NCBI GenBank assembly: GCA_029262455.1
Contig: JAJCZJ010000063.1
Location: forward strand, 62,001 to 126,000
DNA: 64,000 nucleotides
Direction of reading: 5' to 3'
Origin: Deltaproteobacteria bacterium
GTDB taxonomy: Bacteria; Desulfobacterota; Binatia; HRBIN30; CADEER01
This document shows, piece by piece, positions 1 through 64,000 of this stretch. The notes beneath the pieces were generated by a model, which did not search any database, was not told where the DNA came from, and saw nothing but the letters and a program-made list of their open reading frames with translations. How positions within the stretch are numbered: the first letter of the stretch is position 1; the number at the start of each line of letters is the position of its first letter. Made by a program: the position numbers and the translations under genes.

Positions 1-632
1 CGGCGCACGGCGTCGAGCACGCCGACCAGCGGAACGTCGTAGGCAAGCAGTAGGTCCGGATCGACATCCACCTGGTATTGCTTGACGAAGCCGCCGATCG
101 CTGCGACCTCGGCAACCCCCGGCACCGACTGCAGTCGATAGCGCAGGTGCCAGTCCTGGAGACTGCGCAGCTCGGCGAGATCGTGTCGCCCCGAGGTGTC
201 CTTCAGGGCGTACTGATACACCCAACCAACACTGGTGGCGTCCGGTCCCATCACCGTTTCAACACCCTCGGGAAGCCGCGCCAGCACCTTGCTGAGGTAC
301 TCGTTGACGCGTGCGCGTGCCCAGTAGAGATCCGTACCATCCTCGAAAATGACGTAGACGTAGGAGTAGCCGAAGTCGGAAAAACCGCGGACGGCCTTCA
401 CTCTGGGGGCGCCGAGAAGAGCGCTGACAATTGGGTAGGTGACCTGGTCCTCGAGCACGTCGGGTGTGCGATCCCAACGGGAATAGACGATGACCTGGGT
501 GTCGGACAGATCGGGGATCGCGTCGACCGGAAGCTTGTCGAGGGTCCAGAGCGCTACGAGGCAAGCGCAGGCGGTGACCAGGAGGACCGCGACCCTGTTC
601 CGCGCGCTGAAGTCGATGATCCTCTCGATCAT
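1..632 (-). CDS. cusA: Heavy-metal RND efflux pump CusA, N-terminal part (runs off window)
   Basis: Inner-membrane proton-driven pump subunit of a tripartite Cu/Ag-type exporter. About 210 N-terminal residues are visible. They contain a first membrane helix, then PVDAIPDLSDTQV, a VRGFSDFGYSYVYVIFEDGT stretch and GPDATSVGWVYQYAL, all hallmarks of the CusA/CzcA (HME-RND) family and closest to CusA. The ATG at 632 overlaps the stop of the upstream adaptor gene (ATGA), so the two are translationally coupled. The C-terminal 80% lies outside the window, so metal-binding Met residues cannot be checked. Context with NirK and copper oxidases fits copper supply or detoxification (inference). Confidence 0.9.
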   Translation of the reverse strand, partial: MIERIIDFSARNRVAVLLVTACACLVALWTLDKLPVDAIPDLSDTQVIVYSRWDRTPDVLEDQVTYPIVSALLGAPRVKAVRGFSDFGYSYVYVIFEDGTDLYWARARVNEYLSKVLARLPEGVETVMGPDATSVGWVYQYALKDTSGRHDLAELRSLQDWHLRYRLQSVPGVAEVAAIGGFVKQYQVDVDPDLLLAYDVPLVGVLDAVR

Positions 633-1780
633 CTGGGGGTGCTTGGCGAGGTGTCTGCTGGCTCGGGAGCCCGCTCAGGGCGCGGCGCGGCAAATGCCGC
701 CAGCGCCGCACGGAATCGGGATTCGGAGTCGATCAAAAAGTTTGCCGAAGTGACGATCTGCTCACCCGCCGCCAGACCGGTGAGGATCTGGTAGTAGTCG
801 TCCGCCTCGATCCCAGCTACGACTGCGCGCGGCTCGAAGTGGCCTCCGTCGTCGCGTACGAAAACGATCTGCCGCGTGCCGGTGTCCAGCAGAGCTTCTA
901 CGGGAAGCGCCAGATGCCGCCCGAGCGGGACTTCGATCTCGACGTGCACGCGCATTCCCGGGCGTAGACCGCCACCCGGCGTGGCGACGAGGACACGGAC
1001 ATCCACACCGCGCGCAACCGGATCGCTGGTCGCGTCGACCGTCACGACACGTCCCCGAAAACTCCGTCCGGGCGATGCCGGCGAGGTAACGGTGACGGCG
1101 TATTCAACGCGTGGGTGATCGATCTCTTGTGCGTAAACCCGACTGTAGACCCATGCGCTTTGTCCAGGCAGCAACAACGTGACGGGGTCGTTGCCAGCCC
1201 GGAACAAGGCGTCGAGCTGAGCGCGGGAGATACCAAGTTGGCGGAGGTTCAGAGCCAACGATCGGCTTCGGCCATCGGCGGCCACCCGACGCTCCTCGCT
1301 CGTCTGGCCGCCAGGACCTTCCGCGACCCGCAAGAGAGCCCGGTATTCACTCAGAAGACCGTAGAGCTCGGGATCGTAGGCCACGGTTCCGGCGGTGCGG
1401 ACTCGGCGGCTCAACTCGCGGTAACCGATCGTCGAGGTCTTGACGCCGATCAACTGTTCGCGCGTCGCCGAAAGCACGATCGGCGCGTGCACGGACGAAT
1501 GGTCCGACCCCCCCGGCGCACTCGTCGTTTCGGGCTCGACGCTCGAAAGGTTCATTCCGCAGATAGGACATTGCCCCGGACCATCGGCGATCACCTGGGG
1601 ATGCATCGAGCACTGGTAAGTGAGGTCGACCGCAGCCCTGGCCGACGGTACCTCACCCGTATCGAGTGCCTGCCACGACCACGTCGCCAAGATCGCAACG
1701 ATCACAACGGTCGCCAAGGTCGCAATAAGAAAAGACGCACCGGCCACGAGTTTCCGTGGCCGCCGCGTCCCTGTTGCCAT
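629..1780 (-). CDS. cusB: CusB-type efflux periplasmic adaptor with heavy-metal-binding domain
   Basis: Membrane-fusion protein linking a CusA pump to an outer-membrane channel. An N-terminal membrane anchor (about residues 10-35) is followed by a heavy-metal-binding domain with paired Cys: YQCSMHP then GQCPICGMNL. Barrel-sandwich and beta-barrel segments follow, including LRPGMRVHVEIEVP near the C-terminus. About 383 residues, normal for the family. I use the ATG at 1780; a TTG two codons upstream is in frame but overlaps the nirK stop. The stop at 629 overlaps the cusA start by 4 bp. No outer-membrane factor (CusC) is seen here. It sits at the end of the nitrite-reductase cluster, suggesting co-regulation with the copper enzymes. 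Confidence 0.9.
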   Translation of the reverse strand: MATGTRRPRKLVAGASFLIATLATVVIVAILATWSWQALDTGEVPSARAAVDLTYQCSMHPQVIADGPGQCPICGMNLSSVEPETTSAPGGSDHSSVHAPIVLSATREQLIGVKTSTIGYRELSRRVRTAGTVAYDPELYGLLSEYRALLRVAEGPGGQTSEERRVAADGRSRSLALNLRQLGISRAQLDALFRAGNDPVTLLLPGQSAWVYSRVYAQEIDHPRVEYAVTVTSPASPGRSFRGRVVTVDATSDPVARGVDVRVLVATPGGGLRPGMRVHVEIEVPLGRHLALPVEALLDTGTRQIVFVRDDGGHFEPRAVVAGIEADDYYQILTGLAAGEQIVTSANFLIDSESRFRAALAAFAAPRPERAPEPADTSPSTPR

Positions 1781-1782
1781 TT

Positions 1783-2739
1783 TCAACGCAAGATCAGCTT
1801 GTCAGCACGACCGAGGGTTGGATCGGCTTCGTCGTTGGTCATCAACACCGAGATGGCACCACGTAGCGCGCGGCGCATGGCGTGGTCGACAATCGCGTTG
1901 TTGGTCGGTCGATTCGCTGGAGGGACCAGGTCGAAGATGGCACCCGATGCGGGGGGGATGGTGAAGGTCTGAACGCCCTCCGAAACGTTGCGCGGATTGC
2001 CGTGATCATACACCCGATCCCAAATCCCCGCGATCGGGTGCAGCGCAACCGGGTCATTGACGTTGGCGTTGACGTAGTAGAACCGAACCCGCTCTCCGGG
2101 TTTGGCTTGCAAGGTCTGCGTCGCATCCTGATCGTGCACTGGATCGTACTTGAAGACTCGCCCGTTGATGAGCGACCCGACCCAGTTCTTTCCATCGAGC
2201 AGATCGTCGACCGAGGTGCCTTCGCGGAAGAGGTCGCCCTGGACGAGGACATACTCGCGATCGGGCTTCGGGAATTTCTTGGAAAATCCTTCTTTGGGAT
2301 CGACGATGATCACCCCGTACATACCGCGCGCGATATGCTCCACCATTGCCGAGGCGCCGCAGTGGTAGATGAACACACCCGGGTACTTCGCTTCGAAGGT
2401 GAACTTTTTCGTGCCGCCTGGCTTGATCTCGGCGAACTCATCGAGGACGTCGACAATCGCAGCATGGAAGTCCATCGAGTGGCTGTTCTTGTTCGCCGCG
2501 TCGTTGGTGAGCGAGAAGTCGACGACATCGCCCTCGGTGACTCGCACCAAGGGGCCCGGGATGGTCCCGTCGTAGGTCCACATGTTTTGCTTGGTCCCTT
2601 TGTTGTCGACTTGGATCTCGACCTCTTTCACGGTCATCTCGACCTTCACGGTCTTGGCCCAGGCCGTCGGCGCAAAACTTGTGGCCAATCCCAGAGCCAG
2701 CACAAGAACGTGTGGGCGAACGGATAGTTTGGTGATCAT
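1783..2739 (-). CDS. nirK: Copper-containing nitrite reductase (NirK/AniA-like)
   Basis: Periplasmic enzyme expected to reduce nitrite to nitric oxide; 318 residues with a signal peptide ending near AWA-K29. All family copper ligands are visible. Type 1: H87, C127, H135, M140. Type 2: H92, H126, H286. The catalytic Asp is D90 (HSMDFH) and the catalytic His H234 (LHPIAG). The start is set by GGAGGAG seven bases before ATG 2739; an upstream in-frame extension in the same frame looks non-coding. It lies 55 bp after the cytochrome-copper oxidase fusion and 2 bp before cusB, all leftward. An NsrR-like site heads the cluster, as expected for a nitric-oxide-producing enzyme. A non-denitrifying copper oxidase role cannot be excluded without activity data. 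Confidence 0.85.
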   Translation of the reverse strand: MITKLSVRPHVLVLALGLATSFAPTAWAKTVKVEMTVKEVEIQVDNKGTKQNMWTYDGTIPGPLVRVTEGDVVDFSLTNDAANKNSHSMDFHAAIVDVLDEFAEIKPGGTKKFTFEAKYPGVFIYHCGASAMVEHIARGMYGVIIVDPKEGFSKKFPKPDREYVLVQGDLFREGTSVDDLLDGKNWVGSLINGRVFKYDPVHDQDATQTLQAKPGERVRFYYVNANVNDPVALHPIAGIWDRVYDHGNPRNVSEGVQTFTIPPASGAIFDLVPPANRPTNNAIVDHAMRRALRGAISVLMTNDEADPTLGRADKLILR

Positions 2740-2794
2740 GGTTGCTCCTCCATTGTCGGCGGATCTGCCGGGTACGAGCGACGAAGTCTGCCGC

Positions 2795-4279
2795 TCACTT
2801 TGCGCTGAGTGCGTCGGTGCCACGAAAGCCCGGGTGGTCGAACAGACCTGAACCGGCCGCGAGGCTTTCGCTGTAGTAGAAGTTTGGGTCGTAGTGCTTG
2901 TCTTTCCAGACGTACCAGGAGGGCTTCTCGATCTCCTCGTACTCGACGATTAGCATCGATCCGCCCATGTCCTTGCCGGCGTTGGTGACATGGTGGTCGA
3001 CGTGATCGTGGGTCATCCAAATCCCGGGATTGTTCATCCGAACGATCGCGTCGTAGCGCTCGCCCTCGCCGATATGGATGACATCAGCCCAGTACGGGCT
3101 GGCCAACGGCAGACCGTCCTTGTGGGTCACCAGCATGTCGTGCCCGTGTAGGTGGAACGCGAGATCAGTCCCGGCCCCGAACAGCCGCAAGCGCAGAACA
3201 TCCCCTTCGCGCACCCGCAGTGGCTGCGTCAGCGGGAACGACTTGCCGTTGATCGAGTAGTAGTCGCGGACTTCTCCCGGGTGTCCTCCGACGCCGTAGC
3301 GATCGGCGGAGGCGGAGCTCCAGCCCGAGAACATCAGAATAGCGTCCTTCGTGACTTCCTTCTCGAGGATGGTTGGCTCGAGCGGATCGACGATCAGGGG
3401 CCCCCACATACCGCGGAGCCCGACGTGTTCGGCGACGTTTACGTGGCAGTGGTACCAGAGTGTCCCGGGCCGCGTGGCGATGAAATGGTAGAGAAAACTG
3501 CCACCGGGCTGCACCGGTTGCTGGGATACGTTGGGCACTCCGTCGCTCTGCCAGCTGCCCAGCTGATGCACTCCATGCCAGTGGATGGTGTGTTCCATCG
3601 ACGTTAGGTTGACGAAGTTGACCTTCACTTCGTCGCCTTCGCGAACGCGAATCAGCGGGCCCGGCACCTGCCCATTGAACCCCCAAACCTTGGCGCTAAA
3701 CCCGGGAGCAACGTCGATCTCGACCTCTTCGACGCGAACCTCGAACTGGTGGAGCACGCTCGCGGCGTAGCTGCTCTTCACGGCACCCGGCGGCGGCGGC
3801 GCAACCACATCGAGCGGGCCCGGGTCGATTGCGGCGACGGCGATCGGTTGCGCGCGATCAGAGGACGGCGCCGGTGCAGGTGTCGCCGCGACAGCCGCAA
3901 CGGCGACGGGCGCGCCTTCGCTGTCCGACAACTCGCGCAGATACTCGACCATCCGTTCGATCTCTTCGTCGCTCAGGATTGCCCGCCAAGCCGGCATGAG
4001 GACAGACTTTCCGACCGCGGGCCCGCCATTCTTGATGGCGTTGAACAGGTCCTGATCGCTGCGCGTTCGCATTTCGCGCGTGTCGGTGTGATCGCGGGGC
4101 TGCACCGCCATCGCAACGACGTTGATGCCCTTGCCGTTACCGGCGACCCCGTGGCACGGCGTGCAATACGTGTCGTACCCGAGCTTGGCGTCGAACTCGT
4201 CCGCGGCGGCATGCGCGACACCAAGGAACAGGCTGACAGCGATCCCGAACGCGACTCTGGCTATCTCAACGCTTCGCAT
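2795..4279 (-). CDS. Cytochrome c fused to a two-domain multicopper oxidase
   Basis: A 494-residue periplasmic protein. Order: signal peptide (to about A25), class I cytochrome c domain with C39-T-P-C42-H43 and probable axial M95, an Ala/Pro-rich linker (about 122-165), then two cupredoxin domains. Domain 1 has H230-x2-H233-W-H235, H277-C278-H279, H285 and M291, so it carries both a type 1 site and half of the trinuclear cluster. Domain 2 has H376/H378/H380 and H424-D425-H426, where the usual type 1 Cys is Asp. This matches a type C two-domain oxidase, as known from nitrifiers. ATG 4279 is preceded by GAGGA at 8 bases; ATG 4285 is possible. Its start overlaps the upstream cytochrome gene. Likely an electron-transfer partner or oxidase in nitrite/copper chemistry (inference). 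Confidence 0.85.
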   Translation of the reverse strand: MRSVEIARVAFGIAVSLFLGVAHAAADEFDAKLGYDTYCTPCHGVAGNGKGINVVAMAVQPRDHTDTREMRTRSDQDLFNAIKNGGPAVGKSVLMPAWRAILSDEEIERMVEYLRELSDSEGAPVAVAAVAATPAPAPSSDRAQPIAVAAIDPGPLDVVAPPPPGAVKSSYAASVLHQFEVRVEEVEIDVAPGFSAKVWGFNGQVPGPLIRVREGDEVKVNFVNLTSMEHTIHWHGVHQLGSWQSDGVPNVSQQPVQPGGSFLYHFIATRPGTLWYHCHVNVAEHVGLRGMWGPLIVDPLEPTILEKEVTKDAILMFSGWSSASADRYGVGGHPGEVRDYYSINGKSFPLTQPLRVREGDVLRLRLFGAGTDLAFHLHGHDMLVTHKDGLPLASPYWADVIHIGEGERYDAIVRMNNPGIWMTHDHVDHHVTNAGKDMGGSMLIVEYEEIEKPSWYVWKDKHYDPNFYYSESLAAGSGLFDHPGFRGTDALSAK

Positions 4280-5015
4280 CGTCATCTTCCTCACTGAGAA
4301 TGCGCAGGTACCCAATGAGCTTGCCGACTTCGTTGGGCGCCAGACCATAGCCCGGCATGGGCGCGGCTGGATCCCAGTCTTGTGGGTGAGCGATGTAGCT
4401 CGAAAGAAACTCTGGGCGGAGTCGATCATACGCCCGGTGGAGGTCCGGGCCCGACAGGGGCGGGGACTCGTCATCGGTGCGGTGGCACGACCCACAGCCC
4501 TTGAACTTGGCAAAGTTCAGCTCGGCCAGCATGCGTGGCACCTTCACTGGTTTGGCCGCTTCGCCGGCCAGACTCTCCTGGAGGGCGTCCAAGGCAACCA
4601 GCGCACGCACGACGGGCTCGATCTGATCCTCCGGTACGCTGGGGTGAGCGAACGGTCGCTCGACGACGGCGTCGCTGGCGCCAGCGGAGGTCGTCGTGCG
4701 CCTCGCGGGATCAAGTCCGGCGGGACGGATCACAGTCGGGTGAAGGAGCCACTCGCGGAGCCATTCCGGGCGAAACTTGCTACCGGCATAGAACAGGTCC
4801 GGCCCTTTTCGCTCGCGGTAACTCTTGAGTGTGCGGGATTCGGCGGGAGGCTCGTCGAGTTGGTGGCAGCCCCCGCACCCGAGACCTCGGAGATCCGCAG
4901 CAGGCGCGTCGGTGGCGTGAGCCGGGGGCGTCGATCCCGCAAGATACCCGACCAACAGGCCGACCAACGCCGTGCGACTGGCGATCGTCGAAACCCGAAC
5001 CCAACTAGAAATCAT
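4266..5015 (-). CDS. Diheme c-type cytochrome
   Basis: Periplasmic electron carrier of 249 residues with a membrane signal (about 15-28) and two CxxCH sites, C47-G-G-C50-H51 and C174-G-S-C177-H178. M220 in PMPGYGL is a likely axial ligand for the second heme. The second domain resembles small cytochromes of the cbb3 subunit III/c553 type. The ATG at 5015 follows GGAGG by 11 bases; a GTG at 5027 is in frame but sits on the ribosome-binding site. First gene of the leftward cluster, directly downstream of the NsrR-like operator, and it overlaps the next gene by about 14 bp. It probably feeds electrons to the fusion oxidase or NirK (inference). Confidence 0.85.
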   Translation of the reverse strand: MISSWVRVSTIASRTALVGLLVGYLAGSTPPAHATDAPAADLRGLGCGGCHQLDEPPAESRTLKSYRERKGPDLFYAGSKFRPEWLREWLLHPTVIRPAGLDPARRTTTSAGASDAVVERPFAHPSVPEDQIEPVVRALVALDALQESLAGEAAKPVKVPRMLAELNFAKFKGCGSCHRTDDESPPLSGPDLHRAYDRLRPEFLSSYIAHPQDWDPAAPMPGYGLAPNEVGKLIGYLRILSEEDDDAKR

Positions 5016-5074
5016 ACGAAGCACCACCTCCCCGGATAGGATGCGCGGATCATCCTGTGCTGATGTTTGAATTG

Positions 5075-5091
5075 TGGTATTTGAAATGCCA
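5075..5091. promoter_or_regulatory. NsrR-like operator palindrome
   Basis: TGGTATTTGAAATGCCA is an interrupted palindrome: TGG-Y-ATTT, one central base, AAAT-R-CCA. The ATTT-N-AAAT core and the outer R/Y positions match the published NsrR-type pattern (ATGYATTT-N-AAATRCAT). It lies between the divergent regulator gene and the nitrite-reductase cluster, 60-75 bp from each start, so it could control both. Confidence 0.6.
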
Positions 5092-5111
5092 GAATAGAAA
5101 ATCTATGTCAA
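5083..5111 (-). promoter_or_regulatory. Possible promoter of the nitrite-reductase cluster
   Basis: On the minus strand a perfect -35 hexamer TTGACA (5111-5106) is followed at 17 bp by CATTTC (5088-5083), a poor -10. The -10 region is inside the NsrR-like palindrome, so a bound repressor would block it. The weak -10 keeps confidence low. Confidence 0.35.
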
Positions 5112-5148
5112 CCAACTGTTTGCGAAGAAACGAGTTGAACGCGGCCCA

Positions 5149-5589
5149 ATGAGGCTCACGCACTTTTCCGACTACGGCCTTCGCGTGCTGATGTATCTAG
5201 CGAGCCGCCCTGGCGAACACGTCGCGAGTGCGGACATGGCCCGCCACTTCAACGTTTCGTGGAACCACTTGCTCAAGGTGGTACGCCGCTTATCGGAGCT
5301 CGGGTTTGTCGAGGCCAAGCGCGGGCCACACGGCGGAGTCAAGTTGATGCCTACGGGCCTCGACGTGACGGTCGGCGAGATTGTTCGCAACCTCGAGCCT
5401 CAAGGCGAGCTGGTCGAGTGCTTCAACGAAGAGACGAACAGCTGTCCGCTGGTCCAGGGCTGTCGCCTCGCGCCATTACTCGATCGCGCCAACTCCGCCT
5501 TTCTAGGCGTCTTGGACGAAGTTCGGGTGCGCGATCTCGTGCCTACCACGGAGCTAGCGGACTCAACTCCTCCGACCGCGCGGAGGTAG
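5149..5589 (+). CDS. nsrR: Rrf2-family regulator, NsrR type (Fe-S, NO-sensing)
   Basis: A 146-residue winged-helix Rrf2 repressor. The N-terminus MRLTHFSDYGLRVLMYLA is typical of NsrR. The [Fe-S] ligand Cys are C91, C99 and C105 (C-x7-C-x5-C), close to the NsrR spacing and different from IscR. NsrR proteins bind a cluster that nitric oxide destroys, which releases repression of NO-metabolism genes. The gene diverges from the cytochrome/copper-oxidase/nirK cluster, with an NsrR-like palindrome between, so direct control of that cluster and of itself is likely. No clear ribosome-binding site precedes the ATG. The last ten codons overlap one copy of a direct repeat that flanks zntB. Confidence 0.8.
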   Translation: MRLTHFSDYGLRVLMYLASRPGEHVASADMARHFNVSWNHLLKVVRRLSELGFVEAKRGPHGGVKLMPTGLDVTVGEIVRNLEPQGELVECFNEETNSCPLVQGCRLAPLLDRANSAFLGVLDEVRVRDLVPTTELADSTPPTARR

Positions 5590-5615
5590 CGCGCGGGCCG
5601 GCCTCTGCGAGCAGT
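5558..5615. repeat. Left copy of imperfect direct repeat flanking zntB
   Basis: Shares CGGACTCA, GACCGCGCG, AGGTAGC, CCGGCCT and CTGCGAG blocks, in the same order, with 6816-6885; the left copy is about 12 bp shorter. It overlaps the 3' end of the NsrR-type gene. From here to 5820 (about 200 bp) I see no gene. Confidence 0.55.
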
Positions 5616-5820
5616 GAGCTCTCCATACAATGCGGTTTCCGCACCCGAAACCGGTCGTAGCCCGAAAGCCGCCTGTCAATCGCCACGAGACTCTGCAACG
5701 ACAGTTGCTTGCGCTGGTCCGTCCCAACCCGGCGCGAACCGCCCGTGGACCTCGAAGTGCTGGTGGCTTGTTAGTTGGTCCGTTGGCCGACGTTTGGAGC
5801 TTGGATTCCTTCGGCAAAAC

Positions 5821-6795
5821 CTAGAACCATTTCAGCTTCTTGAACAGCCATATTTGCAAGACGACCAACGTAATCAGCATTCCGCAGAACACCCAAAACG
5901 CCATATCGTTCTCCGCTCCAGGGATGCCTCCGACATTGATGCCGAGAAGTCCGGTCAAAAAGCCGAGCGGCAGGAATATCGCCGCTATGACGGAGAGCAC
6001 GTACATGTTTTTGTTTAGCCTATCAGAGAGCAGATTGGCTATTTCATCTTTGACGATTTGGGCCCGTTCTCGTATCGCATCCAGGTCTTCCACATGGCGG
6101 ACCGCGTGGTTGTAACATTCCTGCAACTGGCGCCTGTGCATGTCGTCCAAGATGTCCAGATCAGACATTCTCAGTTGCCCTATTTCGTCTCGTTGCGGAG
6201 CCAGATAACGCCGCAACATGATGGCTTTTTTACGAATGTTTATAATGCCCTCTCGCAGTGCCGTGCCTCGATTTTCCGAGACCTGTTCTTCAATGTCGTC
6301 TGTTTCTTCGCTCAAGTCTGCCAGCACCGGCTCCATGCGGGCCAACATCAGCGAAATGAGCATTCCGATAAAGTGGCCCGCGTTCTTCGGCCCCTTCCCA
6401 ACCGCCACTTTCTTCGCAATGTCGGCCACGGCGCCAATCTTCCTCCTGCGCAAGCTGATTACCCGATTCTCATCAAACCAAAGTCGGATCGAGACCATAT
6501 CTTCTGGGGTGGCGTTCTTACTGGGATTTACGCCGCGCAAGATCAGCAAAGCGCCATCACCAATCTGCATCATCCTCGGGCGGGTTTCTTCTGCTATCAG
6601 AGCCTCGACAATGAAGGGATCTAGGTAGCTTAGTTCCTGCTCTAACCAATGTTTTGCGTCTGGAAGGTTGGCATCAAGGTGTACCCACGCAAAGCTGTCC
6701 TTTGCGGCAATTTGCTCAGCCACGGAATCACCAGAAAACTGCACACCCCCTCCTTTCCCATCAAATACATACGCCAACAGAATATGCTCGTTCAT
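5821..6795 (-). CDS. zntB: CorA-family metal transporter, ZntB type
   Basis: Inner-membrane zinc (or other divalent) transporter, 324 residues, full family length. A long cytoplasmic alpha/beta and coiled N-terminal part is followed by two C-terminal helices (about 267-284 and 298-316). The pore signature GINVGG at 285-290, followed by IPGAEN, is ZntB-like rather than the GMNF of CorA. The start ATG 6795 follows GGGAG by 6 bases. Its GC content is visibly lower than its neighbours (single 60-bp lines range from 37 to 58%). It sits between two imperfect direct repeats, suggesting separate acquisition. Transcribed alone, between nsrR and a damaged tetR. Confidence 0.9.
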   Translation of the reverse strand: MNEHILLAYVFDGKGGGVQFSGDSVAEQIAAKDSFAWVHLDANLPDAKHWLEQELSYLDPFIVEALIAEETRPRMMQIGDGALLILRGVNPSKNATPEDMVSIRLWFDENRVISLRRRKIGAVADIAKKVAVGKGPKNAGHFIGMLISLMLARMEPVLADLSEETDDIEEQVSENRGTALREGIINIRKKAIMLRRYLAPQRDEIGQLRMSDLDILDDMHRRQLQECYNHAVRHVEDLDAIRERAQIVKDEIANLLSDRLNKNMYVLSVIAAIFLPLGFLTGLLGINVGGIPGAENDMAFWVFCGMLITLVVLQIWLFKKLKWF

Positions 6796-6815
6796 CGTAT
6801 CTCCCTTCATTCGGC

Positions 6816-6885
6816 CGGACTCAGCGCTCCCTCGACCGCGCGAAGGTAGCTGAAGTCCCGGCCTCAGGTGGGCTCTGCGAGTAGT
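6816..6885. repeat. Right copy of imperfect direct repeat flanking zntB
   Basis: Partner of 5558-5615 in the same orientation. It contains the last codons and stop of the tetR reading frame (LLAEPT then stop). The left copy resembles this tetR 3' end with a deletion over the stop, which suggests the left copy derives from a duplication of this junction. Confidence 0.55.
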
Positions 6886-7566
6886 CCGCGGAGCACGACG
6901 CGAGCGTGTGCGCAGAGCGTAGCCTCGAAGTCGACACGCATGGACGAGAATTCCTCGCGCGCCAGTACTTCGGCGACGGCGGGCACGGGGTTGGCGCTCG
7001 GCCACGTGCCGGCGATCGAGAGACCGAGAAAGTGGAGAAGCGCACCGACCTGATAGATCGATAGGTCTGGGATCGCGCATCGGAGTGCCTCGCCCGAACC
7101 CAGGATCAAGCCATGGAATGTACGCTTGAAGTCGGCGACTGAGTCGGCACCGACGTTGCGTTCGAGTACGGACGAAAGGGAGCTGATCAGCATGCACAAC
7201 CTCGGGTGTTCGGCGGTGGTGCGAGCAAAGGTCTCCGCCACGGCGTCGACGTCGCCCGAGCGGGCAGGGGCCCGAGGCGGTTCGCCAGCTCCGCGGCCCA
7301 TCCCCGCGCCTCGTCGATCGCGACGGCCAGCAGAATCGCTTCGCGGCTCTCGAAGTAGCGGTAGCAGTTGGCTTTGGACACACCGGCCCGTCGCGCGATC
7401 TCAGACAGCGTCGTCCCCTCCACACCTTCCTCGTCGAGCAAGGACAACGCCCCAGCCACAATGGCATCGCGGCGCTCCGCCTTTTGCTCCGGACGACGGG
7501 CGCGCTGCCATTCCGCGGCTGGACGGGCGGGAACAGTCTGGACGCTCTTCACTGGACGCTCTTCAT
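6864..7566 (-). pseudogene. TetR-family regulator, frameshifted with a 5' tandem duplication
   Basis: The N-terminal DNA-binding half (TTLSEIARRAGVSKANCYRY, from GTG 7552) and the C-terminal ligand-binding half (from about 7270 to 6864) are in different frames. Joining them at the GCCCGCTCGGGCG stretch near 7260-7275 gives a normal protein of about 230 residues. In addition, an exact 14-bp tandem duplication (7538-7551, 7552-7565) directly follows an ATG at 7566. With one copy removed, that ATG reads in frame into the TetR protein; with both it meets TGA after five codons, and the second copy supplies the GTG. It lies downstream of the RND pump on the same strand and was probably its repressor. 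A sequencing error could explain the internal shift, but less easily the duplication. Confidence 0.75.
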
Positions 7567-7582
7567 TGGCGGGATACTGGTT

Positions 7583-7594
7583 ACCTAATTAGGT
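7583..7594. promoter_or_regulatory. Perfect palindrome upstream of tetR, possible operator
   Basis: ACCTAATTAGGT is a perfect 12-bp palindrome 17 bp upstream of the ancestral tetR ATG, between the pump stop and tetR. Placement and size suit a TetR-family operator for autoregulation, but no second copy is seen before the pump operon. Confidence 0.4.
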
Positions 7595-7651
7595 GAAGTG
7601 TCGATACCGCACAACTCGCGGGGTCGTCTTCAGCTCAGCCTAAGCCGGGAA

Positions 7652-10600
7652 CTAAGCCTTCTCGCGCGAGACCACGGGCTCTCGTTCTGGCGTCGCGCTC
7701 CACGGCCGTTCGCCTCGAATGAGTGATCCGAGTGCGTTTCGCAGATCCATCATCGTTACAAGCAGCGACGGTAGGAAGGTCAGGGTGACGACCATCGCGA
7801 ACAGGAGGCCAAAGAGGACGATCGCCCCCAAGCCGCGGTAGAGCTCGGTTCCAGCGCCGGGCAGGAACACGAGCGGCGCTAGACCGAAGAGTGTCGTGAT
7901 GGTCGACATCAGCACCGGGCGCAGGCGCGCCTCGACGGCTTGCCGGACCGCGTCCACCGGCTCGACCTTGCCTTCGCGCAACCGGTTTCGCATCTCGTCG
8001 ACGATTAGGATCGGATTGTTGACGACGGTTCCGAGCAGGATGAGAAAGCCCATCATCGTGATCATGTCGAACGGCTGATGAGGAAAGCCACTGAGCCCGA
8101 TCAGCGGCAAACCGGCGCCGATGACATTGAGAATCTGCAGACCGATGATGCCGCCGGCGATCCCGAGGGGCACTGTTGCCATGATGACCAGGGGGTAACC
8201 CCAGTGGGTGAAGATGGCGACGAGAAGTAGATAGCAAAGGGCCAGGGCCATCGCGAAGTTGCCGGACAGCGCTTCGCGCGTCGCGTCGAGCTGGTCACTT
8301 GCTCCGGAGATTTCCAGTGTGACGCCGGCGGGAATTTCACTGCTCTGTTGTAGCTTTGCGACGACTTCTTCTCGCACCCTGCCGACGGCCGTCTCCAAGG
8401 CGACCTCGCGCGGAGCGATGATGTTGAGCGTGACTGTGCGCCGGCCGTCGACTCGACGGATGCTGTCGGTTGCGACGATTTCGACGATGTCGGCGACGGA
8501 GCTCAGCGGCACGACCGCGCCGCTCGGCGTGTGAATGGGTAAGTTTGGCAGATTGCCAAGCTGCTGCTCTGTGCCTTCCGCGCTGTAAAGAAACATGTCG
8601 ATCTTGTCGTCGCCGTTGAGGTAGAACTCGTCCACGTAGGCGCCATCCGTGAGCGCCGCCACCGTGAAACCGAGATCCTGGGTCGTGAAACCCAACTCGG
8701 CGGCGCGATCCCAGCGCGGCCGAATCTCGATCATCGGCTGTCCCATCGCGAGCGAAGGCGGCGTGGAGTTGATCTGGCCTCCCACGAACACTTCCCGTGC
8801 GGTCTGGTAGACGGATTGGGAAGCGGCGTAGATGTCCTCTAAGTTGGTCCCGCTTACTTCGACGTTGACGCTACGCGTCCCGCCGTCGTTGCTGGTGATG
8901 ATCGATCCGCGCGACGCAAAGGCGCGCATCCCTGGATACGTGCGAAAACGCGCCGTGAGAACCTGCATCAGGGCTTCAATGTGTTTCGGATCTTTGGTTT
9001 CGGCGATCACCCGAACGAACTGCGGACTGCAAATCGCGAGAAAGAGCTGCAAGGCCGGAACCTCGCTCTCGCCGGCCTCAAACTTCGCGGGTTCGTCATC
9101 TAGGAACGGCGTGAAGTATTCGTTCAGCTCGCCGGCGATGGCGTTCATTTCGGTGAAGTTGTAGCCGGGAGGCGGGATCATCAACGCAAACGTCTTCGCT
9201 TCTTCCCCCTCCGGTAGGTACTCGGCCGGTGGTGTCAGATAGACGATCGCCGATACCGCCGCGGCAATCGTCGCCACCAGGCACGCGAGCCGGCGATGAC
9301 GCTTGTCGATCAGCCAGCCCACCATGCCTGAGATGCGCGCGATTGCCCCCCGTCGCGAATCGGTCGGGCTCGACGCCGCCCCCGACAAGCGAGCGCTGGC
9401 GCTCGGCAGTACGGTGATCGCGACCATCATCGAGGCCAAGATCGAGGCCGAGATCGCGGCGGCGACGTCGGCGTAGAGCTGTCCGGCTTCTTCCTCGATG
9501 AAGAGAATCGGGGCGAACACCAGGATTGTCGTAAGCGTCGAGGCGAGCACCGCCGGCCACACACGGCGGACTCCAGCCAAAGCCGCATCCATCGCCTGCA
9601 AGCCCTCGGCCCGGGCGCGCTCGATCGCTTCCAGGACGACGATGCTGTTGTCCAGCGTCATGCCGATTGCGAACGCGATCCCGGCGAGAGAGATCACGTT
9701 GATCGTGCGTCCGGTGAGCAGCAAGCCAAGGAAAGCGGCGAGAGTGCAGATCGGGATGCCGATGACCCCGATCAACGTCAACGGCGCCGATCGAAGGAAC
9801 AAGAACATGACCCCGGTTGCGAGAAGTGCGCCGAGCACCAGGTTCTGCCAGACGTTCAACGCCGAGTCGCGCACGTAGCGAACGTCCTCGCTGCTCAGGG
9901 CCATCTTCATTCCGGCCGGTTCGAGCACCTCGCGGTTGATCTCGTCGATCGCCGGCAGCACGGCATCCATGATCTCGATGACATTCGAGCCGGTCTCGCG
10001 ATAGATCGCCAACAAGATGGTCTGCCTGCCGTTGGTATAGCCGCGCTGCCCCTCTTCGTAGTGATCGAGACGCACCGTTCCAATGTCTCTCAAGTGAATG
10101 AAGGCGCCATCGCGCTCGGCAATCACCAAGTCCTCGATCGCCTTCAGGTCCTCGAATCGCCCGATCGTGCGCAACAGGTAGCGGCGCTTGCCGCTTTCCA
10201 GGTCGCCACCCGAAACGTCGCGATTGCGCGAGCGAATCGCGTCACGCACGTTACCAAGAGTGAGCCCTCGCTCGGCCAAGCGTCCGGCGTCGACCTCGAT
10301 TTGCACCTGACGCTCGGCACCGCCGCGCAAGCCGACCTCGGACACGCCGGGGACCCTCTCCAGCCGGACGCGGACGTGATCGTCGATAAAATCGCGCATC
10401 ATCGTCATGTCGATGTTCGCGTCAGGCAACGGGCCGACATTGAGGAAGATGAAGGCGTTGTTGGAGAAGGAGCTGGTGTACAGGCGCGGCTCGTCGACGT
10501 TCTCCGGATACGATGGCACCTGGCTGAGAGCGTTATTGACCCGGATCAACGCCTCGTTGATGTCGACGCCGAAAGGAAACTCGAGCTCGACCGTGGCGCC

Positions 10601-10855
10601 TCCCATGCCGGCCTCGGAAACCATGCGCAACAAGCTCGGGATATCGCGCAGATACTCCTCCTGCTCGATGACGATTTCTTTTTCGACGTCCTGGGGCGTC
10701 GTACCGGGCCAGGTCGTACGGACACTGATCGTGCGTATCTCCAGGTCGGGGATCATCTGCACCGGCACGCGCAGAGCAGCGACGATGCCGAGTATGCAGA
10801 CGATCAAGACGGCGACGGCGAGCAAAGTGCCGTGGCGGATGGCGCCCTCGAACAT
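7652..10855 (-). CDS. RND-family efflux pump, inner-membrane subunit (AcrB/HAE-like)
   Basis: A 1067-residue drug/solute-proton antiporter with the full 12-helix RND length. The N-terminus MFEGAIRHGTLLAVAVLIV leads into the first helix. PVQMIPDLE and TTWPGTTPQDVE are typical family blocks. In helix 4 the region IGMTLDNSIVVLEAIER has D-N instead of the D-D pair of AcrB, a variation common in environmental RND pumps. The gene starts 3 bp after the adaptor stop. With the adaptor and a downstream TetR remnant it forms a classic efflux operon; no outer-membrane channel gene is adjacent. The substrate is unknown; the neighbouring catabolic genes hint at a hydrophobic organic compound (inference). 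Confidence 0.93.
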   Translation of the reverse strand: MFEGAIRHGTLLAVAVLIVCILGIVAALRVPVQMIPDLEIRTISVRTTWPGTTPQDVEKEIVIEQEEYLRDIPSLLRMVSEAGMGGATVELEFPFGVDINEALIRVNNALSQVPSYPENVDEPRLYTSSFSNNAFIFLNVGPLPDANIDMTMMRDFIDDHVRVRLERVPGVSEVGLRGGAERQVQIEVDAGRLAERGLTLGNVRDAIRSRNRDVSGGDLESGKRRYLLRTIGRFEDLKAIEDLVIAERDGAFIHLRDIGTVRLDHYEEGQRGYTNGRQTILLAIYRETGSNVIEIMDAVLPAIDEINREVLEPAGMKMALSSEDVRYVRDSALNVWQNLVLGALLATGVMFLFLRSAPLTLIGVIGIPICTLAAFLGLLLTGRTINVISLAGIAFAIGMTLDNSIVVLEAIERARAEGLQAMDAALAGVRRVWPAVLASTLTTILVFAPILFIEEEAGQLYADVAAAISASILASMMVAITVLPSASARLSGAASSPTDSRRGAIARISGMVGWLIDKRHRRLACLVATIAAAVSAIVYLTPPAEYLPEGEEAKTFALMIPPPGYNFTEMNAIAGELNEYFTPFLDDEPAKFEAGESEVPALQLFLAICSPQFVRVIAETKDPKHIEALMQVLTARFRTYPGMRAFASRGSIITSNDGGTRSVNVEVSGTNLEDIYAASQSVYQTAREVFVGGQINSTPPSLAMGQPMIEIRPRWDRAAELGFTTQDLGFTVAALTDGAYVDEFYLNGDDKIDMFLYSAEGTEQQLGNLPNLPIHTPSGAVVPLSSVADIVEIVATDSIRRVDGRRTVTLNIIAPREVALETAVGRVREEVVAKLQQSSEIPAGVTLEISGASDQLDATREALSGNFAMALALCYLLLVAIFTHWGYPLVIMATVPLGIAGGIIGLQILNVIGAGLPLIGLSGFPHQPFDMITMMGFLILLGTVVNNPILIVDEMRNRLREGKVEPVDAVRQAVEARLRPVLMSTITTLFGLAPLVFLPGAGTELYRGLGAIVLFGLLFAMVVTLTFLPSLLVTMMDLRNALGSLIRGERPWSATPEREPVVSREKA

Positions 10856-10858
10856 CGC

Positions 10859-11944
10859 TCAGTCCCCGTCGAGCACCCGCACGGACTGGTTCTCGCCGAG
10901 CGTCTCGTTGCCGCGGACGACAACGGCAACACCGGCCGCAAGGTCCCCGAAGACTTCCACACTCTCGGCGAGAGAACGTCCGACCGTCACCGGTCGCGAC
11001 GATGCTCGAAGAACATCGCCTGCCGGTTCAACCACCCAAACCCGGTGCGTAGCGTCCGCTGTGCGCACCAAGGCGTCGCGCGGCACCAGCACGGCGGCGG
11101 CATCGCCCGAGAGCGAGAAACGGGCTTCGCCGGACATTCCGGGCAGGATCGATGCATCGCCATCGCCGAGGCGAATCCGCACTAAAAACGTCCGGGCGCG
11201 CGGGTCGTTGACGGGAACCTTGGTCGCGACTTTCCCCGTGATCGCACGTCCGGCAGAGCCGTCGAGACGAATCGTCGCCGGTCTCCCGACCTCGACGTCG
11301 CCGAAGCGCTCCTGTGGAACCCGCACATCGAAACGCAGATTCTTCGTACCAACGAGGTCGATCAGTGGACTACCCGTCTGCACCCATTCACCGACCTCCG
11401 TGAGTTTCCCGGCGACGACGCCCGCAAACGGCGCCACCACGGAGTGACGCTCCAACACCTCGCGTGCCTCGAGCTCTTCGACCGCGAGACGGTTCGTCGC
11501 AGCGACGGCAAGGTCGACGGCCGACGACCGTGCCAGAACCTCCGATTCCGGGATGAATTGTTTCGGGAGCAACGCCACCGCCTCGGCCTTCAATCGCTTG
11601 GCTTCCGCCACACGCACCCGCGCTTCTTCCAAGGTGGCTCTTGCGCGCTTCACTGCCAGCGAAGCGAACGTGTGATCGAGATCGACGAGGATGTCGCCGC
11701 TCTCGACTCGATCCCCCGCATCGACATGAACCTTCGCGACCAGCCCACTCACGCGCGGTGACAGACGGGCTCGCTGCTCGGCCGCAACCGTGCCGGTCAG
11801 ACGCAAGGTCCCGTCCGATTCGGCAGCCAGGGCGCGTGCGACACGAACCGGTACCGGCTGGTCGTCCGCAGCCCGCGTGGGAAGTGCGAGCGCCACGGCG
11901 AGACAGCCCGTGATCGCTAGGCTGCGGGCGATAGCGACGAACAT
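10859..11944 (-). CDS. RND efflux periplasmic adaptor (membrane fusion protein)
   Basis: A 361-residue HlyD/AcrA-type adaptor with a cleavable signal ending near TRAA. The lipoyl halves GLVAKVHVDAGDRVESGD and APFAGVVAGKLTEVGEWV flank a short alpha-hairpin rich in Ala, Glu and Arg. The last third is beta-barrel and membrane-proximal domain (DARTFLV-like PRARTFLVRIRL). ATG 11944 is the only usable start in frame; AGGT lies about 7 bases upstream. A much stronger ribosome-binding site further upstream serves a different, short frame (see 11917-11979). First gene of the pump operon. Confidence 0.92.
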   Translation of the reverse strand: MFVAIARSLAITGCLAVALALPTRAADDQPVPVRVARALAAESDGTLRLTGTVAAEQRARLSPRVSGLVAKVHVDAGDRVESGDILVDLDHTFASLAVKRARATLEEARVRVAEAKRLKAEAVALLPKQFIPESEVLARSSAVDLAVAATNRLAVEELEAREVLERHSVVAPFAGVVAGKLTEVGEWVQTGSPLIDLVGTKNLRFDVRVPQERFGDVEVGRPATIRLDGSAGRAITGKVATKVPVNDPRARTFLVRIRLGDGDASILPGMSGEARFSLSGDAAAVLVPRDALVRTADATHRVWVVEPAGDVLRASSRPVTVGRSLAESVEVFGDLAAGVAVVVRGNETLGENQSVRVLDGD

Positions 11945-11979
11945 TTCACGACCTGGGGGACTAGACTGATTGTAATCAC
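11917..11979 (-). CDS. Possible 20-residue leader peptide overlapping the adaptor start
   Basis: GGAGGAAGG lies at ideal distance from GTG 11979, which opens a 20-codon frame ending at TAG 11917, out of frame with the adaptor and overlapping its first nine codons. The adaptor itself has only a weak site. It may be a translational leader coupling or attenuating pump synthesis; or chance. No similarity recognised. Confidence 0.25.
   Translation of the reverse strand: MITISLVPQVVKCSSLSPAA
11967..11978. promoter_or_regulatory. Inverted repeat before the efflux operon
   Basis: TGATT-GT-AATCA is a perfect 5-bp inverted repeat with a 2-bp spacer, 23 bp upstream of the adaptor ATG and overlapping the leader frame. 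Possible regulator site; it does not resemble the palindrome next to tetR. Confidence 0.3.
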
Positions 11980-12130
11980 GATCCTTCCTCCTTAGCACTC
12001 GCGACCGCGATCGACCACAATGGCGCCCTGGTCGATGAGCTTCCCCGAGATCTAAAGGCAGTGATGCATGAAGCCGAAGCGCTGGGAACGCTTGTGCCAC
12101 AACGCCAAGAGGAGGTCTCCGTTTTCTGAT

Positions 12131-12166
12131 CCCCTCACCCTTAACCCTCTCCCGGAGGTAGAGGGG
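12131..12166. repeat. CCCTCACCC...CCCTCTCCC intergenic repeat
   Basis: Begins CCCCTCACCCTTAACCCTCT and continues through CCCGGAGGTAGAGGGG, forming CCCTCT/AGAGGG stem arms. This matches the widespread proteobacterial intergenic repeat of the form CCCTCACCC-n-CCCTCTCCC-n-GGGAGAGGG. It lies between the hydrolase stop and the adaptor start (both leftward), where it may act as a weak transcription end. Confidence 0.55.
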
Positions 12167-12216
12167 AAGGCTTTCGGGTTTCCCGCGGGACTCGTTCCGC
12201 GGCATCAATCGACAAA

Positions 12217-13533
12217 CTACTTGAGCAAGGCGGTGAGGGAACTCTTGCCAGCACCTTTCAGTCGCTTGATCTGGTGCTCGAGCCAGCCTTCTAGCCAGAA
12301 GTTTCCGGTGGTGCAGAAGGTCTGCGCGTCGGCGAGTAGTGAGTCGTGCACTTCGATCGCCAATGCTATCGCGGTCTGGTTCTCGGGCTCGGTTGACAGC
12401 ACGATGTCGAGCAGGTGCAGCGCTTCTTCGCGCTTGCCGGCTGCGGCCTTCTGGCCGGCGCGCACGACGAGAGCCTCGGCACCGGCAAGCTCGACCAGGT
12501 CCGCGTGAATCGCAGTCTGCGGCACAGTGTAGAGCTCGGTCGTCGACTGGTGCTTGAACCAACCGGCGTAGTTCTCCCAAATCGCTCGCACACTCCACGA
12601 CACCATCCCGTACCCCTGCCCTACTTCGCATTCGGGCGGAGGCTCGATCTCTTGCTGCAAAGTGACGAGGTCCTTGCCGGCGTTCATGCCCTTCACGACC
12701 TCGTCGTGCACGTACAGGGTTGCGTCGCGGATCGCCGTGACTTCTCGTTGGATCAGATCCCGGCCGACGACCGGGGCGTGGTGACCGTACAGGATCACTT
12801 CCGGCTCGAGATCCAGTACGGTCTGGGCAGCCTGCGCACAGGTCAGGGCATCGCGGTAGCGGTCGCCCCGGATGGTCACCATGTTGGGGAAGTGCCCGAA
12901 GGGGCAGCCGAACAAGTTTCCGGTGAAACAGATGCGGTGCTGTGGCAGCCAGACGATCAGAGAGTCGTTGGTCTCGGCGCCCATCTGCCCGATCAACACG
13001 AGGTCGAGTCCGCCGATCGAGAACTCGTGTCGGTCCGAGAAGACGATGTCCGCCGTCGGCCGGTCCTGCGGGTTGATGTCGGTGTAGCCGGCGTCGGCGT
13101 ACGACTGAAACGTTTCGGCGAACGCGTCGGCAAAGCGAAAGGCCGAGCGCGCGGCGCGGAAGTGGGCGAGGCGGCCGTCGTAGGACTGGTGCTCCTCGTT
13201 GTTGGCGTGGGCAATCAGCTGAAGACCTGGATTGCGATCGCGGAAGTACTGCACGCCGCCGACGTGATCGACGTGGCCCTGGGTCACGGCGAGGAACTTG
13301 ATCGTGCCGTCGATCTCACCGGCGAGATCGCTGAAGTTGCTGTGGTGCACCGGCGCCTCGAGTCCCATACCCGAATTGATCAGGACGTTCCCGTCAGGCG
13401 TCTCGATCAAAAAGGTGTTGGAATTGCCCTCGGACATCGAGATGAAGTCGTTGAAACGACTGCACCATCCGAAGCGCGCCGCCTTCGGGCCGGTCGGCCG
13501 AGTCTTGTAGAGAGGTTCGCCTCGTTTGGTCAT
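12217..13533 (-). CDS. Metallo-beta-lactamase-fold hydrolase, alkylsulfatase-like
   Basis: 438 residues in two parts: an MBL-fold domain (about 25-270) and a C-terminal dimerisation/SCP2-like region, the layout of BDS1/SdsA1 alkylsulfatases. The metal motif reads TQGHVDHVGG, where these enzymes usually have THxHxDH; the first His is Gln. Later ligand regions include METND-type GAETNDSLIV, FTGNLFGCPFGHFP and LYGHHAPVVG. ATG 13533 follows AGGAACC closely; the upstream in-frame extension looks non-coding. It would hydrolyse a sulfate ester or another ester; the changed ligand makes a single-metal or altered activity possible. Same strand as the SDR 75 bp upstream and near a sulfotransferase gene. 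Confidence 0.8.
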   Translation of the reverse strand: MTKRGEPLYKTRPTGPKAARFGWCSRFNDFISMSEGNSNTFLIETPDGNVLINSGMGLEAPVHHSNFSDLAGEIDGTIKFLAVTQGHVDHVGGVQYFRDRNPGLQLIAHANNEEHQSYDGRLAHFRAARSAFRFADAFAETFQSYADAGYTDINPQDRPTADIVFSDRHEFSIGGLDLVLIGQMGAETNDSLIVWLPQHRICFTGNLFGCPFGHFPNMVTIRGDRYRDALTCAQAAQTVLDLEPEVILYGHHAPVVGRDLIQREVTAIRDATLYVHDEVVKGMNAGKDLVTLQQEIEPPPECEVGQGYGMVSWSVRAIWENYAGWFKHQSTTELYTVPQTAIHADLVELAGAEALVVRAGQKAAAGKREEALHLLDIVLSTEPENQTAIALAIEVHDSLLADAQTFCTTGNFWLEGWLEHQIKRLKGAGKSSLTALLK

Positions 13534-13607
13534 TTGGTTCCTTTTGGGACTCGCGCGTTGATTCGTTGAGTTGGGTTGGCGATGCACCGCGGTTCTAGTT
13601 GGTCGGG

Positions 13608-14363
13608 CTACATCACCGAAAAGCCGCCATCGACGCACACGGTCTGGCCGACGATGAAGCGCGCTGCAGGACTGGCGAGGAAGAGAAATGCTGGGGCGAT
13701 CTCCTCGGGCACACCCCAACGTCCCATCGGAACCCTGGCGAGCTCGGCCGCTTCCACCGCCTCCATGCCCTCCGCTTTCATAATCGCGGTCATACTTGTT
13801 GAGACGAGGCCCGGCGCGACGCAGTTCACGCGGATGTTCTCACGTGCCCAGGCCACGCCCATGTTGAGAGTCGCCTGGACGATCCCGGCCTTTGCCGCGC
13901 CGTATCCGGGCACCATCGGCACGGCGCGGAACGCCGACATGCTGGCGCAGTTGACGATGCTCCCGCCACCACCGATATCGCTCTTCACGAGCAGCGGCTT
14001 GAGAGCGACCGAGAGCCGGAAGCTACTGACGAGCATTAGCTGGACGGCCTCCGCGAAGGTGTCGGGATTCCATTCGTCCCTGGCGGCGAGGTTGCCACCG
14101 GCATTGTTGATCAGCACGTCGAGCCGATCGATCCCGGCGACCAGGGCGTCGAGGGACGCCTTATCGGTCATCTCGGCCTGACCGTATTCGAAGCGCGCGA
14201 GGTCGCGATCGTACTCCGCCGCGGACGCCTTGCGGCCGGTGATGAGGACTTTGGCGCCAGCGTCGGCGAACGCCGTGGCGATGGCAAAGCCGATTCCCGA
14301 AGTTCCACCGGTCACCAGTACGCGACGCCGCGCAAAGTCGAAGCTCACACCTTCCATTAACAT
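13608..14363 (-). CDS. SDR-family oxidoreductase (FabG-like)
   Basis: A 251-residue classical short-chain dehydrogenase. It has the cofactor motif VTGGTSGIGFAIA (Rossmann TGxxxGIG), NNAGG (NAG motif), a Ser in NCASMSAF and the catalytic YGAAK. A C-terminal GQTVCVDGGF is typical of FabG-type 3-ketoacyl/alcohol dehydrogenases. ATG 14363 is preceded by AGGA; a second ATG two codons later is possible. Part of the leftward catabolic series between the VOC protein and the hydrolase; substrate unknown. Confidence 0.9.
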   Translation of the reverse strand: MLMEGVSFDFARRRVLVTGGTSGIGFAIATAFADAGAKVLITGRKASAAEYDRDLARFEYGQAEMTDKASLDALVAGIDRLDVLINNAGGNLAARDEWNPDTFAEAVQLMLVSSFRLSVALKPLLVKSDIGGGGSIVNCASMSAFRAVPMVPGYGAAKAGIVQATLNMGVAWARENIRVNCVAPGLVSTSMTAIMKAEGMEAVEAAELARVPMGRWGVPEEIAPAFLFLASPAARFIVGQTVCVDGGFSVM

Positions 14364-14414
14364 CGTCCTTTCTGCATTCGGCGGCCCAAGTTGAAATCGG
14401 GATTCCGCGATCTC

Positions 14415-14879
14415 TTAGGCGTGGGGATTTTGGTAGAGCTCGACCAACGCGCCACCCCGCTCGGCCGGTCCCTCCAGGTACGCCCAGGCGATGTCGGCCT
14501 CTGGGAAGCCGTGCGACCACACGACCGAGAAGCCCTTTTCCTCGAGCCGCGCCCGATAGGTCGCCAGATCGTCGACCTTGAAGCGCACGTGGTGCACGCC
14601 CTCGCCGCCCGCGTCGAGAGCCTCCTTGTGCGGGCTATCGCCCGAGACCCACTCGATGAGTTCGATCTCGAGTGAGCCCGAGCGCCCAAAGGCCATCTTG
14701 AGCGTGACGTCGGAGGACCGGCCGCGGTAGTTCGTGCCCTCGAGTGGGGTCTCCATCAACTGAAAGGGCCCGAAGATCGGCCCGAAGGTCCGCAGTGCGG
14801 CGTCGAGGTCGCGCACCACGTAACCAACCTGATCGATCGGCGGCAGTCCGAGTTCGGCGGCGAGTGATTCGTGGGTCAT
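14415..14879 (-). CDS. VOC-family (glyoxalase/methylmalonyl-CoA epimerase-like) protein
   Basis: 154 residues, two beta-alpha-beta3 modules. QVGYVVRDLDAALRTF opens module 1 and GVHHVRFKVDDLATYRA opens module 2, with metal-ligand candidates His in HHVRFKV and Glu in ALVELYQNPHA. Such proteins act as epimerases, isomerases or dioxygenases on small CoA or aromatic substrates. ATG 14879 follows AGGAGA by 6 bases. It lies between sulfotransferase and SDR genes on the same strand, so a role in that pathway is likely, but the reaction cannot be named. Confidence 0.85.
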   Translation of the reverse strand: MTHESLAAELGLPPIDQVGYVVRDLDAALRTFGPIFGPFQLMETPLEGTNYRGRSSDVTLKMAFGRSGSLEIELIEWVSGDSPHKEALDAGGEGVHHVRFKVDDLATYRARLEEKGFSVVWSHGFPEADIAWAYLEGPAERGGALVELYQNPHA

Positions 14880-14945
14880 GGTCTTCTCCTGATCGAGTCT
14901 CTTGGGAATCCAACTTCACGGCGGCAAACCGCGTGTGTGATCGTC

Positions 14946-16196
14946 TTAGTGCACTTCGGCCTGAATGCCGAAACGCTCCATATAGGATCCAAATCGCTCG
15001 CGGACTTGTTTCGGGTCGGCGCCGAAGTCCTCGCGCAGGTCGTACACGACCCGGCCATGCTTGCCGCGCCGGCGGCCGGCGAGCTGTTGCTCGATCTCGG
15101 CGCGCGCTTCGTCGGTCATAGGAAGCCCGGCGACGTCGTAGATTTGCTCTACCATCGCAAAATCGTCTGCCATGAATTCATCGAAACGCACGTCGATGGT
15201 GCGTTCCGCAGACAGCAAGTGCCGATCGCGAATCGATGCGTTGAGCAATTGTTCGGACCGGGTCGCCCAATGTTCGAGGTACCATTCAGGGTCGGTCGAC
15301 TTGTAGCTCATCCGCGCGCCGTAGCATGTCATGGTGGCAGCTGACTGAATGACCGCGACCGGGTCGCGGTGTGTGACCGCGATCGTCGCATCCGGAAAAG
15401 CCTCAATCAGCGGCCCGAGCTGCTCGAGGTGTTGCGGACACTTGAGTACCCAGCGGTCGCGCGGCATGTACCATTGGAGGATCTTCAGGACCATCTTCAT
15501 GTAAGCGTAATGGGGTCTTTGATCGTGCGCGTGGTAGTACTCGACCCACTTCGGAGCGCGCGCGACCCATTCCTGCTGGTAGCTCGAGAAGTCCGGCAGC
15601 ATGAGCTCGAGCTCCTCGTGGATGTGGTTCGGGCTCATCGGGTGCATGGCGGAAACCAGCGGCGAAGCAGCCTGCATCTGCTCCCAAGCCTGCGCGCAAC
15701 GCACGAAGCGCGGATCATCCTCGCCGCGTGTCGGATTGTCCTCCGCGACCGGGGCCTGCCCCTCCCACAGCGGCATCGAGCGCAGCCGCCCATCCGCAGC
15801 CATGAGGTTCACCAGGTGCGTGGTGCCGGAGCGCGGTAGGCCGACGACGATGATCGGCGCCTTGATCTCGAGATCGTGGATCTCCGGGTGGCGCGTCAGC
15901 AGATCGTGAATGCGAAGTCGGTTGACTGCGTATCGGACACAATCATTGAAGTGAATGAGACGCCCGAGATTGGTGCGGTTCGGATCCTCATCAACTTCTG
16001 AGAGCCAGAGCGAAAGCCGCTCACGAAAGTCGTCGGCACCAAAGTCATCGAGTCCACACTGCTCGACCGCCGCGGAGCAGACAGCGCCGACGCTAAGGTC
16101 GAGATCGAGGGTGTCGCCATAAGCCAGCGCCGAACGCTGGAAGTCATCGAGCTCGGGGTGCGCGAGATCGGTGACACGAATCACATGTCCTGCCAT
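14946..16196 (-). CDS. PAPS-dependent sulfotransferase family protein
   Basis: 416 residues. The 5'-phosphosulfate loop is IIVVGLPRSGTTHLVNLMA (about 110-130) and the 3'-phosphate motif is VTHRDPVAVIQS (about 275-290), together diagnostic of the sulfotransferase fold. It belongs to the long bacterial type with an N-terminal helical extension, common in mycobacteria and in lipid- or steroid-using environmental bacteria. ATG 16196 lies 4 bp after the upstream SDR stop; the longer frame reads through that gene and is rejected. It may transfer sulfate to a hydroxylated lipid or steroid; the nearby alkylsulfatase-like protein could do the reverse (inference). Confidence 0.9.
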   Translation of the reverse strand: MAGHVIRVTDLAHPELDDFQRSALAYGDTLDLDLSVGAVCSAAVEQCGLDDFGADDFRERLSLWLSEVDEDPNRTNLGRLIHFNDCVRYAVNRLRIHDLLTRHPEIHDLEIKAPIIVVGLPRSGTTHLVNLMAADGRLRSMPLWEGQAPVAEDNPTRGEDDPRFVRCAQAWEQMQAASPLVSAMHPMSPNHIHEELELMLPDFSSYQQEWVARAPKWVEYYHAHDQRPHYAYMKMVLKILQWYMPRDRWVLKCPQHLEQLGPLIEAFPDATIAVTHRDPVAVIQSAATMTCYGARMSYKSTDPEWYLEHWATRSEQLLNASIRDRHLLSAERTIDVRFDEFMADDFAMVEQIYDVAGLPMTDEARAEIEQQLAGRRRGKHGRVVYDLREDFGADPKQVRERFGSYMERFGIQAEVH

Positions 16197-16200
16197 ACGT

Positions 16201-16965
16201 TCAAAATTCTTTGGGACGCATGAGGGCATCTGTCCCGCCATCAACGAAGAGCACCGCGCCACATATAAAGCTCGCCTCGGCGCTGAGCAGAAAACGCATG
16301 CCGTTGGCGATCTGCCCAGGCTGCGCCGATCCCCCCACCGGGGTCATGGCGGCAAAGTCCTTCATTGACTGACCGTAGGCCTCATCCTTGAGGCCCGCCT
16401 CGGTCAAAGGGGTGACCGTGATCCCCGGCGCCACAGCATTCATGCGCACACCGTTGGCAGCGTAGTCTTTGACGTTCTGCCGCATCCACACTGTAACGCC
16501 ACGCTTCGAACCAGCGTAGGCCGTGTGGCCATCTTTGCTGTCAACGTACTCGCAGGCAGCGGCCTCGTCCCCGGCCAGACACAATTGTACGAAGGGGTCA
16601 TCGGCAGCAATCATGGGCGCAGAGTTGGACGACACAAGGAGAATGCTCCCCTTCCTCTTCTCCACCAAGTCGCGCAGCCCTTCTATGGTGGCGATGACTG
16701 CGAAATAGTTCACCTTTGCCACCGTGGAGTGGACACCAAAGTGCGGTCCCAGTCCGGCGCAGGGGATGAATCCATCCAAGCCGTCGGGAGCGAGAGCGCG
16801 AATGCCGTCGACGGCTGCCAGACGTCCTTCTTCAGTCGACAGATCCGCGATCACATCGCCTTCTTTGATATCCGCGACGATCACGGTATCCCCCTGCTCG
16901 CGCAGTTGTTCCTTGAGCGCCGCACCGATACCGGTGGCGCCGCCCGTCATTGCATAAATAGCCAT
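16201..16965 (-). CDS. SDR-family oxidoreductase (coniferyl-alcohol/3-alpha-hydroxysteroid dehydrogenase-like)
   Basis: A 254-residue short-chain dehydrogenase of the small, divergent subgroup that includes 3-alpha-hydroxysteroid and coniferyl-alcohol dehydrogenases. Cofactor motif MTGGATGIGAAL; DIKEGDVIADLSTEEGR binds the adenine ribose. The active site has SSNSAPM and YAGSKRGV (Y-x3-K), with the characteristic insert between Ser and Tyr. ATG 16965 follows AGGAGA by 6 bases. It is 51 bp downstream of the FAD dehydrogenase and 4 bp before the sulfotransferase, in one apparent operon. Steroid-like substrate is plausible but unproven. Confidence 0.9.
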   Translation of the reverse strand: MAIYAMTGGATGIGAALKEQLREQGDTVIVADIKEGDVIADLSTEEGRLAAVDGIRALAPDGLDGFIPCAGLGPHFGVHSTVAKVNYFAVIATIEGLRDLVEKRKGSILLVSSNSAPMIAADDPFVQLCLAGDEAAACEYVDSKDGHTAYAGSKRGVTVWMRQNVKDYAANGVRMNAVAPGITVTPLTEAGLKDEAYGQSMKDFAAMTPVGGSAQPGQIANGMRFLLSAEASFICGAVLFVDGGTDALMRPKEF

Positions 16966-17015
16966 AGAGTTCTCCTTGTTTGCGCGCCCGGACAGAATTT
17001 GCGCTGCTTCTCCTC

Positions 17016-18464
17016 TCACGATTCCGCTGCCGCCGTACGACCAGCGACTCGGCCGAAGAACGTGGCATCAGCGATCGACAAACCGCTGGCGTAGGTTCGC
17101 CCCTCGCGACACAATCCGGCGGCGTTGCGCCCGGCCGCATAGAGACCGACGATAACTTTCCCATTCTCGTCGAGCACTTGCGCCGACGCGTTGGTCGACA
17201 GGCCGCCAAGAGTCAGCGCACCGTAGATCGAGCCTTCGGTCGTGCAATCGAGTGCTGCGTATGGAGGGACATGCAGCGGTCGCAGGTAGTCCTTCGATTT
17301 GTGGAAGAGCGGGTCTTCGCCACGCTCGGCATTGCGATTGAAGATTTCGATCGTTTCGACCAGTCGGCCCTCAGGCATTCCCAGTGCCTTCTCGAGGTTC
17401 GGGAAGTTGTCCTCGACTGCGACCAGCTTGTGCGGAACCTGAGTCTTTCCCCAGAGCTCGTTGTCGACGATGAGCCAAGCCCGCCCATCTGCCTGCTGCA
17501 GCATCGCATCGGTAACACGGCCGATGTAGCCATCCTCGCTGACAAAGCGTTGTCCGTTCGCATCCACCAGGATTCCCTTCACGTGGCCGGCGGGGGGATA
17601 GTAGGCGTTCAGTAGGAGAGCTTCCCCCATATTCGTCGTCGCCGCGCCACTGCCTTGGCCGATCAGGATTCCCGAGCCGTCGTCGCCGGGTGATCCGGCC
17701 TTGTAGTTACAACGGAGGGCCATGGGAGCGTGCGCCTCGAGCATGGCGTCATTCATGATGAAGCCGCCGGCGCACAGGATGACACCGCGTTCAGCATGGA
17801 TCGCGATCTCCTGACCGTCGATCTTGGCAATCATACCGACGATACGGCGATCCGAATCAACGACGAGGCGTTTCGCCAGGCAATCGTAGAGAACCGTCGT
17901 ACCACTGCCTTCGGCTGCCGCGTTGAGTACCCGCATGAAGTACGCACCAGCCTCGCCGGCCTGTCGGGGTTTGTGTCCGCGCGGTACCGGTCGTGCATGC
18001 GCGACAAACGGGTGCACGGTCTCGTTTCCACTAATAAAAAGGCATTCCTCGCCGAAGGGGTGGGTCGTCTTTTCCGATTCGTAGGCGTCGGCGAACTCCA
18101 CTCCCAGCGCGCAGAGCCAGTCAAAATGCTCGACGCTGCTGTCGCAAAACAGGCGAATGCGCTCTTCGTCACAGCCCTTGCCGGCGGCCATCCGGACATA
18201 CGCGAGCATGTCCTCCACGCTGTCTTCGAATCCACACGCCTTCTGGACCCGCGTCCCGCCACCGAGGTACAGAACCCCCGTCGAAAGCGCCGTGGTACCG
18301 CCACCACCGCCGGCCCTCTCGATCACCAGGGTTCGAGCCCCAGCGCGCGCCGATTCGATTGCCGCGCATGCGCCAGCGCCACCGAACCCGACGACGATGA
18401 CGTCGCACTCGCGATGCCAGCGGTCGACGGTGGATTCCGCGATCGCGGCGGCAGCTTCGTTCAT
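17016..18464 (-). CDS. FAD-dependent dehydrogenase, 3-ketosteroid dehydrogenase/fumarate reductase flavoprotein type
   Basis: 482 residues of the FAD_binding_2 family. The dinucleotide motif is CDVIVVGFGGAGACAAIESA (about 20-40), with IERAGGGGGTTALSTG following as in 3-oxosteroid delta-1-dehydrogenases. C-terminal GGLSTNASAQVL, GLYAAGRNAAGL and YASGLSIADATFFGR complete the FAD site. This places it with KstD-like enzymes, though the fumarate-reductase/succinate-oxidising group is close. First gene of the leftward series (FAD enzyme, SDR, sulfotransferase, VOC, SDR, hydrolase). The substrate assignment rests on family and neighbours only. Confidence 0.85.
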   Translation of the reverse strand: MNEAAAAIAESTVDRWHRECDVIVVGFGGAGACAAIESARAGARTLVIERAGGGGGTTALSTGVLYLGGGTRVQKACGFEDSVEDMLAYVRMAAGKGCDEERIRLFCDSSVEHFDWLCALGVEFADAYESEKTTHPFGEECLFISGNETVHPFVAHARPVPRGHKPRQAGEAGAYFMRVLNAAAEGSGTTVLYDCLAKRLVVDSDRRIVGMIAKIDGQEIAIHAERGVILCAGGFIMNDAMLEAHAPMALRCNYKAGSPGDDGSGILIGQGSGAATTNMGEALLLNAYYPPAGHVKGILVDANGQRFVSEDGYIGRVTDAMLQQADGRAWLIVDNELWGKTQVPHKLVAVEDNFPNLEKALGMPEGRLVETIEIFNRNAERGEDPLFHKSKDYLRPLHVPPYAALDCTTEGSIYGALTLGGLSTNASAQVLDENGKVIVGLYAAGRNAAGLCREGRTYASGLSIADATFFGRVAGRTAAAES

Positions 18465-18630
18465 CGATTCGCTTTTCTAATGGCCGGGCCCGGTCGTACG
18501 AGGCGACACTGCGAAAGTGTTTTCACGCAGCGCCGACAAACGCAGACACCCATACCGCGAACCTAGCAACACAGGTGTTGGCAATCCATCGCGGAGGAAT
18601 TTTCGAGGAGCGTGCTGCGCGCTGGCGAAA

Positions 18631-18772
18631 GGTCGAAAGTCGGGACTGAGATCAAAAGTCAAAAGTCGAAGGTCGAAAGTCGAAGCGCCTGGCGCGCCAG
18701 GGTCGAAGACTGTGCTTCGGACTGATCTGGGGTCGAAGGTCGAAGCGCCTGGCGGCGCCGGGTCGAAGGTCG
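18631..18772. repeat. GTCGAAR heptamer/hairpin repeat block A1
   Basis: Lies in the 378-bp gap 18465-18843 between divergent genes. About eight GTCGAA(A/G) heptamers, often head to tail, alternate with small GC hairpins such as GCGC-CTG-GCGC. No gene is visible here. Related blocks are at 21940-22080 and 24113-24213. Confidence 0.7.
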
Positions 18773-18808
18773 CGGCACCGGATACGCCGAGAATATCATG
18801 TTGCATAC

Positions 18809-18814
18809 TTGACA
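18809..18814 (+). promoter_or_regulatory. Isolated TTGACA box before 18844 gene
   Basis: A perfect -35 hexamer 30 bp before the start of the hypothetical gene. No good -10 is seen at 16-18 bp, so promoter function is uncertain. Confidence 0.25.
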
Positions 18815-18843
18815 TTTAGATTTAGGTTCGGCCATGCTGGCGT

Positions 18844-19458
18844 ATGGCTAAACGAAAACGACGAAAGAGCGGAGACGCACAACAACGGGATCGAATTGCG
18901 GCGCTGCGGCGCAAGATTGTAGAGGCCGCGGGAGAGCGGGCCCTTTGGGGAGTTTCCTCTGATTGCCCCGCCGACGTGGAAGAGCAGTTCCTCCAACAGG
19001 TGCTTGCCATCGAGCAGGTCGGAGCAACGCCTCTCTTCGATCAACTGGTCCAAGCGGGGGTCGCCCTACCCCCGTCGAGCGAACTTTCCGACCCGCAACT
19101 CGACTCGACGTTGCGTCGGGTATTCGAGGTCCTCGCGGGCTTCGGAGTCTATGTCACGTCGACCGACCATCTCAGCGACCGCGATCTCTACGACCTCCTC
19201 TGGCACGACACCCTCCGCCAGCCCGAGACCACGGTGCCCGAGAATCCCAACATCACCTGCATGATCGATCTGACCTCGACCGGGAGTGAGGAGCATATCC
19301 AACTCTGGCTCACGTATTACGCGACCGAGGAAGATCGAGAGGCGTGGCAAGCTGACTTCCCGAGCGACCCCCTACCCGCCAAGAAAAGACGTCCGCACGA
19401 CCGGGATCGAACCCTACCGCATTGGCCACCGCATTCGCCAAGCCGACGAACCGACTGA
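18844..19458 (+). CDS. Conserved-looking hypothetical protein
   Basis: 204 residues, no family recognised. Basic N-terminus (MAKRKRRKSGDAQQRDR), an acidic, Leu-rich middle with helical character (about 40-110), and a compact motif with ITCMIDLTSTGSEEHIQLWL at about 140-160. No signal peptide or membrane helix, so probably cytoplasmic. The C-terminus is Arg/Pro/His-rich (after about 182) and could reflect a late frameshift, since another frame continues a less biased sequence. Coding bias resembles neighbours. No ribosome-binding site is evident before the ATG. It precedes a VapBC pair by 47 bp and could be cargo of the same variable patch. Confidence 0.6.
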   Translation: MAKRKRRKSGDAQQRDRIAALRRKIVEAAGERALWGVSSDCPADVEEQFLQQVLAIEQVGATPLFDQLVQAGVALPPSSELSDPQLDSTLRRVFEVLAGFGVYVTSTDHLSDRDLYDLLWHDTLRQPETTVPENPNITCMIDLTSTGSEEHIQLWLTYYATEEDREAWQADFPSDPLPAKKRRPHDRDRTLPHWPPHSPSRRTD

Positions 19459-19505
19459 ACACCGCAGCAGTTAGCACTTGACGGAAATACAGGCATACGG
19501 TTCTC

Positions 19506-19805
19506 ATGGAACGCGTGAAAGCGACTATCGACATTCCCGACGATCTGTACCGTCGGGTGAAGGCAAAGAGCGCCATGCAGGGACTCCCGGTTCGGGAAGT
19601 GGCCATCCGGCTCTTCCGAAGTTGGGTCGAAGGCGGCGAAGCGCAGTCGCCAACCGACCCGTCTGCAGAATCGGCCGATGAGCCGCCGGTATGGTTCGGC
19701 TCGTTGCGGCGCTACGCGGGTAGCACAGACACGCCCCACGACATGGAGTCTATTCGCCAGAGCATCGCTCGTCGTCGCTCCCGCCCGCGAAAGAAATCTC
19801 GTTGA
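19506..19805 (+). CDS. vapB: Antitoxin of VapBC-type pair (ribbon-helix-helix)
   Basis: 99 residues. The N-terminal part MERVKATIDIPDDLYRRVKA followed by SAMQGLPVREVAIRLFRSW fits a ribbon-helix-helix DNA-binding domain; the C-terminal tail (Pro/Ser/Arg-rich, after about 48) would wrap the toxin. Its stop overlaps the toxin start by 4 bp (TTGA), the usual coupling of antitoxin-toxin pairs. Such antitoxins repress their own promoter; no operator was identified. Confidence 0.8.
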   Translation: MERVKATIDIPDDLYRRVKAKSAMQGLPVREVAIRLFRSWVEGGEAQSPTDPSAESADEPPVWFGSLRRYAGSTDTPHDMESIRQSIARRRSRPRKKSR

Positions 19806-20200
19806 GGGTAGGACTCGACACGTCCGTGGTCCTCCGACTATTGGTCGGCGAACCTCGGCCGCAGGCAGAAAGAGCGCTCGGATTCGTGTCCGAAGCACGC
19901 AACAGGGGCGACGAGACCGTCGTCTCAGACATCGTCGTGAGCGAAACCTACTTCGCGCTACAATATCACTACGGCGTCCCCAAGGGAGAGGCGCCCAGGC
20001 AACTGCGCAACTTCTTCGAGTCGGCCGACATCGTTTCGAGCGGCTGCGCTCCCGAAGTGTTACAGACGCCACGACTTGCGAGCGCGAAACCAGGGTTCGT
20101 GGACCGAGTCATCCATGCTGGCTACTTGCGCAAGGCGGATCGCCTCGTCTCCTTCGATCGGTCAGCGAACAAATTGGATCGAAGCATCGTCCTTAGATAG
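19802..20200 (+). CDS. vapC: PIN-domain ribonuclease toxin VapC
   Basis: 132 residues with a PIN fold. Acidic metal ligands include the Asp in RVGLDTSVVLRLL, the Glu in VVSETYFAL and the Asp in RKADRLVSFD, though the third acidic site lies in an unusual KADRLVSFDRSANKL context. Starts with TTG 19802, overlapping the antitoxin stop; the weak start fits lower toxin expression. VapC enzymes cleave tRNA or rRNA. The gene is intact as read, so it may be active. Confidence 0.85.
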   Translation: MRVGLDTSVVLRLLVGEPRPQAERALGFVSEARNRGDETVVSDIVVSETYFALQYHYGVPKGEAPRQLRNFFESADIVSSGCAPEVLQTPRLASAKPGFVDRVIHAGYLRKADRLVSFDRSANKLDRSIVLR

Positions 20201-20238
20201 GGCGCCAAATCGACACCACATCTGTCGTGTGTAGCGCA

Positions 20239-20525
20239 TCAGCCCTTGATTTGGTCCCCCGCCGCTCGCATCTTCTCTTGCTGCCCGGTCGCACTCAGCG
20301 ACAGTGCGAGAGCCGCATAGGCGAGTCCGTCGTTGGTGCCCAGCTCGACGCTCCTTCGCGCCGCCACCAACATCTCTTGAGTGGACCGTTGCGGATCGTC
20401 GGTCAATTGATTCGTCAGATCGGCATAGTGCGCCAAGGCAAGCATCGCGTAGCCGGCGGAAAAATAGGGCTCGCGCTCGATAACTTTCGTCGCGTACGCG
20501 AAATGCCTTCGACCCCAGCGGCGCG
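20239..20525 (-). pseudogene. Remnant of a TPR-repeat protein
   Basis: About 90 codons on the minus strand read like the end of a TPR protein: RRHFAYATKVIEREPYFSAG, then AHYADLTNQLTDDPQ, SVELGTNDGLAYAALAL and a stop. The helical repeats with Ala and Tyr at TPR spacing resemble the C-terminal TPR domain of adenylate-cyclase-type regulators. No start or N-terminal domain exists; upstream it runs into GC hairpin sequence at 20500-20575. I read it as a truncated relic. Confidence 0.4.
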
Positions 20526-20606
20526 GAGCGCGCTTTCGCCCTGTCGACCCGCGCGCGCGGCACGCGCCATTTGCTAAAAAAGTTGTAAGCTTCTATGCGA
20601 TATTGC

Positions 20607-20843
20607 ATGAAGCAAACATCGGTGGTGCTGGATGAGGGGTTGTTGGAGCAGGCTCGCAAGCGGGCGGCCGAGGGTGGGTTCACTCTCAACGAGCTGGTCG
20701 ACCGGGCGCTGCGTGATCTACTGGCAAAACGGGCGACCGTAAAAAGCTCTCCGTTTCGCAGTCTGTCGCTAGGGGGTATGGACCCGCGTGTCGATCATTC
20801 GCTGGCAGAGTTGAAGCGAGCCTTGGCGCGCTCCGTGCGCTGA
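20607..20843 (+). CDS. Orphan antitoxin-like protein (VapB/RHH type)
   Basis: 78 residues from ATG 20607 (MKQTSVVLDEGLLEQARKRA), an alternative ATG lying four codons upstream at 20595. VVLDEGLLEQARKRA and FTLNELVDRALRDLLAK match short antitoxins of VapBC systems. No toxin follows: the next 136 bp hold a 23-bp tandem duplication spanning the stop, and hairpins, then an opposite-strand SDR. Either the toxin was lost or the protein is a stand-alone regulator. Encoded 0.4 kb from an intact VapBC pair but not closely similar to that antitoxin. Confidence 0.65.
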   Translation: MKQTSVVLDEGLLEQARKRAAEGGFTLNELVDRALRDLLAKRATVKSSPFRSLSLGGMDPRVDHSLAELKRALARSVR

Positions 20844-20873
20844 TTCCAACGGCGCGCTCCGTGCGCTGATTCC
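20825..20873. repeat. 23-bp tandem duplication over the antitoxin stop
   Basis: Two identical 23-bp copies (20825-20847 and 20851-20873), 26-bp period. Each begins GGCGCGCTCCGTGCGCTGAT and contains a small GCGC-hairpin. The first copy contains the stop of the orphan antitoxin. Confidence 0.7.
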
Positions 20874-20927
20874 TAAGCCTTGGATCGCAAGCCATCGAAG
20901 GCCGCGAAGCGCGCTTTCGCCCCTGAC

Positions 20928-20945
20928 GCCGCGCTTCAGCGCGGC
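20928..20945. repeat. GC hairpin between antitoxin and SDR
   Basis: GCCGCGCTTCAGCGCGGC folds with 8-bp arms. A second one, GTGCG-T-CGCAC inside a GTAG/CTAC frame, follows at about 20960-20985, just at the SDR stop. Both probably belong to the same repeat theme as the GTCGAAR blocks and might end leftward or rightward transcripts, but no T-run follows. Confidence 0.45.
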
Positions 20946-20979
20946 CTGTCGACTTGTGCTGTAGCGCAAGTGCGTCGCA

Positions 20980-21903
20980 CTACAGGGCGTACCGAACATT
21001 CGTGAGATCCTCAGAGATCGCCCACAGCTTCTTGGCTGCTTCTTCGTCTCGCGAGCGCGCCGACGACCTCACTTTGATCGGGTGACCGCGCATCTCGCCC
21101 AGGTCGGCCGGACCGATATAGTCGCCGCCCTGGATATCCGTGCCGGTTGCCGCGCGCAAAGTCGGCAAAGCGCCCATCTCTGAGCTTTGAGCAAAGCCTC
21201 GGTTGATCCAGCCCCAGAGGCCTTCCATCAGCGACGAGCCGTCCATGCGCGGCCCTGCGGTCTGGAGATTGGTGCTGGCGTAGCCAGGGTGACAAGCGAC
21301 ACTGATGGTCTCGGCACCGCTGGCGGCAAGACGCCGCTGCAGCTCGTACGCGAAGAGAAGGTTTGCCAACTTGCTCTGCATGTAGGCAGTCCACTTCCAG
21401 TAGGAGCGATTGCCGTGCAAATCGTCGAACTCGATCTTCCCCGGCTTGTGCATCGTACTGCTCACCGTAACGACCCGCGACTGTGGTGTCGCTCGCAATC
21501 GCTCGAGCAATCGCCCCGTGAGTGCGAAGTGTCCGAGATGATTCGTTCCGATCTGCATCTCGAAGCCATCGGCCGTTTGACGCTTCGGCAACGCCATCAC
21601 GCCGGCGTTGTTGCACAGCACGTCCAACCGGTCGCGCTTGGAATGAAAGGTCTTGGCAAAGGTCTCGATCGACGCCAAGCAGGCGAGATCGAGTTCCATA
21701 CACTCCACCGCCGCGTCGGCATAAGTCTCGGCAATCGCCTCCGCCGCCTTACTGGCTTTTCTGATGTCGCGGCAAGCCAAGACAACATCCGCCCCCTTGC
21801 CTGCCAGTTGAAGCGCTGCCTCGTAGCCGATCCCACTGTTGCCGCCGGTGACAACGATGGTCCTGCCAGACAGATCCGGAATGTCGTTCGCTGTCCATGT
21901 CAT
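20980..21903 (-). CDS. SDR-family oxidoreductase, retinol dehydrogenase-like
   Basis: 307 residues, classical SDR with the longer C-terminus of the RDH11-14/WWOX group. Cofactor motif VVTGGNSGIGYEAALQLA, NNAGVMALP, active-site Ser in VVTVSSTMHKPG and YMQSK (Y-x3-K). ACRD after the second strand favours NADP. Probably oxidises or reduces a lipophilic alcohol, aldehyde or ketone. It stands alone, between repeat blocks, leftward; start ATG 21903. Confidence 0.9.
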   Translation of the reverse strand: MTWTANDIPDLSGRTIVVTGGNSGIGYEAALQLAGKGADVVLACRDIRKASKAAEAIAETYADAAVECMELDLACLASIETFAKTFHSKRDRLDVLCNNAGVMALPKRQTADGFEMQIGTNHLGHFALTGRLLERLRATPQSRVVTVSSTMHKPGKIEFDDLHGNRSYWKWTAYMQSKLANLLFAYELQRRLAASGAETISVACHPGYASTNLQTAGPRMDGSSLMEGLWGWINRGFAQSSEMGALPTLRAATGTDIQGGDYIGPADLGEMRGHPIKVRSSARSRDEEAAKKLWAISEDLTNVRYAL

Positions 21904-21939
21904 CGGAGACGTATAGCGCGCCTATTGCACGCTAGTCCA

Positions 21940-22080
21940 AAGCGCGCTTCGCACTGGCCGAAAGTCGAAAGCGCGCTGCGCGCGGCTCGGGTCGAAGGCG
22001 CTTCGCGCCCGAGTCGAAGGTCGAAAGTGGCGTTCGACCCCGGGCATCGCGCGCTGCGCGGCCTTCGCCAGGCGCGGCAC
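21940..22080. repeat. GTCGAAR heptamer/hairpin repeat block A2
   Basis: Fills the gap between the SDR start and the aroB stop. GTCGAA(A/G) units alternate with hairpins GCGCG-CTG-CGCGC and GGCGC-TTC-GCGCC, both with 3-base loops. The inverse form TTCGACC also occurs. No gene is visible. Confidence 0.7.
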
Positions 22081-22098
22081 ACGCGCGCCACAGGCACG

Positions 22099-23178
22099 CT
22101 ATTTTCTTATCGCCCGCCAACCCGCGTTGATCTGCGAGACCGGGATGTCGTCGCGGATGGTTACAGCTCCCATCTTTGTCGGCAGCACTAGGCGGATTTT
22201 GGAATCCATGACCTTCTTGTCGAGCTGCATCGCCGTCGCCAAGGTCGCATCGTCGGCCAGATCCGCGGACACAGGCAATCCGAGGCGGTCGATCAGGGCC
22301 CTGATGCGGACCGCCACCGCCGCATCGCAGATGCCCGCCTGCGCTGCCGTTGTCGCCGCCGCGATCAAGCCCAGCGCCACGCCTTCGCCGTGTTGGATCA
22401 GGCCGTAGCCGGTCGTCGCTTCGATGGCATGACCGTAGGTGTGACCCAGATTGAGGTGGGCGCGAACTCCCGCCTCGCGTTCGTCTTCGATCACCACCGC
22501 TGCCTTGATCGCGACATTACGCTCGACGAGCTCGGCAATCACGCCGGGCGAGATCGCTAGGATCGCGTCGGCGTTGGCTTCGATAAAGTCGAAGAGTGTT
22601 GGGTCTCGCAGCACCGCGTGCTTGACACATTCGGCGAGGCCGCACCTCATCTCGCGCAACGGTAGAGTTTTCAGTGTCAGCGGATCGGCTACGACCGCCA
22701 CCGGTTGATGAAAGGCGCCAATCAGATTCTTACCCTGGGGAACGTTAACCCCGACCTTGCCACCGACACTCGAGTCGACCATCGCCAACAACGTCGTCGG
22801 AACCTGTACAAACGGCACACCGCGAAGATAAGTCGCCGCGACGAAACCTGCCGTGTCGCCCGTAACTCCGCCGCCAAGAGCGACGACTGGGCTGCGCCTC
22901 TCCAGCCGGGCGTCGAGGAGTTGGTCGTAAACCGAGCGAACTGTATCCAAGTTCTTGTTGGCCTCGCCGGCCGCCAACACGACCTCCAGCACTTCGAAAC
23001 CGGCTGACTGTAGCGAAGCGTTCGCCGCCTCACCGTGCAACCCGGCGACATTCGCGTCAGTCACCAAAACACAGCGGGCGGCCGAAGCCCGCCCCGCAAC
23101 TTGCTCGCCCAAGCCGGAAAGCGCGCCAGACTCGACCGTTACCTCGTAAGAGTGGTGGGGAAGGACGACCGAAACCAT
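22099..23178 (-). CDS. aroB: 3-dehydroquinate synthase
   Basis: 359 residues; second step of the shikimate pathway (DAHP to 3-dehydroquinate), NAD- and metal-dependent, cytoplasmic. The NAD site GGGVTGDTAGFVAATYLRG and PTTLLAMVDSSVGGKVGVN are textbook AroB. Metal-binding His lie in LNLGHTYGHAIE. ATG 23178 (MVSVVLPHHSYEV) matches the family N-terminus; the 59-codon upstream extension is rejected. No strong ribosome-binding site. It is separated by about 11 kb from aroK, which is usually its neighbour. Confidence 0.95.
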   Translation of the reverse strand: MVSVVLPHHSYEVTVESGALSGLGEQVAGRASAARCVLVTDANVAGLHGEAANASLQSAGFEVLEVVLAAGEANKNLDTVRSVYDQLLDARLERRSPVVALGGGVTGDTAGFVAATYLRGVPFVQVPTTLLAMVDSSVGGKVGVNVPQGKNLIGAFHQPVAVVADPLTLKTLPLREMRCGLAECVKHAVLRDPTLFDFIEANADAILAISPGVIAELVERNVAIKAAVVIEDEREAGVRAHLNLGHTYGHAIEATTGYGLIQHGEGVALGLIAAATTAAQAGICDAAVAVRIRALIDRLGLPVSADLADDATLATAMQLDKKVMDSKIRLVLPTKMGAVTIRDDIPVSQINAGWRAIRK

Positions 23179-23294
23179 CGCGATCAGATAGCACAAGATG
23201 GGGCAGCGGGCAGCCCGACACCCGCCCGCGAGCCGCCTTTGACCTAGGCCGGCGAGGCGTGCAGCATGGAACATACGGAATCGGAGGTCCGCCG

Positions 23295-24101
23295 ATGAAG
23301 AAACTTGCGCTGTTTTTGCTCCCAATCGGTGCCTTAGCCTTGCTCCTGGCACCACCCATCGCCGAGGCTAAAGACGGTCGAGCCCGGGTGCGCCACGAGC
23401 GCCGTCACTCTCCTCGGCGCCGGCTCGGACCTCCTTTGGCCTTCCGCCACAATCCAAGACACTTGCACAGCCGCCACTACCGACATCACCCACACCGTTA
23501 TCGTCCCTATCGCTACGGCTTCAGGCGTTATTCTTACTGGGCACCCTTCGGCTTCGGCTTCGGTTGGCCGCACCGCCATCGCGCAGATTGCCGCCATGCG
23601 GATCACCACGAGCACGACGAAGAACCGGCCGACCGTGAGCAGGAGACCATCTTCGAGTACGGCGCAGGGTGGCGACTGTACGGAGAGGGAAACACCTACG
23701 ACGCACTCCGCGCATTCGCGCAGGCAGCGAGCGACGATCCAGAAGACAGTGTAGCCAAGGTCGGCGTTGGACTCGCCGCCGCCGAGACCGGTGACCTAGC
23801 CAGGGGCGTGTGGTCCATGCGCCGCGCCTTTCGCGTCGATCCAGGCGGAGTTCGCTACGTACCCGTCGACCGTCGCATTGCCGGCCGTATCCGCGCCCTG
23901 CTCAGCGCCTATCGCAAAGATGCACGCCAACCCGCCAACCGCATCGATCACTCCTTCATGTTGGCGGCGCTACACTACTTGCTCGACGAAGAAGGCGCCG
24001 CCAGCGACGAAGTTCGTCTAGCGCGCGAATACGGCGACCGCAGCAACAGCGCGAACAATCTCGAAAAATTGCTGCAGGATCGAGTCAACGCGAAACGTTG
24101 A
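23295..24101 (+). CDS. Secreted His/Arg/Tyr-rich protein with TPR-like domain
   Basis: 268 residues, start ATG 23295 after GGAGGT. A clear signal peptide (MKKLALFLLPIGALALLLAP, cleavage near AEA-K) leads into a strongly basic segment rich in His, Arg and Tyr (about 25-105) with HxxH-like spacing, then DHHEHDEEP. The rest (about 115-268) is helical with TPR-like pattern: NTYDALRAFAQAASDDPED and ETGDLARGVWSMRRAFRVDP. The His cluster could bind metal ions or anionic polymer; no family name can be given. Divergent from aroB, followed by repeat block A3. Confidence 0.75.
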   Translation: MKKLALFLLPIGALALLLAPPIAEAKDGRARVRHERRHSPRRRLGPPLAFRHNPRHLHSRHYRHHPHRYRPYRYGFRRYSYWAPFGFGFGWPHRHRADCRHADHHEHDEEPADREQETIFEYGAGWRLYGEGNTYDALRAFAQAASDDPEDSVAKVGVGLAAAETGDLARGVWSMRRAFRVDPGGVRYVPVDRRIAGRIRALLSAYRKDARQPANRIDHSFMLAALHYLLDEEGAASDEVRLAREYGDRSNSANNLEKLLQDRVNAKR

Positions 24102-24112
24102 TTCGATCCTCA

Positions 24113-24213
24113 GAGTCGAAGGTCACAAGCGGCTCCGCGCGCCTGTGTCGAAAGTCAGCCCATCTTCGACCCAGGGCCCGCCAGGCGCTTCGACCCAGGC
24201 GCCGCGCCTGGTG
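24113..24213. repeat. GTCGAAR heptamer/hairpin repeat block A3
   Basis: GTCGAAGG and GTCGAAAG units plus three inverse CTTCGACC/TTCGACCC units, with CAGGCGC-C-GCGCCTG as a strong stem. Between two rightward genes; possible transcription end for the His-rich gene. The remaining 100 bp lead to a good ribosome-binding site (GGAGGAACG) for the next gene. Confidence 0.6.
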
Positions 24214-24318
24214 CACTTTTAACGGAACGCGGAACGCACCGCCCTTGAGGCTCGCGCCGCAGGCGCGCTACTTGGCTTCTGGGTCGGATCCAGGATAGCG
24301 TTTGGCGGTGGAGGAACG

Positions 24319-25311
24319 ATGAAGAACCTGGCGCTATCTATGTTGTTTGCCACTGCGCTGGCAACTCCCTCTCCGGCTGAGCAACTAGCAACAGTCGGTG
24401 GTCGGTCGATTGATCGCACCGAAGTGGAGAAGGCTGTCGCGAGTGAACTCGCCGAGCTGGAGAGTCGTCGCTACCAGGTCCTGCGCGACGGGCTTGAAAT
24501 GGTCGTCAGCGAAGCACTCCTGGAGCTCGAGGCTGCGGACCGTAAAACCACTGTCGAGCAGGTCGTCGAGACCGAAATCTTTGCAAAGTCGAGCGAACCG
24601 ACGAACGCGGAAATCCAGGCCCTCTACGAGCAACACAAGAGCACACTCCAAGGGGCACCCTTGGAGGAAGTCCGGGAACGCATGATCGACTACCTGAAAC
24701 AGGTCGATCTCGCCGCCCGCCAGGAGTCCTTTCTATCGACCCTAAAGAAAAAGTTCCCAACGGTCGTATCCCTGCGCCCTCCGACTGTCGAGGTCGAAGT
24801 TGGTACTCGTGTCCGCGGGCCGGCTGACGCGCCGATCACGATCGTCCAGTTTTCTGACTATGAGTGCCCATTCTGCAAGCGGGCCGAAGTGTCAGTGAAC
24901 AAGGTGATGGACACCTACGGTGACCGTGTTCGACTCGCCTACCGCGACTACCCGCTGGACTTTCACGCCAACGCCCGACCGGCTGCCGAGGCTGCCCACT
25001 GCGCCGACGCGCAGGGCAAATTCTGGCAGTATCACGAGAAGTTGATGGCCAGCGACTCGCTGTCCACTGACACGCTCAAGTCGGTTGCTGGTGCGGTTGG
25101 CCTCGATCGCGCCAAGTTCGACGCTTGTATCGACAACGGGCAGCACAAAGACGCGATCGCGGCCGATATCGCTGCGGCCGAGAAAGCCGGCGTCAATGGG
25201 ACGCCAGCCTTCTTCATCAATGGCCGAATGCTCGACGGCGCACAGCCCTTCGATGCCTTCAAGGCAATCATTGACGAGGAACTGGCCTGGATCGCTGCCA
25301 GGGCTAAGTAA
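24319..25311 (+). CDS. DsbA-family thiol oxidoreductase with N-terminal helical domain
   Basis: 330 residues, periplasmic after a signal peptide (cleavage near SPA-E21). Residues about 22-145 form a helical, charged region resembling the SurA/PpiD N-terminal chaperone part (VGGRSIDRTEVEKAVASELA). Residues about 150-330 are a DsbA-type thioredoxin fold with active site DYECPFCKRAE and cis-Pro GTPAFFINGR. It probably forms or isomerises disulfides in exported proteins, several of which here are Cys-rich. ATG 24319 follows GGAGGAACG. Stand-alone gene before the sigma-54 activator. Confidence 0.88.
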   Translation: MKNLALSMLFATALATPSPAEQLATVGGRSIDRTEVEKAVASELAELESRRYQVLRDGLEMVVSEALLELEAADRKTTVEQVVETEIFAKSSEPTNAEIQALYEQHKSTLQGAPLEEVRERMIDYLKQVDLAARQESFLSTLKKKFPTVVSLRPPTVEVEVGTRVRGPADAPITIVQFSDYECPFCKRAEVSVNKVMDTYGDRVRLAYRDYPLDFHANARPAAEAAHCADAQGKFWQYHEKLMASDSLSTDTLKSVAGAVGLDRAKFDACIDNGQHKDAIAADIAAAEKAGVNGTPAFFINGRMLDGAQPFDAFKAIIDEELAWIAARAK

Positions 25312-25454
25312 GAGGGTCATTCACTAGTGACCGATTGCCGCAAAGACCACCCCCTAGCCGCCTGCTCGGTAAGGAGGAGGGACTTTTCGGAATGAGTATC
25401 TGACAAACAACCTTTGACCGCCCAATTTTTGGAAGGGCAACTTTTTTGGAATCA

Positions 25455-27044
25455 ATGGCGGACGCAAAAAATCAAATAGAACCAGCGGAGACCGGTCGGT
25501 TTCGGTTGCTGTATGACCTCGGCTGCGCGTTTGCGGCGCGCATCGAGCTCGACGAGCTGTTTCCGTTCATCGTCAACAAGTGCCGCGAAGTCTTTGACGC
25601 GGAAGGCGCTTCGGTGCTGCTGCTAAACGACGAGGAAACGGAACTTTTCTTTCCTTACGTCGCAGACGCCGATCCGGGCGTCGCCGATCGTCTGCGTCAG
25701 CTGCGGGTGCCTTCGGACAAGGGAATCGCAGGCTCGGTCTTGAGCAGCGGCAACGGGGTCCGGGTCGACGATGTGGCGTCCGACTCAAGATTCTTCGCGG
25801 TCGTCGATGAGGCCACCGGCTTCACTACGCGCAACGTACTGTGCGCGCCATTGCGCACACATCAGGGCGTCATTGGCGTTCTACAAGTGGTGAACCGACG
25901 CGCTGAGGAGCAATTTTCCGACGACGACCTCCAGTTTCTCGAAGCGCTGGCGGGCGGCACAGCCGTTGCGATCGAGAACGCTCGCCTCTACGCGAAAGTG
26001 AAGGCGTCCGAGGAGCTGCTACGCGTTCAAGTCGGTGCGTTGCGCCGCGACATCGTGCACCGCAACCGCTTCCCGGACATGGTCGGCAATGGCCCGGCCA
26101 TGAACGAAGTCTTCCAGCTCATGGAAAGCGCCGCAGCATCACCGATCACGGTTCTCATCGAAGGTGAGACCGGAACCGGCAAGGAACTCGTCGCCAGCGG
26201 AATCCACAACGCCGGTCCACGTGCCGACGCACCATTCCTGGCCGTCAACTGCGCTGCTCTCTCCGAAACCCTTCTCGAAAGCGAACTCTTCGGGCATCGC
26301 CGTGGCGCCTTCACGGGCGCAACACAGGACCACCGCGGACTCTTCGAAGCTGCGCAAGGCGGCACAGTCTTCCTCGACGAAGTCGGGGAGATGCCGACGT
26401 CGATGCAAGCCAAGCTGTTGCGCGTACTCCAGGAAGGCGAAGTAATCCGAGTCGGCGACTCCGAGCCGCGCAAGGTTGATGTTCGCATCATCTCGGCAAC
26501 CAACCGGAATCTCGAAGAGGAGGTGGAGGCAAACAATTTCCGCGAGGATCTATTTTACCGACTCGCGGTATTCCCCATTCATGTTCCCCCCTTGCGCGAA
26601 CGACGCGAAGACATCCCCGCATTGTGTCAGCACATGGTGGCCAAGCAGAGAACGGTCAGCGGCTGCAACGGGATTACCGACGAGGCCCGTGAACAACTGA
26701 TGGGTCACGCTTGGCCCGGCAATATTCGCCAGCTAGAGAACGAGATCGAGCGCTCCGCCGTTCTCGCTGGAAGAGGTGGAGTCATCGAGATCGCGCATTT
26801 GTCCGCCAAAGTGCGCAACGCGGCGCCCGCCGCCAGCGTGACCGCAACTCCGGCAGCGCCAGCAATTTCCGATGGCGAAGATCCGACTCCACTGCGCGAA
26901 GCGCGGGCGACATTCGAAGCCAATTTCATCCGCCAGGCCCTCGGCCAAAACGAGCGCAACGTTTCGAGGACCGCTCGGGTCCTAGGGTTATCCCGCGTCA
27001 TGCTGCAGAAGAAGATGAAAGAGTACGGACTCAGAGACGAGTAG
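25455..27044 (+). CDS. Sigma-54-dependent transcriptional activator with GAF domain
   Basis: 529 residues: GAF sensor domain (about 20-170), AAA+ domain (about 205-435) and Fis-type helix-turn-helix (about 490-525, RTARVLGLSRVMLQKKMKEY). Walker A is EGETGTGKELVASG, the sigma-54 contact loop is GAFTGATQ and Walker B is GGTVFLDEVGE, all intact, so it should be an active enhancer-binding protein. NifA/NtrC-like layout without a receiver domain, so it likely senses a small ligand. ATG 25455 is preferred over TTG 25446. Its stop touches the next gene's ATG, so both are co-transcribed. Targets are unknown; sigma-54 promoters do occur in the pseudopilin cluster of this window. Confidence 0.93.
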   Translation: MADAKNQIEPAETGRFRLLYDLGCAFAARIELDELFPFIVNKCREVFDAEGASVLLLNDEETELFFPYVADADPGVADRLRQLRVPSDKGIAGSVLSSGNGVRVDDVASDSRFFAVVDEATGFTTRNVLCAPLRTHQGVIGVLQVVNRRAEEQFSDDDLQFLEALAGGTAVAIENARLYAKVKASEELLRVQVGALRRDIVHRNRFPDMVGNGPAMNEVFQLMESAAASPITVLIEGETGTGKELVASGIHNAGPRADAPFLAVNCAALSETLLESELFGHRRGAFTGATQDHRGLFEAAQGGTVFLDEVGEMPTSMQAKLLRVLQEGEVIRVGDSEPRKVDVRIISATNRNLEEEVEANNFREDLFYRLAVFPIHVPPLRERREDIPALCQHMVAKQRTVSGCNGITDEAREQLMGHAWPGNIRQLENEIERSAVLAGRGGVIEIAHLSAKVRNAAPAASVTATPAAPAISDGEDPTPLREARATFEANFIRQALGQNERNVSRTARVLGLSRVMLQKKMKEYGLRDE

Positions 27045-27719
27045 ATGATCGAAATCACTAAACACGGGCACGTATTCGTTCTGACCATGAACGCAGGTGA
27101 GAACCGCTTCAATCGACACTCCGTCGACGCCCTCAATGCGGCTCTTGACGAAGTCGAGGCAACCACCGGTCCAGCAGCGTTGGTTACGACCGGTGGCACC
27201 GAGAAGTTCTATAGCAACGGCCTGGACCTCGACTGGATGATGGGCGATGGCAAGGATGAAGCGCAGGCGATGGTGAGCGACGTGATCCGCATCTTCGGGC
27301 GGGTCATGGCCAGCGGAGTACCTTCCGTGGCAGCGATGAACGGTCACGCCTTTGCCGGTGGCGGCATGCTCGCGATGGCACACGACTTCCGCGTCATGCG
27401 CCGTGACCGTGGGTACTTCTGCCTTCCCGAAGTAGACCTCGGCTTGCCGTTGGCTGACGGAATGGCAGCCGTTCTGGGCGCCAAGCTGCCCAACGACGTC
27501 TTTCGCGAGCTGCTGTTGACCGGAGCACGGATCGGCGGCGAGCAATGCTTGCACTACAAGATTGTCGATGAAGTCGCCGACGGCAACCAAGTTCTTGCCC
27601 GAGCGATAGAACGGGCCGAAGCCCTGTCGGGAAAGCACCGTGGTGCCTACGCAGCGTTGAAGCGGAACATGTACGACGCAGCCATCAAGATTTGTGAAAT
27701 TGGCAGTGTACCTGGGTAA
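27045..27719 (+). CDS. Enoyl-CoA hydratase/isomerase family protein
   Basis: 224 residues, crotonase fold, shorter than typical ECH (about 260). The CoA-binding/oxyanion motifs are EKFYSNGLDLDWMMG and MNGHAFAGGGMLAMAHD. A catalytic acidic residue lies in FCLPEVDLGLPL. The N-terminal and middle parts resemble peroxisomal delta3-enoyl-CoA isomerase-like proteins (SNGxDL). It begins directly after the activator stop, giving an activator-crotonase operon. Role in fatty acid or CoA-thioester metabolism; exact reaction undecided. Confidence 0.88.
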   Translation: MIEITKHGHVFVLTMNAGENRFNRHSVDALNAALDEVEATTGPAALVTTGGTEKFYSNGLDLDWMMGDGKDEAQAMVSDVIRIFGRVMASGVPSVAAMNGHAFAGGGMLAMAHDFRVMRRDRGYFCLPEVDLGLPLADGMAAVLGAKLPNDVFRELLLTGARIGGEQCLHYKIVDEVADGNQVLARAIERAEALSGKHRGAYAALKRNMYDAAIKICEIGSVPG

Positions 27720-27786
27720 CGCGGGTTAGCCGTGCGTTGAACACCGATGGCTCCCGCGCAAAGGAACTAGATCGGCGAATACAAAA

Positions 27787-27814
27787 AAAGGGCGGCTCTT
27801 ACGAGCCGCCCTTT
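27787..27814. terminator. Bidirectional rho-independent terminator
   Basis: AAAGGGCGGCTC, a TTAC loop, then GAGCCGCCCTTT: a perfect 12-bp stem flanked by A-run on the left and TTTCTCTTT on the right. It separates the convergent crotonase and giant lipoprotein genes and can serve both. Confidence 0.93.
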
Positions 27815-27836
27815 CTCTTTGTGTTTCGAACCCAAT

Positions 27837-30800
27837 CTACGTTGGGGTGTCGGTTGCCGTCGCGGTGTTTGTGGCCGTCGGCGTATCCGTTGGCACCGGC
27901 GTATTGGTCGACGTCGATGTACTGGTAGACGTCGGCGTATTCGTGGACGTCGGCGTGCTGGTAAACGTCGATGTACTCGTGGACGTCGGCGTATTCGTCA
28001 CTGTCGGAGTGTCCGTCGCTGTCGAGGTGCTGGTCGGTGTACTGGTTGCGACTGGAGTACTCGTCGGTGTGTCCTCGGGAGTCGGCGTCGGCGCGGCAAG
28101 AAGAACGCCGATCACCTGTCGGCTCACGCTGCCGTTTCCTCCGGGCGCCGCCGTTGTCGGATCTGACGTGACCGTCACCGTAACACTGGCATTCACATTG
28201 ACGTCACCAACACCCGGCTCCGCGTCTGCTACGGCAAAGGAGAACCGATTCAGACCGAAGATCGGATTGCCAAAGGACTGTGCGTCAGGCAATTGGAACG
28301 ACGCGGGTTGCCCGAGCAATTCGAGCCCCTCGCTGACCGTGATCGCCACCGTTGAACCGCCGACGATCGGATTGTCCAAGAAGTCCGACAACGAGAGCGT
28401 AAACGCCTGACTGCCACCGTCTGGAATGGTGTACCCGCCACTCGGTTGGATGTCCAAGATCGTGTTGCCCGAGAACGTAATCGCGATATCGCGCCAGATC
28501 AGGGCATTGCTGTCCCATACACCTGGGCCTTGGGCACTATCCCAAACACCGTTGCCATTGACATCAACAAGAGTCTCGAACGGGTTCTCCGGATCGTAGA
28601 CATTGTTGCCGTTGGCGTCGATGAAAGGCTCGGGAACGTCGCTGAAAGTCTCACCGAGGTTGTAGACTCCGTCACCGTTGGCATCGACAAACGCTTCTTC
28701 ACCGCGGGTAAATCCGATGACCCGGACGATACCATCCGGCGGGAAACGACCACCCTCAGTGATTAACGTCGCATTCGCCCGCCCGTCAGAGTCCGACAAC
28801 GTCGGGTTGACGACTGACGATGCGTTGGACTGAAAACTAACGACCGTACCTTCCGGTGCAGCGTTACCGAAACGGTCATTCAAGAACGCTGTGATTGTAT
28901 CCTCGATACCCAAAGTGACGCCACCGGCGACGTTCACGAAAGCGGCCGCCAGACTGAAGCGGTCAAAGGCAGGAGGAGCTCCAACGATCCGGACGCCGCC
29001 AGATTGAGTGAAGATGGTTGGATCCGAAACGAGCTCGGCACGAACCCGAACGCTCGAGGTCCGGCGCCCCGAAGTGAGAACCGTAGAAACTGTTCCATCC
29101 GGGCCCGTAACGCCTTCACCTGGCGAAACAGCTTCACCGCCAAGCGACTGTACACTGAAGCGCACAGGAATCCCTGCGACCGGCTGTGCCTGAGGATCGG
29201 TTACGCGGAACGTAACCACTGACTGCTCAGCGATTCCAGAGCCACGCACACCCACACTGGTTGGGTCCGCTTCGACGAAAGCCATCGCTGCCGGCCGCGG
29301 CGTGAAGGTCGCGGTCGCCGTGATTGTGTCCTGTAGGGTCGGCGTTGGCGTCGGAGTATCCATCGGAGTCGTTGTATCGGTCGGCACTCCCGTAGCGGTT
29401 GGTGTCCGCGAAGGAGTACTGGTGGGAACCAGCGTCGGTGTCGGTGTCGCTGGCTGCCTTGCTTCGACCCTAAGACTCGTCGAAGCATTCCCGTTAAACG
29501 CCGGAGGCGAGTCAAACGTCGAGTTATTGGTCAGACCGCGGAACGCGGTACTGAGCTCGAGAATGTACGTCTGTCTGTCGTCAACGTCGGGAAAGTTCCC
29601 CTCGGTCACAACCACCGAAACGCGGAACAAGTTTACACCCACCTCAACCGCACCGAAGGTTTGCGCATCCGGTACAATGATGACGCCTTCTTCCCCGAGG
29701 CCTAGGACCGCAAGGTTCGGTTGGAGAACATTCCCACTAATCCGAGTTGCAAGAAACGATACACTCGTTTCCGACGTGACCGGGTTGCCGTCGGCATCGG
29801 CCAGGGAAACCAGGAGATCTACCGGCTCCCCAAAAAACACATTCAGCAGCTCCTGATCTACCGACACGATGGGTGCGCCAGAAAACGTCACATCTCGCCG
29901 GGCAAAGAGAAGAGCTTCCGAATCCCACTGACCAGGACTCTGAGCCCGGTCCCATTGCCCGTTGCCGTTGACGTCCACAAAGCGCTCTTCTGTGACGGCG
30001 GGGTCAAATTGTCCGTTTCCGTTTGTATCGATGAAAGGTTCAGGAGAGTCAGTGAAGGGCTCATCCGCCCCCCGAACTCCGTCACCGTCAACATCGACGA
30101 AACTCTCTTCACCAATCACCGTCATAAGGACACTTACAATCCCGTTCGGGGGGATCGGCGACTCAGAGATCAATGACGCGGTCGCAATACCACTCCCGTC
30201 TGTGACCGACTGATCTGCCACCGCTCCGCCATTGGATATAAAGTTGACCACCGTTCCTTCGACAACGGGGTTACCAAAAGCATCATTGACGAATCCAGTG
30301 AGGATGTCCGTAAGGCCGTCTCGGGCCCTTCCGGCGATGTTTAGAAATTCCGGCGAAAGGCTAATACGATCGGCATTGGGCCTGCCGCCGACAATATTGA
30401 TCGGCTGAGATCGGGCCACCAAGTCGGCGGTTCCGTTTCCGTCGGAGTCAACGGAGGCAGTTACCCCTAAAGGAGACGCTCGGGTACCCGCCAAAACAGA
30501 GGTTCGAGCGAGTCCGTCCGAGTTCGTCACAGCCAATGCGGGGTCTACCATAGCTCCACCCACGCCACCAACAAAGAAGTTGACGGCAACGCCCGGCACA
30601 GGCTCGCCTTGAACGTCGGTTACCAAGAAGGTCACAATCGACTGACTGGTCCTTGACGCCCCACGAACACCGATGACCGATGGAACGGCCTGCTGAAATG
30701 TAATGGACCGCGGCTCACCGCCGCCGCCCGGGATGACGCCGGTGGCCGTGAATTCGACGGAAGTCGTAGCTGCAGCAAATCGTCCAATCCCTCCACCGTA

Positions 30801-33188
30801 CACGAGTACGTCTACGGCTCCTTCCGCCACAGACCCGGCGCTAATGGAAAGCGTCGCGGTCGCGACACCGTTCCCATCGGTAATCGACCGGATAATCCAT
30901 GGAGGAACCGCACCGGCACCAAAGCTGCCGAGGCCAGGGTCTGTCTCGAACGAGAGTTCAACGTTCGGGACCGGATCACCCTGGCCATTGAGAACGACCG
31001 CCGTGATCAAAGAAACCCCCGGCTGCTCTTGGGTCACCACAACCCGGGAGGGTGCGGGCGCCACCACAAGGTCATCGACAATGCCCGGCAGAACAAGGAT
31101 CTCGTTGGTAGAAATCCCGTCCGTGCTGACGACCAGCGAGAAGCTCGCTCCCTCGAGGACAGACGGGAAGTTGACGCAAGTGATCGCAGTACCTGGCTGC
31201 GGCACAACCGGCACCGTCTGCTGCGGTGGAAACTGTGAGGTATCGCAGGGAGGCGGTCCATTCGTGACCGGGAAACCCACCACAGAGATGCGGTCTCGAA
31301 CCGCAGAATCAACACCGAAAGAGCCGATCGAAATCGAGACAGGGGTTCCGTCCGCAACCGTATTACCATTGTTATCGGTCACGAAGACCGCAACCGTTGT
31401 CGTCAGCGTGCCATCGTTGTTGACGACAGAAACGCTATTCACTGTGGCTGAGATACGGCCCGGCGCACCGCCTGTCACGGTTATCGCAACACTCGTCGCG
31501 CGGATACACCGCAAACCGGCGTCGTCCGGATGAGAGCACGGCACAGTTTCACCGGCGTCCGCCCCGGACACAACCTCGGCCCCGATCGTGATCGTCCCGA
31601 TCTCAGTACCAGCACGCACCGTGATCTGAGCACTTCCGGCCTGATCCGTCAGTGAAACGAAGCGGTTGTCGGGATCAATCTCACAGGTCTCCCCCGCCGG
31701 ACACTCGGCGTTGGAAGCGCATGTCTCGATGGTCGTCGAACAGAATCCCCCAGCCGAGTTGGCAGGGAGCAGGGTTGTACCAGCAGCACTGCGTGATTCG
31801 TCGAGGAAGAATCGAACCTTCGCATCCACGACTTCGTTATTGCCGCTGTCGCGGACGATCCCTCGAATCTGCGTGAGTTCCCGCTCGCCATTGCCGCGGG
31901 TGCGAATGACTGTATTGTTCGCTCCTAGAGAGATCGACGACGGCTCGCCCGTACCTTCGACCGTGTTTCCATCACACGGCTCAGTACCCGGTACAATAAA
32001 GACCTGCGCAGTCCCTTCGATGCCTGCGGCTCGTGCTCGATACTCATACGGAATGATTCCACCCATTGAGTCGACTCGAACCGGAGCGCCGATCGGGATC
32101 TGGAGTGTCGTTTGGGCGACGCCGCCCTGGTTGCCGACATCCTCTGTCGTCTGAACCAGCGGCAGGAAGCGTCCCAAACCCTGATCGGTCAGAAACAGGA
32201 CATTGACCCCGTTCAGAGGACGGTTGTCAGCGTCGAAGACGACTGCTCGCATAATGATCGAACCACCACTGTCACTTCCACAGCGTGTATCCGAAGCTTC
32301 GACCAGCACTGTGCCGACCGGGCGCGGCGCGTTTCCAGGTACGATCGAAAATGACGCCGAACCCTCGATGCCACCGGGAACGGCGGCTGTAACACGGACT
32401 TCCCCTGGAGGGGCTTCCCCCGCGGGAATGTCAATAACGATCTCAGCCACACCGCCAAGCTCTCGACCATCTGGCTCGATGATCGACACCGTCCTCTCGG
32501 TAATCGGACGTAGCGTGCCGACCTTCGGCTCGAAGTCGAAGAGAATATTGACGTTGTCGACAGGCTCATTGTTGGAATCAAACACAATCGCCCGGACAGT
32601 CACCCGGCCGCCAGCCGCCGAGCTGATCGCAAACGGTGAGAGCTCCATGAAGATTGTCTGCACGTCATCCACCGGGTCGGGTGTCTGCGTAAACGTTGGG
32701 CGAACCACCGTGCCGGTAGAACCGGGAGGTGGTGTTGGCGGAATTCCACCGCGCACCGTAACACGCAAGAAAACTTCCTTGTTCATACTCGGGGCTTGCG
32801 CTCGGATCACAGACTGACCATCAAACACGCCGCTAACCGAACCGATCAACTGACCGTTCGAATCGGTCGCCCCATCGCCACCGGTCACCTCGGTGTTCGT
32901 ACCGTCGCTCAGCTCGATGCTCACACCCGACATCGGTCGGCCGCCCTGATCGAACGCGGTGACGACAAAGCGTGTCTCTTGGCCACTGGCCAGAGTCAGA
33001 TCGTCGAGGCCGAGGCACAACTGGCCGGAGCCGTCGCATACCTCAAAGTTCGGCACAACCGCGCCACCGCCGGGGATCGGCGTACTCGGAGGATTGGCGG
33101 ATCCACCGCCACCTCCGCCGCCACCACCACAGGCGCTCAGCGCCGCCGAAGCCAGGAATGCGAATATCACTGCTACCTGTCGGCCCAT
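27837..33188 (-). CDS. Giant Ig-like (Big_1) repeat lipoprotein
   Basis: 1783 residues. Lipoprotein signal with lipobox LSAC followed by nine Gly. At least 13 Ig-like Big_1 motifs of the form VTD-x-G-x-PV-x-G-x-x-V-x-F (for example VTDVQGEPVPGVAVNFFVGG), as in invasin/intimin surface proteins. Two Asp/Asn/Gly-rich segments (near 30108-29941 and 28700-28536) with VDVDGDG, IDTNGNGQFD and VDVNGNGQWD look like calcium-binding loops. A module of about 400 residues occurs twice, each followed by a Thr/Pro/Ser-rich stretch; the last is the C-terminus. One Cys motif (ETCASNAECPAGETCE) sits in the middle. ATG 33188 has GGAGGT 7 bases upstream. Last gene of the pil-aroK strand; likely a surface adhesin or pilus-associated stalk (inference). 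Confidence 0.9.
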   Translation of the reverse strand: MGRQVAVIFAFLASAALSACGGGGGGGGGSANPPSTPIPGGGAVVPNFEVCDGSGQLCLGLDDLTLASGQETRFVVTAFDQGGRPMSGVSIELSDGTNTEVTGGDGATDSNGQLIGSVSGVFDGQSVIRAQAPSMNKEVFLRVTVRGGIPPTPPPGSTGTVVRPTFTQTPDPVDDVQTIFMELSPFAISSAAGGRVTVRAIVFDSNNEPVDNVNILFDFEPKVGTLRPITERTVSIIEPDGRELGGVAEIVIDIPAGEAPPGEVRVTAAVPGGIEGSASFSIVPGNAPRPVGTVLVEASDTRCGSDSGGSIIMRAVVFDADNRPLNGVNVLFLTDQGLGRFLPLVQTTEDVGNQGGVAQTTLQIPIGAPVRVDSMGGIIPYEYRARAAGIEGTAQVFIVPGTEPCDGNTVEGTGEPSSISLGANNTVIRTRGNGERELTQIRGIVRDSGNNEVVDAKVRFFLDESRSAAGTTLLPANSAGGFCSTTIETCASNAECPAGETCEIDPDNRFVSLTDQAGSAQITVRAGTEIGTITIGAEVVSGADAGETVPCSHPDDAGLRCIRATSVAITVTGGAPGRISATVNSVSVVNNDGTLTTTVAVFVTDNNGNTVADGTPVSISIGSFGVDSAVRDRISVVGFPVTNGPPPCDTSQFPPQQTVPVVPQPGTAITCVNFPSVLEGASFSLVVSTDGISTNEILVLPGIVDDLVVAPAPSRVVVTQEQPGVSLITAVVLNGQGDPVPNVELSFETDPGLGSFGAGAVPPWIIRSITDGNGVATATLSISAGSVAEGAVDVLVYGGGIGRFAAATTSVEFTATGVIPGGGGEPRSITFQQAVPSVIGVRGASRTSQSIVTFLVTDVQGEPVPGVAVNFFVGGVGGAMVDPALAVTNSDGLARTSVLAGTRASPLGVTASVDSDGNGTADLVARSQPINIVGGRPNADRISLSPEFLNIAGRARDGLTDILTGFVNDAFGNPVVEGTVVNFISNGGAVADQSVTDGSGIATASLISESPIPPNGIVSVLMTVIGEESFVDVDGDGVRGADEPFTDSPEPFIDTNGNGQFDPAVTEERFVDVNGNGQWDRAQSPGQWDSEALLFARRDVTFSGAPIVSVDQELLNVFFGEPVDLLVSLADADGNPVTSETSVSFLATRISGNVLQPNLAVLGLGEEGVIIVPDAQTFGAVEVGVNLFRVSVVVTEGNFPDVDDRQTYILELSTAFRGLTNNSTFDSPPAFNGNASTSLRVEARQPATPTPTLVPTSTPSRTPTATGVPTDTTTPMDTPTPTPTLQDTITATATFTPRPAAMAFVEADPTSVGVRGSGIAEQSVVTFRVTDPQAQPVAGIPVRFSVQSLGGEAVSPGEGVTGPDGTVSTVLTSGRRTSSVRVRAELVSDPTIFTQSGGVRIVGAPPAFDRFSLAAAFVNVAGGVTLGIEDTITAFLNDRFGNAAPEGTVVSFQSNASSVVNPTLSDSDGRANATLITEGGRFPPDGIVRVIGFTRGEEAFVDANGDGVYNLGETFSDVPEPFIDANGNNVYDPENPFETLVDVNGNGVWDSAQGPGVWDSNALIWRDIAITFSGNTILDIQPSGGYTIPDGGSQAFTLSLSDFLDNPIVGGSTVAITVSEGLELLGQPASFQLPDAQSFGNPIFGLNRFSFAVADAEPGVGDVNVNASVTVTVTSDPTTAAPGGNGSVSRQVIGVLLAAPTPTPEDTPTSTPVATSTPTSTSTATDTPTVTNTPTSTSTSTFTSTPTSTNTPTSTSTSTSTNTPVPTDTPTATNTATATDTPT
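27840..28091 (-). repeat. Thr/Pro/Ser-rich C-terminal coding repeat
   Basis: 84 codons of imperfect TPT/STS/NTP repeats at the end of the giant lipoprotein; the DNA repeats as GTCGACGTCGGCGTA-like units of 15-18 bp. It resembles cell-wall or stalk linkers that may be glycosylated. Confidence 0.8.
29284..29462 (-). repeat. Internal Thr/Pro-rich linker of giant lipoprotein
   Basis: About 60 codons (TPTPTLVPTSTPSRTPT and similar) between the two large duplicated modules, the counterpart of the C-terminal tail. Confidence 0.75.
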
Positions 33189-33245
33189 CCTATTACCTCC
33201 CAATCGATCCATTCCGCTGGTCGTCTTTCGTCAAATTCCAAACAA

Positions 33246-33899
33246 TTAAGCTTCGCAGTTGTTGAACTCGGTGAGTTCCATCCCGAGACCGGTCGTGACT
33301 CCAAACGTTTCATTGTTGGCGTCGCGCCCGCTGAGGCTCACGAACGCTCTCACGAGTTCCGTCTCGAACGGGGTCACATTGCAGGACTCTCCCCCGACCA
33401 GTTCTTTCCGGCTCAGGGGGAACAGTGTAAACGGGATCGTAGTCTCCTGGGGGACACACGGAGAGCCCCCGCACTCGAAGGCTGCGGAGCAAGACTTCGT
33501 GGCATCATCTGAACAACGCATCCCCGGAATCACCAGCCCACCAGCCAAGTTCGTGTTCTGGCCGGCGATCCCAGAACCGGGATAGCTAACCTCAATCGTA
33601 TCGAGAAAGATGTCCGACTTGCCGCGATTGATTAAGACGGCTGCCGCAAGCGTCTGGCCGAACGGTTCGACGGTTGTTTGTCCGCCGCCGCCACCGCTTA
33701 CAGCAGAGCAGTCCGTAAAGCACACATCGATCTGCGCCGCGCCGCTGGCCACTTGGTCCACGGGATTCACGGCTCCGTTGACGACACGAACCAGCTGCAA
33801 CGTCCCTTGCCCAGCCCCGCCGAAGCTATCTGAACCACAGCCCCACAACCCCAGGCTCAACCCCGAAACCACGATTGTCATTCCGCTCAACCACCGCAT
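33246..33899 (-). CDS. Hypothetical lipoprotein with short Cys motif
   Basis: 217 residues; signal with lipobox GLWGC (Cys near residue 21). No known domain. A Cys-rich patch MRCSDDATKSCSAAFECGG then SPCVP (about 125-150) is like the Cys motif inside the giant lipoprotein, a style frequent in surface proteins of uncultured Desulfobacterota/Binatota (from memory). The rest looks like beta-strand. ATG 33899 follows GGAGG by 5 bases. Between aroK and the giant lipoprotein, all leftward, so probably part of the same surface structure. Confidence 0.75.
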   Translation of the reverse strand: MRWLSGMTIVVSGLSLGLWGCGSDSFGGAGQGTLQLVRVVNGAVNPVDQVASGAAQIDVCFTDCSAVSGGGGGQTTVEPFGQTLAAAVLINRGKSDIFLDTIEVSYPGSGIAGQNTNLAGGLVIPGMRCSDDATKSCSAAFECGGSPCVPQETTIPFTLFPLSRKELVGGESCNVTPFETELVRAFVSLSGRDANNETFGVTTGLGMELTEFNNCEA

Positions 33900-33931
33900 C
33901 TTTGCCTCCGTACTCGCCATCGCTCGTGCGT

Positions 33932-34444
33932 CTACTGTTGCGTTCTCAAAAAACTCGCGAGTTCATCGACTAGCTCGTCGATCTCGCGATCCGATGTATC
34001 GACCTGTAGATCCGCGTGCCCGTAAGCGTCTGCTCGCTCAGCCAAAAGCCCGCGAATCCGATCCACTGAATCATTACCTGAGAGAAGTGGACGGGTGTCG
34101 CCCTCTGCGCGCGCTCGGCGCGCGATGACTTCAGGACGCGCCGTCAGGCAAACAATTGGCGCGGCTGCCTTGAGAAGCGCCCGATTGTCAGCGTCAACGA
34201 TCGCCCCACCGCCGGTTGCAACCACGGCGCCCTTGAACCCTAGCGCCGAAGTGATGGCGCGCTTCTCGGCACTACGAAAGTAGACCTCGCCGCTGTTCGC
34301 GAAGATCTCCGACACCGGACGTCCCTCATCACGTTCGATGAGAGCGTCGGTATCGACGAACGGCACACCCAGACGATCAGCCAAACTACGACCAACTGTA
34401 CTCTTGCCCGTTCCCATGAATCCCGTAATCACCACAATCGTCAT
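33932..34444 (-). CDS. aroK: Shikimate kinase
   Basis: 170 residues, phosphorylates shikimate in aromatic amino acid synthesis. Walker A ITGFMGTGKSTVGRSLA, the shikimate-binding Asp in DTDALIE, Arg in VYFRSAE and GGGAIV are all present, plus the lid Arg in RARAEGDTRPLL. ATG 34444 is used; a GTG three codons upstream is possible. It follows pilQ by 86 bp on the same strand, the widespread pilMNOPQ-aroK gene order of Proteobacteria, though aroB is elsewhere. Confidence 0.95.
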   Translation of the reverse strand: MTIVVITGFMGTGKSTVGRSLADRLGVPFVDTDALIERDEGRPVSEIFANSGEVYFRSAEKRAITSALGFKGAVVATGGGAIVDADNRALLKAAAPIVCLTARPEVIARRARAEGDTRPLLSGNDSVDRIRGLLAERADAYGHADLQVDTSDREIDELVDELASFLRTQQ

Positions 34445-34530
34445 CCCCAGCACTCAGCCCGGCGGATCAGCCAGTCTCCGAGCACCATCACTCACTCTCG
34501 TCCAGTTCTCCTGTTATCGGCTACGTAGAC

Positions 34531-36813
34531 TCAGCCGTTGCCGCCGCCGCGTCGCTGCCAGAGCTGCGACGCACTGGGAAGATTCTTGACACGGTATGGA
34601 CCGAGCACGCGCGGAGTAATGAAGACCAGCAGGTCCTCACGACGCTTGACGCGCGAGCTGTTCTTGAAGAGCCAACTCAACCCAGGGATGCGATCGAAGA
34701 ACGGTAGTCCGTTCTGCGCAATCGAGTTGTTGTCACGATAGATTCCACCGAGGACGACGGTTTGCCCGTCGCGCACCAAGACCTGCGAAGTCGTCTGCCG
34801 CGTAATTTCCGTCGGAATGCCATCAACCTGGCGCGCAAAGTCGGCCTGACTCGATTTGGCGAACATGTCGAGCAGGATGAACCCGTCGCCCGAGACCTGC
34901 GGAGTCACCTCGAGGGTGATTCCCGTTTCGATCTTCTCGGTTGCCGACTGACCGGCCCCAGCCGCGCCACCGGCACCTGTGTTGATGACAGTACCGGTGC
35001 CAGGCAAACGTACGCGCAATACGGTCAGACTCTGGATGGTCGCCGGCACGTTGTTCAACGTAACGACGCGCGGTCGCGAGATGACCCGACCTTTCCCTTT
35101 CGTCTCGAGCGCTGAGATGCGCAGATCGAGGGCTTGAGCACCGGTCAAAGAACCCAGCGCCAAGTCGAGCGCGGCTCCGTTACCGGCCGCGACGTTGGCG
35201 GGAAAATCGAAAAGAAACGGCACACCGCCCGAACCGTTGTTGAGACCGCTACCACCAAAATTGACCGTGCCCGGAAAGTCCGAGCCAGTACTGGTACCGC
35301 TCTGCGGGCCGACGTTGGCATTGTATCCCCACTGGATACCGAGATCGCGGGTGAAGTCGGTCGTCGCTTCGACGATGCTCGACTCGATCATCACCTGCGG
35401 AATTTGCACATCGAGACGGCGAACGAGATCCCGCGCCGAGTCGATTCCATTGCGAACATCTCGCACGATCAAAGTATTCGTAAACTCATCGACCATGACG
35501 CTACCGCGATTCGACAGAACACCCACTTCATCCGTTTGGTCCTGTGCACCGCCACCACCACCGGAATTGCCCCGGGACCTAATCGAGCGCGCCGCGCCAC
35601 TGATCAAATCGGCAACCAATTTGGCCTTGTGGTAGTGCACGCGGAGATACGCGACCTCGAGCGGCTCGATTTCCCGTGCAGCCTCTTGCGCCTTGGCGAT
35701 CTCTTCACGCTCCTCGCGCAACCGTTTGATGGTCGAGATGCGAACGACGTTTCCCTCTCGAACGCTCTCCAAGCTCTGCACCTGCAATACGATGTCGAGT
35801 GCTTGATCCCACGGCACATCGAAGAGGCGGAGTGTGATCGTGCCTTGCACATCATCAGTTGCGACAATGTTGAGATTCGACACGTCGGCCAACAAGCGGA
35901 TCACGTTGTTGATGTCGGCGTCCTTGAGGTCCAGCGAGATCGGCTGGCCGTAGTAAGCTTTTCGATTGGCCCCACCACGACCAGGTGTCGCAAGAATGCC
36001 TCCAAGCACGATCCCGGTGTCGTGCTCGAAACTCCGCCTTGGAGCCGGCGAATCATCAACCGTCTCAAGCGTCTGCGGAACCGACGGCGGAATGATGATT
36101 GGCTCGCGATCCTGAAAGATCGAAACGACCGGAGCTCGACTGGGTGACGCACCAACCCCAGGGGAAACACGAATCCCCGGAGCCGCCGCCTGTCCCGCCG
36201 GAGCGACGCCCGAAGCGGCGACCACTGGGTTGGGTGGTGGAACAGCGCCCGGCAGCGGCCGATCGCTGAACACAACCTGCTCGCGAACCGGCAGCATGGT
36301 GCCGTGCGGCTCACCAATGAAAGCAACGAGAGTGTCGCTCAGGCTGTCCACCGTATACGGCGGCACGCTCGAGCCACGCATCTGAATCGTTAGGCGAATC
36401 TTTCCAGAATCACTGCCGAGTTGGATCTGATCGATCAACTCGTTGTCAACAGGAAAGCGCTGCGACGCGATGTCGCCGGGCGTATCCCCATACAGCTCGA
36501 CCACCAAACGACTCGGATTGTCGAGCGTAATGTACGACACATCCCGCGGTGGTCCAGTCAGCTTGGCAAAGACTCCCTGCTGTCCGTTGTCTTCGATGAT
36601 TCGCACTTCGCGAACCTCGAGCATCCCAGCAGCCGGCGCTACTTCAAACCCGCCAGCTGGGGGCGCCGAAACAACCGGACCGCTAACTTCTGTTCGTGTC
36701 GACTCCTCCTCTAGTAGAGGTGGCTTTGGAGCACAGCCCCACAACACGGCGGCGGTTATGGCAACCGCTACCCCCCTGGACACACCCATCCCAATAGCCC
36801 GTCGCGTCATCAT
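34531..36813 (-). CDS. pilQ: Type IV pilus secretin PilQ
   Basis: Outer-membrane channel through which the pilus is extruded; about 760 residues. Lipobox LWGC (Cys27). An AMIN domain (about 60-150) is followed by a long Pro-rich linker (about 180-280), an STN/N0 domain (YGQPISLDLKDADINNVIRLL), an N1 domain and the C-terminal secretin pore (VISRPRVVTLNNVPATIQ, QTVVLGGIYRDN, LLVFITPRVL). A Gly-rich loop lies near RGNSGGGGGAQDQ. Two adjacent ATGs (36813, 36810) follow AGGAGAG; the second has better spacing. Only one AMIN domain is evident. It is 12 bp after pilP. Confidence 0.95.
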   Translation of the reverse strand: MMTRRAIGMGVSRGVAVAITAAVLWGCAPKPPLLEEESTRTEVSGPVVSAPPAGGFEVAPAAGMLEVREVRIIEDNGQQGVFAKLTGPPRDVSYITLDNPSRLVVELYGDTPGDIASQRFPVDNELIDQIQLGSDSGKIRLTIQMRGSSVPPYTVDSLSDTLVAFIGEPHGTMLPVREQVVFSDRPLPGAVPPPNPVVAASGVAPAGQAAAPGIRVSPGVGASPSRAPVVSIFQDREPIIIPPSVPQTLETVDDSPAPRRSFEHDTGIVLGGILATPGRGGANRKAYYGQPISLDLKDADINNVIRLLADVSNLNIVATDDVQGTITLRLFDVPWDQALDIVLQVQSLESVREGNVVRISTIKRLREEREEIAKAQEAAREIEPLEVAYLRVHYHKAKLVADLISGAARSIRSRGNSGGGGGAQDQTDEVGVLSNRGSVMVDEFTNTLIVRDVRNGIDSARDLVRRLDVQIPQVMIESSIVEATTDFTRDLGIQWGYNANVGPQSGTSTGSDFPGTVNFGGSGLNNGSGGVPFLFDFPANVAAGNGAALDLALGSLTGAQALDLRISALETKGKGRVISRPRVVTLNNVPATIQSLTVLRVRLPGTGTVINTGAGGAAGAGQSATEKIETGITLEVTPQVSGDGFILLDMFAKSSQADFARQVDGIPTEITRQTTSQVLVRDGQTVVLGGIYRDNNSIAQNGLPFFDRIPGLSWLFKNSSRVKRREDLLVFITPRVLGPYRVKNLPSASQLWQRRGGGNG

Positions 36814-36825
36814 CTCTCCTCAACC

Positions 36826-37461
36826 CTACTTTCGTCCCGGCTTTTTGTTGCGGCCTGGCTTCGCGTTCTTCCCTACCTCTTCTTCTTGCGGCATCTCGAG
36901 GATCGCCTTGCGAACCTGCTCGCGCCCGTAGAAGTCGACGTAGGTTTCTTCGACGATGATCTGTCTCGGTTGCACATCGGTTACGACACCACTGCGGCGA
37001 CCAATCTGAGTCCCCGGCGTGACGATGTAGCCCATCCCCGCATCGTCCTGGACCATCGCGCGCGGCGGCTCCAGATCGAGCAGAACTCCAACCACCGTCA
37101 ATTGTTGCAAGTCATAGCGCTGCAAAGGCGTCAGGAACGTTTCGTCGGCAACCTTCTTCGGCTTCAAGTCAAGAGTAAACGGCCGAAACGGATCGCGATC
37201 ACGCGGGTCTGGTACCGCAGCTCGCGAATTGTCCGCACCGTCTCGTCCAAGCTCGTCGGGCAAGAGAACCGCAGGCAAGTCCGAAGGAAGGTCCGGCGGT
37301 AGCGCCGGCACAGGAGCGCGCTCTCCGTCTTCCACCGGGCGCAGAGAAGCGTGTTCGACGCCCGGTCGGGCCGAAGGGGCAACTTCGCCGACCTCTTCTT
37401 GGGCCTGTAGTGCACCCAAGCTGGTCAGCACGACACCGAGAGTAATCGCTGCGTAGTTCAC
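36826..37461 (-). CDS. pilP: Type IV pilus assembly protein PilP
   Basis: 211 residues, periplasmic, links the PilNO complex to the PilQ secretin. A signal sequence (LGVVLTSLGALQAQ) without a canonical lipobox Cys, which most PilP have. The central segment is a low-complexity Pro/Asp-rich linker; the conserved beta domain includes RDPFRPFT, LQQLTVVGVLLDLEPPRAMV and GYIVTPGTQIGRRSGVV. GTG start 37461 overlaps the pilO stop by 4 bp (GTGA). The C-terminus is unusually Lys-rich. Confidence 0.9.
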   Translation of the reverse strand: MNYAAITLGVVLTSLGALQAQEEVGEVAPSARPGVEHASLRPVEDGERAPVPALPPDLPSDLPAVLLPDELGRDGADNSRAAVPDPRDRDPFRPFTLDLKPKKVADETFLTPLQRYDLQQLTVVGVLLDLEPPRAMVQDDAGMGYIVTPGTQIGRRSGVVTDVQPRQIIVEETYVDFYGREQVRKAILEMPQEEEVGKNAKPGRNKKPGRK

Positions 37462-38093
37462 CGCTTTTTTCTCCCCTTCTTCTTCTCGCGCTCTTTCTGT
37501 AAGCGAATCTCTTCGCGCTCCTCGTCATCGAGAAATCGGAAGGTGGTCGCCGAGCACGAAGTCTGCAACTTCACGGGGTCTTCCTCGACTACATTCGGCC
37601 CCTTCATTCCGATGTCCTTCACATTCACAATTCGGGTCAGTCCACCGACTTGGTTGAAGAACTCTTCGACTTGGAAGTACGTGCCACGCACGAGGATCTC
37701 GACCGGGACCTCGGCATAGAAGTCCTGATAAATCTCCGGACGTTGCCGAAACTGAGCGATCTCTAGCCCAGACTCGCGGGCAACCGCCGAGATGCCACTC
37801 AATAGATCTGGGATCTCTTTCGTGTCGGGCAACTGGGCGACGGCCTTGCGTAGCGCAGCCCTCAGGTCGGCGAGCTCTTGCTTGGCTTTACCGAGGTTCG
37901 CAGCCAACGCCTTCTTCTTGCTGAGGTCGTCCACCTTCGCCTGCAGGTCGACCCGTCGCGCATCAATCAGGTCCACGCGCGGCCAGTAGATGAAGTAGGC
38001 GTAACCAAAGAAGACCAGGAACACACTGCCCACCAGCATCAACACACGCTGCCGGACAGGCATATCCATCAAGCGTTCGAGGAGTTCAGTCAT
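37458..38093 (-). CDS. pilO: Type IV pilus inner-membrane protein PilO
   Basis: 211 residues: short cytoplasmic N-terminus, one membrane helix (about 18-38, VLMLVGSVFLVFFGYAYFIY), a coiled coil (about 40-95) and a ferredoxin-like periplasmic domain (EVPVEILVRGTYFQVEEFFN). It pairs with PilN in the alignment complex. The C-terminus ends in a very basic KEREKKKGRKKR tail not typical of PilO. The start overlaps the pilN stop by 4 bp. Confidence 0.92.
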   Translation of the reverse strand: MTELLERLMDMPVRQRVLMLVGSVFLVFFGYAYFIYWPRVDLIDARRVDLQAKVDDLSKKKALAANLGKAKQELADLRAALRKAVAQLPDTKEIPDLLSGISAVARESGLEIAQFRQRPEIYQDFYAEVPVEILVRGTYFQVEEFFNQVGGLTRIVNVKDIGMKGPNVVEEDPVKLQTSCSATTFRFLDDEEREEIRLQKEREKKKGRKKR

Positions 38094-38734
38094 GCGTTCT
38101 TCTCCCGACCGGTTCGATCGGCACCAGCTTCCTTGACGCCTTCAGCTTCCGGCTTGACACCGTTGCGCCCGAAGTAGTCGATCGTCGCCTTGACGATGAA
38201 GCGTGTGAACGACACCGGCGCTCCCGCAGTTTTGGGCAGGTTCGCGGCCGACCGTCGCGATGTTTCCACGAGGTCAACGGCGACAAAGTATTGGGACGAC
38301 GACAATTGCCGCATGAAACGCGCAATCGTTTCGTTGTCCAGGGCCATTCCTGTCAGCGTCGCATTGGCATTGCCTTCGTTGAAATCGAGCAACCAAAGAT
38401 TCTCCGGCGTTGCGACGCTCAAGTCCTGCAACACACGCGCCGGGCCGACCCGCTTGTCGTTGAGATCCTGGACGACTTGGAGCTTAGCCTGGACATCGAG
38501 ACGGACGCGGTCGAGATCATTCACTTCCTCGACCTTCTGGTTGTAGATCTTGATCTGGTCTTGCGTATCGCGAATGTCTTTTTCGATCTCCGCGATCTGC
38601 CGTCCCTGGATCATGTAAGGCACGATCATAATGAGGGCTGAAATGGTCGCCCCGAGGGCAACCAGCGACGCCTGGTTTCGCCGCCCGACGGCACGCTCGG
38701 CATCGCGAAGCGGCAGTAAGTTAATGCGAATCAT
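38090..38734 (-). CDS. pilN: Type IV pilus inner-membrane protein PilN
   Basis: 214 residues. The N-terminal MIRINLLPLRDAERA contains the INLLP motif that docks into PilM. One membrane helix (about 25-45), then a coiled coil with QIKIYNQKVEEVNDL and a periplasmic ferredoxin-like domain. Stop and start overlap pilO and pilM by 4 bp each, so the operon is translationally coupled. Confidence 0.93.
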   Translation of the reverse strand: MIRINLLPLRDAERAVGRRNQASLVALGATISALIMIVPYMIQGRQIAEIEKDIRDTQDQIKIYNQKVEEVNDLDRVRLDVQAKLQVVQDLNDKRVGPARVLQDLSVATPENLWLLDFNEGNANATLTGMALDNETIARFMRQLSSSQYFVAVDLVETSRRSAANLPKTAGAPVSFTRFIVKATIDYFGRNGVKPEAEGVKEAGADRTGREKNA

Positions 38735-39849
38735 TTGTCCACCGGCCTTCTCACCGCGAGTCCTACCGCGATGGCAAACTCTGAGGAGCGACGACGCAAC
38801 GCAGCAACGTCCACGCCGTCATCGATCAGAATTCTTCCAAACGGATCCGAAACTTCGACGGGAGCCTCGGCCCGCTCGGCAAGCCGATTAGCTAGCTCCG
38901 GTGTCTGCGCCCCGCCGCCACTCAAGTAGAGTACGTCGATGCGCTCGTCTGTCGCTGCAGTCCAAAAGAAGGACAGCGCGTAGTGCACCTCTTCAATCAG
39001 AGCGTCGACCGCAGGGAGCAACGCCATGCTGACCTGCTCTTCATCAAAGTCGCCCGCGGCAACGCCAAGCTTGATCCGTTCCGCTTCGTCGGTCGGAATG
39101 CCGAGATCGCGGACCAGCGCTTCGGTGATGTCGCGACCGCCGACCGGCACATCTCCAGTAAAGGTCGATCGACCTTCTTTGAGAATATTGATCGAAGAAT
39201 AGCGCGACCCAATATTGACGAGTGCGGCGACTTGATTCTCAAGCGGGTCGTAGTTGAGCTCGTACATATTGTCGAGCGCAAAGTAATCGACATCGACCAC
39301 GACCGGAATCAGCCCGGCAACCCGTAGAGTGTCGGCGTAGCTGCTGACAATGTCCTTCTTGGCCGCAGCCATCAGGACTTCCACTTCTTCGCCTTCGAGT
39401 TCGTCTCCTTCAGTCCCCGTCACTTGAAAATCGAGGTTGACGTTCTCGAGCTCCTCCGGAATGAAGTTGCGGGCCTCATACATGACGGCCTGCTCGGTCT
39501 CCTGAGGTCCTTGGTTCGGCAGCTTGACCCGCTTGATCATGACGGCAGGACCCGGAACCGCCGTCACTGCCTTGCGAGCCCTGATACCCCTTTGCTCGAG
39601 CAGCCCTTTGAGCGCCTCGGCGACCATGTCCGGCTCGGTGACCATATTACTGTGAATCGCCGAGGTCGGAGTCGCTACCGATCCATAATTGAGGACCTCC
39701 AAGCCATGGGTCCCCGTGCGCGCCTCGATCACCTTAATCGAGCTCGACCCTATGTCGATGCTGACATAGTTCTCTTCACGCTTGAAAGGGTTCAGGTCCC
39801 CCAGCGATACTGTAAAAAGGCGTTTTACGCTGTCCGGCAGTGCCGCCAT
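38731..39849 (-). CDS. pilM: Type IV pilus assembly actin-like ATPase PilM
   Basis: 372 residues, cytoplasmic, FtsA/actin fold. Phosphate 1 motif YVSIDIGSSSIKVIEAR, further nucleotide motifs VNIGSRYSSINI and YLSGGGAQTPELANRLAER. It binds the PilN tail and the PilB/PilT motors. ATG 39849 is chosen (AGGTG 9 bases upstream); a GTG four codons earlier is in frame. First gene of pilMNOPQ-aroK. Confidence 0.93.
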   Translation of the reverse strand: MAALPDSVKRLFTVSLGDLNPFKREENYVSIDIGSSSIKVIEARTGTHGLEVLNYGSVATPTSAIHSNMVTEPDMVAEALKGLLEQRGIRARKAVTAVPGPAVMIKRVKLPNQGPQETEQAVMYEARNFIPEELENVNLDFQVTGTEGDELEGEEVEVLMAAAKKDIVSSYADTLRVAGLIPVVVDVDYFALDNMYELNYDPLENQVAALVNIGSRYSSINILKEGRSTFTGDVPVGGRDITEALVRDLGIPTDEAERIKLGVAAGDFDEEQVSMALLPAVDALIEEVHYALSFFWTAATDERIDVLYLSGGGAQTPELANRLAERAEAPVEVSDPFGRILIDDGVDVAALRRRSSEFAIAVGLAVRRPVDK

Positions 39850-40515
39850 CTCATTGATCACCTTTCATTATCGTCCCGTAATCGCATACCACGTCGCATG
39901 CAGTTTTTGTACAAGCTTTTTTGGATTGACCTTGGCGCCCCATGAGCCGCCTTAAGATCCGAAATAACCCAGCCAGATCCAGGCAAGGTGGCTAACCAGC
40001 GAAATCCGGGCCAAGTCACCTGCGACAAAGTTCATGGGACTGGCCACATGATTTGTCGCTCTCAACAGCATGCCCCGGCACACAAATAACCGTCGGCTGG
40101 CACGAAAATGTCGAAGAACCTGCCTGCTGACATGCTGCATGGCCGAAAACCCCTGAGAATTGGGCATCTAGGTGAGCAGATTCGCTGCCGCATGGTAGGT
40201 CAGCGTCCAGAAAATGGCGCATGCCTATCACTTCGCAACAGATGAACCCTGGCTCAGTTCCTTTTAGGGTGTGCCCCAGGGCTTTCCACGACCGGGAAAC
40301 GGGAGTGGCGGTCGCGGGCCACGCGGTAACCGCGGACCGGGATGCGGTGGCACTGGCCCGGGTCGGGTTGGGATACCGCGATGAGGCATCGGACCCGGGT
40401 GAGGCAACGGCAGCCCCCTTGGCCACAGGGCCGGCGAGCGCCAGGGGCCGGGATGCGGCGGTCCATCGGGCGTATCGTTCTTCCTCATGGCGCAATGGTG
40501 CCATAGAGAAATATA
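39850..40515. other. Unexplained 666-bp block between pilM and rlmE
   Basis: No convincing gene. 39,952-40,167 (minus) holds a 71-codon frame (ending ...HLAWIWLGYFGS) with no ribosome-binding site or bias; it could be a small gene. 40,250-40,490 is very GC-rich with recurring CGGGATGCGG-, GGGCC- and CCCGGGT-like pieces; its minus frame reads as Pro/Gly repeats (PHPGP three times). It could be a structured RNA, a decayed repeat or a control region for pilM. I could not match it to RNase P RNA, tmRNA, SRP RNA or a c-di-GMP riboswitch. Confidence 0.5.
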
Positions 40516-41190
40516 CTATTCAAGTAGATCTTCTCGCGACTTTGGTTTGAGTCGCCCGATTAAATAGTGCTCGCCAGATCCCTTCCGGCTCGCATGCAGC
40601 GCGGTCATGCGCACTCCAGCCATGATCTGCCTCGCGTTGCGAAGCATTTCCTCGGTCTCGGTACCCATGAACGTCTTCATCAGGAGCTTTCCACCCGGTG
40701 CCAGAAGTTCTGCCGCAACCGACAAGGTCATGTCGTTGAGCTCAGCGCCCCGCGCCTCATCGCGAGCGCGGATACCACTGAGATTGGGCGAGAGATCGGA
40801 GAGCACCAAGTCGTACCGCCCCCCTGGCGTGGCTGCCCTTATCTTCACACGCACGTCCTGCTCGAGAATGTCGCCGCAGAATATCGTCGCGCCGGGCACC
40901 GGATCGGTCTCTTGCAAATCGACGCCGACAACGGTTGCGCTCGGCCCTGCCGCAGCCGTCGCGACCTGCAGCCAACCACCCGGCCAGCACCCGAGGTCGA
41001 GGATCCTCCCACCGCGCGGTATCAGGCGCTGGCGATCATTGACCTCGATCAACTTGTAAGCAGCGCGAGAACGATAGCCCTCCTCTTTCGCCCTCCGATA
41101 GTATGCGTCCTTGCGGTCGTAACCGCTGCTCTTACCGCCACCGCTACCGGTCGCGCGCCGTCTTCGATCGCGTGGTTTCTTGGCGGCCAT
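40516..41190 (-). CDS. rlmE: 23S rRNA 2'-O-methyltransferase RlmE (FtsJ)
   Basis: 224 residues; methylates the ribose of U2552 in the 23S A-loop. The N-terminus is basic (AAKKPRDRRRRATGSGGGKS) and longer than in E. coli. Substrate Lys in SRAAYKLIEVND, SAM motif ILDLGCWPGGWLQVA (usually AAPGGW), VVGVDLQE, LVLSDLSPNLSG with the catalytic Asp, and KLLMKTFMG with the catalytic Lys. ATG 41190 is chosen; the 49-codon upstream extension is not protein-like. Divergent from the periplasmic protein gene. Confidence 0.93.
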   Translation of the reverse strand: MAAKKPRDRRRRATGSGGGKSSGYDRKDAYYRRAKEEGYRSRAAYKLIEVNDRQRLIPRGGRILDLGCWPGGWLQVATAAAGPSATVVGVDLQETDPVPGATIFCGDILEQDVRVKIRAATPGGRYDLVLSDLSPNLSGIRARDEARGAELNDMTLSVAAELLAPGGKLLMKTFMGTETEEMLRNARQIMAGVRMTALHASRKGSGEHYLIGRLKPKSREDLLE

Positions 41191-41309
41191 GCGATTCACA
41201 TGACGTGAAAGAGTCGTGCACACAAGGGGAACATCGTTCCACGGGGCTGGATTGGATGGCCGCACCATTATCGAATAGACTGCCCACTTCCCCGCTCTTG
41301 TGTCTGACA

Positions 41310-42095
41310 ATGCCCTGCCATCCTCGCGTATTCGCATTCATCTTTCTCGCTCTGCTGATCTGCCTACCAGCTCGCGCTGCTGACCCGCTCGCTACCGTAA
41401 GAGAGTTCTGCAGGATCGATGGCGCAGGCCACCGCCTCAGTCCATCGACCTGGCCCAAGATTGCCCCCCTTGTCGGGTGGGAGATCGATCCTGCCTGGGA
41501 CCGCATCCTCGTGATCAACGGCTACGAGATCGGCACCCCGCGGCGCGACGGGGAAGAGGTTCTGGTCGAAATAACCTACAAGATTACGAGCGAGATCCGC
41601 GCCGACAGGATCAGCCGACAGAAACGCCAAGAATCGATCACCTTGCGCTTGGCGCGGGATCCATCTGATGCTTGGCACATCATTGGCGCTGCGCCTGTGC
41701 CTCACGTTTTTGACAGTTTCGCCGATGCCAAGGCGATCGCGGCACTACTGGGTGAGAACAGCTCCTACGAGAGTGCCTCCCGCATGATCCACCAGTTTTT
41801 CCAAGAAGACGGCCGCGACATCCCATTTACGCCGGTGAGGTCGATTCCTAGTTCGCCACACTTCGATGAGGTTTCGACGGCACAGAAGGGTGATCTAGCT
41901 CTGTACTACGCAAACGGCGAGCCCTATCACGTCGGATGGGTCGAATCCGAAACCCATATCCTGAGCGCCACCATGAACGCAGGGCGCCAGCTGCTACCGT
42001 TTGCAGCCTTCGGTGGCACGGTCCGCTACTTTCGGGTCCGCCGAGATCCGGCGCCATCCACACCGTCAACCCAGCCGGCCCGGAGACGGCCTTGA
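41310..42095 (+). CDS. Hypothetical secreted protein
   Basis: 261 residues with a signal peptide (VFAFIFLALLICLPARA-A). No domain recognised. The segment about 75-125 looks like a beta-sandwich (WDRILVINGYEIGTPRR, VLVEITYKITSEI). The C-terminal part (about 145-245) with FQEDGRDIPFTPVRSIP and QKGDLALYYANGEPYHVGWV resembles NlpC/P60-like or CHAP-like folds only vaguely. The last 15 residues are Pro/Thr/Arg-rich. ATG 41310 is chosen for the signal peptide; ATG 41256 would extend it by 18 residues. Divergent from rlmE, upstream of the CoA-transferase gene. Confidence 0.65.
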   Translation: MPCHPRVFAFIFLALLICLPARAADPLATVREFCRIDGAGHRLSPSTWPKIAPLVGWEIDPAWDRILVINGYEIGTPRRDGEEVLVEITYKITSEIRADRISRQKRQESITLRLARDPSDAWHIIGAAPVPHVFDSFADAKAIAALLGENSSYESASRMIHQFFQEDGRDIPFTPVRSIPSSPHFDEVSTAQKGDLALYYANGEPYHVGWVESETHILSATMNAGRQLLPFAAFGGTVRYFRVRRDPAPSTPSTQPARRRP

Positions 42096-42197
42096 AGTCC
42101 ACACACTCAACCAGAAGCGCCGCAACTGTTGACCCCGCTCGGGCCCCCACCACGAACACCGTTTCCCAATCCCCCTCGGAGTCATGAGGTACGAACG

Positions 42198-43391
42198 ATG
42201 ACGCAGCCGGCGCTGAATGGCACCAGGATCCTAGCGTTTACTCAGCTCGGCGCCGGTCCATACGGGATGTCCCTGCTCGGCGACCTCGGCGCTGAGATTA
42301 TCAAGGTCGAAGACCCTCTGACCGGCGGCGACGAGGCACGCAACGTTCCCCCCTACGCCGACGACGGCGACAGCCTCTATTTCCAATCGCTCAACCGAAA
42401 CGCAAGATCGATCACCCTGAACCTCCGCGTCGACGCTGGGCGGCGCCTCTTGGCGCGACTCGCCAAGAAGTGCGACGCGGTCTACGCAAATCCGCGTGGG
42501 GACCTCCCGTCCAAGCTCGGTCTCGACTACGCCAACCTCAAAGACGTCAATCCCCGCATCGTGTGCTGTTCGCTCACCGGCTACGGCCGCAGCGGTCCGC
42601 GGCACGCCGAGCCCGCTTACGACTACATGCTGCAAGGCATCGCGGGCTACATGAGCGTCACCGGCGATTCGGACAATCCGCCGACCAAAGCTGGAGTCTC
42701 CATCATTGACTTTGCGGGTGGTATTATGTCGGCATTGGGACTGACCGTCGGACTGCTTCGCGCACGTGAAACCGGCCTCGGCGGAGACGTCGACGTGAGC
42801 TTACTCGACACCGCGATCTCGATGCTGAATTACCTCGCCTGCTGGAACCTCACTCACGGAGCCGAACCGCAAAGACTCGCAGACTCGGCCCACCCTTCGC
42901 TCGTACCGGCACAGAACTTCCCTACCTCGGACGGCTACATCGTCATCATGTGCATGAAAGAAAAGTTCTGGCAGCGTCTCGCGACGCGCATGGAACGTCC
43001 CGATCTCGCAGACGATCCGCGTTTCGAGACGCTGGCGGCACGCTACGAAAACCGAGAACTTCTCGTCCCTCTACTCAAAGCCGAGTTCGCCAAGCTGACG
43101 ACGTCACAGTGGATCGAACGACTGCGCGGCTACGTCCCATGCGCGCCAGTCAACAACGTCTCCGCCGCTATGCAAGACGAACAAGTCCTGCACCGCGAAA
43201 TGGTCGTGGAGTACGAACATGAGACCTTCGGCACACTCCGCCAGGTTGGCTCTCCTCTAAAAATCATGGACACGACGCCCGTGTACGGGCCCGCGTCCAG
43301 ACTCGGCGCCGACACCGACGCGATCTTGCGCGACCTACTGAAGATGAGCGATGAAGAGATTCAGACCTTGCGGAGCGAGAAGGCAATATAA
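42198..43391 (+). CDS. CaiB/BaiF-family (class III) CoA transferase
   Basis: 397 residues, moves CoA between carboxylic acids through an aspartyl-CoA intermediate. Family blocks: LGAGPYGMSLLGDLGAEIIK, NRNARSITLNLR, LDYANLKDVNPRIV and YDYMLQGIAGYMSVTGD; the likely catalytic Asp lies in VSIIDFAGG. ATG 42198 follows GAGGT by 7 bases. It starts an operon with two acyl-CoA dehydrogenases (gap of 2 bp to the first), so it probably activates the acid those enzymes desaturate (inference). Confidence 0.93.
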   Translation: MTQPALNGTRILAFTQLGAGPYGMSLLGDLGAEIIKVEDPLTGGDEARNVPPYADDGDSLYFQSLNRNARSITLNLRVDAGRRLLARLAKKCDAVYANPRGDLPSKLGLDYANLKDVNPRIVCCSLTGYGRSGPRHAEPAYDYMLQGIAGYMSVTGDSDNPPTKAGVSIIDFAGGIMSALGLTVGLLRARETGLGGDVDVSLLDTAISMLNYLACWNLTHGAEPQRLADSAHPSLVPAQNFPTSDGYIVIMCMKEKFWQRLATRMERPDLADDPRFETLAARYENRELLVPLLKAEFAKLTTSQWIERLRGYVPCAPVNNVSAAMQDEQVLHREMVVEYEHETFGTLRQVGSPLKIMDTTPVYGPASRLGADTDAILRDLLKMSDEEIQTLRSEKAI

Positions 43392-43393
43392 CC

Positions 43394-44557
43394 GTGAACT
43401 TCTCCTATACAACCAAAGAAACGGAGTTCCGTCTCGAGCTACGCGCTTGGCTGAACGCCAACGTTCCCCGGGGCCTCCAGCCTTCGACTCTCGAGGAGGA
43501 AGCCGAATACCTGACGGCATGGCAGCGCCAGCTCTTTGATGCCGGATGGGCTGCCGTTCACTGGCCGAGCGAATACGGCGGACGCGGCGCTTCTCTAACC
43601 GAACAGGCAATCTTTCAGGAAGAGATGGCCCGGGCGCGCGCCCCCCAAATGATGAATCGAGTCGGCATCAATCTGGTCGGCCCCACATTGATCCAGCACG
43701 GGACCGCTGCACAGAAGGATCGCTATCTCGCAAAGATTCTGAGCTGCGAAGAGATTTGGTGCCAGCTCTATTCCGAACCAGACGCCGGCTCAGATCTCGC
43801 TTCCCTGCGAACTCGCGCCGACGCCCGCGGCGACGACTTCCTTATCAACGGCCAAAAGGTCTGGACCAGCTATGCTCAGTTCGCCGCTTTCGGAATCCTC
43901 TTGGCGCGAACGGACACCAAGGTGGCGAAGCACAAGGGCATCAGCTGCCTCATTGCCGATATGCATGCGCCTGGAATCACCATTCGCCCACTGCGACAAA
44001 TCACCGGGAGCGCAGAGTTCAGCGAGACGTTCTTCGACAACGTCAGTATCCCTCGCAACTCCCTCATCGGAGATGAAAACGCCGGCTGGCGGGTCGCCAG
44101 CACAACTCTTGCCCATGAGCGCGGGACATCCTTTCCCTTCAAGGAACAGGTCCTTCACCGGATCTACGCCGACGAACTTCGAGACCTACTGACCCACAAC
44201 AGCGCGACCAACGATGCCGTCACGCGGCAGCGCTACGCGGCGCGGTTCATCGAGGTCGAGATCATGCGCCTCCACAACTGCCGCATGATGACTCGCCTCT
44301 CGAAGGGCGAGCTTCCCGGACCGGAAAGCTCCATCGTGAAACTCTTCTGGGCGGACCTGACGAAACACATGGGTGAGCTTTCCCTCGATGCGAATGGCCC
44401 CGCATCCCAATTGGCCGTCGGCGACAGCCGCGTACCCGGAAACGGCAAGTGGCAGCAACGCATGCTGTGGTCCCGCTGCGGCAGCATCGCGGGCGGAACC
44501 TCCGAGATTCAACGCAACATCATCGCGCAGAGACTTCTCGGACTACCGCGGGAGTAA
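43394..44557 (+). CDS. Acyl-CoA dehydrogenase family protein (first paralogue)
   Basis: 387 residues, FAD enzyme introducing a C=C bond into an acyl-CoA. Family signatures WCQLYSEPDAGSDLASLRT, GQKVWTSYAQFA and C-terminal GGTSEIQRNIIAQRLLGLPR are present. GTG start 43394, 2 bp after the CoA-transferase stop. It belongs to the large environmental ACAD group that acts on branched, ring or steroid side-chain substrates rather than straight chains (family knowledge). The downstream gene is a close paralogue, so they may form a heteromer. Confidence 0.93.
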   Translation: MNFSYTTKETEFRLELRAWLNANVPRGLQPSTLEEEAEYLTAWQRQLFDAGWAAVHWPSEYGGRGASLTEQAIFQEEMARARAPQMMNRVGINLVGPTLIQHGTAAQKDRYLAKILSCEEIWCQLYSEPDAGSDLASLRTRADARGDDFLINGQKVWTSYAQFAAFGILLARTDTKVAKHKGISCLIADMHAPGITIRPLRQITGSAEFSETFFDNVSIPRNSLIGDENAGWRVASTTLAHERGTSFPFKEQVLHRIYADELRDLLTHNSATNDAVTRQRYAARFIEVEIMRLHNCRMMTRLSKGELPGPESSIVKLFWADLTKHMGELSLDANGPASQLAVGDSRVPGNGKWQQRMLWSRCGSIAGGTSEIQRNIIAQRLLGLPRE

Positions 44558-44631
44558 GCGACACAGATGAAGAAAGTCGCGCAAGGACCACTCCCCAGCC
44601 CCGCCGCATCGTTCGACTTCGGGGGACTCCA

Positions 44632-45810
44632 GTGGATTTGAGCTTTAGTCCAGAAGAGGAGAGCTTCCGCGGCGAGCTGCGCAGCTGGCTGCAAGACAAC
44701 GTCAGCAGCGAGGTAACCTCCGAGTTCGCCAGCCTGGAAGAGGAGTTCCGCGTCCTAGTGAACTGGCAAAAGCGCCTCTACTCCGGCGGGTGGGTCGGGG
44801 TTCACTGGCCGCGCGAGTACGGTGGTCGCGGAGCGACCATGGTCGAAAACTTCATTCTCCAAGAAGAATTCGGCCGCGCTCAAGCTCCCGAAATCGTCGG
44901 CCGCATCGGAATCAATCTGGTCGGGCCCACGATGATTGCGCACGGCACCGAAGCGCAGAAACGACGCCACCTAAACAAAATTCTAGCCGCCGAGGAGATC
45001 TGGTGCCAACTCTTCTCCGAGCCCAACGCAGGATCCGATCTCTCTTCACTGCGCTGCCGTGCCGAACGCGAGGGCAACGACTTCGTGATCAACGGTCAGA
45101 AGACGTGGACCAGCTACGCGCAGTTCGCGGACTGGGGTGTCCTCCTAGCCCGCACCGACCCGCAAGCGTCCAAGTCCCGCGGCATCTCCTTCCTGATCGT
45201 CGACATGAAGAGTCCCGGCGTCACGGTCCGACCACTGCGGCAGATGACCGGCAGCCAGGAATTCAACGAGGTATTCCTAGAAGATGTTCGCATTCCCGTC
45301 GAGAACCTCGTCGGCGAGATGAACCAAGGTTGGCAGATCGCGCAGACGACCCTAAGCCATGAGCGAGGGACTTCACCGCGCCAATTGGTGATTCACCACA
45401 TATTGCTCGACGCCCTAGTGCAGCTGGCGCACAACACGCCACGCGGCGAAACGACCGCCGCCAACGACCCCATCATACGACAAAAGATCGCAGCCGTGTT
45501 TTCCGAGGTCGAAATCTTCAAGCTACACAACTGGCGTACGCTGACCCAGATACGCCGCAACGGAAAACCGGGACCCGAAAGCTCGATGGTCAAGCTATTC
45601 TGGAGCGAAATGAGCCAACGACTCCACGATGTAGCGATCGAGATCCTCGGGCCCCACGCCGTCCATTGGATGGGTGCGCCACGCGCCGAGTGGAACGGAC
45701 GATGGCTCCGCTCCTACCAATACTACCGCGCCGCAACGATCTTCGCAGGCACCTCAGAAGTGCAGCGCAACATCATCGCGCAGCGTGTACTAGGCCTACC
45801 CAGGGGGTAG
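44632..45810 (+). CDS. Acyl-CoA dehydrogenase family protein (second paralogue)
   Basis: 392 residues; aligns along its whole length with the preceding enzyme (WCQLFSEPNAGSDLSSLRC, GQKTWTSYAQFADWGVLLAR, GTSEVQRNIIAQRVLGLPRG). Start GTG 44632 (VDLSFSPEEESFRGELRSW) with GGGGGA 5 bases upstream; the frame extends further up inside the previous gene but that part is not ACAD-like. The pair arose by tandem duplication and, as with ChsE-type heteromeric dehydrogenases, may work together (inference). Confidence 0.92.
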   Translation: MDLSFSPEEESFRGELRSWLQDNVSSEVTSEFASLEEEFRVLVNWQKRLYSGGWVGVHWPREYGGRGATMVENFILQEEFGRAQAPEIVGRIGINLVGPTMIAHGTEAQKRRHLNKILAAEEIWCQLFSEPNAGSDLSSLRCRAEREGNDFVINGQKTWTSYAQFADWGVLLARTDPQASKSRGISFLIVDMKSPGVTVRPLRQMTGSQEFNEVFLEDVRIPVENLVGEMNQGWQIAQTTLSHERGTSPRQLVIHHILLDALVQLAHNTPRGETTAANDPIIRQKIAAVFSEVEIFKLHNWRTLTQIRRNGKPGPESSMVKLFWSEMSQRLHDVAIEILGPHAVHWMGAPRAEWNGRWLRSYQYYRAATIFAGTSEVQRNIIAQRVLGLPRG

Positions 45811-46066
45811 GCGCTACGCGCCGCGTCCCAAAGTCGCTCCGCTCCCGTCCCAAGCGGGCTGCGCTCCGCGTCCCAAACTCGCTCCGCTCCCGTCCCAAGC
45901 GGGCTGCTGCAGCCTCGAGACCCCGCGAAGCGTTGGGACCGCGAAGCGTTGGGACCGCCGAAGGCGTTGGGACCGCCGAAGGCGTTGGGACCGCCGAAGG
46001 CGTTGGGACCGCGAAGCGTTGAGACAGGCGAAGCGTTGGGACCGCCGAAGGCGTTGGCGAAGCCTT
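45811..46066. repeat. GTCCCAA/TTGGGAC heptamer/hairpin repeat block B
   Basis: Fills the gap between convergent genes. First part: hairpin GGCGC-TAC-GCGCC, then two copies (45822-45861, 45867-45906; one mismatch) of a 40-bp unit with GTCCCAA heptamers. Second part: TTGGGAC (the reverse complement heptamer) at 45933, 45949, 45967, 45985, 46003 and 46036, plus one variant at 46019. These alternate with mini-hairpins GCGAAGC or GCCGAAGGC, giving 16- or 18-bp periods. The two halves are therefore inverted and could fold on each other. Confidence 0.85.
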
Positions 46067-47047
46067 CTAGAATTCGATGACGGCGTCGGGATCGCCATCG
46101 AGTTTCACGCTGTCGACGAAACGAATCAGATTCTCTGTGCTGTGCATGAGCAGCGAATAGGTCCTGCACCCATGACCGAAGAAGCGCACGCCGGTTAGAA
46201 ACCCGTCGGTCACGCCGGTCGCGGCGAAGAGAAGGTCGGGCCCTGGAGCCAGATCCCTTTCGTTGTAGATTCGTGAGAGATCGGTAATTCCCATCTTGCG
46301 GAACCGTTCATCGTCTTGGTCGTCACGAGCAGGTACCAATCTGCCCTGCATGTGGCCATTCAGGCAACGCAACGCGGCCGCCGCCAACACGCCCTCTGGA
46401 GCACCACCGGTTCCCATCACGGCGTGCACATTTGTACGCCGCACAGCCGCACTGATTCCAGCAGACAGATCCCCATCGCCGATCAGCTTGATCCGGGCTC
46501 CGGCACTGCGGATGTCCTCGATGAGCTTCTCGTGCCTTTCGCGATCCAGTACGATGACGACGAGGTCTTTCACCTTGCGTCCGAGACTCTTGGCGATTGC
46601 TTCGAGGTTCTCTTTCACGGTTGCATCGAGATGAACACGGCCCTTGGCTGCCGGACCGACGATAATCTTCTCCATGTAACAATCGGGGGCGTGCAGTAGG
46701 CCACCCTTGTTGGACGCGGCGAGAACCGCGATCGCATTCGGTGTGCCGAGGGCGCACAGATTGGTCCCTTCGAGCGGATCGACGGCGATATCGACCTCGA
46801 CATCTTCTTCTCTGCCGCGCCCGACCGACTCGCCGATATACAACATCGGCGCTTCATCACGCTCGCCCTCGCCGATCACCACCGTCCCACGCATGGGGAG
46901 GGTATCCATCGCCTTGCGCATCGCCTCGACCGCCACCCGATCGGAATTATGCCGATCGCCTTGCCCCATCGTCCGCGCACAGGCGATGGCGGCAGTCTCG
47001 ACGACATTGAGGAACTCGCGCGAAAGTCCGTCCAAAATTGGTACCAT
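46067..47047 (-). CDS. glpX: Fructose-1,6-bisphosphatase class II
   Basis: 326 residues; gluconeogenic phosphatase. Metal and substrate motifs [46 protein letters not shown] and [16 protein letters not shown] are intact. ATG 47047; a G-rich stretch (CGGGGG) precedes it. Class II enzymes are common in Gram-positives, Deltaproteobacteria and many MAGs, and indicate gluconeogenic growth, in keeping with acid/CoA catabolism here. Convergent with the ACAD operon across repeat block B. Confidence 0.95.
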
Positions 47048-47241
47048 GGAACCCCCGAAAAGCTGTGGCCGAGAATCCGGCCTAAGAGAACAATCGTTCG
47101 AATGTATCCCGCATTATTCATGAATCTCAAGCCACTCTCGCCGACTCAGTCCTCGCCCTCTATTGGAGTCGTGGCCGGCAGCCTTCCAACCCCAGGGGGT
47201 CGCGCCTTTGACAATGCCGGTAGACCGCGGTTTCTGGAGCT

Positions 47242-48438
47242 ATGAGCACTCTTCCTCTGGAGGGAGTCCGGATCCTGGACATCGGCACCCGCATCGCCGC
47301 ACCGTTTGCGGCAACCCTGCTGGCTGATTTCGGTGCAGACGTCATCAAGGTCGAGCTCCCTGGACGCGGCGACTTCATGCGGAATATCGGACCATTCGAC
47401 GACGGCTACTCTCTATGGTGGTCGGTCGAAGGGCGCAATAAAAAGTCGATCACCCTCGATCTTCGAAAGCCGAAAGGCCGCGCGCTTTTTCTCGAGCTGG
47501 TCGAAAAGAGCGATGTCGTGGTTGAAAACTTTCGCCCGGGGACGCTCGAGAATTGGCACCTAGGGTACGATGAACTCTCGGAGATCAACCCCGGGATCAT
47601 CCTGACGAGAGCCTCGGTCTACGGCCAAAGCGGCCCCTACAGTCGCCGTCCGGGACTTGATCGCAATGGAATCAGCTTCAGTGGGTTACTCTACCTGACG
47701 GGGTACCCGGACCGCCCCCCCGTGCGGCCGGGTATTATCATCGCTGATTACCTCACCGGAGTCTTCAACGCGTTGTCGATCATGATGGCTCTCTACCATC
47801 GCGACATGCACAAAGGCGGCGGTCAGTCCGTCGATCTGACGCTCTATGAGTCACTCTTTAGGATTCTCGAGCACACTCTGCCGGCCTACGACAAACTGGG
47901 GATTGTCCGCGAGCGGGCCGGCAACCGTCTGCGCAACTCGGCCCCGCTCGACAACTGGGAGACATCGGACGGTGAGTATATTTCGATCGCCGCACCTGGC
48001 GATCAACTATTCCCCAGGCTGGCCAAGGCCATGGGACGCGAGGATTTGGTCGAGGACCCACGCTTTGCAACGCTAGCGCAGAGGGCGGCCAACGGAGACG
48101 AGATCAACCAAATCGTAGCGGAGTGGTGTCGACAACACTCGGCTGCAGAAATCGAGGCGATCATGGTCGAACAAGACGTCCCCGTGGCCCGAGCCCTCAA
48201 TATCGCGGACATCGTCGCCGACCCGCACTACCAAGCACGAGAGAGCTACGTCACCGTCGACGACCCGGTCGCGGGCCCAATCAAACAACCCGCGGTGTAC
48301 CCGCGCCTGTCAAAAACTCCAGGAGAAATCCGCCGCCCGGCCCCGCGCCTCGGCGAGCACAATGCCGAAGTCTATGAGGATCTACTGGGGCTGAGCGCGG
48401 CCAGGATGCAGGAACTCCGAGACGAGGGGGTTATCTGA
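47242..48438 (+). CDS. CaiB/BaiF-family CoA transferase (second)
   Basis: 398 residues. Family blocks FAATLLADFGADVIKVELPG, GRNKKSITLDLR, VVENFRPGTLENWHLGYDEL and ARASVYGQSGPY-like; a likely catalytic Asp lies in IIIADYLTGVFN. ATG 47242 follows GGAGCT. About 35-40% like the other CoA transferase by eye, so a different substrate. It precedes the Mla-type lipid transporter by 58 bp on the same strand. Confidence 0.93.
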   Translation: MSTLPLEGVRILDIGTRIAAPFAATLLADFGADVIKVELPGRGDFMRNIGPFDDGYSLWWSVEGRNKKSITLDLRKPKGRALFLELVEKSDVVVENFRPGTLENWHLGYDELSEINPGIILTRASVYGQSGPYSRRPGLDRNGISFSGLLYLTGYPDRPPVRPGIIIADYLTGVFNALSIMMALYHRDMHKGGGQSVDLTLYESLFRILEHTLPAYDKLGIVRERAGNRLRNSAPLDNWETSDGEYISIAAPGDQLFPRLAKAMGREDLVEDPRFATLAQRAANGDEINQIVAEWCRQHSAAEIEAIMVEQDVPVARALNIADIVADPHYQARESYVTVDDPVAGPIKQPAVYPRLSKTPGEIRRPAPRLGEHNAEVYEDLLGLSAARMQELRDEGVI

Positions 48439-48496
48439 ATCCTTACCAGATCAGCCAGCACTCGCCCCGCACCGCTTCATGGAGTAGATTCGCGGC

Positions 48497-49618
48497 GTGG
48501 CTTCCGAAACCGGGTACCAGCTGTTGGCCAGTCAGGTCGCCGACGCTATTTCGATCGCGATCGTCGGCCGCGTCGAGATCGGCAATATCCAAAACCTACT
48601 GACCGACCTGACCGACCTGATCGGGGAAACTCGCAGGGCGCTCCTCGACCTTTCGGGAGTCACTTACTTTGATAGCGGTGGCGGAGCTCTGCTGCTGCAA
48701 CTGCGCCAGAGGCTGGGGGAACGCGGTGCCAGCTTCGAGGTGACGCATTCTACACCCGACATCGATGGCTTTTTGCGGCTTGTAGACGAGGAAAGTCTCC
48801 TGGCTCCGTCCAAAGTTCCCGCACCGCGGACACCCGTGCTCGTTCGCCTCGGAGGGACGGCAATCGGCTGGACAGCCGACGCCGCCGAGACCGTTCGATT
48901 TGCCGGTGAGGTCGTTCTCGGCATTGGCGACGCGATTCGCCACCCGACCCGCATCCGCTGGAAAGACACTTGGGAGTATATGGCTCGCGCCGGCCAAGAT
49001 GCCTTACCCATCGTCGCGTTGATCAGTTTCCTCATGGGACTGATCACAGCGTTTCAGGCGGCCGTTCAGCTCCAACAATTTGGCGCCGATATCTACGTCG
49101 CCAATCTCGTCGGCCTGTCGATCACACGCGAATTGGGACCGCTCATGACCGCAATTATCGCCGCTGGCCGGTCCGGAGCCGCATTCGCCGCTGAAATCGG
49201 GACGATGAAAGTATCGGAAGAAGTTGACGCACTATCGGCGATGGGGCTCGATCGAACGCGTTTCTTGGTGACGCCCAAGATCATCGCGCTGCTGGCGATG
49301 CTACCGTGCCTGACCCTCTTCGCGGATCTCGTGGGTATTCTCGGGGGCCTGTTCGTCGCCAACGTCGGACTGGATATCCCCACCCAGGTCTACTTCCGCC
49401 AGATGTCCCTGTTCATGTCGTTCACAGACATCCAGATCGGCCTCATTAAGAGCGTCGTCTTTGCGATCTTGATCGCAGGAGTCGGATGTCTGCGCGGCTT
49501 TCAAGCTGAAGAAGGCGCCGAGAGCGTCGGGCGGATCACCACCTCCGCCATCGTTTCCAGCATCTTTGCCATCGTCGTCGCCGATGCGATCTTCACGGTG
49601 TTGTTCCATGACTGGTGA
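48497..49618 (+). CDS. mlaE: MlaE-type lipid ABC permease with N-terminal STAS domain
   Basis: 373 residues. Residues about 10-100 form a STAS domain (RRALLDLSGVTYFDSGGGAL), the function of separate MlaB in E. coli. The rest is the MlaE permease with the signature ELGPLMTAIIAAGRSGAAFA then EIGTMKVSEEVDALSAMG, and five or so membrane helices. GTG start 48497. Forms an operon with ATPase, Mce protein and lipoprotein (overlap 11 bp with mlaF). Moves phospholipid, sterol or other lipids across the envelope. Confidence 0.93.
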   Translation: MASETGYQLLASQVADAISIAIVGRVEIGNIQNLLTDLTDLIGETRRALLDLSGVTYFDSGGGALLLQLRQRLGERGASFEVTHSTPDIDGFLRLVDEESLLAPSKVPAPRTPVLVRLGGTAIGWTADAAETVRFAGEVVLGIGDAIRHPTRIRWKDTWEYMARAGQDALPIVALISFLMGLITAFQAAVQLQQFGADIYVANLVGLSITRELGPLMTAIIAAGRSGAAFAAEIGTMKVSEEVDALSAMGLDRTRFLVTPKIIALLAMLPCLTLFADLVGILGGLFVANVGLDIPTQVYFRQMSLFMSFTDIQIGLIKSVVFAILIAGVGCLRGFQAEEGAESVGRITTSAIVSSIFAIVVADAIFTVLFHDW

Positions 49619-50390
49619 TACGGCGATCCGGGTTGAGGATCTCGTGGCCCGCTACGGCGACAACACCATCCTCGATGGCGTATCGTGCGAAGTGCGCAAA
49701 GGCGAAATCTTTGTCGTCGTCGGAGGCTCGGGGTGCGGCAAGACGACTCTGCTTCGGCACATGATCGGCCTGCGTAAGCCCGCCGCCGGGCGTATCCTTG
49801 TCGGCGACGATGACATCACGAACCTCGACGAGGACGGACTGCGAAGCGTACAGAGACGGCTCGGCGTCACCTTCCAGGCGGGAGCTCTGTTTGGCTCGCT
49901 GACGCTGGGCGAGAACATCGCACTCCCCCTGCACGAGTACACAAGCCTGCCCCCCGACACCATCGACTTGCTCGTCCGGATCAAGCTCGACATGGTAAGT
50001 CTTGGAGGGTTCGAAGATTTCAGGATTTCAGAGTTGTCGGGGGGTATGAAAAAGCGGGCGGCGCTGGCCCGCGCAATGGCCCTCGATCCCGCGATTTTGT
50101 TCTTCGACGAGCCTTCGGCCGGTCTCGACCCGATCACCTCCGCAGAACTCGACGATCTGATCGTTCAGATCAACAAGAGCCTCGGCACGACGATGGTCGT
50201 CATCTCTCACGAGCTACCCAGTATCTTCACAATTGCCGATCGGATCATTATGTTGGACGGAAAGTCCCACCGCATCATCGCCGAGGGCGACCCGCGCGAG
50301 CTTCGCGACCACGCGATCGATCCTGTCGTGCACTCGTTTTTCAATCGCAAATCCGAGCACAGCGAGGGATCCCAGCAAGATGGCATCTGA
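49608..50390 (+). CDS. mlaF: MlaF-type lipid transport ATPase
   Basis: 260 residues; Walker A VVGGSGCGKTTLLRH, signature LSGGMKKRAALARAMA, Walker B PAILFFDEPSAGLDP and switch His in VVISHELPS. The GMKKR variant is typical of MlaF/Mkl ATPases. Starts at ATG 49608 inside the end of mlaE and ends 11 bp inside mlaD, so translation is coupled throughout. Confidence 0.94.
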   Translation: MTGDTAIRVEDLVARYGDNTILDGVSCEVRKGEIFVVVGGSGCGKTTLLRHMIGLRKPAAGRILVGDDDITNLDEDGLRSVQRRLGVTFQAGALFGSLTLGENIALPLHEYTSLPPDTIDLLVRIKLDMVSLGGFEDFRISELSGGMKKRAALARAMALDPAILFFDEPSAGLDPITSAELDDLIVQINKSLGTTMVVISHELPSIFTIADRIIMLDGKSHRIIAEGDPRELRDHAIDPVVHSFFNRKSEHSEGSQQDGI

Positions 50391-51324
50391 CACGCGCAAG
50401 TTGCAGGTCGGCGTATTCGTCCTCGGAGCCGCAGCAATCGCCACAAGTGCGGCAATCTGGCTCGGCGCGAATCGCTTTTTCGCGGACGAAGTCATTATGG
50501 TGACCTACTTCGCCGAGTCGGTTCAAGGACTCGATCCTGGCTCAGACATCAAGTACCGCGGGGTCCCAGCCGGCCGCGTCTACGCCATTGAGATCGCCCC
50601 CGACGAAAAGCTGATCGAGGTCGTGATGCACGTGAAAACGTCCGTCGCAACACTCATCCGCAATGACGACACTCTGCGTGCACGCCTCGAGCTCGCCGGG
50701 ATTACCGGACTGCGGTACGTCGAGATCGACCATCAGTCGGGAGACGGTTTGCGCAAGTCTCCGGCGCTGGAATTCTCACCCGCCTACGAGGTCGTCTCCT
50801 CGACGCCGTCGAGCTTTTCGGCGATCCAGGAGGGGCTTGGGGCCATCTACGACAATGTCATGGCGGTAGACTTCGAGGGCATCTCGAACGACATCCGTAC
50901 CACCCTCAACGCCGCTGACCAATTCTTGCGGGACGATCGCATGCAGCGACTCTTGTCGAGCCTTGCTGATCTCTCCGAGTCGGCTGCTCGTGTCACCCGC
51001 AACGTCGAAAAAATTACAGAAGGGGTCGAGGTAGCGCCGGCAATCGAAGAGCTGCAGCGGATCACGGCAGAAGCGCGCGGCTTTCTCCAAGAGCTCCGCC
51101 AACAGGATCTCGGCGAACAGATCCGAGGGACCCTCTCTGACTTTGGAGGGGTCGCGAGATCAACCAAGAATTTCCTTAGCGGGCTTCAAGATTCGATCCA
51201 AAAACTCGATCAGTCACTCGAAAACTTCGAATCCCTGACCGACGACCTATCGAGCCACCCCTCGCAGCTTCTCTTCTCGAAACCTCCGCCACCGCGCCGG
51301 CCGCACGACAGGAGCGGCCGATGA
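50380..51324 (+). CDS. mlaD: MlaD/Mce-domain lipid-binding protein
   Basis: 314 residues: one N-terminal membrane helix (about 9-30), a single MCE domain (about 38-118, VQGLDPGSDIKYRGVPAGRV), and a long helical region (about 150-290) with heptad Leu/Ile, which may form a tube-like coiled coil as in PqiB/YebT. ATG 50380 is used; the longer frame lies over mlaF. It would bridge inner and outer membranes for lipid transfer. The Pro/Arg-rich C-terminus overlaps the next gene's ATG by 4 bp. Confidence 0.92.
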   Translation: MASDTRKLQVGVFVLGAAAIATSAAIWLGANRFFADEVIMVTYFAESVQGLDPGSDIKYRGVPAGRVYAIEIAPDEKLIEVVMHVKTSVATLIRNDDTLRARLELAGITGLRYVEIDHQSGDGLRKSPALEFSPAYEVVSSTPSSFSAIQEGLGAIYDNVMAVDFEGISNDIRTTLNAADQFLRDDRMQRLLSSLADLSESAARVTRNVEKITEGVEVAPAIEELQRITAEARGFLQELRQQDLGEQIRGTLSDFGGVARSTKNFLSGLQDSIQKLDQSLENFESLTDDLSSHPSQLLFSKPPPPRRPHDRSGR

Positions 51325-51944
51325 GCGTGCGCCGCGGTGTCGCTGCACTCTCGTCATTGGCACTCTTCAGTGGCTGCATGAACTTCGGCAACAGCCCAGC
51401 ACCGTCACCGCAGCGCTTTCAAATCAACTACTCACTGGAGAATACACCTCCGCAATCCCATTTCCCTGTGACGCTGCGAATATCCCCGCTGACAACGGAC
51501 GGGCTCTACGCGCGAGACAGGATCGTTGTCCGTACTGGCAAAAACCGGGTCGATCACTACGAATATCGGCGCTGGGCGACCAAACCCGCACGCATGATCT
51601 TTGATCTGCTGCAACGCGATCTCGCGGCGTCGGGTGTGTTTAGAGCTGTGATCAGCGGCGCATCACCGGTCGCCAACGACCTCCTTCTGAGTGGCGTCGT
51701 GGAGAGAATCGAAGAAATCGACACAGACGGCTGCAGCGCCAGTCTAAAGATCCGATTCCTGTTTAGTCGAACCCCGAGCATCGGCGTCGACGTACCGCTC
51801 CTGCAAAAGGCCTACGAAGCGTCCGAAACCTGCCGTACCAACGACGTCGAGGACTTCGTCGCCGCGATGAGCCGATCCCTAGCCAACATCTCGAAGCGCT
51901 TGTTGCGAGACATCGAGACAATCCTCAGCGAACCTGCTCCGTGA
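51321..51944 (+). CDS. ABC-type transport auxiliary lipoprotein (PqiC/LptE-like family)
   Basis: 207 residues; lipobox LFSGC near residue 19. The body matches the ABC-transport auxiliary component family found beside Mce operons: RISPLTTDGLYARDRIVVR, YRRWATKPARMIFDLLQRDL and SGVVERIEEIDTDG. Sits in the outer-membrane inner leaflet to receive lipid from the Mce tube. ATGA overlap with mlaD. Its 3' end overlaps the convergent fimT by 20 bp, so the two transcripts have no spacer. Confidence 0.85.
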   Translation: MSVRRGVAALSSLALFSGCMNFGNSPAPSPQRFQINYSLENTPPQSHFPVTLRISPLTTDGLYARDRIVVRTGKNRVDHYEYRRWATKPARMIFDLLQRDLAASGVFRAVISGASPVANDLLLSGVVERIEEIDTDGCSASLKIRFLFSRTPSIGVDVPLLQKAYEASETCRTNDVEDFVAAMSRSLANISKRLLRDIETILSEPAP

Positions 51945-52437
51945 ACCGTGCTTGCTGCTGGTAGGCGCCAATCTGGCCCGACGGAAAGATCGACAGCAAC
52001 CGCACCGAGCCGCGTTCACCATCCCTAATCGTTGGCCAAAGCCGATCGTCTGTTGAGATCACAACGCCACGCGCATCGAACTCGATCCGGTCAACTCTTC
52101 GGTCGAAATCCAGTTCTAAATGATCCGGCAGCTCCACGGTGCGAAGGACGCGGTCCAACACCCAATCGTCTCCACTCACGACCAATCGCCGAACTTCATA
52201 CGAGTCGCCAAAAAACTCGACAGCGACATGATCACCGGACTCAATCGATTGATCCCGCGCGTAGCGAAGATCGGAGACGACCTTGCTCGCCATCGAATCG
52301 ATCCGCTCGCGCCCAGAATCACGGCTCGGGAGGCTAGCAACCGCAACCATACTCAAGACCGATACGGCCCCCACGAGCTCGATTACGCTATAACCTGCAA
52401 TCCTGCTAAGACGCATTGTCAGTCCCCTTGTCATCAT
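51925..52437 (-). CDS. fimT: Minor pseudopilin, GspH/FimT type (second copy)
   Basis: 170 residues with a class III prepilin signal: short basic leader, cleavage G|YSVIELVGAVSVLSMVAVA with Glu at +5. C-terminal GspH-like domain: WVLDRVLRTVELPDHLELDF, SIFPSGQIGAYQ. Two ATGs (52437, 52434) follow GGAGGTGA. Closely similar to the fimT at 56197, so a gene duplication. Own sigma-54-like promoter 42 bp upstream. Expected to be processed by PilD and to prime pilus assembly. Confidence 0.88.
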   Translation of the reverse strand: MMTRGLTMRLSRIAGYSVIELVGAVSVLSMVAVASLPSRDSGRERIDSMASKVVSDLRYARDQSIESGDHVAVEFFGDSYEVRRLVVSGDDWVLDRVLRTVELPDHLELDFDRRVDRIEFDARGVVISTDDRLWPTIRDGERGSVRLLSIFPSGQIGAYQQQARFTEQVR

Positions 52438-52478
52438 TCACCTCCATGTGAATCACGCATCGTACGAAGTTATTGTTG

Positions 52479-52495
52479 TGCAAGTGCCGGACCAA
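52479..52495 (-). promoter_or_regulatory. Sigma-54 (-24/-12) promoter before fimT copy 2
   Basis: Minus strand TTGGTCCGGCACTTGCA: GG and GC are separated by exactly 10 bases, and TTGG-N8-TTGCA fits the sigma-54 consensus. 42 bp before ATG 52437. Matches the promoter of the other fimT (GGATTGGTC common). Confidence 0.65.
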
Positions 52496-52720
52496 TCCGC
52501 GATCGCAAGTCCCGTCGCGCGACGATTTTCATCTGAGCAAGATCGCGGGTGCCAATCACACAACTGCGTCAAGGCGACGACGCTCCGGGTTCGACTCGAC
52601 ACACCAAACGCCACCAACGATGTAGCAAGCGATCGTTGCAAGACTCTCGCATGCCTCACCGCAATCTGCAGATGGCGCGCTTCCCCGCGGCACAGTCGGA
52701 AGCGTCGACCGTCACGCAAC
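52496..52720. other. Gap between pilX stop and fimT promoter
   Basis: About 225 bp without a gene. It should hold the sigma-54 activator site for the fimT promoter, if there is one, but I see no clear inverted repeat. Confidence 0.4.
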
Positions 52721-54835
52721 TCAGCGAAAATCTTCGGTGAAGAGGACTTGCTGCACGTAGACGAATCGCGGCGTCAGAGGGGGTAGGTTGGCGACGTCAC
52801 CAAAGGCCGGATCAAAGTTCCAATTTCGAACTGGCGGCTTGTAGATGTTGCATCCGCTCGTCGACGAACCACCTGTACCGCACCAGTCCCCATCGACCCG
52901 CTGCGGCTCGCCCAGCGACACGAAGGAACCTTGGTAGTTCAGCGCGCGACCACCACTCCAATCCTCATGGAAGCGTGGGTAATTTTCGAGCCCGCCGTTG
53001 TAGTCGCCTACTGCCGTCGTATCAACACCACCGAGGAACGCCGCATTGACCCAAGTGGTCTCCGCGTCGCGCCTGCTACTCGAGAGGGTTCGCACACTCT
53101 GTCCATCGCGACAGAAATCGCCCGTGCAGCAGTCTGCCCCGCACCCGGTGTTTGCACTCCCGCGCCAAAATCTCTGCGACATCACGTTGACGCTATCGCC
53201 GATCAGAGCCGAGGGCTGGCGTGGGATGCCGCCCCCGACAGTGCCCCGATTGTAGTCACCCAGAACATACATCGCCTGGTCGCTCACGACGGTTACACCC
53301 GTCGGATCGGCAGTCACACCAATCCCGCCGGGCAACGCAATGTCGGCGCTGCCAAATACACGAACACCATAGTTATTGACGACATCCGACTGCGGGCCAT
53401 CGACGGTCAGAAAGAGGACCAGTCCACCGTCCGACGCGTCCGCCGTGGCAAAGAACGGCTCGCCATTGTCATCATTCCATTGGATGAGATCGGCGATGTT
53501 GAGATTGAGCAAGAGCATCCACTTGTCTTCGCGGTGGTTGTAGAATCCACCGCGTCGATAATCCAAATCGAAATTCCCGAGCCCCGTCCCCATGATGTCG
53601 CTATACGCTCCCGAGCCGCCGCCACTCGTGCGCTGCGCCGACCCCGGCAACGCCGGCAAATAACAGTTGACGACCTCGTTCGAGCAGTCCTCTACACCGT
53701 CCGCGCAATCGCAACCGGGAACATCCGTATAGAACGCAGGCATGGTGCCCGGGTACGAGCTATTGGCTGAATTCCACGCCGCATCGGACATGAACGCGTG
53801 CAGGTCGAAAGTCGCAGAGGCATCGCGATTCCCCCCACTGTCTTGGATCTCGATCGAGTGGGGTAGTGGCACAACCGGCGGGCCTGGGAGATTGTCCGCG
53901 GCGCCAACCCGCAGGGCAATCCGGAGTTCCGCTTTCTCCCAGAAGACCCCGGTTCCCACCTCGATGATATCCGGCTCCGGTATCGCGATGTTGCCAATTT
54001 TGTTGATGACCGAACCCTGCCAGGCAGACAACTCCGCATCGTTGATCTGACGAGTCGCCGATCCGTTACATGGGAGGCTCTTGGGATCCAGGTCACCAAA
54101 CGGTGCGACGACATCTTCCAGTTTGTCGATGTTGACGGCTCCGCGGCAGTCCGAAGTATCCTTGCGGCCGCGATGGATGTCGCCGCCCGCCGACACTTGC
54201 ACGGTGAATACACCCACCGGTGGATTGTCGACAATGTTCAGCTGGTTGTTGGCGTTCATGTACAAGTCGCCGTTTGTGTGCACGCGGCCCATCAGATTCA
54301 TCGTAGGACCGGGCAAGATCTCGAGATCGTTGCGGTAGAACGCGACAAACTGAAAGAGCGGAATGTAACCGACCAGGAACTCCGCACCGACACGCGCTTC
54401 GATCGCACCCGTGATATTCTCTGCTTCCGAGTTCACGGTGTACCGGTACTGCAGCGCATTCAGGCCAGAGAACAACTCTCCGGAAGGAATAACGATCTGC
54501 TGAGGGTTCGAGGGGCGCGGCGTCATTTGGTATGACACCGTCCGTTCCCCGAGAGTAAACGTGCGCAGGGCAAAGTCGGAGCCAGACGGCACATTGTAGT
54601 CTAGGAAGATATTCCTGTACTCACCCATGCCCCGGTTGAGACCAGACTCCGCAGCATAGAATCCAGTAATCGAGGACGCGAAAACACCCCGCATCTGCGT
54701 ATCCGACCGAACCGCGACCGCAAAAGTCGCCGCGAACGCCATTAGCAGTACCACCAGAACGACGACCCCAATGAGCGCGATCCCGCGCTCATTGGGCGCG
54801 ATCCTGCGCTCACTGCGCTTGAGATCTCCCCTCAT
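52721..54835 (-). CDS. pilX: PilX-like large pilus-assembly protein
   Basis: 704 residues, three to four times the usual PilX length. N-terminal basic leader and long helix (GIALIGVVVLVVLLMAFAAT) followed by YAAESGLNRGMGEYRN, typical of PilX/PulK-like N-terminal domains. The rest is beta-rich, with long loops and two Cys groups (VPGCDCADGVEDCSNE and NTGCGADCCTGDFCR), plus GGSSTSGCNIYKPP near the end. It has no class III Gly-Phe cleavage site with Glu+5 in the classic form. ATG 54835 follows a GAGGGGGAA tract. A likely surface-exposed tip protein, here perhaps substituting for PilY1 (inference). Confidence 0.8.
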   Translation of the reverse strand: MRGDLKRSERRIAPNERGIALIGVVVLVVLLMAFAATFAVAVRSDTQMRGVFASSITGFYAAESGLNRGMGEYRNIFLDYNVPSGSDFALRTFTLGERTVSYQMTPRPSNPQQIVIPSGELFSGLNALQYRYTVNSEAENITGAIEARVGAEFLVGYIPLFQFVAFYRNDLEILPGPTMNLMGRVHTNGDLYMNANNQLNIVDNPPVGVFTVQVSAGGDIHRGRKDTSDCRGAVNIDKLEDVVAPFGDLDPKSLPCNGSATRQINDAELSAWQGSVINKIGNIAIPEPDIIEVGTGVFWEKAELRIALRVGAADNLPGPPVVPLPHSIEIQDSGGNRDASATFDLHAFMSDAAWNSANSSYPGTMPAFYTDVPGCDCADGVEDCSNEVVNCYLPALPGSAQRTSGGGSGAYSDIMGTGLGNFDLDYRRGGFYNHREDKWMLLLNLNIADLIQWNDDNGEPFFATADASDGGLVLFLTVDGPQSDVVNNYGVRVFGSADIALPGGIGVTADPTGVTVVSDQAMYVLGDYNRGTVGGGIPRQPSALIGDSVNVMSQRFWRGSANTGCGADCCTGDFCRDGQSVRTLSSSRRDAETTWVNAAFLGGVDTTAVGDYNGGLENYPRFHEDWSGGRALNYQGSFVSLGEPQRVDGDWCGTGGSSTSGCNIYKPPVRNWNFDPAFGDVANLPPLTPRFVYVQQVLFTEDFR

Positions 54836-54944
54836 CGTACTTCCCCCTCGCAAACGCCTTGTAGAATTCGAGACACAATCCCCTCGCACGTCGCGCGGGC
54901 AAGCAAGAATTCAATCGACAGAACCATGACCATCAACCCTCGAG

Positions 54945-55799
54945 TTACGGCAAGATGTTCCGCGGTTTGACCGCCACTTGGAACTTTCGCCGATAGTAGA
55001 CCCCATTCGGCCCCGTCCTTTCGGAGCGGGCGGTGATCGAAAGAAGCACCTGGTCGACGAGTTGCCACTCACTGTTGTCGGCCGGAAGGTCCACCACATC
55101 GCAATCCGGGTTGCAGTTCGAGCGTAACCGGTAGCCGACATCCAGTTCTTCAACGCCAACCGCAAACGACGTCGGATCATTGGCCCCAATCTGGACCATC
55201 AACTGCGGGACGATGTCGCCGCTCGGCTTCGTAAACGTGCTGAGAAAAAATCGACGCTCGTCGATCGCGTAGATTCCGCTCGTCGGCGGATAGTCGATCG
55301 AAAGAACGCCGGCGCGAACAATCGAAGTCGAGTTCGACACGGCGACGATGTCGAAGTACTCTCCCGTACCATTCGGATGCCGAATGTAACCACGCATGCC
55401 GGCTTCGAAACCCTGGGAATTTTCCACCAAGATGGTCGGGTCCGACGAAGTGGTCATTCCTGTCGTCGCGCTGCGTATGCACGACAGATCCGGACGCGTC
55501 AGTCCGGTACGCGTTGTGATCTCATCCTGCTCGTTGCTGTCGACGCCCTCCAACGAGATGAATTCACCCGTCACCGGAAGGCAGGCACCGCCGAGACGCA
55601 GGTCGCGCACCAAGACATCGAGAGCCGCGCGCGCCGCCTGCGTAGTCTCGACCTCTCGTCCTTTCATGACGACGTGCCCTTTCCCAGCCAGAAACATCGC
55701 CGAAGTCGCCGCGATCGCGATACTAGTCAGCGCGATACTCAGAATTATCTCCAGCGACGAAAAACCCGTCGCCTCACGAATCCGTGCCGTGCGGCGCAT
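54945..55799 (-). CDS. pilW: Minor pseudopilin PilW
   Basis: 284 residues. Prepilin leader cleaved at G|FSSLEIILSIALTSIAIAA with Glu at +5. PilW-family middle (TTQAARAALDVLVRDLRLGG), four Cys, and a beta-rich C-terminus with RRKFQVAVKPRN at the end. ATG 55799 touches the pilV stop. The 109-bp gap to pilX shows no separate promoter. Confidence 0.88.
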   Translation of the reverse strand: MRRTARIREATGFSSLEIILSIALTSIAIAATSAMFLAGKGHVVMKGREVETTQAARAALDVLVRDLRLGGACLPVTGEFISLEGVDSNEQDEITTRTGLTRPDLSCIRSATTGMTTSSDPTILVENSQGFEAGMRGYIRHPNGTGEYFDIVAVSNSTSIVRAGVLSIDYPPTSGIYAIDERRFFLSTFTKPSGDIVPQLMVQIGANDPTSFAVGVEELDVGYRLRSNCNPDCDVVDLPADNSEWQLVDQVLLSITARSERTGPNGVYYRRKFQVAVKPRNILP

Positions 55800-56191
55800 T
55801 AGAAACGTCTAACTGCCGTATAAATCGTCTGCACCTCCACATCGGCCCGCCCGCCGGGCTCACCCCACTCCACGTTTACCGTCACCTGCTTCAGATTAGG
55901 CTCGGGTGTATCGGCTTCGACCGTTGTCGATACGTCGAACACGACCGAGCCCTTGACGACTTGCTCCGTCGTCGCAGCCATCGTCGAATAGGGTTCGGCT
56001 CGGACTGTCTCGAGGTGCCTTTCCGCCACCGCGTAGGCGACCGTGTAGTGGTTGTTCTGAGAGGTCGTGCGGATTTGTTGGACCAGGTAGTCACCGGTCG
56101 TCGCTGCAGCAAGGGCAAACAATCCAAGCGCGACCATGACCTCGAGCAGCGACGTACCCCTACAATTCAATCTCTTCGTCTTGCACATCAT
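55799..56191 (-). CDS. pilV: Minor pseudopilin PilV
   Basis: About 130 residues. Leader MMCKTKRLNCRG|TSLLEV: cleavage after Gly with Glu at +5. The hydrophobic helix (MVALGLFALAAATTGDYLVQ) and AYAVAERHLETVRAEPYSTM are PilV-like. Two adjacent ATGs (56191, 56188) follow GGAGGG by about 11 bases. The stop overlaps the pilW start by 1 bp. Confidence 0.85.
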   Translation of the reverse strand: MMCKTKRLNCRGTSLLEVMVALGLFALAAATTGDYLVQQIRTTSQNNHYTVAYAVAERHLETVRAEPYSTMAATTEQVVKGSVVFDVSTTVEADTPEPNLKQVTVNVEWGEPGGRADVEVQTIYTAVRRF

Positions 56192-56196
56192 CGTTA

Positions 56197-56676
56197 TCAA
56201 CCCTCCAAGTGAATCTGCCCAGACGGCCAGATCGCCAACACGCGGTTCGCACCGTGAGCACTGTCTGCGATCGTTGGCCACAACGGCTCGTCGGTCGAGA
56301 CAGCCATGCCCCGTGTATTGAACTCGACTCGGTCTACCTGACCGTCGAAAGACAGGGTGAGAAACTCCGGTATCTCACCGGTGCGGACGACCGTGTCGAA
56401 CACCCAATTCTGCCCGCTCAAGGTCAGGCGCTGAATCTCGTAGCCATCGCCCTCGAACTCCACCGCAAAGTGATCGCCCGATGTGATCGAACGGCCGCGC
56501 GCATAGCGCAGGTCGGAGACTAGCCTCTGAGCCACGGTGTTTATGTCCTCCCGCCTCGAGTCGACGTGTGGAATACCTGCCAACGTCACGATGCCGAGGA
56601 TCGATACCGTCACCAGCAGCTCGATGATGCTGTACCCCCCACAGCTTCCGAAACGCTTTGTCAGCCCCTTTGCCAT
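56197..56676 (-). CDS. fimT: Minor pseudopilin, GspH/FimT type (first copy)
   Basis: 159 residues; class III cleavage at G|YSIIELLVTVSILGIVTLA with Glu+5. C-terminal GspH-like domain ending LAIWPSGQIHLEG. ATG 56676 follows GGAGG by 7 bases. Similar along its length to the fimT at 51925 (DLRYAR, SGDHxAVEF, LWPTI, SGQI). First gene of fimT-pilV-pilW-pilX, with a sigma-54-like promoter 44 bp upstream. Confidence 0.88.
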   Translation of the reverse strand: MAKGLTKRFGSCGGYSIIELLVTVSILGIVTLAGIPHVDSRREDINTVAQRLVSDLRYARGRSITSGDHFAVEFEGDGYEIQRLTLSGQNWVFDTVVRTGEIPEFLTLSFDGQVDRVEFNTRGMAVSTDEPLWPTIADSAHGANRVLAIWPSGQIHLEG

Positions 56677-56720
56677 CACTTTGCCTCCTGCACCAGCGCG
56701 AATTGCGCAGGGGTAAATAA

Positions 56721-56737
56721 AGCAAGCGATAGACCAA
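56721..56737 (-). promoter_or_regulatory. Sigma-54 (-24/-12) promoter before fimT copy 1 operon
   Basis: Minus strand TTGGTCTATCGCTTGCT: GG and GC exactly 10 bases apart, TTGCT end. 44 bp before ATG 56676. In Myxococcus and Geobacter-like bacteria pilin genes are driven by sigma-54 with PilR (known), which supports the call. Confidence 0.65.
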
Positions 56738-56869
56738 TCCACGGAGGCCCAGCCCAGGCCAATCGTGTGGGGCGGATCCGCAGGGAGACGGTGTTAATCC
56801 GACGACAGCGTCGCCACAGCGACGGATTGAGTTCGTTCTGCGTCAGCAGGTGATAGGCTGCGCCCTAAC

Positions 56870-57192
56870 TCACTCGTCGCCGCTCAAGTAGTCGGCCAAT
56901 ATCTCTTTGCTATGCTCAGCCTCGTGGCAGTCAACACAGAGGTTTTCCCAGTTGCTTCCGTCCGCCGGGTTGTAGTCATGGTTTCCGTCGCGATGGTGGA
57001 CCGTCAGAAGATGGAGAGTGGCGGCATCAAACTCTCGCGCACAGCGCGCACATATCCACCCGTACATCGCCAACGACCGTTCGCGGTATCCTCGCCGGCG
57101 CGCGGCAACCGCATCAAGAGCCTCGCGAACGGTTCTGGCCGCCCGCTTCTTGTCGGCGCCGCGATGCGATGGCACGAAGCTGCGCCCTCGAC

Positions 57193-57196
<4 letters not shown>
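56870..57196 (-). CDS. yajD: HNH nuclease family protein, YajD-like
   Basis: 108 residues. Two CxxC pairs around an HNH core: WICARCAREF, LLTVHHRDGNHDYNP, WENLCVDCHEAEHSKE. This closely follows E. coli YajD, a small putative HNH nuclease of unknown role. GTG 57196 is selected since it overlaps the acylphosphatase stop by 4 bp (GTGA) and has GAGGT upstream; a GTG at 57220 is a longer alternative. Third gene of the leftward ligA-acyP-yajD operon. Confidence 0.85.
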
Positions 57197-59924
<2,728 letters not shown>

Positions 59925-61451
59925 GTGGGACGGATTCAACTGCAAACTCGGACGGTCGTGGTCGCCATTGCGACGATGACCGCCGCACTGGCTAGCGCCA
60001 ACACACTGTCGCAACAGCACTATGCCAAGGGCCTCTTGCCATTCCATGCCGGGAAATGGGAAAGCGCCTATACGAGCTTCTCCAACGCCGCCAACGCCGA
60101 CCCATCGGACGCAGTTGCGCTCTACTACCGGGGAGTCGCCGGATCTCGGCTCGGATTCACGCAGAAATCGATCGCTGACCTCGAGCGAGCCCTGCAGCTC
60201 CGTCCCGACCTTGAAGAAGCGGTACTCGATCTCGGCGTGCTCTACCTGGAAGCCGGCGAATACGAACGCGCCGAATCTTGGCTTACCCGCGCCTACAAGA
60301 TCCCCGAGAACCGCTTTCGCGCAGCACTCTTCCTCGGTATCACAAACTACCGACGCGGTGACGACAAAGCGGCCCAGGAATACCTCCGGACCGCCGCCAA
60401 GAACCCGCGCATCCGGCCCAGCGCAAACTACTACGAAGGGCTGTCTCTGCTGCGCCAGGGCAAGGGCGCGCCCGCACAGAGGCTCATGGCCAACTCGCGT
60501 CGTGCCCTACCGGACAGTGACTTCGCAAACGCAGTCGCCGAATACCAAGGTTCGGCCCCCCCGATCTATCAGGGGTCGGACGACAAACCTTGGTCTGTCT
60601 ACGGTGACCTCGGCTTCGCGTATGACTCAAACGTCGCCCTAGCCCCCGATAGCAATCTGATCAAGAACAGCCGGGGCATCGGCAGCGAGAGTGCGGGGCG
60701 AGCTCAACTCGGCCTCGGCGCGGCGTACCGCGTGCTCGACACAGAGATGTTCGTCGGGACCATCGGCTACGACCTCTACCAGGATTTCAATTTCGGAGAG
60801 AGCGACTTCGACCTATCGAGCCACCGCTTGCGATTCGACGTCAGCACCAGGCCGGATCGCTGGTACCAATTCGGTCTGAGCACATTCTACAATTACTACG
60901 CGTTCGACATCGACTTTCACGAGGGAACGGCAGTTCCTTGGGTCGTCTTCTACGAGGGTGACGTCGCGGCTACGCAGATCTACTATCGCCTGCGCGCGCG
61001 CGACTTCTCAGGTGTCCCATTCGACCCATTCCGCGATGCCATCAACAACGGGATCGGAATCCGACAGATGTTCTTGCTCGGCGCAGTGGACCGAGCGATC
61101 TCGGTTGGCTACCAGTGGTCCGACAACGATCCGCTCTCGAGTGACGGCACTGATTTTGCCTACATGTCGCATCAGTTCGACATCGAGGTGGAAGCCGCGG
61201 TGCGCGATTGGTTCAACACCCGACTCGGCTATGCGGTTGTCATCGACGACTACGAGCATCCCAACAGTCGCACCGGATTTCGTTTCGGCCGCAACGACAC
61301 GCAGCAGCAGATCGTAATCCACATCGATCGCCCCATCACCCAATACTTAACGGCGGGACTCGATTACTACGGTATCCTCAATCACTCCAACTTGAACGAG
61401 TTCGAATACGATCGACACATCGTCTCCGCCGGCGTTCGGATGAGCTTCTAG
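59925..61451 (+). CDS. TPR-repeat outer-membrane beta-barrel protein
   Basis: 508 residues with a signal peptide (VVVAIATMTAALASA). Residues about 25-210 are TPR repeats (ALYYRGVAGSRLGFTQKSIA, AVLDLGVLYLEAGEYERAES). Residues about 220-508 alternate like barrel strands, ending with HIVSAGVRMSF, a C-terminal aromatic typical of outer-membrane insertion. The layout is like Slam/DUF560 surface lipoprotein modifiers and other TPR-porin exporters. Start GTG 59925 after AGGAACG. Followed at 6 bp by a FecR-domain gene, so they may form an export or assembly pair. Confidence 0.75.
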   Translation: MGRIQLQTRTVVVAIATMTAALASANTLSQQHYAKGLLPFHAGKWESAYTSFSNAANADPSDAVALYYRGVAGSRLGFTQKSIADLERALQLRPDLEEAVLDLGVLYLEAGEYERAESWLTRAYKIPENRFRAALFLGITNYRRGDDKAAQEYLRTAAKNPRIRPSANYYEGLSLLRQGKGAPAQRLMANSRRALPDSDFANAVAEYQGSAPPIYQGSDDKPWSVYGDLGFAYDSNVALAPDSNLIKNSRGIGSESAGRAQLGLGAAYRVLDTEMFVGTIGYDLYQDFNFGESDFDLSSHRLRFDVSTRPDRWYQFGLSTFYNYYAFDIDFHEGTAVPWVVFYEGDVAATQIYYRLRARDFSGVPFDPFRDAINNGIGIRQMFLLGAVDRAISVGYQWSDNDPLSSDGTDFAYMSHQFDIEVEAAVRDWFNTRLGYAVVIDDYEHPNSRTGFRFGRNDTQQQIVIHIDRPITQYLTAGLDYYGILNHSNLNEFEYDRHIVSAGVRMSF

Positions 61452-61457
61452 GAGGGC

Positions 61458-62411
61458 ATGATGCGAGCCAACAACAGCATGCAACGCATATTTTCTGCAC
61501 TCGCAGTCACCCTATTGATCGTTCCCGCGGCCAAGGCGGCCACGGAGGTTGGACAGGTCGTCGCGACCCGCGGCACCGTCGAGGTCCGCCGCGCCAGCGC
61601 CGGCAACTGGAAGCCGGCCTCTCTGGGGGCGCCATTATACGCCTCGGACGAGATTAGAAGCGACAAGAAGGGTAGTGCCAAGCTGCTCTTCGGAGACGAT
61701 GCCGTCGTCGATCTGGGGCGCAGTTCGGAGATGTCCATCAAGCGCTTTCAGGTTGCCGGTAACGACAATGTTCTCGGAGTCAGCTCAGGGCGAATCCGCG
61801 TATTCCTGTCCGACACCTTGGCCGCCTCGGGGCGCTCCTTCGAAGTCGAAACTCCAACCGCCGTCGTACGCGCCCAAGGAACCATTTTCGTCGTCGACTA
61901 CGATTCCTCCGAACAACTCACCCGAGTCTTCGGCGTTGAAGGTATCGTCGATGTGCAGGGCTCGATCGGGCTCATTGGACCAACCCTGAAAGTTGGCCCT
62001 GGACAACAGACCCGCGTGCAAGAAGGCAAATTCCCAGAACCTGCACAGGTGAGTGACACGACCAAGCTTGCCGAGCTCAGCGCGGACGTAGAGGTCGTTG
62101 GAACCGGACGGCAAGATGGGATCGCCGCTAGCCACCCTGCCTTGGTCGGCACGCTTACACGCTCTGACGAAAAGCCATCGGCAATTTCAGCCGTCGCGAG
62201 CGCGCCCAGCACGACGGGCGACAGCGACTCGGCACAAGGCCGGGCCGTGTCCTACCTCGACCCGCGCGTCCCGGGAGACACCCTATTGCATCGTCTGTCC
62301 CCCGCCGCCCGGGCGAACACCCAACCGTTGCTGGAGTACGAACCGTCTCGGGCACCAGGCGCGCCCGGAGGCTTCCCTCCCGATCAAGTCCCGCCGCCGC
62401 TGCGGCGTTGA
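61458..62411 (+). CDS. FecR-domain periplasmic protein
   Basis: 317 residues; signal peptide (ALAVTLLIVPAAKA-A). FecR beta domain at about 28-180: ATRGTVEVRRASAGNWKPAS, ADEIRSDKKGSAKLLFGDDA-type segment and VETPTAVVRAQGTIFVVDYD. Stand-alone FecR proteins without sigma factor are common in Deltaproteobacteria and often associate with surface structures. The C-terminus is Pro/Ser-rich and disordered. ATG 61458 directly follows GGAGGGC. Confidence 0.85.
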   Translation: MMRANNSMQRIFSALAVTLLIVPAAKAATEVGQVVATRGTVEVRRASAGNWKPASLGAPLYASDEIRSDKKGSAKLLFGDDAVVDLGRSSEMSIKRFQVAGNDNVLGVSSGRIRVFLSDTLAASGRSFEVETPTAVVRAQGTIFVVDYDSSEQLTRVFGVEGIVDVQGSIGLIGPTLKVGPGQQTRVQEGKFPEPAQVSDTTKLAELSADVEVVGTGRQDGIAASHPALVGTLTRSDEKPSAISAVASAPSTTGDSDSAQGRAVSYLDPRVPGDTLLHRLSPAARANTQPLLEYEPSRAPGAPGGFPPDQVPPPLRR

Positions 62412-62715
62412 GCCAGGCGAGGATTTCTCCGCACGAGCGCCGACCTTTGCACGCCACATGGTGTGCGGTGCCGCGAGCGCCAAGAAAGCCGACCGGCGGA
62501 AGCGGCAATCCATCGTCGAATCGTCGGAGGGGTTGCATGCTAGGTGCCTTGCACCATTAAATCCGGCAGCCAACCAAGCAGTGACATCCGGCAAGAATTG
62601 CGCATTCCCGCAGCTCAATGAGGCCCTACTTCAATCACGTAGGCCATGTCCCGACGAGTTGGTACGGACCCTGCTAAGTCTATTGGACAATACTATCCGA
62701 CTTAGGGGTTAACTC
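62412..62715. other. 304-bp gap before the response regulator
   Basis: No gene is visible. A small CCTAC-n9-GTAGG hairpin lies near 62626-62645, and AGGGG precedes the ATG at 62716. No convincing promoter. Confidence 0.4.
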
Positions 62716-63165
62716 ATGGGCGACTTCGACAAGAACGTAATTCTCCTGGTAGACGACGAGCAAGATCACCTCGTCATCACCAGCCGATTCCTCGAGACAC
62801 AGGGGTTTTCCTGCCACTGCGCCGACCGAGGATGGGAGGCGCTCAGAATTCTGGAAGAGCAGAAGGTCGACCTCATCCTACTGGATCTGCACATGCCCGG
62901 AATGGACGGTTACTGCCTGGCCGAAAACATTTTGACTCGCGACAATCTCAAGTCCATCCCTATCGTCGCATTCAGCTGCTACGACTTAACCCGCTTTAAG
63001 CAGCGGGCCATGCGCGCCGGAATGGCGGACTTCGTCCCCAAACCGGTTGATCGCGAGCGCCTTTTGGCAACGATCAGAGATCAGCTCCAGCTCCGACGCC
63101 GCCTTTCCCAGATGAGCGAAGTCGAAAGCGATCTGCACACCGAGCCAGAAGCCGCAGTCGGGTAA
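62716..63165 (+). CDS. Single-domain response regulator (CheY/DivK-like)
   Basis: 149 residues: one receiver domain and a short tail. Acidic pocket D13/D14, phospho-acceptor D57 (LLDLHMPGMDG), Ser87 in AFSCYD and Lys109 in VPKPV are all present. No output domain, so it acts through protein contacts, in chemotaxis, twitching or a phosphorelay. The sensor kinase is not in the window. A perfect 16-bp palindrome CGCGGCCGCGGCCGCG (63169-63184) follows the stop. Confidence 0.92.
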   Translation: MGDFDKNVILLVDDEQDHLVITSRFLETQGFSCHCADRGWEALRILEEQKVDLILLDLHMPGMDGYCLAENILTRDNLKSIPIVAFSCYDLTRFKQRAMRAGMADFVPKPVDRERLLATIRDQLQLRRRLSQMSEVESDLHTEPEAAVG

Positions 63166-63336
63166 CACCGCGGCCGCGGCCGCGCAGGAAAAAAGGCCAC
63201 GGCCGACGAACGTCGAAAGGCCACCACCTTGTAACGTCCAGGCGGCGTGGTTATCGTTTCCTCCACGACCCAGAGGCACAGAAAGACCCTCCGTTTCCCG
63301 AGGATTTAGCCGGGTCGTCAAGAAAAGGAGTGGATC

Positions 63337-63663
63337 GTGGCCAAAGTGCTCGAAGTCAATGACAGCTCTTTCGATGAGATCGTCCTGAAATCCGACACGC
63401 CTGTACTGATCGATTTTTGGGCCGAGTGGTGTGGCCCCTGTAAGGCGATCGCTCCGGTGGTCGAAGAGCTTGCCGGAGAATACGATGGCAAGCTCAAAGT
63501 GGTCAAAATGGACGTCGACCAAAACCCAGAGACGCCGGCCAAGTACGGCGTACGAGGCATTCCCAACCTGATTCTGTTCAAGGGCGGACAAGTCGCCCAA
63601 CAGATCGTCGGAGCTGCACCGAAACCCCAACTCGCAAAGGCAATCGACAGCGTGATCGTCTGA
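63337..63663 (+). CDS. trxA: Thioredoxin
   Basis: 108 residues, cytoplasmic. Active site W31-C32-G-P-C35 and cis-Pro in [14 protein letters not shown] start 63337 follows AGGAG by 7 bases ([14 protein letters not shown] as protein). General disulfide reductase. Followed by a stable stem-loop at 63668. Confidence 0.95.
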
Positions 63664-63667
63664 GCAT

Positions 63668-63704
63668 CGGCAGGGAGCGGCGCCACAGGTTCCGCTCCCT
63701 GCCG
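63668..63704. terminator. Stem-loop between convergent trxA and rodA
   Basis: CGGCAGGGAGCGG and CCGCTCCCTGCCG form a 13-bp stem with an 11-base loop. No T-run follows on either side, so termination may be partial or Rho-assisted. Confidence 0.6.
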
Positions 63705-63762
63705 CAATATCCGGCGCCCGATATCTCCAGCGCGCAACCTCCGGCCCCGCGAAACCGGTCCC

Positions 63763-64000
63763 TTAGTACGAATGCCGCCGCATGCTGACGTTCATGATCA
63801 AGCCGATCGACGTGAGCAACGCTAACAAGGACGACCCTCCATAGCTCAGAAATGGAAGTGTTATCCCCACGACGGGCAACGCACCACTGGTCATCGCAAT
63901 GTTGATGATCACCTGCCAAAAGACGGTCGCCGTCAACCCGGCCGCCAGCAGAGCCCCGAGATTGTCTTTCGCCTTTCCAGCGATCACAAGGCCCCGAAGG
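63763..64000 (-). CDS. rodA: Rod-shape SEDS glycosyltransferase RodA, C-terminal part
   Basis: The last 78 or so codons of a SEDS peptidoglycan polymerase. LRGLVIAGKAKDNLGALLAA, FWQVIINIAMTSGALPVVG and LPFLSYGGSSLLALL are RodA/FtsW signatures; the short C-terminus NVSMRRHSY and the NIAMTSG wording favour RodA. Runs off the right edge, so start and active-site Asp are not visible. Confidence 0.88.
   Translation of the reverse strand, partial: LRGLVIAGKAKDNLGALLAAGLTATVFWQVIINIAMTSGALPVVGITLPFLSYGGSSLLALLTSIGLIMNVSMRRHSY

Follow-up and report, generated by a model that had tools for sequence, protein, structure and literature searches.

Within the window (the whole 64,000-nucleotide stretch of DNA that was analyzed), one gene encodes a cytochrome c joined to a two-domain multicopper oxidase that can be assigned to type C. 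Both the parts of the protein and the operon around it have been described before; what is new is the fusion, which makes this locus an uncommon version of an established system. The gene probably represents a fusion of ncgC-like and ncgA-like genes, the product of which would be an exported trimer that passes electrons from its heme through a type 1 copper to an O2-reducing cluster, serving nitrite and NO tolerance under NsrR-like control. Full-text searches of open-access papers turned up no account of a type C oxidase fused to a cytochrome; this agrees with the preliminary description of the locus, which knew of no such member.

Table 1. Features of the fusion gene and its surroundings in the window.
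Feature	Position	Strand	Evidence
CusB-like metal efflux adaptor with heavy-metal-binding domain	629..1786	-	CusA next, past window edge
NirK copper nitrite reductase	1783..2739	-	Top PDB match 4kns (N. europaea NirK), 2.9e-103
Fusion gene, cytochrome c :: type C two-domain multicopper oxidase (NcgC::NcgA-like)	2795..4279	-	Translation, Pfam, PDB sequence matches, model
Two-domain oxidase, residues 173-494	2795..3763	-	PDB alignments, motif reading
Pro/Ala-rich linker, residues 119-172	3764..3925	-	Model pLDDT; sequences of fused relatives
Cytochrome c domain, residues 27-118 (C39, C42, H43, probable distal Met95)	3926..4201	-	PF13442, 1e-9; PDB cytochrome matches 6h5l, 7o38
Diheme cytochrome c (NcgB-like), first operon gene	4266..5027	-	CGGCH + CGSCH, PF00034
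NsrR-type palindromic box GTATTTGAAATGC	5077..5089		Pattern scan, divergent intergenic region
NsrR-like Rrf2 regulator, divergent from operon	5149..5589	+	PF02082, 6.3e-31

The fusion protein and its type C oxidase part

From its translation, the gene runs on the minus strand from an ATG at 4279 to a stop at 2795 and specifies 494 amino acids; the product is predicted to be secreted or exported. The amino terminal part contains C39-T-P-C42-H43 and L94-M95-P96, which provide the two hallmarks of a class I cytochrome c, namely a CxxCH motif and a distal Met within a conserved LMPxW motif. This domain is 43–77% identical to separate or fused homologs. The oxidase part presents H230-x2-H233-x-H235, H277-C278-H279, H285, M291, H376-L-H378 and H424-D425-H426, with copper ligands at H230, H233, H235, H277, C278, H279, H285, M291, H376, H378, H424 and H426. 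A Pfam search of the whole protein identified Cu-oxidase_3 (3.4e-37), Cu-oxidase_2 (1.6e-22) and Cytochrome_CBB3 (1e-9). The top PDB sequence matches were 2zwn, the metagenomic two-domain laccase mgLAC (9.3e-141), and 3g5w, a blue copper oxidase from Nitrosomonas europaea (8.6e-113); all of these matches far exceed what chance would give. While both share the copper ligands of the fusion protein, including the His-Asp-His motif, neither solved chain has a cytochrome domain.

Types B and C of the two-domain oxidases are set out in PMC3192119; a type 1 site in domain 1 alone identifies type C. In alignments to 2zwn and 3g5w, the type 1 ligands H230, C278, H285 and M291 are found in domain 1, and four HxH motifs (HWH at 233, HCH at 277, HLH at 376 and HDH at 424) are available for the trinuclear cluster. 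The oxidase part therefore retains the pattern for type 1 and trinuclear copper that had been noticed in domain 1, and reads as a type C enzyme with every type 1 and trinuclear ligand in place. Translation and motif reading also agree with the coordinates and residues given in the preliminary description, and its view of the protein as a type C oxidase with an amino terminal heme is upheld by the Pfam and PDB matches and the ligands. It had further proposed a Cys-to-Asp change in domain 2. The H424-D425-H426 motif is indeed present, but H-D-H is the normal type C state and nothing has been lost. Since the type 1 site of a type C oxidase lies only in domain 1, Asp425 is to be expected; domain 2 has H-D-H and no type 1 Cys in the fusion protein, 2zwn and 3g5w alike, and H-D-H was also read in all close relatives for which the site was covered and matched. 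With Asp as the family norm, a loss particular to the fusion protein was rejected.

A model of the fusion monomer built from 63 sequences had a mean pLDDT of 88.9. The oxidase part overlaps the known structures, superimposing on 2zwn (Z = 51.3, RMSD 0.7 Å, 316 residues) and 3g5w (Z = 49.5, RMSD 0.9 Å) with the same fold. Other oxidases and copper nitrite reductases followed in the structure comparison with Z scores of 30 or less. Because the model is of a monomer, a trimer with trinuclear clusters at its interfaces, and the distance from heme to copper, are inferred from these relatives. The linker is predicted to be disordered, with pLDDT values below 50 at residues 123–139 and 141–147 and very low confidence at almost all of residues 123–147. 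Carboxy terminal to this stretch, a segment APPPPxxLKxxY is kept in the fused proteins.

An ncgABC-nirK type operon and its regulator

The operon extends leftward from 5027 in the order diheme cytochrome c, fusion, NirK and CusB, followed by CusA outside the window. The first two genes share a 14-nt overlap, and the diheme cytochrome c is conserved in 36 unfused clusters. NirK has the usual ligand motifs (H87-S-M-D90-F-H92, H126-C127, H234 and H286). Thus, an oxidase, a diheme cytochrome c, a monoheme cytochrome c (here joined to the oxidase) and NirK occur together at 1783–5027, and from this gene content the operon is of the ncgABC-nirK type, with a probable NcgC::NcgA fusion. The preliminary description was accurate about the fusion itself; it gave the fusion without the operon and missed the ncgABC-nirK type setting in which cytochrome and oxidase are separate elsewhere.

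In N. europaea, the gene order is ncgABC-nirK (PMC4940428). The ncgABC-nirK systems of N. europaea and Nitrobacter winogradskyi likewise combine a type C oxidase and NirK with diheme and monoheme cytochromes c; they are under NsrR-type control, a candidate mode of regulation for the source operon as well. Whereas these have three separate ncg genes, the source genome has NcgC and NcgA as one polypeptide and a different order, with the diheme cytochrome, the fusion and nirK followed by CusBA. The order oxidase, diheme, monoheme, nirK is seen in loci L054, L055, L062, L066 and L067; since this is the N. europaea order, the diheme protein corresponds by position to NcgB and the monoheme protein to NcgC. 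On gene order, this is probably the correct assignment of the two cytochromes, and 3g5w is probably NcgA itself.

The neighboring efflux genes bear on another reading, in which the oxidase is a CueO-like cuprous oxidase that protects or loads copper enzymes and the heme is an extra electron exit. It would suit the position of CusB and CusA directly after nirK in the source genome, and in the same-genus relative (L019) a 64%-identical CusB likewise comes after nirK. Among the loci compared, however, CusB adjoins the cluster in this genus only, so the link is lineage specific and a cuprous oxidase is improbable.

The best NCBIfam model for the divergent regulator is NsrR, with 109 bits, which is under the model cut-off of 182. 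A scan of the loci and the window with the NsrR-type box pattern returned five matches, four of them upstream of ncg-type operons, while five control palindromes returned none. Besides the source, the fused relative L048 has this type of box ahead of its operon, and L023 has it there two times. An inverted-repeat search of the promoter found nothing; the box escaped it because of short, imperfect half-sites. On the same contig, another NsrR-like Rrf2 regulator is located next to CusA (L081:16906-17343) and outscores the operon-side regulator against the NsrR model. About 13 kb from nirK, the contig also encodes a 772-residue quinol-type NO reductase (PF22085 and PF00115; C63:48483-50801, L081:6483-8801). 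A search of three fused relatives for an NO reductase of the same type found none in two and a weak match below the cut-off in the third. A search of the source genome for NosZ gave no match above the cut-off.

Predicted electron flow and role

In the favored mechanism, the protein would be exported and its oxidase part would trimerize, with each trinuclear cluster held where domain 1 of a subunit meets domain 2 of its neighbor. Electrons would move from the tethered heme to the type 1 copper in domain 1 (Cys278) and on to the trinuclear cluster, where O2 would be reduced. Nitrite or NO would turn the operon on by way of the NsrR-like repressor, and the operon, with NirK, the diheme cytochrome and CusBA metal efflux, would serve nitrite and NO tolerance. 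By analogy to heme-fused NirK, one would expect the heme to reduce the type 1 copper, with O2 being reduced at the trinuclear cluster; the earlier suggestion of an internal electron donor is plausible. The heme-fused copper nitrite reductases of Ralstonia pickettii (4ax3, 3ziy) and Bradyrhizobium (6the) likewise have a cytochrome c in covalent linkage with a two-domain copper enzyme that forms trimers, the trimer being predicted in the present case. Those enzymes have a single type 2 copper, whereas the enzyme part of the source protein is a putative trinuclear oxidase. The heme of the R. pickettii enzyme is C-terminal, in contrast to the amino terminal heme of the source fusion.

The ncg genes of N. 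europaea have been implicated in tolerance of nitrite and N-oxides (PMC5080386, PMC6967387; also PMC4940428, PMC3603346). The same protein and operon might instead oxidize NO to nitrite, or handle another N-oxide at copper, with the heme carrying electrons off to guard against NO made by NirK. An operon that holds NirK and an NsrR-like regulator would be in keeping with this, as would the observation that nirK is harmful in ncgABC mutants of N. europaea (PMC5080386). Both NO oxidation and O2 reduction as an electron sink are compatible with the N. europaea ncg data. However, the trinuclear O2 site is intact, and the relatives of known structure go by the names laccase or blue copper oxidase. 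Since the O2 site is complete, O2 reduction is preferred and NO oxidation is considered unlikely. With both parts in one protein, the fusion allows direct measurement of electron transfer from heme to a type C oxidase and of the candidate substrates O2, nitrite and NO.

Distribution and origin of the fusion

A scan of a genome collection for related loci found 42. Cytochrome and oxidase are separate, and mostly neighbors, in 36 loci, comprising 33 of the 42 and three further genomes of the phylum. In these 36, which are mostly from Pseudomonadota, the monoheme cytochrome, diheme cytochrome, NirK and oxidase cluster as separate genes, with more than one gene order among the loci. The search for the same architecture that the preliminary description had proposed placed the fusion in four genomes only: the source, its congener L019 (the same place as L008), L020 from Myxococcota, and L048 (the same place as L065) from the same class as the source and a different family. 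In a tree of the oxidases, the four fused proteins form one clade with 100/100 support that branches from within the separate genes of proteobacteria; the simplest reading, and a likely one, is that the fusion arose once. In the phylum, the oxidase was found (E < 1e-60) in 3 of 395 sampled genomes; in the class, the count was 5 of 148. The idea that the fusion has spread widely or on plasmids was rejected; only four plasmid records matched, all below 60% identity and without coverage of the cytochrome.

Rarity would be expected if the fusion lacked functional meaning, having arisen through neutral read-through or a fault in the assembly. That it is present in four divergent genomes of one clade makes such an explanation very improbable, and APPPPxxLKxxY is exclusive to the fused proteins. 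Between the source and its congener, dN/dS was 0.13 for the cytochrome, 0.21 for the linker and 0.05 for the oxidase, rough values given a dS near or above 1, which point to purifying selection on both domains and the linker. An assembly artifact was rejected on the basis of recurrence in three other, independently diverged genomes of one clade and the low dN/dS.

A Cys-Cys or Cys-x-Cys end directly follows the last helix in 32 of the 33 separate NcgC-like proteins (L021–L067) that were readable; L023 is the exception, and the motif employed could not read L036. The four fused proteins all lack this tail and have the linker in its place. A testable idea is that the tail may have a docking role that the fusion makes unnecessary; a duller alternative is that the gene end was simply lost when the fusion formed. 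A disulfide between tail and oxidase is unsupported since the oxidases, with one exception, have no Cys beyond the type 1 ligand. A natural fusion tells which two of the ncgABC products act together, and this one suggests that the NcgC-like and NcgA-like products are direct electron partners. It is conceivable, and put forward tentatively, that the protein is a self-contained heme-to-trinuclear-copper oxidase, the first heme-fused type C enzyme, which reveals NcgC and NcgA to be direct electron partners and takes the place of the Cys-tailed free cytochrome in a nitrite/NO-tolerance operon.

Some of the related loci vary in other ways. In L042 (4825-5877, Cellvibrionales), the diheme and monoheme cytochromes seem to make up a single triheme protein, which would be a different kind of fusion within this operon. 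In L055 (5406-6401), nirK is split by an in-frame stop near residue 51, either as a pseudogene or from a sequencing error. In L049, L051 and L052, a type C oxidase adjoins a divergent NirK (33–35% identical to that of the source), and the two cytochromes are both absent.
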